A DNA stretch of 37,405 nucleotides from Acidobacteriota bacterium. GTDB taxonomy: Bacteria; Acidobacteriota; Holophagae; Thermotomaculales; Thermotomaculaceae. Positions 1 through 37,405 of the stretch are shown one piece after another. Both the position numbers and the translations under genes were made by a program. The notes below the pieces were generated by a model. The model searched no databases, was not told the DNA's origin, and saw nothing but the letters and a program-made list of their open reading frames with translations. The stretch is taken from NCBI GenBank assembly GCA_013152385.1, contig JAADGL010000060.1, forward strand, positions 1 to 37,405. The letters are read 5' to 3'. Within the stretch, counting starts at the first letter, position 1. Every line of letters starts with the position of its first letter.

Positions 1-712
1 TGATTCGATCCACGCTGTCATCGGCAAAAACAACGACCGTATCTTCTGTACTGTACCGCCCGTGGCTCTTTTCAGCAGAATCAATTCCGGGGCCGAGCGT
101 CAACCGTACCGGTGTTGAAACACCCGAATGAACCGAAAGTTTCAGCTGATAACCCTCAAGCAGTTCAAAATCCTTTACAAGCCTGCCGGCCCCTGTTTCA
201 CAAGTAAAAATTACCCGGTTCCGGGTCTTCTCTACCTGGAATCCAACTGTATTCAATTTTTTAAATTTTCCTTCAAAAGCAAACGGTGTTAAATTCCGGG
301 CCGTCATCACAGGGTTGACCAGTTCCATAATATTGCCATGTTCGTCTTTATATTTTTTCAATTTTGCGGAAATCAGCCTGCCACCCTTGTTTGTAAAGGT
401 TAATTTTAAAAATTGGTTTTCCAGAACAACCTTCTCTTCAGGAAGGTCCCGGGTTAAACTCTGAACCGGCTCCTCGGATTGCATAGACGGATGTGCCGCA
501 TTTTCTTTCGAAACACCGGTATCCGAAGGTTTTACAGGGGATTTTACAGAATCCGTCGGCTGATGGCCGGGTTTTTCTGTTTTAACTGTTTTTTCTACCG
601 AAACAGCGGTGGCAGTTTTCTTGGCAGGTGTAATCTTATCCATCACCATCTTTTGCCAGATTAGTATAAACACAATCGAAATCACTATGGCAAGAACCGT
701 GCGTTTTTCCAT
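1..712 (-). CDS. yidC: Membrane protein insertase YidC, N-terminal part (cut by window edge)
   Basis: YidC inserts and folds inner-membrane proteins, alone or with SecYEG. Reading down from the ATG at 710-712 gives 237 codons open to the left edge, so the C-terminal insertase domain lies outside the window. The protein begins MEKRTVLAIVISIVFILIWQ, the typical YidC first membrane segment with a basic lead. A low-complexity Lys/Pro/Ser/Thr linker follows to about residue 85. From about residue 95 it matches the periplasmic P1 domain (LENQFLKLTFTNKGGRLISA region). This long domain is typical of Gram-negative YidC and absent from Gram-positive SpoIIIJ. A purine-rich GGGGAG ribosome-binding site precedes the ATG. 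yidD lies 38 bases upstream, in the canonical rpmH-rnpA-yidD-yidC order. Confidence 0.93.
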   Translation of the reverse strand, partial: MEKRTVLAIVISIVFILIWQKMVMDKITPAKKTATAVSVEKTVKTEKPGHQPTDSVKSPVKPSDTGVSKENAAHPSMQSEEPVQSLTRDLPEEKVVLENQFLKLTFTNKGGRLISAKLKKYKDEHGNIMELVNPVMTARNLTPFAFEGKFKKLNTVGFQVEKTRNRVIFTCETGAGRLVKDFELLEGYQLKLSVHSGVSTPVRLTLGPGIDSAEKSHGRYSTEDTVVVFADDSVDRI

Positions 713-750
713 ATTTTCTCCCCTGATCTCCCCTGAATGGTTCAGCCGGC

Positions 751-960
751 CTACGGCACCGGATCGTGGCCGCCGGAATGGAAAGGGTTACAGCGGAGAA
801 TCCGCTTTACCGCCATCCAGCCGCCTTTCAAAACACCATATTTTTCTATCGCTTCGTAACCGTAACGGGAACATGTCGGCGTAAACCTGCAACTGGAGGG
901 AAAAAAAGGCGAAATAAACCTTTGGTACCCTTTAATAAGAATCAGCAGAAGCCTTTTCAT
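751..960 (-). CDS. yidD: Membrane protein insertion efficiency factor YidD
   Basis: This small amphipathic protein assists YidC/Sec-dependent membrane insertion at the inner face of the cytoplasmic membrane. The 69-residue product starts [18 protein letters not shown] and carries the family core [19 protein letters not shown] with its conserved cysteines, followed by [14 protein letters not shown], the usual YidD C-terminus. I chose the ATG at 958-960, preceded by an AGGGGG ribosome-binding site, because a longer in-frame reading adds residues not found in YidD and lies inside rnpA. It overlaps the 3' end of rnpA by 29 bases in another frame, a common arrangement for this pair that suggests translational coupling. 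Confidence 0.95.
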
Positions 961-1285
961 GTGCCCCCTGGAAAAAAAACTCAAAATCCTCTTCCAGTTC
1001 GAAAAAGGAACTGGCGGCAGATATTCGTTTGGCATTAAACACATACCAGCAATTGTCGCTAAAGCGGTCAAAGTGTTTTCTCACCAATTCACTGAGCCTT
1101 CTTTTAACCTTATTCCGTACAACCGCATTCCCGATTTTCCGGGATACAGTAAAACCGAACCGTTTATCCGGGCTGCCGGGGAGCCAGTAAACGACAATGG
1201 TTTTACAGTTTTTCTTATTTCCCCTCTCATAAACACGAAGAAATTGCGGCCGTTTTTTCAGACTATTCTTTCTGGAAATACCCAA
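932..1285 (-). CDS. rnpA: Ribonuclease P protein component
   Basis: RnpA is the protein subunit of RNase P, which with the RNA subunit matures tRNA 5' ends. The product is 117 residues, normal for the family. It shows the early [14 protein letters not shown] element, then [25 protein letters not shown], which contains the diagnostic RNR-like signature ([12 protein letters not shown]). The reading frame has no convincing ATG; the start appears to be TTG at 1283-1285, three bases after the rpmH stop and without a clear Shine-Dalgarno sequence, so translation probably depends on coupling to rpmH. The 3' end overlaps yidD. The C-terminal tail after FFFQGAHEK lies in the overlap region and may be less constrained. 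Confidence 0.94.
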
Positions 1286-1288
1286 TGG

Positions 1289-1423
1289 TCAGGCAGCAAG
1301 TTTTTTTCTACCCTTACGGCGTCTGGCACTGATCACTCTTTTTCCACCCTTGGTTTTCATACGCACAAGAAAACCATGGGTTTTATGTCTTTTTCTTCTG
1401 TTGGGTTTAAATGTCGGTTTCAT
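1289..1423 (-). CDS. rpmH: Large ribosomal subunit protein bL34
   Basis: This is ribosomal protein bL34 of the 50S subunit. The 44-residue, highly basic product reads [18 protein letters not shown] and then [20 protein letters not shown], ending KKLAA; this is a full-length match to bL34 and is normal in size. The start ATG at 1421-1423 has an AGGAG ribosome-binding site nearby. It is the first gene of the rpmH-rnpA-yidD-yidC operon and is driven by a clear promoter at 1461-1490. In many bacteria rpmH is immediately divergent from dnaA; here acnB and a tRNA gene lie between them. Confidence 0.97.
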
Positions 1424-1460
1424 ATTCCACTCCTTTCAACGTGGTCGTCAGTTCGGACAA

Positions 1461-1490
1461 ATCATATGTGACAAAACCCCTGTATGTCAA
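1461..1490 (-). promoter_or_regulatory. Sigma-70-type promoter of the rpmH operon
   Basis: On the minus strand a perfect TTGACA (-35, 1490-1485) is followed after 18 bases by TATGAT (-10, 1466-1461). This places the transcription start about 30 bases upstream of the rpmH ATG. The strong match suits a ribosomal-protein operon. Confidence 0.75.
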
Positions 1491-1562
1491 CGCCTTTTTG
1501 CAAAAAAACCTCTCCCTGATGGAAAAATCCTTAAAAAAGCACCTGAAAAAAATGATTTCCGG

Positions 1563-1568
1563 TATAAT
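1563..1568 (+). promoter_or_regulatory. Possible -10 element for acnB
   Basis: A perfect TATAAT lies 40 bases before the acnB ATG. No good -35 hexamer is present at 16-18 bases spacing (only CTGAAA at a shorter distance), so this is a weaker call. The divergent rpmH promoter is about 75 bases away. Confidence 0.4.
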
Positions 1569-1608
1569 GCGGAATTGCAAGTGTATTGTTGACTGTTTGG
1601 AGGATAAA

Positions 1609-4152
1609 ATGATTGAAGCTTACAAAAAACACACGAAAGAGCGTATGGAAAAAGGGATTCCCCCCCTGCCGCTGACTCCGTCTCAGACCGAAGAACTGTG
1701 CCGACTCATGGAAACACCCCCGGCCGGTGAAGAAAAATATCTCCTCGAACTTCTGGTCCATCATATTTCCCCGGGAGTGGACCCTGCTGCCGAAGTCAAA
1801 GCAAAATGGCTGGAAAAGGTTGCGAAAGGTGAAAAAACATCCCCCGTTGTGACACCGGAAGATGCGGTAAATTACCTCGGAACCATGCTGGGTGGCTACA
1901 ATATTCAACCCCTGATTTCATTTTTGAACAATGACAGACTGGGGGATCTCGCGGCAACCGCCCTGAAAAACACCATATTAATTTATAACGCGTTTGACCA
2001 GATTGTGGAACTATCCAAAACCAACTCCAGAGCAAAAGACATACTTCAATCATGGGCAGATGCCGAATGGTTCACAAGCCGGGCACCTTTTCCCAAAGAA
2101 TTTAACGTGAAGGTTTACAAAGTGGACGGGGAAATCAACACCGACGATTTCTCCCCCGCCAAAGACGCATGGAGCAGGCCGGATATTCCCCTCCATTCCC
2201 TTTGCATGGGCGAATCCCGTTTTCCCGACGGAATCAAAACTATCCGAAAATTCCGGGAAGAAGGGTACACGGTAGCATTTGTCGGGGATGTGGTCGGCAC
2301 CGGCTCTTCCAGAAAATCCGCGTGCAACTCGTTGATGTGGCACATCGGCGAAGACATTCCCTATGTACCGAATAAACGACGGGCCGGTATCGTAATCGGA
2401 AGTCTTATTGCGCCGATCTTTTTCAACACAACGGAAGATTCCGGCGGCCTCCCCATCCTCTGTGATGTTACAAAACTGAAAACAGGGGACGTGGTGACAA
2501 TTCAGACGGAAGAGGGAAAAATCATTTCGTCAGACGGGGAAATTCTCTCCACATTCGAAATCAAACCCGCCACCCTGCGGGACGAGTTCCGCGCAGGAGG
2601 CCGGCTGAACCTGATTATCGGACGCTCTCTGACACAAAAAACACGGAAACTCCTGAACATGCCTGAAACAGATATATTCATTTCACCGGACAACCCGAAA
2701 CCGAAAAAGAATCAGGGCTACTCCCTTGCACAGAAAATTGTCGGAAAAGCCTGCGGAATGAAAGGTGTTCTCCCCGGAACCGCATGTGAACCGGAAATGG
2801 CAACTGTGGGCTCGCAGGACACAACCGGCCTGATGACGGCTGATGAATTGAAAGAACTGGCCTGTCTGGAATTCCAGGCCGGAATGTTTATGCAGTCCTT
2901 CTGCCACACAGCCGCATATCCGAAACCTTCCGACGTTCATATGCATCAGACACTTCCGGATTTTGTCACATCCCGGAAAGGCGTTTCCCTGCACCCGGGA
3001 GACGGTGTGGTTCATACCTGGCTCAACCGGCTGATTCTTCCGGATACAGTCGGAACCGGGGGTGACAGTCACACCCGGTTTCCGCTGGGTATATCTTTTC
3101 CCGCCGGATCCGGGCTTGTTGCTTTTGCCGGCGCCCTGGGATTCATGCCGCTGGATATGCCGGAATCCGTTCTGGTTAAATTTAAAGGGAAATTCAACCC
3201 CGGCATCACACTTCGGGACGCTGTCAATGCAATTCCGTATTTTGCCATTCAGCAGGGCCTTCTCACGGTTGAAAAAAAGAATAAGAAAAACATTTTCAAC
3301 GGCAGAATTCTCGAAATTGAGGGATTAAAAGACCTGACAGTGGAACAGGCATTTGAATTAACAGATGCATCCGCGGAACGGTCCGCCGCCGCCGCAACTG
3401 TGAAACTGTCGGAAGCCGCAGTAACCGAATACCTCAAAAGCAACATCGCTTTAATGAAAAAAATGATTGAAAATGGGTTCCAAAGTGCAGAAACACTGGA
3501 AAACAGAATCCGGGCGTGTGAAGAATGGCTGAAAAACCCCGTCCTGCTGGAACGGGATGAAAACGCCGAATTTGCGGCGGTACTGGAAATTGACCTCTCG
3601 GAAATCACCGAACCCATACTTGCCTGCCCCAACGATCCCGACGATGTTAAACTTCTGTCCGATGTTGCCGGAGAAAAAATTGACGAAGTATTTATCGGAT
3701 CCTGCATGACCAACATCGGACATTTCCGCGCCGCCGGCTACATCTGGAAGGGAGCAAAACAGGCACCATCCAAGATCTGGCTGACTCCGCCCACCAAAAT
3801 GGACCGGGCAACGTTGATGAAAGAAGGTTTTTACAGTATTTACAGTGCTGTCGGCGCCCGGACAGAAGTTCCCGGATGTTCCCTTTGCATGGGAAATCAG
3901 GCCAGGGTAAGAAACAACGCAACCGTCATCTCCACATCCACCCGGAATTTTGACAACCGGATGGGAGATGGGGCACAGGTTTTTCTGGGATCCGCCGAAC
4001 TTGCAGCTATCACAGCACTTTCGGGTAAACTCCCGAAACCGGAAGAGTATTTTAAAATCATCAATGAAAAAGTGGAACCCAACCGTTCCGATATTTACCG
4101 GTATCTCCAATTCCATAAAATCGACCCGCTGCATCTTGACTATGTGGAATAA
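1609..4152 (+). CDS. acnB: Aconitate hydratase B (bifunctional aconitase)
   Basis: AcnB is a cytosolic [4Fe-4S] enzyme interconverting citrate and isocitrate through cis-aconitate, and it can also act on 2-methylisocitrate. The 847-residue product matches AcnB end to end: N-terminal HEAT-like domain ([17 protein letters not shown]...), then the swivel domain with [16 protein letters not shown], which precedes the catalytic domains in AcnB but not in AcnA. Catalytic motifs include [15 protein letters not shown] and [11 protein letters not shown]. The cluster ligands are C699, C757 and C760 (the latter two in [11 protein letters not shown]). The start at 1609 is set by a GGAGG site at 1599-1603 and by alignment with AcnB; an in-frame extension to 1411 has no family support. 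Its place beside the replication origin is unusual. It is followed by a strong terminator. Confidence 0.97.
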
Positions 4153-4161
4153 ACCATTCGG

Positions 4162-4192
4162 GAGGGAAGCAAATGCTTCCCTCTCTTTTTTT
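4162..4192 (+). terminator. Rho-independent terminator after acnB
   Basis: A 9-bp perfect stem (GAGGGAAGC at 4162-4170 with GCTTCCCTC at 4175-4183), loop AAAT, is followed by a T-rich tract. It separates acnB from the tRNA-Lys promoter. Confidence 0.92.
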
Positions 4193-4193
4193 C

Positions 4194-4220
4194 TTGACAC
4201 CTGTTTTTAAAAGCTATACA
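4194..4220 (+). promoter_or_regulatory. Promoter of tRNA-Lys
   Basis: A perfect TTGACA (4194-4199) is followed by TATACA (4215-4220) at 15 bases, or by overlapping TACAGT (4217-4222) at 17 bases. It lies about 20 bases before the mature tRNA 5' end and overlaps the T-tract of the acnB terminator, so the tRNA is probably transcribed on its own. Confidence 0.65.
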
Positions 4221-4239
4221 GTATTTTCCGCCGCAGGAT

Positions 4240-4315
<76 letters not shown>

Positions 4316-4364
4316 TTCCTTTTATTTACTTCACACCACAAATAATAACACTGTTTTCCCTTTT

Positions 4365-4449
4365 TTTTCCACACCGCCTGTGTTACCCTTTTATCGATAG
4401 GAAATAAATTTAAAACTATCAGACAAACCTGTGGAAAAGTTGTGGAAAA
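4365..4449 (+). other. DnaA-box cluster upstream of dnaA (probable oriC sub-region and dnaA control region)
   Basis: Three copies of the nonamer TTTTCCACA, one base from the consensus TTATCCACA, occur here: 4365-4373 on the plus strand, and 4430-4438 and 4441-4449 on the minus strand (read as TGTGGAAAA). The last two are spaced 11 bp apart, one helical turn. The final box abuts the dnaA ATG at 4450 and occupies the ribosome-binding position, which would allow DnaA to control its own gene. An AT-rich stretch lies between the first box and the pair. Confidence 0.65.
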
Positions 4450-5781
4450 ATGGATATTTGGGATACAATAAAACAAGAACTCTCCAATAGAATTCCAGCC
4501 GAATCATTCAATGAGTGGTTTGCGGACACGTATCAGATATCCAATGAAAACGGAAAAATTTCTGTGCATGTTCCGGAGCCCTATTTTTCTGATTTTATTA
4601 CACGATATTACAATGATTTTATCAAACAGATCCAGGATGAACTGAAAATCGACATGGATCTTGAATTCACTTCCGAAACAGAACAGCAAGCGGAAAATAA
4701 AGTCAAAGAATCCAATGCCGTTCCGGTAACCGGAAAAACACAGATCAAGAAAAAATCCTTTTTTCAAAAACCCCGGTTCAATCCGAATTATACATTTTCA
4801 AATTTTGTTGTGGGCCCCACAAATGAACTTGCGTACGCCACAAGTATGGCTGTAACGGAAAATCCCGGATACACATATAACCCGCTATTTATTTACGGCG
4901 GTACCGGACTTGGAAAAACACATTTACTTCATGCCATCGGCCATAAATTACTGATCGAACAACCGGAACTTAAAATTCTGTTTCTATCTGCTGAAAAATT
5001 CATGAATGATTATATTGTGGCGGTCCGAACAAAAAAAATGGATGAATTCAGAATGAAATATAGAAACTGCGATATTTTTCTTGTGGATGACATTCACACA
5101 CTGGCCGGGAAAACCGGAACTCAGGAAGAATTTTTCAACACATTCAATGAACTGTTCGACCGGCAAAAACAGATTGTACTGTCCAGTGATTCCCTCCCGA
5201 AAGATATTTCACGGCTTGAAGAAAGGTTGATGACGCGGTTTTCCTGGGGAATTATTGCAGATATCCAGCCCCCTGAACTGGAAGTGAGAATTGCCATCCT
5301 CCAAAAAAAAGCAGAAAAACAGCACATTCAGCTTCCCAATGAAATTGCTCTTTTAATTGCTAAAAAAGTTCGAAAAAACGTACGGGAACTGGAAGGTGCA
5401 TTGAATAAGGTAATCGCAGTCGCAAAACTTAACGACAAAAAAATAACACCGGCACTTGTCAAAAAAAGCCTTCAGGTATATTCAAACGACAACGAAACGA
5501 TTACACCGGAAATGATTATTCAGTATGTATCGGATTTTTATAAACTAACCCCGAATAAACTGAAAGAAAAAAATAATGCAGCCTCCATCGTGCTTCCCAG
5601 ACAGATCGCCATGTTTCTCTGTAAAACACTGACACCGTTGTCTTATCCGCAAATCGGACGCGCGTTTGGAAAAAAACATCACACTACCGTATTGTACGCT
5701 GTCGAAAAAATAAGAAAAAAAATAAAAGACGATCCAAAATTTTCCAGGCTTATTGACAGTTTTAAAATCTCAATAAAATAA
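4450..5781 (+). CDS. dnaA: Chromosomal replication initiator protein DnaA
   Basis: DnaA binds origin boxes as an ATP-dependent filament, melts the origin and loads the helicase. The 443-residue product shows domain I (residues 1-75, MDIWDTIKQELSNRI), a short linker, the AAA+ domain with Walker A GGTGLGKT (150-157) and Walker B FLVDDIH (210-216), and a C-terminal DNA-binding domain ending with the signature HHTTVLYAVEKIRKKI. The start ATG at 4450 fits family alignment. There is no classical Shine-Dalgarno sequence; a DnaA-box-like element fills that position. The gene is lower in GC than acnB upstream and the pta/mutase genes later in the window. It is flanked by DnaA-box clusters on both sides. 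Confidence 0.98.
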   Translation: MDIWDTIKQELSNRIPAESFNEWFADTYQISNENGKISVHVPEPYFSDFITRYYNDFIKQIQDELKIDMDLEFTSETEQQAENKVKESNAVPVTGKTQIKKKSFFQKPRFNPNYTFSNFVVGPTNELAYATSMAVTENPGYTYNPLFIYGGTGLGKTHLLHAIGHKLLIEQPELKILFLSAEKFMNDYIVAVRTKKMDEFRMKYRNCDIFLVDDIHTLAGKTGTQEEFFNTFNELFDRQKQIVLSSDSLPKDISRLEERLMTRFSWGIIADIQPPELEVRIAILQKKAEKQHIQLPNEIALLIAKKVRKNVRELEGALNKVIAVAKLNDKKITPALVKKSLQVYSNDNETITPEMIIQYVSDFYKLTPNKLKEKNNAASIVLPRQIAMFLCKTLTPLSYPQIGRAFGKKHHTTVLYAVEKIRKKIKDDPKFSRLIDSFKISIK

Positions 5782-5804
5782 ATAAATAGAATCAATTACG
5801 TATT

Positions 5805-5927
5805 TTTTTCACAGATTTACAATAATTTTTTCCACAAAGAAAAATAAAGCAATCCGGAATTTTCTTTTTCACAAATATTCACAATTTTTTCCACAGGGGC
5901 GCACCGCACCCTGTTTGTTTTTCCACA
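5805..5927 (+). other. DnaA-box array between dnaA and dnaN (probable oriC)
   Basis: The AT-rich intergenic region holds five same-orientation boxes of the form TTTTYCACA: 5805-5813, 5828-5836, 5865-5873, 5887-5895 and 5919-5927. Three are TTTTCCACA and two are TTTTTCACA; the same TTTTCCACA variant is used upstream of dnaA. A further TTCACA at 5931-5936 doubles as a possible -35 for dnaN. Box clusters on both sides of dnaA resemble known bipartite origins. The unwinding element cannot be fixed by eye; the AT-rich stretch at 5770-5860 is a candidate. Confidence 0.75.
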
Positions 5928-5930
5928 GGA

Positions 5931-5959
5931 TTCACAAATTCTTCTACTTCTGTTAAAAT
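5931..5959 (+). promoter_or_regulatory. Promoter of dnaN
   Basis: TTCACA (5931-5936) and TAAAAT (5954-5959) are separated by 17 bases. The predicted transcription start falls inside a perfect 16-bp palindrome at 5959-5974, suggesting a regulated promoter. Confidence 0.6.
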
Positions 5960-5974
5960 CTATTCTAGAATAGA
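5959..5974. promoter_or_regulatory. Perfect 16-bp palindrome at the predicted dnaN transcription start
   Basis: TCTATTCTAGAATAGA reads identically on both strands. It begins at the last base of the -10 element and lies just before the AGGAG ribosome-binding site (5981-5985). It is too short and loop-free to be a terminator and has no T-tract. An operator for an unidentified dimeric repressor is the simplest reading, but I do not recognise the motif. Confidence 0.45.
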
Positions 5975-5992
5975 TACCAGAGGAGAAGTAGA

Positions 5993-7117
5993 ATGCGCTT
6001 TACAGTAAACAAATCGGATCTTATTCGGGAATTATCCCTTATCAACGGCATTGTAGAAAAAAGATCAACCATTGCGATTTTATCTAATATGTATATCAAG
6101 GCGGAGGGTCAGCTTCTTTACCTGAAGGGAACGGATTTGGAAGTCGGACTCACCGTTGCCCTGAAAGGAGATATTGAAGAAGAAGGCGTTGTAATTGTTT
6201 CCGCGAAAAAATTCTTTGAAATTGTCCGGGTACTTCCGGATGGAGATATTACCTTCTGGATTGAAGACGAATGGTTAAAGATAGAAAAAGGCCAGAGTTT
6301 TTATTCGATTAATGCCCAGGTTGATGATAATTACCCGATTATTCCGGATTATGATTTTTCGTATAATGTAATTCCCCTGCCAAAAGAATCTCTTGCCGAT
6401 ATCATCAGTACAGTTTCGGTTTCAATTAATACGGAAATGATTAAAGAACGTTCTTTAAACGGGGCTTTTTTTGAATTCAAGGATAATGAACTGAATATTG
6501 TAACATCCAACCGGCACACGCTGTTCGTTGCTTCCACTCAATTGGAACAGTCGGAAGAAATAGAAGATACAACTTTTATTCTTTCAAAAAAGACTTTTTT
6601 AGAATTGAAAAAAATGATTCAACATGCTGCGGAAAGCGATAGTTTGCTAATGGGAAGGGACGGGACTAATATTTTTTTCAAAGCGGGAGCCAGGGTTCTG
6701 TTTTCCAGGTTGGTAAATCAATCTTTTGTTAATTACAGGTCTTTTTTTACAGACAGAGACGAATTAACGGAATTAAGGCTGAAAGTTTCTCATATCAAGG
6801 ACGTAATAAAAGAACTTCAACCTTTAAGCGGGCAGTTTTCAAAGAAAATTATATTTGAATTCGATCAGGGCAGTATTGTGGCTTCCCTTCAGGATATTGA
6901 AGGTTCTGTCGGTATTGTGAGAAAACCGCTGAATTACAAGGGGAAATATTTTAAACTGGGCTACAATATTGAATATTTAAGTTCGTTTTTCAATGTAATC
7001 GATGTGGAAGAAGTTCGTTCATTGATGGATACAACCGGAGAAAAAGCTGCAAATTTTCTGTTTACAAGAAACAACGTAGATTATACTTTTCTGATAAATC
7101 CGCTTATTTTGGAGTAA
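5993..7117 (+). CDS. dnaN: DNA polymerase III beta subunit (sliding clamp)
   Basis: DnaN forms the homodimeric ring that tethers DNA polymerase III and repair polymerases to DNA. The 374-residue length is normal. The N-terminus MRFTVNKSDLIRELSLINGIVEKRSTIAILSN is typical, with later clamp elements ILSKKTFLELKKMIQ and the usual C-terminal TFLINPLIL-type ending. A GAGGAG site at 5980-5985 precedes the ATG. It has its own predicted promoter and palindrome and is followed after 16 bases by recF. Like dnaA and recF, it is relatively AT-rich. Confidence 0.97.
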   Translation: MRFTVNKSDLIRELSLINGIVEKRSTIAILSNMYIKAEGQLLYLKGTDLEVGLTVALKGDIEEEGVVIVSAKKFFEIVRVLPDGDITFWIEDEWLKIEKGQSFYSINAQVDDNYPIIPDYDFSYNVIPLPKESLADIISTVSVSINTEMIKERSLNGAFFEFKDNELNIVTSNRHTLFVASTQLEQSEEIEDTTFILSKKTFLELKKMIQHAAESDSLLMGRDGTNIFFKAGARVLFSRLVNQSFVNYRSFFTDRDELTELRLKVSHIKDVIKELQPLSGQFSKKIIFEFDQGSIVASLQDIEGSVGIVRKPLNYKGKYFKLGYNIEYLSSFFNVIDVEEVRSLMDTTGEKAANFLFTRNNVDYTFLINPLILE

Positions 7118-7133
7118 ATTAGGTTGCGGCAGC

Positions 7134-10534
<3,401 letters not shown>

Positions 10535-10549
10535 CAGGTGGTGTGAGAA

Positions 10550-13039
10550 ATGGCAGAAGATATTCGTAAAATAGAGATTGAAAACGAAGTAAAAAAATCA
10601 TATCTGGATTATGCAATGAGCGTAATTGTCGGCCGGGCAATTCCCGATGTCCGGGATGGATTGAAACCGGTTCACCGCAGGGTTCTTTTTGCCATGTATG
10701 ACATGAAAAACGACTACAACAAACCCTACAAAAAATCCGCCCGTGTGGTCGGCGATGTCATTGGTAAGTACCATCCCCACGGAGATTCCGCGGTTTACGA
10801 CACCATTGTCCGGATGGCACAGAATTTTTCATTGCGGTACCCCCTTGTGGACGGGCAGGGAAACTTCGGTTCCGTGGACGGAGACCCCGCGGCAGCCATG
10901 CGGTATACAGAGGTCAGAATGGAGAAGATTGCCCATGAGCTTCTCCACGATATTGAAAAACAGACGGTGGATTTTCTGCCCAATTACGACGGTTCGCTTC
11001 AGGAACCGGCGGTTTTACCCACCCGGATTCCCAATCTGCTGGTAAATGGCAGCAACGGCATTGCGGTGGGAATGGCCACCAGCATTCCGCCCCATAATCT
11101 GAAAGAAGTAATCAGCGGCACCATTGCCACAATTGAGAATCCCGACATTGAACTGAACGAGTTGATGCAGCACATAAAAGGCCCGGATTTTCCGACCGGC
11201 GGTATTATTTACGGTATGTCCGGAATTGAAAGTGCCTACCGGACCGGCCGGGGAAAGGCGATTATGCGTGCCAGAACCTATGTGGAGAAGTGGAAAGGCG
11301 ACCGGGAAAAGATTATTATCACCGAAATTCCCTATCAGGTGAACAAGGCGAATCTGATTGAGAAAATCGCAACCCTGGTCAAAGATAAAAAAATAGAAGG
11401 TATCAGCGACATTCGGGACGAATCCGACCGGGATGGAATCCGGGTGGTGATTGAGTTGAAGAAAGGGACTGTTCCACAGGTTCTGCTGAACCATCTGTAC
11501 AAACACACACAACTGGAATCCAGTTTTTCCATTATTCTGCTTTCCCTCGTACATCTGCAGCCCAGAGTGTTAAGCCTCAAGCAGATGATTGAGGAGTTTA
11601 TCGCTTTTCGAAAAGATGTCATTATCAAGCGGACAATCTTTGAACTGGCGAAGGCGCGGGCGCGGGCGCACATTCTGGAAGGGCTGAAAATTGCAATTGA
11701 AAACATTGATGAAGTGATTCGGACCATTAAAGCCGCGCCGAATCCGCCGGAAGCAAAAAAAGCCCTGATTTCCCGTTTTTCGTTTACCGAAGTACAGGCT
11801 CAGGCGATTCTGGACATGAAACTGCAGCGCCTCACCGGCCTGGAACGGGACAAAATTCTGGAAGAATACCGTAATTTATTAAAATTAATCCAGAAATTAG
11901 AGGAAATCCTGTCCAGTGAAAACAAGGTTCTGGCTATTGTAAAAAAAGAACTTCAGGAAATTTCGGATAACTATGGAGACGACCGGCTGTCCCAGATTGT
12001 ACCGGAAGAACGGGAAATGAACATTGAAGATTTCATTGTGGAAGAAGATGTTGTAATTACTACAACCCGCGAGGGGTATATTAAACGGACACCCATTACA
12101 GCTTATCGGAATCAGCACCGGGGAGGAAAGGGAATCCGCGGAATGACCACCCGGGATGAAGATTTTGTGGAGCATATTTTTGTCGCCTCCACCCATGACA
12201 ACATGCTGGTATTCACAGATATCGGCCGGGTTTACTGGTTGAAAGTGTACAATATTCCGGAACTTTCCACATCTGCCAAGGGGCGCTCCATCGCAAACCT
12301 TCTGATGTTGAGCTCAGATGAAAAAGTAGCGGGAGTCCTTCCCACAAGGACATTTACATCCGATGCGAATGTTGTGTTTGCCAGTGAAAAGGGGTTGATA
12401 AAAAAGACAAAGCTCAGCGCGTATTCCCATCCCCGGAGGGGCGGCATAGTTGCCATTAACCTGAAAGACGGGGACAAACTGGTTTCTGTTTCCCTTTCCA
12501 GCGGAAAAGACAACATTTTTATTGCCACCGAGCTGGGCCAGGCAATAAAATTTCCGGAAACAGATGTCCGTCCCATGGGCAGAACAGCTGCCGGTGTCCG
12601 CGGAATCCGCCTGAAAGGCAAAGACAAGGTTATTTCAATGGATGTGGTTTTGGACAATGTGGATATTCTTACAGTGTCTGAATTCGGCAGTGGGAAACGG
12701 ACCGCCGTGTCCGAATACCGGCTCCAGTCCAGAGGCGGAAGCGGGATTATCAATATGAAACTGTCTCCGAAAACCGGAAAAGTTGTCGGCGTGATGCCGG
12801 TGGACAACGATGATGAAGCGGTTATTATCACCGAGGCCGGAAAGGCGATTCGGGTGAAGGTTTCCGGTGTCAGCCGGATCGGCCGGAACACCCAGGGAGT
12901 GAAGATGCTGGCCCTGGACGGAACAGACAGCGTTTCCGCTGTTGCAAAAATTGCGAAAACAGAAGAAGTGGAGAAGGAAGCCGGAGGAAAACCGGAAGAA
13001 GGAAAGGATAACAACGGCTCGGCTGAGCAGACAGAATAG
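10550..13039 (+). CDS. gyrA: DNA gyrase subunit A
   Basis: GyrA cleaves and religates DNA in gyrase. The 829-residue product has the breakage-reunion domain with catalytic Y119 ([11 protein letters not shown]), and the C-terminal beta-pinwheel with a GyrA-box-like QHRGGKG near residue 525. That box separates a true gyrase from topoisomerase IV ParC, although its second residue is H instead of the usual R/K. The quinolone-resistance region keeps S80 and D84 (equivalent to E. coli S83 and D87), the sensitive-type residues. The C-terminal tail ([18 protein letters not shown]...) is acidic and low-complexity, as in many GyrA proteins. It forms a tight group with gyrB. Confidence 0.98.
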
Positions 13040-13077
13040 GAAACCGGGCAAAACCGGCGGACAGACAGGAGGATATA

Positions 13078-13722
13078 ATGAAGTTTTTTATTGATACGGC
13101 AAATGTGGCGGATATCCGGCGTCTCCATGAAATCGGCCTGGTGGACGGCGTAACCACAAATCCGTCCCTGGTGGCGCGGGAAGGCCGGAATTTCAGGGAA
13201 GTAATTGATGAAATCTGTTCCTTTGTCAAAGGGCCGGTTTCAGCGGAAGCGGTTTCATTGGATGCGGAAGGGATGATCCGGGAGGCAAAGGATATTGCCA
13301 CCTGGGCGGAAAACATCGTAGTTAAAATCCCCATGACCGCCGAAGGCTTGAAAGCGGTCCGCTGGTGCGCAGACCACAATATTCATACAAATGTTACCCT
13401 GATTTTTACTTCTACCCAGGCGCTGCTTGCGGCAAAGGCGGGGGCATCCTATGTATCACCCTTTGTGGGCCGGCTGGATGATATTGTCCATGATGGTATT
13501 GGTATTGTTCCTGAAATCCGCCAGATTTTCGATAACTATTGTATGCACACCGAAATTATTGTTGCCTCTGTTCGTAGTCCCCTCCATGTCCGGGATGCGG
13601 CGCTGGCCGGTGCCGATATTGCCACCATTCCACCGAAGGTTGTGGATCAGTTGATCAAACACCCCCTTACCGACATCGGTATCGCGCGGTTCCTGAAAGA
13701 CTGGGAATCGGCAAAAAAATAG
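13078..13722 (+). CDS. Transaldolase, small TalC/MipB (fructose-6-phosphate aldolase-like) type
   Basis: This is a Schiff-base (beta/alpha)8 aldolase that transfers a dihydroxyacetone unit in the non-oxidative pentose phosphate pathway, or acts as a fructose-6-phosphate aldolase; sequence alone does not separate the two. The 214-residue length and [20 protein letters not shown] start match the small TalC family. K83 in VVKIPMT is the expected Schiff-base lysine. [16 protein letters not shown] and [10 protein letters not shown] are family motifs. An AGGAGG site lies just before the ATG. It is 38 bases after gyrA and 9 bases before the UbiD gene, so it is probably co-transcribed with both. Confidence 0.93.
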
Positions 13723-13731
13723 AACGGTACA

Positions 13732-15186
13732 ATGAAACGGGACCTTCGCCGCTTTATTTCCGAGCTTGAAAAAAAAGGGGATCTTTTGCGGGTATCAGCC
13801 CAACTGGATCCTGAATTGGAGATTTGTGAATTTACCGACCGTATTTCCAAAATGAACGGTCCGGGCCTCCTGTTTGAAAACCCCAAAGGAAGCTCAATTC
13901 CGGTGGTAACCAATCTTTTCGGTTCCATGGACCGGATGGCACTGGCTCTTGGGGTGGAAAAAGTGGATGATATTGCTTTTCGGATCGAAACCCTGATGCG
14001 GGAACTGATTCCCCCTCTGGAAAGCAATTTACTGAGTTCCCTGAAAAAACTGCCGATGCTCAACGAAATTGCCGGTTACAAACCCCAGATTGTCAAAAAA
14101 GCCCCCTGTCAGGAAGTTGTTCTGGAAGGGGAAGATGTGGATCTCGGGAATTTTCCGGTACTGAAAACATGGCCCGGGGATGCCGGCCCCTTTATCACCC
14201 TTCCCCTTGTCTGCACAAAAGATGAATCCGGGCGCCAGAATATCGGAATGTACCGGATGCAGGTATATGACAAAAACACAACGGGAATGCACATCCATAT
14301 TCACCATGACGGTGCCAGAAACCTCCGGGATGCCGGCCGGGACACACGGCAGGTTCCGGTTGCCGTCGCCCTGGGCGGCGACCCGGCTGTAACTTATGCT
14401 GCCACCGCACCCCTGCCCCCGATGATAAGTGAGTTGATGTTTGCCGGTTTTATAAGAAAAAAAGGTGTTCCGGTTGTAAAGTGCCGAACCGTGGATATGG
14501 TGGTACCGGCAAATGCCGAAATTGTGCTGGAAGGCTATGTGGATTTAGATGATATGCGGACCGAGGGCCCGTTCGGGGACCATACCGGTTACTATTCCCT
14601 TGCGGACAAGTACCCTGCATTTCATGTCCGCTGCATTACCCATCGTAAAAATCCGGTTTATCCGGCAACCATTGTGGGAAAACCGCCCCAGGAAGATTGT
14701 TACATGGGCAAAGCGACGGAACGGATTTTTCTGCCCCTTTTAAAAACACAGCTGCCGGAAGTGGTGGATATGAATCTGCCGGTTTTCGGTGTTTTTCATA
14801 ATTTCGCGATTCTTTCCATTCGGAAACAGTATCCCTGGCACGCAAAAAAGGTTATGAACGCGGTCTGGGGAACCGGCCAGATGATGTTCACCAAATTTGT
14901 CATTGTGGTGGATGAGGATGTGGATGTCCACAATCTGAATGATGTGATGTGGCGGGTGGGAAATAATGTGGACCCCCGGCGGGATATGATTTTTACCGAC
15001 GGGCCGCTGGATGTGCTGGACCATGCGTCTCCTGTTGCGCGGATCGGCACGAAAATCGGTATTGACGCAACGAAGAAATGGAGGTCCGAAGGCTTTGTCC
15101 GGGACTGGCCGGCCGACATTGAGATGAAAAAAAGTGTAAAAAACAAAATTGATGCTTTGCTTCGGGATTTAAATCTTGTAGAATAG
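13732..15186 (+). CDS. UbiD-family prenylated-FMN-dependent decarboxylase
   Basis: UbiD enzymes reversibly decarboxylate aromatic or alpha,beta-unsaturated acids using prenyl-FMN; roles include ubiquinone or menaquinone (futalosine route) biosynthesis and aromatic acid metabolism. The 484-residue length is normal. The N-terminal region MKRDLRRFISELEKKGDLLRV is typical. The cofactor and metal region NIGMYRMQVYDKNTTGMHIHIHH and the acidic active-site segment EGPFGDHTGYYS are present, as is KWRSEGFVRDWP near the C-terminus. The substrate cannot be deduced. No UbiX (prenyl-FMN synthase) lies in the window. No strong ribosome-binding site is visible 9 bases after the transaldolase, so it is probably translated by coupling. 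Confidence 0.9.
   Translation: MKRDLRRFISELEKKGDLLRVSAQLDPELEICEFTDRISKMNGPGLLFENPKGSSIPVVTNLFGSMDRMALALGVEKVDDIAFRIETLMRELIPPLESNLLSSLKKLPMLNEIAGYKPQIVKKAPCQEVVLEGEDVDLGNFPVLKTWPGDAGPFITLPLVCTKDESGRQNIGMYRMQVYDKNTTGMHIHIHHDGARNLRDAGRDTRQVPVAVALGGDPAVTYAATAPLPPMISELMFAGFIRKKGVPVVKCRTVDMVVPANAEIVLEGYVDLDDMRTEGPFGDHTGYYSLADKYPAFHVRCITHRKNPVYPATIVGKPPQEDCYMGKATERIFLPLLKTQLPEVVDMNLPVFGVFHNFAILSIRKQYPWHAKKVMNAVWGTGQMMFTKFVIVVDEDVDVHNLNDVMWRVGNNVDPRRDMIFTDGPLDVLDHASPVARIGTKIGIDATKKWRSEGFVRDWPADIEMKKSVKNKIDALLRDLNLVE
15157..15184 (+). promoter_or_regulatory. Possible promoter of tRNA-Pro inside the ubiD 3' end
   Basis: TTGCTT (15157-15162) and TAGAAT (15179-15184) are 16 bases apart and end 18 bases before the tRNA. 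Readthrough from the ubiD transcript is the alternative. Confidence 0.35.
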
Positions 15187-15202
15187 CGCCTGTTCCCATT
15201 GT

Positions 15203-15279
15203 CGGGGCGTGGCTCAGCCTGGTAGAGCGTTCGGTTCGGGACCGAAAGGTCGGAAGTTCAAATCTTCTCGCCCCGACCA
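15203..15279 (+). tRNA. tRNA-Pro (anticodon CGG), CCA encoded
   Basis: Acceptor arms CGGGGCG (15203-15209) and CGCCCCG (15269-15275) pair fully, followed by A and an encoded CCA. The anticodon stem TTCGG/CCGAA encloses the loop TTCGGGA, giving anticodon CGG. The D arm (GCTCAGCCTGGTAGAGC) and T arm (GGAAGTTCAAATCTTCT) are intact. Confidence 0.95.
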
Positions 15280-15296
15280 TTTATAACAATAAAAAA

Positions 15297-15328
15297 AGCG
15301 GCAGTTTAAAAGCTGCCGCTTTTTTTTG
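15297..15328. terminator. Terminator between tRNA-Pro and the minus-strand porin gene, probably bidirectional
   Basis: Stem AGCGGCAG (15297-15304) with CTGCCGCT (15313-15320) is flanked by an A-run on the left and a T-run on the right. It can therefore end transcription of tRNA-Pro on the plus strand and of the amt/porin operon on the minus strand. Confidence 0.85.
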
Positions 15329-15341
15329 TCTTTTTACAGGT

Positions 15342-16055
15342 TCAGAAATTAAATGACCAGGTTGCGGAAAAAATCAGGTTGCTGTCGTCGTGGATAAATG
15401 CCGGTGTGTGGATATCAGAATTGAGCAGATTGCTCTCTGTGAGGCTCAAATCCAGTTCTCCGACTTTCAACTTAACAGGGTAATTCAGTGAAACGGAAAA
15501 ATCGGTCAGGGTACTGCCGGTATGTTTGTCCGAAACAAAATATCCTCTGACATAATTTCCGGAACCGCAGCCCATTGACATCTCAACGGAAAGCCTGTTT
15601 TCAAATTGATGCGACAACCCGAATTTCAGATAAAGCCCGTTTACCTGGTCAAAGTCATAGTACGCGGTAACAGACGGAGAGAACATCCGGTTTGACATGG
15701 AAATACCCAGAAAAACCTCTTTTGTCGAGTTTGAATCCGTATGGGGAAATGTGTAGGAAATAATACCGGCGGACCAGCCGGTTCCGGCTGTCTGCCAGTC
15801 ATAGGAAAATGTGTAATCCACTTCATCCAGGTTAAATTGGTTGTTATACCGGTTACCCAGATCCATGTTTCCCCATACGTCGAAGGTAAATCCATTTCCC
15901 GAAATTGACACATCCGGCTGAAATACCGCCTGGTCATTCACAAGGATTCCCCGCCACACATAACGGCTGGCAACCGTTGAACCGGTGCTGATATTTACGG
16001 CAACAGCCGGAAATACTGTAACCAGCAGAATTGCAATCAGAATTAATTTCTTCAT
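15342..16055 (-). CDS. TorF-like putative outer-membrane porin (Gcw_chp/TIGR02001-like)
   Basis: This is a probable outer-membrane beta-barrel of unknown substrate. The 237-residue product starts with a signal peptide (MKKLILIAILLVTVFPAVAV, cleavage around residue 19-20). Alternating aromatic/hydrophobic strands follow and the protein ends in phenylalanine (WSFNF), the usual outer-membrane sorting signal. Near the mature N-terminus it has SRYVWRGI, which resembles the SDYVFRGV-type motif of the family NCBI names TorF-like putative porins. It lies 31 bases downstream of amt on the same strand and is probably its operon partner, which suggests a role in uptake of small nitrogen compounds; that is inference. 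A shared terminator follows. Confidence 0.65.
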   Translation of the reverse strand: MKKLILIAILLVTVFPAVAVNISTGSTVASRYVWRGILVNDQAVFQPDVSISGNGFTFDVWGNMDLGNRYNNQFNLDEVDYTFSYDWQTAGTGWSAGIISYTFPHTDSNSTKEVFLGISMSNRMFSPSVTAYYDFDQVNGLYLKFGLSHQFENRLSVEMSMGCGSGNYVRGYFVSDKHTGSTLTDFSVSLNYPVKLKVGELDLSLTESNLLNSDIHTPAFIHDDSNLIFSATWSFNF

Positions 16056-16086
16056 CGGTTGTTTCCCTGTTCAATTTTTTATTCGC

Positions 16087-17298
16087 TTAAAGATAAGCAT
16101 TTTCTCCATGGAGAGACTCGTCCATGCCCAACTCTTCTTCCGTTTCGCTGACCCGGACCGGCGTAATTTTATTGATAACAGCCAGCATGAAATAAGAAAA
16201 AACAAAAGCATAGGCGGAAGCGGCGAGAACCGCCACCGTTTCTTTCAGAAAAAATGCGGAACCGCCGGAGAGAAGCCCGTTTGCGCCACCGGCATTTACA
16301 GCGGTGGTGGCGAAAATACCCAGCATAATAACGCCGATGGTGCCGCCGACACCATGAACGCCCCATACGTCCAGTGCGTCATCCCATCCAAGATGGTTTT
16401 TCATGGACACAGCAAGATAACAGACAATACCGGCAATGATTCCAATGATGGCGGCGGAACCGGTACTGACATATCCGGCTGCCGGAGTAATGGTGGCCAG
16501 TCCGGCAACCGCACCGGTTAACAGGCCGACAAATTTCGGTTTTTTGCCTCGGGACCATTCAATAATCAGCCAGGTAACGGCGGCAAAGGAGGCGGCAACA
16601 TCCGTGTTCAGAAAAGCCAGTGCCGTGATGGCATTCACCTGCAGTTCGCTTCCGGCGTTAAATCCGTACCAGCCAAACCAGAGAAGGCCGGTTCCAAGGG
16701 CAACCAGCGGAATACTGTGGGGCCCCCGTTCCTTGACCTTACGCCTGCCCACAAAGAAAACAGATGCCAGCGCCGCCATTCCGGCGATTGCGTGGACAAC
16801 AATGCCCCCTGCGAAGTCCAGTACACCCCATTTCTGGAGAATACCGCCGCCCCACACCATATGGCAGATGGGGAAGTACACAAAAAGCAGCCAGGATACC
16901 AGAAAAATCAGATAAGCCGAGAAGCGGACCCGGTTGGTAAATGCTCCGGTAATCAGCGCCGGGGTGATGATGGCAAACATCATCTGATACGCAATAAAAA
17001 CCAGAAGCGGAATGTTGTTGGTTGCTGAAAAAACGGTGGTGGGATCCACACCGTGGAGAAACGCCATATTCAGGTTGCCGATGATACCTCCCACGTCTCC
17101 GCTGAAACAGAGAGAGTATCCCACCACATACCACAATACCGTGGTGACGCCCATGGAAACAAAGCTCTGCATCATGATGGTCAGTACGTTCTTGCGTCCG
17201 ACAAGGCCTCCGTAGAAAAAGGCAAGGCCAGGGGTCATCAGCATGACGAGACTGGTTGCCAGCAGCATAAATCCTGTGTTTCCCGGATTAAAATGCAT
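16087..17298 (-). CDS. amt: Ammonium transporter (Amt/MEP/Rh family)
   Basis: Amt moves ammonium across the inner membrane. The 403-residue product has eleven predicted membrane segments. The twin pore histidines are present: H169 (GGIVVHAIAG) and H315 (WGVHGVGGT), matching E. coli AmtB H168 and H318. The cytoplasmic C-terminus (TEEELGMDESLHGENAYL) resembles the AmtB tail that contacts GlnK. The start is unusual: in this reading the protein begins directly at the first membrane helix (MHFNPGNTGFMLLATSLVML), with no N-terminal signal peptide as in proteobacterial AmtB. An AGGAGGG site precedes the ATG. No glnK gene is adjacent; the downstream partner is a porin-like gene. It is divergent from a two-component system. 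Confidence 0.96.
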   Translation of the reverse strand: MHFNPGNTGFMLLATSLVMLMTPGLAFFYGGLVGRKNVLTIMMQSFVSMGVTTVLWYVVGYSLCFSGDVGGIIGNLNMAFLHGVDPTTVFSATNNIPLLVFIAYQMMFAIITPALITGAFTNRVRFSAYLIFLVSWLLFVYFPICHMVWGGGILQKWGVLDFAGGIVVHAIAGMAALASVFFVGRRKVKERGPHSIPLVALGTGLLWFGWYGFNAGSELQVNAITALAFLNTDVAASFAAVTWLIIEWSRGKKPKFVGLLTGAVAGLATITPAAGYVSTGSAAIIGIIAGIVCYLAVSMKNHLGWDDALDVWGVHGVGGTIGVIMLGIFATTAVNAGGANGLLSGGSAFFLKETVAVLAASAYAFVFSYFMLAVINKITPVRVSETEEELGMDESLHGENAYL

Positions 17299-17390
17299 AT
17301 GTCCCTCCTAAAAAAATAATCGGAAATTCTCTGCCAATTTAATTATTAACAGATAAAATTGGTCATCTCTTTGTATTTTGATTGTTTTTT

Positions 17391-17437
17391 TGTGAGCAAA
17401 ACCGTATTTTATCCGTTTTGCTCACAAAACGCTCACA
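17391..17437. promoter_or_regulatory. Operator-like repeats between amt and the response-regulator gene
   Basis: TGTGAGCAAAAC (17391-17402) and GTTTTGCTCACA (17415-17426) form a perfect 12-bp inverted repeat around a 12-base spacer. The right arm is also the first of two direct repeats, GCTCACA (17420-17426) and GCTCACA (17431-17437), separated by AAAC, so an 11-bp period. Two 7-mers with a 4-bp AT-rich spacer is the layout of sites bound by OmpR/PhoB-family regulators, and the next gene encodes one. A weak -10 (TATTAA/TTAAAT, 17445-17452) follows. Confidence 0.5.
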
Positions 17438-17502
17438 AATATGGTATTAAATGAAGAGAACATTGGTTCCGGTTTTCTAAAACAGGCGGAGGATGGCAAT
17501 AC

Positions 17503-18207
17503 GTGAAACATGAAAATCCCCGGATTCTTTTTATTGAAGATGAAGAGAATCTGCTGAACAGCATGTCTTACATTCTGGAACGGGAAGGTTTTCTGGTGAA
17601 AAAAGCGCTTTCCGGAGAAGACGGGCTTTTGTTTTTTCGGGATTTTCGTCCCGGCCTTGTTCTCCTTGATTTAAATTTGCCGGGAATAGATGGATTTGAA
17701 GTGGCGGAACGGCTGGTCGAATCTTATCCGGAAAAATGCCCGGCCATTATTATGCTCACCGGAAGGGCAGACGAAGATGATATTGTAGCCGGCCTGGAGC
17801 GGTTTGCCGATGATTATATTGTTAAACCGGTGCAGCCCAGGGTCCTGATTGCAAGGATTCAATCGGTTCTCCGCAGGTCTGCCGCTGAATCCCATGCTGA
17901 TGCTCCGGATTCTTCTCCTATCCGGATGAACCGGGAATCCTTTGTTGTAAAAGTGGAGGGACGGCCCCTTCGGTTGACAAAATCGGAATTCAGAATACTG
18001 GATCTGTTGATGTGTTCCCGGGAAAAAGTTTTGTCAAGAGAGCAGATAATCAATGCTGTTAAAGGGTTCGATTGTTATGTAACCGAACGAATTGTTGATT
18101 TCCAGATTTGCCGGATTCGAAAAAAACTGGGAAAATACGCAGACAGGATTGAAACGGTTCGGGGAGTCGGATATAAGTTTACCCTCGGCCCGAATGACAC
18201 ATGCTGA
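17503..18207 (+). CDS. OmpR/PhoB-family two-component response regulator
   Basis: The 234-residue product is a DNA-binding response regulator. The receiver domain (residues 6-125) has the acidic pair in IEDEE, phospho-acceptor D56 (LLDLNLPG), the switch Thr in MLTGRAD, and the conserved Lys in YIVKPVQ. The C-terminal winged helix (about 140-230) shows LRLTKSEFRILDLLM and ERIVDFQICRIRKKLG with GVGYKF, diagnostic of the OmpR/PhoB class. The start is GTG at 17503; a GGAGG site lies at 17488-17492 and the in-between ATG at 17493 is out of frame. It overlaps the hybrid kinase gene by 7 bases, so the two are a pair. A repeated site upstream could be its own operator. Confidence 0.92.
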   Translation: MKHENPRILFIEDEENLLNSMSYILEREGFLVKKALSGEDGLLFFRDFRPGLVLLDLNLPGIDGFEVAERLVESYPEKCPAIIMLTGRADEDDIVAGLERFADDYIVKPVQPRVLIARIQSVLRRSAAESHADAPDSSPIRMNRESFVVKVEGRPLRLTKSEFRILDLLMCSREKVLSREQIINAVKGFDCYVTERIVDFQICRIRKKLGKYADRIETVRGVGYKFTLGPNDTC

Positions 18208-20594
18208 GAGACGTTCCGTTTAAGGCACTGTTGACTATCGGTTTCCTTGTGGCAGGATTGCTGCCGTTGATGATTTTTGCTTTAATGAGCTATTCCGCAT
18301 CCAGAAACACTCTGAAACAACAGGCTTTTCGCCAGATTGAGTCTATTCGGAACATCAAAATTCATCAACTGGAAAGCTTTTTTAATGAAACAAAATCACA
18401 GGTTCGGGTTTTTTCGGAAAGTCCGGTTGTTCGACAGTTTTTCAGAGATATGGTGAACTGGCACGGAGAATTTCAACTGAAAAACAAACATCGTTTTCTG
18501 GCCGGCAGCGGAAACGGAAAATTTAAATCCGATTCCCGATATCGGAAAATCCACGACAAATATTTTTGTTATTTCCGGAACATTGTAAAACAGCTTCATT
18601 TTTATGATTTGTTTCTCATTGAACCCGGTGACGGGTTGGTTGTGTTTACCGTTGTCAAGGAGCCGGATTTCGGTGTGGTTCTTTCCGGCACACAATCGCC
18701 GCTGGAAAAAGCGTGGAAGCAGGCCAAAACCGCCAAAACCGTAATATTGACTGATACACGTCTCTATCAGCCGTCCCGGAATGTACCGGCACAGTTTGCC
18801 ATCGTTAAAGTGAAGGACGGCGGAAAAACCGTCGGTTATCTTGCGGTTCAGATTTCCATTGCAGCCATTGACCGGATAATGGGAGAACGTTCCGGGATGG
18901 GAAATACGGGGGAAACCTACCTTGTGGGAGAAGACCACCTCATGCGGTCCGATTCTTTTACGGATCCGAAGGGGCATTCGGTTTTGGCCTCATTATCCGG
19001 TACCCTGAAAAAAAACGGAGTGGAAACAGGAGCGGTAACCCGGGCGCTTCAAGGGAAAACCGGCTGTGGAACTTTTGTGGATTACAACGGAAATCGGGTG
19101 CTGTCTGCATACGGCCCGGTTCAATTTGGAAATTTTTCCTGGGCGCTGATGGCGGAAATCAATGAGCGGGAAATCAACCGGCAGATTGAAACGGCGCTGA
19201 ATAAGCAGATTTTGTTCATTATGCTGCTGTCCATTGCACTTCTTTTATCTCTGGTTTCTATGATTTCAATCTTTTTCAGCCGCGGTATTTCCCGGGTTAC
19301 CTCGGAAACCGAAAATCTGGTGGATGAAATTCTCAAAGGAAGGCTTCACGCCAGAACGGATCCGGATAAAGTGGGCAGGGATTTTCGTGGGCTTGTTTCC
19401 AAAACCAACCGTCTTATTGATGCTTTTGTCAATCAAATTCATGAACGCCGGAAGATGGAAGAGCTCATGGAATACAATCAGCGGATGGAATCCATCGGAA
19501 CACTGGCGGGGGGAATTGCACATGATTTTAATAATATTCTTACTTATATGTTCAGTTACTCTGACATTATCATCGGAGAATTAAAACCGGGCACAAAAGA
19601 GTATGAGAGCATGCTGGAAATACAGAAGGCAATTCACCGGGCGGCGGACCTTGTGAGCCAGATTATGACATTCAGCCGTCAGGTGCGTCAGGAAAAGAAG
19701 CCTGTTCGTATTTCATTGATTGTTAAAGAAATTGTGAAACTTCTCAAATCCACTCTCCCCAAGAGCATTGTTGTTCAGAAAGAAATTGAAGAAGAGGATT
19801 TGTATGTTCCGGCGGAACCCTCCCAGCTCTATCAGATTGCCATGAACCTCTGTACCAATGCCTTTCATGCAATGCAGGAAAAAGGGGGAACTTTAATTGT
19901 GCGGCTGGCGAAAAGTAAAGTGGTATCACCGGAAAAACAGCCGACTTGTGTACTGACCATTGAGGATACCGGCTGCGGGATGGACAAAGAGACCCAAAAA
20001 CACATTTTTGAGCCCTATTTTACCACGAAAGGGCCGGGACAGGGTTCCGGAATGGGGCTGGCGGTTGTTCATGGCATCTGTAAAGCGCTGGGGGCTGCCA
20101 TCAATGTCCAATCCACACCAGGAGCGGGAACTTGTATTGAAGTTGTATTACCATGTGTGGAAAATCCGGGCCGATTTGAAAAAGCCGGTGTAAAAGTAGC
20201 CGGTTATCGGGGGAGCGGCCGAATTCTTTTTGTGGACGATGAAGAGAATATCGGAAAATCCACCGGGAAGCTTCTCCGGTCATGGGGGTATTCGGTTGTT
20301 GTTACCACAGACGGTTTCAAAGCGGACAGCCTTCTGAAATCAAAAAAAATGAAGGATTATCTTCTGATTACAGATCTGAATATGCCGGGAATGACAGGGT
20401 TTCAATTGATTCGGAATATGCGCCTGCGGGGGGATATGCGTCCGGTGATTCTTCTCACCGGTTACAGTGAAATGCTGAATCGGGAAAGTTCGGACATTCT
20501 GTCCGGTACCACAATCCTGTTTAAGCCCTTTACCCCGGAAAAACTGGCCCGCGTCATCCGGGAGGTACTGGATTCAAAGGAGAATAAAAAATAA
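18201..20594 (+). CDS. Hybrid sensor histidine kinase with extracytoplasmic sensor and C-terminal receiver
   Basis: This membrane kinase presumably signals to the preceding response regulator. Its 797 residues run in order: TM1 (about 9-31); a 300-residue extracytoplasmic region resembling dCache sensor domains (GYLAVQISIAAIDRIM, GNTGETYLVGEDHLMRSDSF); TM2 (about 336-360); a HAMP-like linker; a dimerisation domain with phospho-acceptor H441 in GGIAHDFNNILT; an ATPase domain with N-box NLCTNAFHAM, G1 DTGCGMD and G2 GSGMGLAVVHGI; and a C-terminal receiver (about 674-795) with acceptor D725 (ITDLNMPG). The ligand is unknown. A hybrid kinase whose extra receiver lacks an Hpt domain, next to a separate response regulator, suggests the attached receiver modulates the kinase. 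Confidence 0.9.
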   Translation: MLRDVPFKALLTIGFLVAGLLPLMIFALMSYSASRNTLKQQAFRQIESIRNIKIHQLESFFNETKSQVRVFSESPVVRQFFRDMVNWHGEFQLKNKHRFLAGSGNGKFKSDSRYRKIHDKYFCYFRNIVKQLHFYDLFLIEPGDGLVVFTVVKEPDFGVVLSGTQSPLEKAWKQAKTAKTVILTDTRLYQPSRNVPAQFAIVKVKDGGKTVGYLAVQISIAAIDRIMGERSGMGNTGETYLVGEDHLMRSDSFTDPKGHSVLASLSGTLKKNGVETGAVTRALQGKTGCGTFVDYNGNRVLSAYGPVQFGNFSWALMAEINEREINRQIETALNKQILFIMLLSIALLLSLVSMISIFFSRGISRVTSETENLVDEILKGRLHARTDPDKVGRDFRGLVSKTNRLIDAFVNQIHERRKMEELMEYNQRMESIGTLAGGIAHDFNNILTYMFSYSDIIIGELKPGTKEYESMLEIQKAIHRAADLVSQIMTFSRQVRQEKKPVRISLIVKEIVKLLKSTLPKSIVVQKEIEEEDLYVPAEPSQLYQIAMNLCTNAFHAMQEKGGTLIVRLAKSKVVSPEKQPTCVLTIEDTGCGMDKETQKHIFEPYFTTKGPGQGSGMGLAVVHGICKALGAAINVQSTPGAGTCIEVVLPCVENPGRFEKAGVKVAGYRGSGRILFVDDEENIGKSTGKLLRSWGYSVVVTTDGFKADSLLKSKKMKDYLLITDLNMPGMTGFQLIRNMRLRGDMRPVILLTGYSEMLNRESSDILSGTTILFKPFTPEKLARVIREVLDSKENKK

Positions 20595-20644
20595 AAGGCC
20601 CGGTTACAGCTGATTGCCGGCAATATGCATTGCTTTTTCTTTCT

Positions 20645-20669
20645 GTGACCCGGATCACGGGACTTTTTT
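20645..20669 (+). terminator. Weak terminator-like hairpin after the hybrid kinase
   Basis: ACCCG/CGGGA around GATCA is followed by six T residues. The stem is short, so this is a tentative end for the two-component operon. Confidence 0.35.
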
Positions 20670-20690
20670 CCCATTCCCGGTAGAATTCAG

Positions 20691-20696
20691 TATAAT
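20691..20696 (+). promoter_or_regulatory. Possible -10 element upstream of the membrane-protein gene
   Basis: A perfect TATAAT lies about 100 bases before the next gene. No clear -35 is present at 16-18 bases. The roughly 90-base leader that would result contains a 23-codon open frame (20710-20781) without a ribosome-binding site. Confidence 0.35.
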
Positions 20697-20795
20697 GGAT
20701 TCACAGAAGATGTTTATGATGGCCCGACCGGCAGCAAAAAAGCTTGTCATTGATGTGGGCCGCTATCGGTTAATTTATTGAAAAAGGAGTTGAAT

Positions 20796-21632
20796 ATGTC
20801 TGATCAAATTCCCCCGGTTCCCCAAGTTCCTCAAACACCGCAACCTGATCCTGCCGCCCCCGGTTCCCCGAAGAAAAAGGGGCTTCCCGCACTGGCCTGG
20901 GTGGGGATAGGATGCGGTACGATTGTTTTGCTTGTTATTATCGGACTGGTCGCTTTGGGTGGGTATGCGGTTCACAAAGTCAAGCAGGCGGGTTTTGATC
21001 CCGGGCTGTGGAAAAGGAATCCCACTGCCGCCGCCGCCAAAATTATTACCACCATGAACCCGGATGTGGAAATTGTCAGTACCGACAACAATTCCCAGAC
21101 CATAACCATCCGCAACAGAAAGACCGGCAAGACCGTGACGGTTGATTTGCAGGATGTGAAAAACGGCAAATTCCGTTTCTTTGACGAAAAGGGGCATGAA
21201 AGCACGGTCACCCTCAGCGGAAGTGCCCCCGGCGAGAACGGAAAGAGATCCGGCGGCAGCATGAGCATCAAAACATCGGAAGGGAAAGTGAACATTTCAA
21301 CCGGGACCAAAGCCGATAAGCTGCCTGAATGGGTTCCTCTTTACAGGGATGTTGTGCCGACCAAAGTCATGGTGATGACGGCTGACAGGGGGACCAGCGG
21401 AAGTTATTCTATTGTGGTAAAAGATTCGGTGGATGATACGGTGCAGTTTATGGAGAGCAAACTGAAAGATTCGGGTTTTACCATCAGCAAAAACAGTTAT
21501 TCGGTGAATAACGAAAAATGGGTAAATCTCTCCGCACAAAAAAATGGCAAACTGTCGGTCAACATTATTGTGACCCGTACAAATGAAGGAACCGGCATCA
21601 ATGTCACCTTTTCGGAGAAATTCGGTTCATGA
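20796..21632 (+). CDS. Single-pass membrane protein of unknown function with proline-rich N-terminus
   Basis: I do not recognise a named family with confidence. The 278-residue product has a cytoplasmic Pro/Gln-rich head (SDQIPPVPQVPQTPQPDP), a Lys cluster (KKK, 26-28), one membrane helix (about 31-58), then a soluble extracytoplasmic part. The stretch after the helix (NPTAAAAKIITTMNPDVEIV, then TITIRNRKTGKTVTVDLQDV) resembles a short beta-rich domain seen in hypothetical proteins of several Gram-negative phyla. A second domain covers about residues 180-278 (LPEWVPLYRDVVPTKVMVMT...). The start at 20796 is set by an AGGAG site at 20785-20789; an in-frame extension to 20778 is unsupported. It stands alone and is followed by a strong terminator. 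Confidence 0.8.
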   Translation: MSDQIPPVPQVPQTPQPDPAAPGSPKKKGLPALAWVGIGCGTIVLLVIIGLVALGGYAVHKVKQAGFDPGLWKRNPTAAAAKIITTMNPDVEIVSTDNNSQTITIRNRKTGKTVTVDLQDVKNGKFRFFDEKGHESTVTLSGSAPGENGKRSGGSMSIKTSEGKVNISTGTKADKLPEWVPLYRDVVPTKVMVMTADRGTSGSYSIVVKDSVDDTVQFMESKLKDSGFTISKNSYSVNNEKWVNLSAQKNGKLSVNIIVTRTNEGTGINVTFSEKFGS

Positions 21633-21685
21633 TGGAAAAGGGCGCGAAGCCGGAAAAATGAAAACCGAATGGTAACAATGGAAAA

Positions 21686-21716
21686 AGACAGGGAAATATT
21701 TCCCTGTCTTTTTTTT
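21686..21716 (+). terminator. Strong rho-independent terminator
   Basis: AGACAGGGAAAT (21686-21697) and ATTTCCCTGTCT (21698-21709) form a perfect 24-base palindrome, followed by a run of T. It separates the membrane-protein gene from prfB. Confidence 0.92.
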
Positions 21717-21758
21717 GGATATGTTTTTAACCCGGCCTGTCCCGGGTGTTGTCTCCTC

Positions 21759-21788
21759 TTGCTTTTTTTATCCCGGGTCAGGTATGAT
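21759..21788 (+). promoter_or_regulatory. Promoter of prfB
   Basis: TTGCTT (21759-21764) and TATGAT (21783-21788) are 18 bases apart. The transcription start would be about 30 bases before the prfB ATG. Confidence 0.55.
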
Positions 21789-21825
21789 GAAGCCGGAAGA
21801 AAATTGTTTCGGGAAGGAGAATAAC

Positions 21826-22936
21826 ATGATGGATTTTGAAACTGCCGTGGAACTTCACAACAGCCTGAAAGAACGGATACCCACAATTCGGAGTTATCTT
21901 TGACGCGGCCGGGAAACAAAAACAGATTGATGAATTGGAGAAAAAAACCTCTGCCCCTGAGTTCTGGAATGACAACGAATCCGCCCAGAAAGTACTGAAA
22001 GAGATTTCCAGGCTGAAAGCATACATTGAAATGGACAAAAAACTTCAGGAATCCGCCGAGGAAGTGGAAGTTCTGCTGGAGCTTCAGTCGGAAGGAGAGG
22101 ATATGGCTGCGGAACTTTCCGCCCAGATTGAAAAATTATCGGAAATTGTAAACGATGCCGAGCTTCGGATGATTCTCGGGGGGAAACATGACCCCAACAA
22201 TGCCATTTTGACCATTCACTCCGGGTCCGGCGGAACCGAATCCCAGGACTGGGCCCAAATGCTGTACAGAATGTACACCCGTTATATTGAGCGCAAAGGG
22301 TTTAAAATGGAAATCATAGATTTTCAACCCGGAGATGAAGCCGGGATTAAGAGTGTTACCGTGCTGGTGGAAGGAGATTATGCCTACGGATACCTGAAAG
22401 CGGAAACCGGTGTTCACCGGCTGGTCCGTATCAGCCCCTTTGATGCCAACAGCCGCCGCCATACTTCTTTTGCGTCCGTACTTGCGGTTCCGGAAATTGA
22501 TGATGATATTGATATTGAAATCAATGAAAAAGACCTTCGGATTGATACCTACCGTTCCAGTGGTGCCGGCGGCCAGCATGTCAATACCACTGATTCTGCG
22601 GTTCGGATTACCCACATTCCCACCGGAACAGTGGTCTGCTGTCAGAATGAACGCTCTCAGATTAAAAACCGGGACGTGGCAATGAAAGTTCTGAAATCCA
22701 GGCTCTATGAACTGGAATTACTGAAACAGAAAGAACAGCACGAAAAATTGGCCGGGGAAAAGAAGGAGATCTCCTGGGGCAGTCAAATCCGTTCTTATGT
22801 CCTCCACCCCTACCGGATGATCAAAGATCATCGAACCGGTTATGAAACCGGCAATATCGACCCCGTTCTCGATGGAGACCTGGACCCTTTTATCCGGGAA
22901 TACCTGGTGATGAGTGCCACCGGAAAATCAAAATGA
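21826..22936 (+). CDS. prfB: Peptide chain release factor 2, made by programmed +1 frameshift
   Basis: RF2 ends translation at UGA and UAA. The first frame runs from ATG 21826 for 25 codons to an in-frame TGA at 21901-21903. The sequence TAT CTT TGA C at the junction, with GGAG at 21890-21893 just upstream, is the classical RF2 autoregulatory site: slow UGA reading when RF2 is scarce lets the ribosome slip +1 on CTT. The second frame continues from GAC at 21902 to the stop at 22936, giving 369 residues, close to the usual 365. SPF (stop-codon recognition) occurs in RISPFDANSRRHTS and the catalytic GGQ in SGAGGQHVNTTDSAVR. A GGAAGGAG site precedes the ATG. The stop overlaps the next gene as ATGA. 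Confidence 0.97.
21890..21903 (+). promoter_or_regulatory. RF2 +1 programmed frameshift site
   Basis: GGAG (21890-21893, internal Shine-Dalgarno-like), TTAT, slippery CTT (21898-21900), stop TGA (21901-21903) followed by C. It matches the E. coli arrangement AGGGGG TAT CTT TGA C, with a weaker Shine-Dalgarno element. Confidence 0.93.
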
Positions 22937-23736
22937 TTCCATTGATTGCCGTTTCTCTGCTGGCAACGATTTTTGCCGGAACAGCTGCCGCTCTCTGGTT
23001 CAGGTTAAAAAAAACCAGTGCCATTCATAAACGTCAGGTGGATTTGAGCGAGGCGGGGATTCTGGCATCCGGGCTGGCGCATGAAATCCGAAACCCCCTG
23101 AATTCCATCAAAATCAACATTCAACTGCTGCAGGAGGATTTGGAAGAAGCGATACAGGATGAATCTGTAAAGGAAGAATTTCAGGAAACAATCCGTCTGG
23201 TTACATACGAAATCGGCCGCCTGAATGAGTTGATGACCAATTTTCTTACCTACGCCCGCCCCACTGAATTAAAGCGGGAAGATTTGGATTTAACCCATTT
23301 TTTAGATGAATTGATACAGTTTCTGAAAAAACAGGCGGATGAAAAGGGCGTGATTCTGGAAAGCAGCCTTCCGGAAAGCGCTGTGATGATTCGCGGGGAT
23401 TCCCGGCGGCTGCGGCAGGCATTGATGAATATTCTCATCAATGATATTCAGATTGTTCCGGAAAAGGGACGGATTCAGGTCTCACTGAAAGCGGTTCGGG
23501 ACCTTGCCGTAATCCGTGTGGAAGACACCGGGCCGGGAATGACCGAAGAATTCATGCGGGAAATTTTTGTGGCATTCCGTTCTCAACGCCGGGGAGGGAC
23601 CGGTTTGGGGTTGTCTATTGCCAATAAATTTATTGAGGCTCACGGAGGCGGAATCAAGGTGGAAAGTACGGTGGGTAAAGGGACTGTGTTTTCCGTTATC
23701 CTCCCACTGAAACAATCCGAATCACAAAGGACTTGA
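22933..23736 (+). CDS. Small NtrB-like sensor histidine kinase
   Basis: The 267-residue product has one N-terminal membrane helix (about 1-23), a short linker, a dimerisation domain with phospho-acceptor H50 in SGLAHEIRNPLNSIKINIQ (NtrB/ZraS type), and an ATPase domain with G1 DTGPGM, F-box FVAFRSQRRGG and G2 GTGLGLSIANKFIEAHGG. The N-box is divergent (NILINDIQIV instead of NLLLNAIQAM). It has almost no sensor region, so it probably senses through partners or the membrane. No response regulator is adjacent. Its ATG at 22933 overlaps the prfB stop (ATGA), so its translation is tied to RF2 synthesis. A PerR promoter begins at its very end. Confidence 0.9.
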   Translation: MIPLIAVSLLATIFAGTAAALWFRLKKTSAIHKRQVDLSEAGILASGLAHEIRNPLNSIKINIQLLQEDLEEAIQDESVKEEFQETIRLVTYEIGRLNELMTNFLTYARPTELKREDLDLTHFLDELIQFLKKQADEKGVILESSLPESAVMIRGDSRRLRQALMNILINDIQIVPEKGRIQVSLKAVRDLAVIRVEDTGPGMTEEFMREIFVAFRSQRRGGTGLGLSIANKFIEAHGGGIKVESTVGKGTVFSVILPLKQSESQRT

Positions 23737-23761
23737 CAACTACTTTAGAAATAAATAAAAT
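23733..23761 (+). promoter_or_regulatory. Promoter of the PerR-type regulator gene
   Basis: TTGACA (23733-23738), 17 bases, TAAAAT (23756-23761) is a near-consensus sigma-70 promoter. The -35 overlaps the stop codon of the kinase gene upstream. Confidence 0.75.
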
Positions 23762-23768
23762 GGCTTAA

Positions 23769-23783
23769 GAATGAGAATAATTC
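23769..23783. promoter_or_regulatory. Candidate Fur/PerR box at the regulator's own transcription start
   Basis: GAATGAGAATAATTC fits a 7-1-7 inverted-repeat layout with 5 of 7 arm positions paired, similar in type to PerR/Fur boxes. It lies at the predicted transcription start, where binding would repress. Confidence 0.45.
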
Positions 23784-23800
23784 CTGTTTAGGAGGTAAGT

Positions 23801-24202
23801 ATGGCGGCAAAACAACATCGGATGACACGGCAGCGGCGGATCATTCTGGAGACTGTGAAGGGGTTGAAGACGCATCCCACCGCAGATGAAGTATTTGGGT
23901 TGGTACGGAAAAAACTGCCTCGAATCAGCCTGGGTACGGTGTATCGGAACCTGGAGCTGCTCACGGAACAGGGTATTATTCAAAAACTGGATACCGCCGG
24001 ACAGCAGAAGCGTTTTGACGGGGATATCAGCCCCCATTCACACGTAAAATGTGTCAAATGCGGAAAAATTGATGATTTATATTTTGAATTGCCAAAACCG
24101 TCTGCTGCATGGGCGGGACAAACCCGGTTCAAAATTCTGGAATACAAGGTGGAACTGCTTGGAATTTGTCCGGATTGTCAGAAAAAAATGGAACAGAATT
24201 GA
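23801..24202 (+). CDS. Fur-family repressor of PerR type (peroxide sensor)
   Basis: The 133-residue product is a Fur-family winged-helix repressor (RISLGTVYRNLELLTEQGII is the recognition region). All residues of the B. subtilis PerR regulatory metal site are present at a constant offset of 12: H25, D73, H79, H81 and D92 (for H37, D85, H91, H93, D104). The aspartate D92 is the residue linked with PerR-type peroxide sensing; Fur proteins usually have glutamate. The structural zinc site is C84/C87 (CVKC) and C123/C126 (CPDC). A GGAGG site precedes the ATG. Downstream lie ferritin, an AhpD-like protein, rubredoxin and a flavodiiron protein, which supports a peroxide/oxygen role. Manganese/iron preference cannot be read. 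Confidence 0.88.
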   Translation: MAAKQHRMTRQRRIILETVKGLKTHPTADEVFGLVRKKLPRISLGTVYRNLELLTEQGIIQKLDTAGQQKRFDGDISPHSHVKCVKCGKIDDLYFELPKPSAAWAGQTRFKILEYKVELLGICPDCQKKMEQN

Positions 24203-24263
24203 TTGTATGACTTTCCGGGAAATCGTGTTCCCGGAACAGTATGCCGTTATGTTTAACCCGGTT

Positions 24264-24269
24264 TATAAT
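24264..24269 (+). promoter_or_regulatory. Possible -10 of the ferritin gene within an inverted repeat
   Basis: A perfect TATAAT (24264-24269) lies between TTAACCC (24253-24259) and GGGTTAA (24277-24283), a 7-bp inverted repeat that straddles it. No convincing -35 is visible, which is compatible with a regulated promoter. Confidence 0.45.
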
Positions 24270-24324
24270 CACATTTGGGTTAACAAAATCACTTTGGGGA
24301 AAAATCGGGATTCGGGAGGAAATG

Positions 24325-24837
24325 ATGATTGTAGAAAAAATGGAAACAGCACTGAATGAGCAGATCAATGCGGAATTCTTTTCCGCTTATCTGTATCTGG
24401 CAATGGCAGCTTTTTTTGAAGAGGAAAATCTTTCCGGCTGTGCCCACTGGATGGAGCTGCAGTATCGGGAAGAATCGGAACACGCAATGAAAATTTATAA
24501 ATATATCAATGACCGGGGCGGGCGGGTACGTTTGGATGTTATTGAGAAGCCTCAGGATAAGTGGGAATCTCCACTGGCTGCTTTTGAGGCTGCATACAAA
24601 CATGAACAGTACATTACCGGCCGTATCAACGATTTAATGAAACTGGCGGTGGAACTGAATGATTTTACAACCCAGAGTTTCCTTCAGTGGTATCTCAACG
24701 AACAGATTGAGGAAGAAGCAAATGTGAACAGCATTGTTCAATCCTTCAACCTGATGGGGAACGACCGGCGGGGACTTTTCATGATGGACAGAGAGCTGAA
24801 ACAACGGCAGGGGAGTGCCGATATCAAAAAACAATGA
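24325..24837 (+). CDS. Non-haem ferritin (FtnA type)
   Basis: Ferritin stores iron as a ferric core in a 24-subunit shell. The 170-residue product has the ferroxidase ligands at exactly the FtnA positions: E17, E50, H53, E94, Q127 and E130, which supports the start at 24325 (second of two adjacent ATGs) with GGAGGA about 5 bases before it. The ATG at 24322 is the alternative and is too close to that site. There is no haem-ligand pattern as in bacterioferritin. Its stop overlaps the following AhpD-like gene as ATGA. The setting after a PerR-type gene suggests control by it. Confidence 0.95.
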   Translation: MIVEKMETALNEQINAEFFSAYLYLAMAAFFEEENLSGCAHWMELQYREESEHAMKIYKYINDRGGRVRLDVIEKPQDKWESPLAAFEAAYKHEQYITGRINDLMKLAVELNDFTTQSFLQWYLNEQIEEEANVNSIVQSFNLMGNDRRGLFMMDRELKQRQGSADIKKQ

Positions 24838-25205
24838 AACAAAATGAGACAGTGGCGGCCCGTTTCAAAAAAGAACGGGATCAGCTGAATGAAATTGTTC
24901 TGAAACTTGCCGGAAAAAACCTGAAACGCTTTTATTCGCTGGACAGTGCCGTTTACCGGGCCGGTATTCTTCCGGCCAAAACAAAGGAACTGATGGGGCT
25001 TGTCAGCTCTCTTGTTCTTCGGTGTGACGACTGCATTCTCTACCACACCATCCGTTGTTTTGAAGAAGGCGTGAGCACCGGAGAGTTTGAGGAAACGATA
25101 AGCATCGGGCTTGCCGTAGGCGGATCCATTACCATTCCCCACATTCGCCGGGCGATGAAAAACTGGCAGGAACTGACGGATTTCGGTTTGCCGGATCCGG
25201 AATAA
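24834..25205 (+). CDS. AhpD-like/carboxymuconolactone decarboxylase-family protein
   Basis: The 123-residue product carries the AhpD-type redox motif LRCDDCILYH. E52, C64, C67 and H71 keep the spacing of AhpD E118, C130, C133 and H137. The histidine inside the AhpD CxHC motif is replaced by D66, as in many family members, so peroxidase-linked thiol activity is likely in kind but not proven; some relatives decarboxylate lactones. It overlaps the ferritin gene by 4 bases, so the two are translationally coupled. Context (PerR-type regulator, ferritin, rubredoxin, flavodiiron protein) favours oxidative-stress defence. Confidence 0.85.
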   Translation: MKQNETVAARFKKERDQLNEIVLKLAGKNLKRFYSLDSAVYRAGILPAKTKELMGLVSSLVLRCDDCILYHTIRCFEEGVSTGEFEETISIGLAVGGSITIPHIRRAMKNWQELTDFGLPDPE

Positions 25206-25224
25206 TAAAAAGAGCGAATCAACC

Positions 25225-25261
25225 GGATTTTCCTCAAATCGGAGGGATTTTCCGGTAAAAT
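25225..25261 (+). repeat. Direct repeat upstream of rubredoxin
   Basis: GGATTTTCC occurs at 25225-25233 and again at 25245-25253, 20 bp apart (two helical turns), followed by TAAAAT (25256-25261), which could be a -10. This could be a binding site for a regulator of the rubredoxin gene. No clear -35 is present. Confidence 0.35.
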
Positions 25262-25294
25262 AGGCTTACGTAGCCATTATGATTGGAGGAAAAC

Positions 25295-25462
25295 ATGAAA
25301 AAATATATCTGTGACGTATGTGGATATATCTACGACCCTGAAATCGGTGATCCGGACAATGATATTGCCCCGGGTACCTCTTTTGAAAACATTCCCGAAG
25401 ACTGGGTTTGCCCCCTCTGCGGTGTCGGGAAGGAAGATTTTTCCGAATACGAAGAAGACTGA
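25295..25462 (+). CDS. Rubredoxin
   Basis: Rubredoxin is a one-iron electron carrier. The 55-residue product starts [20 protein letters not shown] and has the four iron ligands C6, C9, C39 and C42 (CDVCG and CPLCG) with the usual [15 protein letters not shown] segment. It is full length. A GGAGG site precedes the ATG at 25295. The following gene encodes a flavodiiron protein, whose direct electron donor in anaerobes is commonly rubredoxin, so the pair is functionally linked. Confidence 0.96.
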
Positions 25463-25472
25463 CGGATGTTTC

Positions 25473-25503
25473 GGCGGGGAGGAGAGCCTGCCCGCCTTTT
25501 TTT
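25473..25503 (+). terminator. Terminator after rubredoxin
   Basis: GGCGGG (25473-25478) pairs with CCCGCC (25491-25496), followed by seven T residues. It would end the rubredoxin transcript before the flavodiiron gene. Confidence 0.8.
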
Positions 25504-25518
25504 ATTTGTAATTGTGAA

Positions 25519-25544
25519 GCGGAATATTCTGAAAGATATTCCGC
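25519..25544. repeat. Inverted repeat upstream of the flavodiiron gene
   Basis: GCGGAATAT (25519-25527) and ATATTCCGC (25536-25544) form a perfect 9-bp inverted repeat with an 8-base spacer and no T-tract. It lies 31 bases before the flavodiiron ATG and may be an operator or a leader hairpin. Confidence 0.5.
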
Positions 25545-25574
25545 AGCTGCAAATTTGAGTCTCACGGAGGAACA

Positions 25575-26759
25575 ATGGCTGTCAGAACGGTGAAAGACCG
25601 AATTTTCGAAGTGGGTGCGATTGATTGGGACCGGGAGCTGTTTGATGAACTGGTGCATCTTCCGGACGGAACCAGTTACAACGCTTATCTGATTCAGGGG
25701 AGTGAAAAAACCGCTTTAATCGACACGGTGGATCCGGATAAGGAAGATGTTTTAATTCAAAATCTGAAAACCGCCGGCCCGGCAAAAATTGATTACCTGA
25801 TTTCCAACCATGCGGAACAGGATCATTCCGGATGTATTCCGAAGATTCTGGAGCTGCATCCGGAAGCCATGGTAGTAACCAACGCCAAATGCAGATCCAT
25901 GCTGATGGATCATCTCCACATTCCGGAAGACCGTTTTATTGTGGTGGGTGATCGGGAAACGCTGTCTTTGGGTGACAAGACACTGGAATTTATTCTGACT
26001 CCCTGGGTTCACTGGCCCGAGACCATGGTGACCTACATCCGGGAAGACAAAATTTTGTTTCCCTGTGATTTCTTCGGAGCTCACCGGGCAGCCAGCAACC
26101 TGTTTGTAACCAAGGAATCAAAGGTTTTTTACGGAGCCAAGCGATACTATGCCGAGATTATGATGCCATTTCGTGCCATCATCCGCAAACATTTGAAAGT
26201 ACTTGCTGAATATGACATTGAAATCATTGCACCGAGCCATGGCCCTGTCTATGACCGGCCGGCTTTTATCATGGATGCGTATCGGGATTGGGTTTCAGAT
26301 GAGGTTAAAAACAAAGTTCTGATACCGTTTGTTTCAATGCACGGCAGCACACGGGCGATGGTGGATCATCTGACAAATGCTCTTATGGATAGAGGAATTA
26401 AGGTAAAACTGTTTAATCTGGTGAAAGCGGATATGGGGGAATATGCAATGGATATTGTGGATGCCGCAACGGTTGTTTTCGCCACTCCCTTTGTCCTCGT
26501 TGGCGCTCACCCGTCGGTGGTGTATGCCGCTTACTTTACCGGGGCACTCCGGGCGAAAGTGAAACATGTGGGAATCATGGCATCTTTCGGTTGGGGCGGC
26601 AAAGTGGTGGAGCAATTGAATTCCCTCATTGAACCGGTGAAAGCCGAACATTTTGAACCGGTATTGTCCAGGGGGCTGCCGGGCAAAGAAGATTTCATGA
26701 AGATAGACACCCTGGCAGACACAATTCTGGAAAAGCACCGGAGTTTGAACATCCTGTAA
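25575..26759 (+). CDS. Flavodiiron protein (class A; oxygen/nitric oxide reductase)
   Basis: Flavodiiron proteins reduce oxygen to water and/or nitric oxide to nitrous oxide in the cytoplasm. The 394-residue product has the beta-lactamase-like diiron domain with ligands H79, E81, D83, H84 (NHAEQDHSG), H146 (WVHWPET), D165 (PCDFFGAH) and H222 (APSHGPV). The C-terminal flavodoxin domain starts around residue 245 (VSMHGSTRAMVDHL, the FMN loop). It has no fused rubredoxin, NADH oxidase or flavin reductase domain, so it is the basic two-domain class A; rubredoxin just upstream is the likely donor. A GGAGG site precedes the ATG. Confidence 0.95.
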   Translation: MAVRTVKDRIFEVGAIDWDRELFDELVHLPDGTSYNAYLIQGSEKTALIDTVDPDKEDVLIQNLKTAGPAKIDYLISNHAEQDHSGCIPKILELHPEAMVVTNAKCRSMLMDHLHIPEDRFIVVGDRETLSLGDKTLEFILTPWVHWPETMVTYIREDKILFPCDFFGAHRAASNLFVTKESKVFYGAKRYYAEIMMPFRAIIRKHLKVLAEYDIEIIAPSHGPVYDRPAFIMDAYRDWVSDEVKNKVLIPFVSMHGSTRAMVDHLTNALMDRGIKVKLFNLVKADMGEYAMDIVDAATVVFATPFVLVGAHPSVVYAAYFTGALRAKVKHVGIMASFGWGGKVVEQLNSLIEPVKAEHFEPVLSRGLPGKEDFMKIDTLADTILEKHRSLNIL

Positions 26760-26765
26760 GATTCA

Positions 26766-26791
26766 AACGGGGCAACTGCCCCGTTTTTTTT
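26766..26791 (+). terminator. Terminator after the flavodiiron gene
   Basis: AACGGGGC (26766-26773) and GCCCCGTT (26778-26785) with loop AACT are followed by a T-run that touches the stop codon of the converging minus-strand gene. Confidence 0.9.
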
Positions 26792-29700
26792 ATAATCCGT
26801 AATCTTTTCGCAGCTGAATGACACGTTGCCGGGTAATTCCAAGGATCCGGCCGGTTTTGGAATTATTGTAGCTGTTTTCTTCCAGTACTTTTTTGAGATA
26901 TTCCTTTTGAAATGCCCGGGTTGCCTGTTTGAGTTTGCCGGAATAGCTTATGGGGACTGTTTTGGACAGCACCGGCAAATGTTCCGGCCGGATTTCTGTT
27001 TCAGCACCGGCATTGACAATTCCCATCATCAGGATGTTCTGAAGTTCCCGGATATTTCCGCGGTAGCGGTAGCCGGTTAATAGTTCCCTTGCTTCGGGGC
27101 TCAGTTTTTTCCCGCTGCCGTCATCCATCTGACTCAGTAGATAATCCGCAAGCTCCGGTATGTCTTCCCGTCTTTCATTGAGGGAGGGAGTTTTCAGGCG
27201 AAAACCGGCAATACGGTAGAAAAGGTCTTCCCGGAAGCGTTTTTCTTTTACCGCTTCTTCCAGGTTCCGGTTGGTTGCGAACACAAATCTTGCCTGTACT
27301 TTTCTTGGCGTGGAATCTCCAAGCCGGAAATATTCACGTTCCTGAAGCACCCGAAGCAGCTTTGCCTGGGTTGCCATTGGCATTTCCCCGATTTCATCCA
27401 GAAACAGGGTCCCGTCTCTGGCAGATTCCAACAGGCCGGCCCGGCTTACCTGAGCACCGGTAAAAGCCCCCCGGACGTAACCGAAGAGTTCACTCTCCAT
27501 CAGGTTATCCGGTAGCGCGGCACAGTTGATGGCGAGGAATGGTTTGTCTTTCCGGCTGGAACAGAAATGAACTGCCCGTGCTGTGAGTTCTTTTCCGGTT
27601 CCGCTTTCCCCGGTGACAAGAACCGGAAACATGAAATCCGCCGCCCGGGCAATTTCATGTTTTAATTTCATAATGGCTGGGGAATGTCCCACAATCATAG
27701 ATAAATAGGGACATTTTTCCGTGTTATCCCCACCTTGAATGTCAAGTTTTCCCCGGGGCATGACTGAGGCGGCAAAATTAACTACAAATTCAAGAAAAGG
27801 ATGGAGATCCTCTTCCGGTTCCGGCTGCATATCCAAAAACAGCCGTCCGTTCGGAGTGGAAATTGCCCCCATCCCTTTTTCTGCCGGAACATCCGCTGTT
27901 CTCAACTCAAATACATTGAAACCGGCCCATTTCCCCAGTTGACGGAACGCGTGGTAAAAACTGGCCTGTTCGTTTTTTCTGCCGTGGGCCATGATCCGGC
28001 TGAGCCGGGTAAAGATTTCCGGGTCCAGGAAACTCCGTTTTTTTGACAGAAAATGATGGCGGAACCGGGCAGCCAGGACACTGTTAAACAGCCGTACCTG
28101 CCGGTAATCCTGTTTCAGCTGTTCCTCATCCACCACATTTACCAGCCGGGGATAAGCGTCCAGCAAAAGGGAGCGCAGAATGAACACAAACTGTTTCAAG
28201 TCAGCGTTTCCCACATCTTCATACAGGTCTGACACGCGGGCCAGCGGACGGGGGTGGATGAGTGCGTCCAGTACCCGGGTATACCGGAGTTCATCCGGAG
28301 AAAGATGATCCGGCTGAATCCGTAGCAGTGCAGCCTTCGCATTTTCCCGTTCACCTTTTTTACGGTGGAAATCCACGGTTAAAAGTTGAATCTGCGTATC
28401 CCAGAACGGTTGGCCGGCTGTCATTTTTTTGAGTTTTTCCAGTGAATGCCGTGCCTGGTCAAATTTTTCAAGTTCAAGGTACACCGACACCAGCATGTAA
28501 TGAATCCCTGTTATTTCCTCGGTAAACCCGCCATCCCGGGCCAGTTTCAGAGCCTCTGTCAGAAGTGCCGATGCTTCCTCGAAACGATAGGCCATGGCTG
28601 CTACTTTTCCCAATGCTTTTAAATTAAATACTACATAGCGCCTGTGGCCGCTTTCCCGGTTTTGTTTCAGGTCTTTTCGGAACACGTCTGCCGCCGCATC
28701 CAGGCGGCAGAGATTCATGTCTACCATTGCCATATTGTATGCCACTTTTTCAAATTGCCAGGCATTTTCAAGGGACACAAACACTTCCATTGCCTGGTAG
28801 TAACAGACTTCGGCATCCTGAAAGCGGGAGATTCTGAACAGGGCATTGCCCAGTCGTTTCAAAACAAATGCCTTGCGGTACAGCATTTTCTGTTCCCCCG
28901 CCACATGAATTCCCTTCCGAAGAAGCTGTTCTCCCCTGGACGGGTCTGTTCGGAAAGTCAGTTCACCCTTGAATTCATAGAATAATGAGTCTTTTCCCTT
29001 CTCTTTTGCATAACGGGAGAGTTGTTTTTCCAGTTCTTCCAATTTTCCCTGCATCAGGAGGATTTGGAAAAGATGTTCCGGTTTCAGTTTTTCCATGTCG
29101 AATCTTTTGCCCCGCTGGGCCATGAGAAAATGATAACAGGAAGGTTCAATTCCCTGTTTTCGGCAGAAGGCCAGCATCTTGTCAAGCTCTCCGCTTTCAA
29201 AAAGGGAATCGGCATAAAGGGGGGCAAATTCGGGCCGTTGTCTGATTTTTTCCAATTGCCGGGCAGCGGTTCGGAACAATCCCGCGGCATAGCTGAGCAA
29301 ACTTTTGACTTCGTCTGTGACTTTTTCACGATTTTGTGCCGCTGACCGGGCCATGAGAAAGAGTCCCGGCTCCCTGTTCAATTCTTTCAGCAGTGACGGA
29401 ACGCCATTGCCTTTTTTAGAATTCAGTATTCGAATAATTTTGTCGGAGACCCGTTCCAGCGGAGCGGTACCGGAAGAAAAGGGAATACCGGAAGGTTCCG
29501 CCAGGCCTTTTAATTGCAGCAGCCGGTTGCTTTTTCCCGACAGGAGTGCTTCCTTTTCTTCGGGATTCAGCCCCAGGGATTCAAGGGAAAACTCATTTCT
29601 CCATTTTTCACCGTATTCCATCCATTGCAGAACCGGAGACAGGGCTCCGCCGGTTTTGGACTTTGCCTGTTCCGGAAATACAGCGGTATCAAATCGGGGC

Positions 29701-30644
29701 AGCATCCCGCTTCCCACCGACAGGTTTCCGTCGGCCCGGGGATTCCACAGAACCGCGGTACCGGTTTCCAGCTCTCTGTTCCAGCAGCCGGCATATGGTT
29801 GTCGGGACAAAATAATGAAACGGACCGGTATCTGTTCTGCCAGCCAGCGGAAAATATCCAGGGAATAACTGTCCAATCCGTTTTCCGTTATTACCGTTGT
29901 TACCGGTTCCTGAAACAGGCCGGAGGATTGCTTCAGAACAGTCAGAATTCGGGCTTTCAGCCCTTCCGGTGACGGCAGATGTTCCAGGCTGTGTTTTGGC
30001 AGGTTTAAAAATGAAAATTTGTCGCAAAACCAATTATACGTGCCAAATGGAATGGATAAAAGTTTTGAAATGTCGGAATGATAACGGGCATGCTTCTCCA
30101 CGGCCGGCATTAGAATATTGCAGAACGGAAGCAAAACAAAGGGGACGGACTCCGGCAGTTCGCACTGATAACGGAAGAAAAGCAGACGGTAGTCCATCGC
30201 AGTATTTTTCCAGTGTTCCAGAATACGCCACTTAAAATGGACCAGCGTGGTTTCTCCGCCTGCAAGGCTTTCCAGTGCGGTGGTGAATTGCCGGGGGTAG
30301 TTTACAATTAGCTGTCCCAGTGTTTTTTCTTCCGGGAGCGTTTCTCTCCGGAGAAAAATCTGGAGAAAAAGACGGTAAACTGATTTCAGAAATTCGGATT
30401 CGTCAAATTCACCGCTCAGTGAAACACCCTCACGGAGAAAAAGGAAGCCGTCTTTGGTAACGGATAAATCTTTCAGGGAGAGGGATTCCGGCATAATTCC
30501 GTTTTGCTTGCAGAAAAGCCCCGCGTTGGCCAGCTGTACGGCGTAATGTACCGCAAGGTGGAGAGAAAGTTTCCGGCTTTTGTCCGAGAGGGGCTGCCCG
30601 GCTTCCAGGCGGTTGTTGAAAAAGAAAAGGAAATCTGTTTTCAT
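26790..30644 (-). CDS. Giant sigma-54-dependent activator with TPR region and unusual N-terminus
   Basis: The 1284-residue product is three times the size of an ordinary NtrC-type activator. The C-terminus is standard: AAA+ domain (about 975-1225) with Walker A TGESGTGK (1011-1018), sigma-54 contact loop GAFTGA (1059-1064), Walker B TLFLDEIGE (1079-1087), arginine-finger region RFREDLFYR (1136-1144), then a Fis-type helix-turn-helix (1258-1284). There is no receiver domain. Residues about 450-800 contain TPR-like helical repeats. Residues about 880-965 may hold a GAF-like domain. Residues 245-285 (VTTVITENGLDSYSLDIFRW...) resemble the Walker B part of STAND ATPases but with changed acidic residues. 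The ATG at 30644 overlaps the glnN stop (ATGA); an upstream in-frame start lies inside glnN. It probably controls glnN or itself. Confidence 0.88.
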   Translation of the reverse strand: MKTDFLFFFNNRLEAGQPLSDKSRKLSLHLAVHYAVQLANAGLFCKQNGIMPESLSLKDLSVTKDGFLFLREGVSLSGEFDESEFLKSVYRLFLQIFLRRETLPEEKTLGQLIVNYPRQFTTALESLAGGETTLVHFKWRILEHWKNTAMDYRLLFFRYQCELPESVPFVLLPFCNILMPAVEKHARYHSDISKLLSIPFGTYNWFCDKFSFLNLPKHSLEHLPSPEGLKARILTVLKQSSGLFQEPVTTVITENGLDSYSLDIFRWLAEQIPVRFIILSRQPYAGCWNRELETGTAVLWNPRADGNLSVGSGMLPRFDTAVFPEQAKSKTGGALSPVLQWMEYGEKWRNEFSLESLGLNPEEKEALLSGKSNRLLQLKGLAEPSGIPFSSGTAPLERVSDKIIRILNSKKGNGVPSLLKELNREPGLFLMARSAAQNREKVTDEVKSLLSYAAGLFRTAARQLEKIRQRPEFAPLYADSLFESGELDKMLAFCRKQGIEPSCYHFLMAQRGKRFDMEKLKPEHLFQILLMQGKLEELEKQLSRYAKEKGKDSLFYEFKGELTFRTDPSRGEQLLRKGIHVAGEQKMLYRKAFVLKRLGNALFRISRFQDAEVCYYQAMEVFVSLENAWQFEKVAYNMAMVDMNLCRLDAAADVFRKDLKQNRESGHRRYVVFNLKALGKVAAMAYRFEEASALLTEALKLARDGGFTEEITGIHYMLVSVYLELEKFDQARHSLEKLKKMTAGQPFWDTQIQLLTVDFHRKKGERENAKAALLRIQPDHLSPDELRYTRVLDALIHPRPLARVSDLYEDVGNADLKQFVFILRSLLLDAYPRLVNVVDEEQLKQDYRQVRLFNSVLAARFRHHFLSKKRSFLDPEIFTRLSRIMAHGRKNEQASFYHAFRQLGKWAGFNVFELRTADVPAEKGMGAISTPNGRLFLDMQPEPEEDLHPFLEFVVNFAASVMPRGKLDIQGGDNTEKCPYLSMIVGHSPAIMKLKHEIARAADFMFPVLVTGESGTGKELTARAVHFCSSRKDKPFLAINCAALPDNLMESELFGYVRGAFTGAQVSRAGLLESARDGTLFLDEIGEMPMATQAKLLRVLQEREYFRLGDSTPRKVQARFVFATNRNLEEAVKEKRFREDLFYRIAGFRLKTPSLNERREDIPELADYLLSQMDDGSGKKLSPEARELLTGYRYRGNIRELQNILMMGIVNAGAETEIRPEHLPVLSKTVPISYSGKLKQATRAFQKEYLKKVLEENSYNNSKTGRILGITRQRVIQLRKDYGL

Positions 30645-32710
30645 CGGCGGCTCAGCATCTGATCGTAATCCGGCAGCCTCCACAGTTTCCGGTCTGTTTC
30701 CTCCTCCAGAAAATCGGATGATTCCCGAACTTTTTTCATCAGCGGCAGGATACTTCCGTAACAGAATTGTGCCTGTTTTTCGTTTCCGTCAATTCCCTGC
30801 AGTCCGTCAAGCTCACCTGAAAGGCCGGTGGAATCCCGTTCCAGTTGTTCCACCGCTTCCCGGTAGCGGGTCCGGATACCCCAGTTCAGGAACTCCAGTT
30901 CTTTCAGTTGTGCGGCAAGTGCCGGGCGGACATCTTTGCGGATGAGTTTCAGCAGAGTCCGGGCTTCAATTTCCACCCGTTTCGCGTATTCCTCCACCTT
31001 GATTTCATACCGGGCATTCAGTTCTGTCCGGTTCAGTACGCCTGCTTCAAGCAGAAACGCGGTTTCTTTTTCATTTTGAAATGCTGCCCGAAGGGCTTCC
31101 GGGGTGGCTTTCAGGTTGGATAATCCCCGTTTTTCCGCTTCCATTTGCCATTTGCGGCTGTAACAGTTTCCGTTGAACACTACCCGGTCGCATCTTTGCA
31201 GCAGAGTGGACAATGCAGCCAGAATAGATTCTTCCCTGTTCTGTTTACCATTGTTTTCCTTTTGGATAATTCCGGCAAGTTCCCGGAGGCTTTCCGCCAT
31301 TGCCGTGTTCAATATGGTGTTGGGGAAGCCCAGGGGCTGAGCGGAACCCACCGCCCTGAATTCAAACTTGTTTCCGGTAAATGCCACCGGAGAGGTACGG
31401 TTCCGGTCTGTATTGTCTTTTTCAATCTGCGGCACATACTTTAACCCGGCCCGGATCACTTCCAGGCCGTTGAGCTCGGTGAAATTACCGCTTTTCAAAT
31501 CAGTCAGCACCTGTTCCAGCGCACTTCCCACAAAAACGGAAATAATGGACGGCGGCGCTTCGTGGCCCCCGAGGCGGTGGTCGTTGGAAGCGGTTGCGAC
31601 AGACGCCCGGATAAATACCTCATGGCGGTGTACCGCGTTGATAAATGCCACAAGAAAGCAGAGGAACCGGAGGAATTCTTCCCGGTTCCTGCCGGGACTG
31701 AAATAGTTTGTTCCGGCATTGTCCGCCATGGACCAGTTATTGTGTTTCCCGCTTCCGTTCAATCCCTGAAAGGGTTTTTCATGGAGGAGCAGCGCGAACC
31801 CCCGGGCAGCCGCTTTCTGTTTTAACATCATCATCATCAGCTGATTGTGGTCTGCGGCGATATTGACTTCTTCAAATACCGGGGCAATTTCATACTGGCC
31901 GGGGGCGACTTCATTGTGCCGGGTTTTGCATGGCACACCCAGGCGGTACAGCGCAAGTTCCACATCTTCCATAAACGCTTTCACATCCGGCAGAATGCTG
32001 CCGAAATAATGATCAGACAATTTCTGGCCCCGGATTGGCGGAGCGCCGAGGAGTGTCCGTCCCGTCAATGCCAGATCCTCCCGCTGACGGTAATCTTCCC
32101 TGCTGATGAGATAGTATTCCTGTTCTGCGCCGGCAGTTACGAAAATCCGTTCCGGTACCGGATAATCCATTACGCCGAGGAGTTCCTTTGCCGCATCTTC
32201 CAATACCATTGCGGAGCGGATTAAAGTGGATTTTTTGTCCAGAGAATCTCCGTTGTAAGAGAAAAACACAGAGGGGATACACAGTGTGTTGGCCAGGTCT
32301 CCTTCAATGATAAAGCAGGGGCTTTTGGGATCCCAGGCTGTGTAGCCTCTGGCTTCGAACGTCGTTCGTGTGCCGCCGCTTGGAAAACTGGAAGCATCGG
32401 GTTCTCCCTGCATCAATTCACTGGCGAAAAATCGTTCGATAGGTTCCCCGTCTCCGTGGAATTGCAGAAACGCGTCATGTTTTTCCGCTGTCTGGCCGGT
32501 TAAGGGATGAAACCAGTGGGTATAGTGGGTGGCATTGTTTTCCAGTGCCCATTCTTTCAGGGCATGGGCAATGCATTCCGCCACATCCCGGGTCATGGGT
32601 TCTCCCTGTTCAATGGTTGCCCGGAAGCGCCGGAACACCTCAAATGACAATTTCTCCCGCATCACCCGGTCGTTAAATGTAAGATTACCGAATATTTCCG
32701 AAATCTTCAT
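30641..32710 (-). CDS. glnN: Glutamine synthetase type III
   Basis: GSIII makes glutamine from glutamate, ammonium and ATP and forms dodecamers. The 689-residue size is far above GSI (about 470) and near the usual GSIII size (about 700-730). GSIII motifs are visible: FPSGGTRTTFEARGYTAWD, the GAEQEYYLI metal-binding glutamates, RHNEVAPGQYEIAP, NGSGKHNNWSM and DRNRTSPVAFTGNKFEFRAVGS. The start ATG (32708-32710) overlaps the stop of a small lipoprotein gene, and its stop overlaps the ATG of the sigma-54 activator, so three genes are translationally chained. GSIII is common in Bacteroidota, cyanobacteria and some anaerobes. Confidence 0.95.
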   Translation of the reverse strand: MKISEIFGNLTFNDRVMREKLSFEVFRRFRATIEQGEPMTRDVAECIAHALKEWALENNATHYTHWFHPLTGQTAEKHDAFLQFHGDGEPIERFFASELMQGEPDASSFPSGGTRTTFEARGYTAWDPKSPCFIIEGDLANTLCIPSVFFSYNGDSLDKKSTLIRSAMVLEDAAKELLGVMDYPVPERIFVTAGAEQEYYLISREDYRQREDLALTGRTLLGAPPIRGQKLSDHYFGSILPDVKAFMEDVELALYRLGVPCKTRHNEVAPGQYEIAPVFEEVNIAADHNQLMMMMLKQKAAARGFALLLHEKPFQGLNGSGKHNNWSMADNAGTNYFSPGRNREEFLRFLCFLVAFINAVHRHEVFIRASVATASNDHRLGGHEAPPSIISVFVGSALEQVLTDLKSGNFTELNGLEVIRAGLKYVPQIEKDNTDRNRTSPVAFTGNKFEFRAVGSAQPLGFPNTILNTAMAESLRELAGIIQKENNGKQNREESILAALSTLLQRCDRVVFNGNCYSRKWQMEAEKRGLSNLKATPEALRAAFQNEKETAFLLEAGVLNRTELNARYEIKVEEYAKRVEIEARTLLKLIRKDVRPALAAQLKELEFLNWGIRTRYREAVEQLERDSTGLSGELDGLQGIDGNEKQAQFCYGSILPLMKKVRESSDFLEEETDRKLWRLPDYDQMLSRR

Positions 32711-32829
32711 TTGACTGTCTCCGGGGCGGTAATCCCTGCCTTATGTGGAATAGGGTCTGCCTTTTTCCCGCAGGCCGTTGCCGAAAATAAAAAAAACAAT
32801 ACCAGCAAAAATGCACCCACTGCTTTCAC
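32707..32829 (-). CDS. Small putative lipoprotein (LptM/YifL-like) leading the glnN operon
   Basis: A 40-codon open frame begins at GTG (32827-32829). It has a GGGAGGG site 5-6 bases upstream on the minus strand. The product is MKAVGAFLLVLFFLFSATAC then GKKADPIPHKAGITAPETVK: a signal-peptide-like hydrophobic stretch, lipobox-like ATAC with C20, then CGKK-DPIP, which resembles the CGxKGPLYxP / CGKKGDPxxP start of the lipoprotein_19 (LptM/YifL) family. Alanine rather than leucine at -3 of the lipobox is acceptable but not ideal. The stop overlaps the glnN start (ATGA). A leader peptide that couples glnN translation is the alternative. Confidence 0.6.
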   Translation of the reverse strand: MKAVGAFLLVLFFLFSATACGKKADPIPHKAGITAPETVK

Positions 32830-32862
32830 CGCGCCCTCCCGCTTTTTTGAATCTTCCACCGC

Positions 32863-32868
32863 ATTTTA
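32863..32868 (-). promoter_or_regulatory. Possible -10 of the lipoprotein-glnN-activator operon
   Basis: On the minus strand TAAAAT lies about 35 bases upstream of the lipoprotein GTG. No good -35 is found. I also looked for a sigma-54 -24/-12 element in 32830-33083 and saw none. The 254-base region to pta otherwise shows only AT-rich sequence and the pta promoter. Confidence 0.3.
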
Positions 32869-33039
32869 CCCCAAAACTTGTCTGAGCGGTGAAAAATCAT
32901 GGCGCAAAGGGGGAAGAATGTCTTTTTTGAACCTTCTTCCGGAAATAATCCCCAGAGGTAAAAACGGACGGAGAATTTAACTTGTGCGCTTTTCCGGCGT
33001 ACAAAAAATTGCGGAGAGGAGAAGCCGGAATTGATTTTG

Positions 33040-33048
33040 TGTTATAGT
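33040..33048 (+). promoter_or_regulatory. Extended -10 promoter of pta
   Basis: TGT followed by TATAGT (33043-33048) forms a TGn-extended -10 element. No strong -35 is visible. It is 36 bases before the pta ATG. Confidence 0.45.
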
Positions 33049-33083
33049 GGTGCCGATTTATATGTCTTCTGAGGAGGGGATTC

Positions 33084-34073
33084 ATGAAACTGATGGATCA
33101 ATTCAAAGAAAGAGCGCGAAAGGCCGGAAAAACCATTGTACTGCCGGAGGGGATGGACAACCGCACCCTGAAAGCCGCCAATGTGCTGGTCAGCGAGAAG
33201 CTGGCCAAACCGCTGGTGCTGGGAAACCCGGATGGAATTCGGAAACGTGCCGCGGAACTGGGAATTGACGTTAATTTTGAGGTACTGGACCACCTCTCTT
33301 CCCCGGACTTCGACCGTTATGTTTCCTACTATTTTGAAAAGCGGAAAGCGAAAGGCATTACCATGGATGAAGCCCGGAACATCATGAAAGATCCGTTGTT
33401 TTTCGGGGATATGATGGTGGAGGACAAAAAGGCTGTAGGCTCTGTTGCCGGTGCCACCAACACCACCGCCCACACGGTACGGGCGGCGCTTCACATTATC
33501 GGCACAAAACCGGGAAGTAAAACGGTTTCCAGCTTTTTTCTGATGATTACAAAAAATCCCGCTTTCGGGGAAAACGGCGCCATGCTGTTTGCCGACTGTG
33601 CCATTCTGCCGGACCCGACGCCGGTTCAGCTTGCCGACATCGCCATTGACACCGCGGACAACTGCAGAAAATTTCTCGAAACAGAACCCCGGGTGGCTAT
33701 GCTGTCCTTTTCCACAAAGGGAAGCGCGGAGCATCCCCTGGTGGACAAAGTCCGGGAAGCAATGGAATACGTGAAAACCCGCCGTCCGGATATTCAAATT
33801 GACGGCGAACTTCAATTGGATGCCGCCCTGATTCCGGCGGTGGGGGAAAAGAAAGCACCGGGGAGCCCGGTTGCGGGAAAAGCAAATGTACTGGTATTTC
33901 CGGACCTCAATGCCGCCAACATCGGTTACAAACTGACCCAGCGCATCGGCGGTGCCGCCGCCATCGGGCCGGTGCTTCAGGGCCTCGGCGCCCCCTGCAA
34001 CGATCTGTCCCGGGGCTGCAGTGCGGAAGACATCGTGGACACCGCGGTGTTGACCATCATACAAACCCTGTAA
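33084..34073 (+). CDS. pta: Phosphate acetyltransferase
   Basis: Pta interconverts acetyl-CoA and acetyl phosphate, the step before acetate kinase in acetate formation or use. The 329-residue product matches the short single-domain Pta: [18 protein letters not shown], then [30 protein letters not shown] and ending with [21 protein letters not shown] and [10 protein letters not shown]. Close relatives act on butyryl or propionyl groups, so specificity is not certain, but motif detail favours acetyl. A GGAGGGG site precedes the ATG. The gene for the mutase follows 25 bases later; acetate kinase is not in this window. Confidence 0.92.
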
Positions 34074-34098
34074 AGCCGGGCGGGCCAGAGGAGGAAAA

Positions 34099-35760
34099 AT
34101 GTCCAGGTTTGATGAGCTGAAAGAACAATATAAAATACAAACGGCAAAATCAACGGCGCGGTTTCCCGAAAGAAAAGAAAAATTTGAAACCACCTCCGGC
34201 ATTGAACAGAAGCGAACCTACACCCCGGAAGACCTGCCGGATTTTAATTACGCGGACAAACTGGCATTTCCGGGCCAGTACCCCTACACAAGGGGGGTTC
34301 AGCCCACCCTGTACCGTTCAAGATTCTGGACCATGCGCCAGTATGCCGGATTTGCAACGGCGGAGGAATCCAACAAGCGCTACAAATATCTTCTGGAACA
34401 GGGAACCTCCGGCCTGTCAGTCGCCTTTGACCTGCCCACCCAGATCGGGTACGACTCCGATGACCCGGTGGCTGCGGGGGAAGTGGGAAAAGTCGGAGTT
34501 GCCATTGACACGCTGAAAGACATGGAAACCCTGTTTGACGGAATTCCCCTTGACAGGGTTTCCACTTCCATGACCATCAATGCCACCGCCGCCATGCTGC
34601 TTTCCATGTACCTTGCGGTGGCGGAAAAACAGAATGTCCCCTTTGACCGGGTGTCCGGTACCATTCAAAACGATATTCTGAAAGAATACATTGCCCGGGG
34701 CACTTACATTTATCCGCCCGGGCCGTCCCTTCGGATCATTGCGGACATCTTCGAATTCTGTGCCGGAAATGTGCCGAAATGGAACACCATCTCCATTTCC
34801 GGTTACCACATCCGGGAAGCAGGCTCTTCCGCTGTTCAGGAAGTTGCCTTTACACTTGCAGACGGCATTGCCTACGTGGAAACCGCACTGAAAACCGGGC
34901 TGGATGTGGATACATTCGCGCCCCGCCTGAGCTTTTTCTTCAATGCCCACAACAACTTTTTTGAAGAAATCGCAAAATTCCGCGCCGCAAGGCGCATGTG
35001 GGCGAAAATCATGAAAGAACGGTTCAGCGCGAAGAATCCGAAATCCATGATGCTCCGTTTCCACACCCAGACCGCAGGTTCCACACTGACTGCCCAGCAG
35101 CCGGAAAACAACATTGTCCGGGTGGCGGTTCAGGCCATGGCGGCGGCACTGGGAGGTACCCAGTCACTGCACACCAACTCCATGGACGAAGCGCTGGCGC
35201 TGCCCACGGAAAAATCCGTCCGCACCGCCCTCCGCACCCAGCAGATACTGGCGTATGAAAACGGAATCGGCGACGTGGTGGACCCCATGGGAGGAAGCTG
35301 GTACATTGAATCCCTCACCGATCAAATTGAAGAAAAGGCCGCGGAATACATCCGGCGGATTGACGACATGGGGGGGATGCTGAAAGCCATCGAAATGGGA
35401 TTTGTCCAGCGTGAAATTCAGGAAAGCGCCTACCGATACCAGAAATCCATTGAATCCGGTGATCAAACCATTGTCGGAGTCAATAAATTTCAGGTGGAAG
35501 AACGTGCCGGTGATGTGGACTTGCTCCGGATAAAAGAAGAAGTGGAAAAAAATCAGGTGGGAAAACTGCACAGGCTCAAAGAAAGCCGGGACAACGAAGC
35601 TGTCCGGTTCCGCCTCGGCGAACTGGAAAAAGCGGCAAAAGGCACCGAAAACCTCATACCGAAAATACTGGAATCAGTCAAAGTCTATGCCACCTTAGGT
35701 GAAATCTCCAACATACTCAGGGACGTTTACGGCGAATACATCGAATCCGTTACACTGTAA
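34099..35760 (+). CDS. Methylmalonyl-CoA mutase, catalytic (large) subunit
   Basis: This B12 enzyme interconverts succinyl-CoA and (R)-methylmalonyl-CoA, used in propionate formation or oxidation. The 553-residue product contains only the TIM-barrel catalytic part, ending [15 protein letters not shown], with no C-terminal B12-binding domain, so it is the split-type large subunit. Substrate residues fit methylmalonyl-CoA: Y72 ([16 protein letters not shown]), R200 ([14 protein letters not shown]) and H237 (SGYHIREAG); isobutyryl-CoA mutases have Phe/Gln at the first two. The small cobalamin subunit, epimerase and the MeaB-type chaperone are not in the window. A GAGGA site precedes the ATG. Codon use is GC-rich compared with dnaA/dnaN. 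Confidence 0.94.
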
Positions 35761-35787
35761 TCAGGCGGGAACGGGGGGAAAACGGAC

Positions 35788-35797
35788 CCGGGCCCGG
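35788..35797. repeat. GC-rich palindrome between convergent genes
   Basis: CCGGGCCCGG is a perfect 10-bp palindrome in the 39-base gap between the mutase and glycosyltransferase stops. No T-tract follows on the plus strand, so I do not call it a terminator. Confidence 0.4.
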
Positions 35798-35799
35798 TT

Positions 35800-37405
35800 T
35801 CACTGGATTTTTTCAATTTGAATCTTCAGGATATCCAGGTTCCGGTCCAGCTTTCCGGTAAATTTCATTTTGGGGAACCTGGCTTTCCACCTTCCGTTCC
35901 AAGTGTACCAATCTGCCGTACCGGTGGAAAAAGTGCCGTCGGAAGACAGCTTTCCCCGGTAACAGCCCTTGAGGGATTTCCGGTACATAATAATTTTGGC
36001 CGGGGTGAATTTTCGGATTGTCACCGTATCCGAAACCGTTTTCCCGCTTCCTCTCTGTACCCAGCGGGCGGAATATGAGCGGGTATTCCCTTTTCGGGTG
36101 AATGTACCGTCCCAGTTTCCTTCCCGAAACCGGATTGCCGGGCCGGGATCAAGCGGCGTGTCCGGCTTTATTTTCTCAAAATAATCATTTAGAAACGTAA
36201 TGGTCAGCGGCAGAACATCCCCGGCTTTAAGAGTTAGTTTACCTGTAAAATAATCCGGTTTTTCTTTTGTGAAGGCCCGAATCACAATATGTTGGCCGAC
36301 AGACAGTTGAAATTGTGCCGTTTCACCCTTTACCCGATTTCCCCTTGCCAGTACCCGGATTCGATACGTCCCGGCTGGAAAAACAAACGGCGGTGACGAA
36401 ACCGCTCCGTTTGAACAGAGTCGGATTCCGCCCTTTGGCAGGGGTTTGAACCTGCCATTGAACCGGGTAAGGGCCAGTTTTCCATCTTCCGGGAGCGGCA
36501 CACCCCCAATCAGCTCTGCCTTGGCCGCAAGGGACCTGAAATGGAAGTAAACACACTCCGATTTATGAAATTTTATATCCGTTACAGGGAGGAAAAATTT
36601 TTCGAAAAACTTATGCACCTGCGGATCAATTTCATGCATATCGTGGGCTTTCAAAACATAAAATCCGAGATTAGCCGATGTTCGGACAACCAGCTTGAGA
36701 AAACTGCCTCGGTGTGGACGTATAATTTTCCGATTGTCTCCAAGCATTTTGAAATATGCATGGAAATTATAATCCCAGTGGGCCAAAACAGGTTTGCTGG
36801 CTTTTGGGTCGGAATGGATAACATACTGAACCGTACTGCGCCAGTCTTCTTTCCAGTTGCGCGAGTAATACCGATCACCGGAAATCAGAGTTCCGGTTAA
36901 TGCTAACATGGTAATCAGGCTTATAATCATCACTTCCCCAATTCGAAGATTTCGTACAAGGCCTGTAATCAATAGCACAATAGCCGGCAGTGTTATAATT
37001 GTAACACGGGGAATCAACATCGGTGCTTCAACAAAAGAAAGAAGGAAGGGAACAAAATACGTCACCAGTACCCAAGTCCAGAGTAACGGATAAGGATGGA
37101 TTCTCTTTTCATTTCCGGATGATTCGGGTTGTTTCCCGTGTCGAAGTGAAAGTCCCAAGAGAAACAGAATAACGATAACCATAACCCAGAAACCGGATTT
37201 GAAATAATTTCGAATAAAATCATAAGGAAATAATGCGGATACCGGCCGAATCCAGGTTACCCCGGACCGAAGGAGTTTATTGCTTAGCAAAGGATGAAGC
37301 CAGGGAAGATAACTTGCAATACAAAAAATACCGGCCACAGCAAAATATATAAAGGTTTTGCTATATTCCTTTCTATTTTGAATCAATAGGGTCAATATGA
37401 ACACA
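35800..37405 (-). CDS. C-terminal part of a membrane glycosyltransferase-like protein (cut by window edge)
   Basis: The open frame runs off the right edge, so its real start lies outside; the codon GTG near the edge is probably internal. The visible 534 residues begin with several membrane helices (IYFAVAGIFCIASYLPWLHP, FWVMVIVILFLLGLSL, LLWTWVLVTYFVPFLLSF, TIITLPAIVLLITGL, VMIISLITMLALTGTLI), then DRYYSRNWKEDWRSTVQYV. This resembles the C-terminal half of GT39/ArnT-like lipid-linked sugar transferases. The last about 240 residues (from about SLAAKAELIGG) are extra-membrane and beta-rich, with two short similar elements (REGNWDGTFTRKGN and SDGTFSTGTADW), and have no obvious catalytic motif. 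Sugar donor and acceptor are unknown. Confidence 0.7.
   Translation of the reverse strand, partial: VFILTLLIQNRKEYSKTFIYFAVAGIFCIASYLPWLHPLLSNKLLRSGVTWIRPVSALFPYDFIRNYFKSGFWVMVIVILFLLGLSLRHGKQPESSGNEKRIHPYPLLWTWVLVTYFVPFLLSFVEAPMLIPRVTIITLPAIVLLITGLVRNLRIGEVMIISLITMLALTGTLISGDRYYSRNWKEDWRSTVQYVIHSDPKASKPVLAHWDYNFHAYFKMLGDNRKIIRPHRGSFLKLVVRTSANLGFYVLKAHDMHEIDPQVHKFFEKFFLPVTDIKFHKSECVYFHFRSLAAKAELIGGVPLPEDGKLALTRFNGRFKPLPKGGIRLCSNGAVSSPPFVFPAGTYRIRVLARGNRVKGETAQFQLSVGQHIVIRAFTKEKPDYFTGKLTLKAGDVLPLTITFLNDYFEKIKPDTPLDPGPAIRFREGNWDGTFTRKGNTRSYSARWVQRGSGKTVSDTVTIRKFTPAKIIMYRKSLKGCYRGKLSSDGTFSTGTADWYTWNGRWKARFPKMKFTGKLDRNLDILKIQIEKIQ

Follow-up and report, generated by a model that had tools for sequence, protein, structure and literature searches.

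The PHO box, the site of PhoB/PhoP-type regulators, consists of two 11-nucleotide units of seven conserved and four less conserved bases (7+4), and its word differs between species, being GTTCACC in Streptomyces coelicolor, as set out in PMC4415409. GlnR is termed an atypical response regulator. This OmpR-like protein recognizes sites of the form GTnAC-n6-GTnAC and binds upstream of amtB in Streptomyces, with 36 binding regions in S. venezuelae (PMC3087709). KdpE half-sites read TTTATA-N5-TTTACA (PMC3264566). Given the PHO boxes and GlnR at amtB, an OmpR-type regulator acting at 11-bp repeats beside an ammonium transporter gene is of a known kind. GlnR and PhoP reportedly compete at the S. coelicolor amtB promoter, which would place a PhoP regulator at an amtB promoter, as is proposed for the regulator described here. 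For this phylum, the titles and abstract openings of the papers searched yielded no KdpDE/amt or OmpR-type/amt pair.

The locus considered here lies in a stretch of 37,405 nucleotides from an Acidobacteriota bacterium, the whole of which was analysed and is called the window. An ammonium transporter gene (amt), which reaches to 17298 on the minus strand, is divergent from a response regulator (RR) gene starting at 17503 on the plus strand, the gap between them comprising 204 bp with 33% G+C. The features of this region are as follows.

16087-17298, minus strand: amt, ammonium transporter, 403 aa (PF00909, 380 bits; TIGR00836, 422 bits, cut-off 343)
17388-17402, no strand assigned: left arm of a perfect 15-bp inverted repeat (TTTTGTGAGCAAAAC), from the repeat search
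17391-17397, minus strand: third copy of GCTCACA, inverted and facing amt, from the word search
17415-17429, no strand assigned: right arm of the inverted repeat (GTTTTGCTCACAAAA), including the first direct-repeat unit
17420-17437, plus strand: tandem direct repeat GCTCACA-AAAC-GCTCACA, 11-bp lag, identity extending to GCTCACAAA
17445-17450, plus strand: putative weak -10-like hexamer TATTAA, a tentative assignment
17503-18207, plus strand: OmpR/PhoB-family RR, 234 aa (PF00072 and PF00486), GTG start
18201-20594, plus strand: hybrid histidine kinase, 797 aa, with dCache_1-like sensor, HisKA/HATPase and C-terminal receiver

The two plus-strand copies of GCTCACA (17420-17426 and 17431-17437) are identical at 7/7 positions within the unit and over nine bases in all at a lag of 11, so that the 7+4 geometry of OmpR/PhoB-type sites, which the first-pass annotation had read here, is exact and is that of the PHO box (PMC4415409). 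The tandem repeat thus presents, at 17420-17437, two head-to-tail units of the PHO-box type, and its word is identical to that of S. coelicolor at five of seven positions. It departs from the PHO box in having a third, inverted copy and in its surroundings, as no phosphate-uptake gene was named among the nine window genes scanned with Pfam and NCBIfam. The first plus-strand copy and the minus-strand copy together form the inverted repeat, which proved perfect, as had been claimed, but is 15 bp rather than 12 bp long; its arms are separated by 12 nt, and their GTGAGC/GCTCAC cores lie 22 bp apart. By eye, no second unit was seen 11 bp from the amt-facing copy. A fourth copy of the word (19652-19658, minus strand) is the only other one in the window. 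The hexamer TATTAA, matching TATAAT at four of six positions and unlisted by the promoter scan, begins 25 bp beyond the first base of the direct repeat, and the same scan gave no clear promoter for amt (1 site versus 1.1 expected).

Read on the amt strand, the tandem repeat becomes GTGAG-n6-GTGAG, and the likeness to the GlnR/amtB case extends to an OmpR-like regulator, 11-bp direct repeats and a position upstream of an ammonium transporter gene. The last base of each half-site differs, however, which takes the sequence outside the GlnR box as given there; unlike GlnR, moreover, the window RR keeps the residues D56, T86 and K108 and adjoins a kinase gene, and its putative site occurs once in the genome. 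With the KdpE sites, the window repeat shares the 11-bp direct repetition.

The RR gene is preceded by GGAGG at 17488-17492, and both domains of its product score over the cut-off (Response_reg, 82.9 bits; Trans_reg_C, 81.2 bits), which assigns it to the same domain family as the PhoB/PhoP-type regulators. D56, T86 and K108 are invariant in an alignment of eight relatives, and the predicted receiver thereby keeps the residues of a phosphorylatable site. The best NCBIfam model is that of PhoB, TIGR02154, at 189 bits against a cut-off of 296.2; by this model the RR ranks second in its own genome after C13:22929 (209.5 bits), and no gene there exceeds the cut-off. Identification of the RR as PhoB itself was rejected on this score, so that, of the earlier description of a PhoB-like or PhoB-family regulator, the domain family stands while the PhoB identity does not. 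The kinase gene overlaps the stop of the RR gene and encodes a protein with the H-box AHDFNN, in which dCache_1 (43.4 bits, cut-off 45) and HisKA (20.5 bits, cut-off 26.9) both score below their cut-offs. As a dCache hybrid, it sets the pair apart from PhoB/PhoP systems and from KdpDE alike.

Several neighbouring genes may be mentioned. On the 3' side of amt and on the same strand, a Gcw_chp/TorF-type putative porin (15342-16055; Pfam 25.4 bits, cut-off 24; NCBIfam 39.1, below 47.15) possibly forms one unit with amt; tblastn at E 1e-3 gave no match to it beside amt in the 29 class-mate loci searched (L125-L153). The kinase gene is followed by an open frame of 284 aa (20778-21632) for which neither Pfam nor NCBIfam gave a match at E 0.001, and prfB, for release factor 2 (21826-22936), carries CTTTGAC with an in-frame stop after 25 codons, an ordinary programmed +1 frameshift.

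The word GCTCACA alone is not rare, as the window holds 4 copies against a shuffle mean of 2.37, and 24 of 100 shuffles hold at least as many. Its arrangement is another matter: of 2000 dinucleotide shuffles of the gap between amt and the RR gene, none produced an inverted repeat of 15 bp (the maximum being 12) and three produced a lag-11 run of at least 9, and the inverted repeat is the longest perfect one of the window at gaps of up to about 60. The shuffles speak against chance for the repeat arrangement. The genome (2.57 Mb in 69 contigs) was then searched with each query also read backwards as a control. The 18-base direct repeat with at most 3 mismatches occurs at one place, as does its control; GCTCACAN4GCTCACA is found once perfect, never with one mismatch and four times with two, while up to 3 mismatches it gives 55 sites versus 39 for the control. 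The arm word TTTGTGAGCAAAAC is perfect at the two arms only, with a single 1-mismatch site elsewhere and 22 sites at up to 2 mismatches versus 16 for the control, and as it has no perfect copy outside the gap, a mobile element or dispersed repeat was rejected. A genome search for GCTCACA repeats of 11-bp period had been recommended at the outset, and its outcome, one perfect place, is that expected for a local regulator; a site that occurs once suits such a regulator and would not suit a global regulator or a family of repeats.

This singularity also bears on the possibility that another regulator uses the site. A nitrogen regulator, for example, might read the inverted repeat, long perfect repeats of this type being a usual mark of symmetric dimers. 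Or it might read, on the amt strand, GTGAG-n6-GTGAG, which is one base per half-site from the GlnR form GTnAC-n6-GTnAC (PMC3087709). Against such a regulator, which we regard as unlikely, there is no second site of this kind in the genome, as a global nitrogen regulator would be expected to have; the distances between the arms and between the cores are wide for one symmetric dimer, and the adjacent RR is the obvious candidate.

The inverted repeat might instead act in RNA, as a hairpin in a leader transcript serving attenuation or stability. The stretch 17380-17445 does fold strongly (-20.3 kcal/mol versus a shuffle mean of -8.65; z -4.68; 0/200 shuffles as good), but any DNA inverted repeat yields such a fold, which therefore does not discriminate. 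No T-run follows the inverted repeat on either strand, the scan of 17290-17540 gave no terminator-like site, and Rfam matched nothing at the repeats, its matches in the window being two tRNAs elsewhere. A terminator or a structured RNA family was rejected on these grounds, and since the third copy in tandem would be left unexplained as well, a leader hairpin seems improbable.

A search for amt relatives at E 1e-30 or better was positive in 42 of the 61 genomes covered, including the window's own, but in none of the 8 that belong to the same genus or family. The nearest amt relatives in the phylum sample are found outside the class (77-78%), versus 67-71% for class-mates; the distribution would fit loss in the relatives or transfer. 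Among the 396 genomes of the phylum sample searched with the RR, the best relative outside the window belongs to G193 (about 47-48%), a genome of another class, where amt (77%) is again divergent from and adjoining the RR gene. Against residues 1-656 of the window kinase, the G193 kinase shows 36% identity; its dCache match (39.5 bits) is below the cut-off, and no receiver domain was found in it. When the G193 RR was searched in 142 genomes of its class, five, G193 included, gave matches at E 1e-60 or better, and in two of these, G193 and G473, amt lies beside the RR gene. The G473 set comprises an RR 50% identical over 202 residues, an amt in two pieces (75 and 68%) and a kinase at 35%. No amt was seen near the RR relatives of the other three genomes (G505, G466 and G486) in the stretch examined, which for G486 starts less than 300 bp upstream, or in the stretches around L032 and L033, the best RR relatives among named records (56 and 53%). 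These RR relatives with no amt nearby imply that such RRs also work elsewhere.

The putative operator words of these relatives are not those of the window. GCTCACA is absent from both G193 and G473, and an amt-facing copy together with a tandem pair was seen in the window genome only. The 128-bp gap of G193, on the other hand, contains four GTGAG/CTCAC words, a number reached by none of 3000 shuffles (mean 0.11); the three such words of the window gap were likewise reached by 0/3000, but as the word was taken from the window, this count is not independent, whereas that of G193 is. The G473 gap has no GTGAG/CTCAC word, and no excess was found upstream of the RR relatives G505, G466, G486, L032 and L033 (0, 0, 0, 0 and 1). 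What G473 has instead is an 11-bp repeat with a different word, TGTTTGG-GCCG-TTTTTGG, weaker than that of the window and with TATAAT 25 bp from its start. The first-pass annotation had named the absence of the repeats from relatives keeping the gene pair as evidence against its proposal, and this is in part what was observed: GCTCACA is missing from both genomes, but the core word is enriched in one and a different 11-bp repeat stands in the other. A chance arrangement, or a remnant with no function, could appeal to the unconserved word and to the commonness of the single word in the window, yet the shuffles of the inverted repeat and the tandem run and the G193 enrichment make it very improbable.

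The G473 repeat by itself is weak evidence, because repeats matching at 6 of 7 positions are common upstream of RR genes: they occur at lag 11 in 19 of 64 RR upstream regions, the lags from 8 to 22 giving 9 to 29. Perfect repeats (7 of 7) occur at lag 11 in two of the 64, one being the window, and at other lags in 0 to 9. Since lag 11 cannot be told apart from other lags at 6 of 7, the idea that a lag-11 repeat generally marks such RR genes was rejected. The spacing of 25, noticed after the fact, was examined in eight regions by requiring a 6-of-7 repeat with a 4-of-6 hexamer; two of them (the window and G473) qualify at it, but two of the eight qualify at each of the spacings 21, 23, 24, 26 and 29 as well, and a special status for 25 was rejected as these do equally well. 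Single-base shuffles reach two regions at spacing 25 in 10 of 2000 trials, and in 18 of 500 when the lag (10-12) and the spacing (21-32) are left free; at spacings from 24 to 27, a 6-of-7 repeat paired with such a hexamer is lacking in G193. The likeness between the window and G473 may hint at a promoter plan held in common, with the words changed. In the alignment of eight RRs, the window protein has R204 where the other seven have Gly, at what we take to be the position of PhoB Arg201. In the PhoB-DNA structure, PhoB Arg201 bonds a guanine in both half-sites (PMC3973317). The window is also the one holding the PHO-like word, and the exchange of Arg and Gly is a possible reason for the changed operator words.

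Taken together, we assign a probability of about 0.5 to the reading that the adjacent two-component system has its operator in these repeats, which probably also touches amt. It draws on the exact 7+4 repeats, which are non-random and single in the genome, next to a regulator with OmpR/PhoB domains; on the likeness to the PHO box and its S. coelicolor word; on the divergent set kept in G193 and G473, the core-word enrichment in the former and the repeat before TATAAT in the latter; and on R204 at the presumed PhoB Arg201 position and the GlnR/amtB precedent. It is weakened by the absence of GCTCACA from G193 and G473 and of any GTGAG/CTCAC from the latter, by the commonness of 6-of-7 repeats, by the G193 kinase in which no receiver was found, by the amt-facing copy being a single unit, by the lack of a clear amt promoter and by the RR relatives with no amt nearby. 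As a dimer, the phosphorylated RR would bind the two units of GCTCACA-N4-GCTCACA in head-to-tail fashion, immediately before its own weak promoter, and would activate, rather than repress, the RR-kinase genes; the inverted third copy would place another RR unit facing amt, so that one regulator could serve both divergent promoters, and the kinase would read a periplasmic ligand through its dCache domain. Control of the RR by itself through the repeats appears probable, and more likely than control of amt; joint control of amt is the least certain part, for which we would give slightly less than even odds. The original proposal of one regulator at the repeats for itself and the divergent amt is in part supported, namely by the RR domain pair, the PHO-box geometry, the single site and the recurrence of the set in two genomes, but GCTCACA is not kept in these.

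The RR could also bind the tandem repeat and control its own operon only, amt being a passive neighbour on which the inverted copy has no effect. The tandem pair does lie on the RR side, the amt-facing copy being one unit, and amt is missing from the stretches of the RR relatives L032, L033, L255, L256 and L257 (the last starting less than 300 bp upstream). The inverted identity, however, extends over 15 bp and so exceeds the length of a half-site, and amt is found in the same divergent position in G193 and G473; we consider such self-control alone rather unlikely.

Among class-mates, amt often has a different two-component neighbour. The stretches upstream of 45 amt genes were examined, with G039, G060 and most lower-identity second copies left out, and in 19 of the 24 closest class-mate stretches (amt 67-71%) a KdpD-like kinase gene is divergent from amt and accompanied by a KdpE-like RR (L205, L207-L209, L211-L216, L218 and L220-L227). 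The gap carries ATAAAAA-N4-(G/A)TAAAAA at lag 11 in 16 of these 19 loci, all with kinases at least 69% identical to the query, itself one of the 16. In the other three (kinase 47-48%) the main pattern gives way to a variant in which TTTA words recur at lag 11, detected by pattern in L225 and L227 and by eye in L143, which is the same locus as L222; each of the 19 gaps thus has an AT-rich direct repeat of 11 bp in one form or the other. The main pattern was found in none of the 26 stretches that have no such kinase, and the variant in none of the 15 of these that were tested. In sequence these repeats resemble the KdpE half-sites (PMC3264566), and in position they separate amt from a divergent OmpR-type two-component system, but the window has another word and another kinase, and it is in the class-mates that the kinase gene comes first. 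GCTCAC/GTGAGC upstream of amt was confined to scattered words in 4 of the 29 class-mate loci L125-L153 (L126, L127, L141 and L149, the last with two words).

Domain scans of the 19 loci covered four kinases and four RRs. DUF4118 and GAF were found in three of the four KdpD-like kinases and a PF02702 match in none, their start being presumably Usp-like, and at one locus the best NCBIfam models were KdpE and KdpD, both below cut-off. By tblastn, the KdpE-like RRs share 29-35% identity with the window RR, and a class-mate KdpD-like kinase used as query gave only weak matches in the window's genome (best 81 bits, residues 437-654). In G127 (L242, 303-2344), a LuxR-type RR and a HisKA_3 kinase lie upstream of amt in the same direction, and a further protein beyond them resembles the KdpD N-terminus by eye; judged by its predicted domains, this is a third kind of two-component neighbour for amt.

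As an operator, the window repeats would be an ordinary kind of element, but if that reading is right, ammonium uptake would have a switch of its own that senses a ligand. Together with G193 and G473, the window would then form a small natural series in which the operator word and a recognition-helix residue (Arg versus Gly) may have co-changed. It is tentatively suggested that, in this phylum, amt has repeatedly come under its own divergent OmpR-type system, unrelated systems being swapped in at the same spot and each bringing its own 11-bp tandem operator into the shared gap; many class-mates would have received a KdpDE-like system, and the window, G193 and G473 one of PhoB type with a dCache kinase. 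The KdpE-like repeats of the class-mates allow a direct test of whether potassium-type sensing is linked to ammonium uptake, and if such swapping has taken place, ammonium uptake would answer to potassium-type or periplasmic-ligand signals, not to a general nitrogen regulator.
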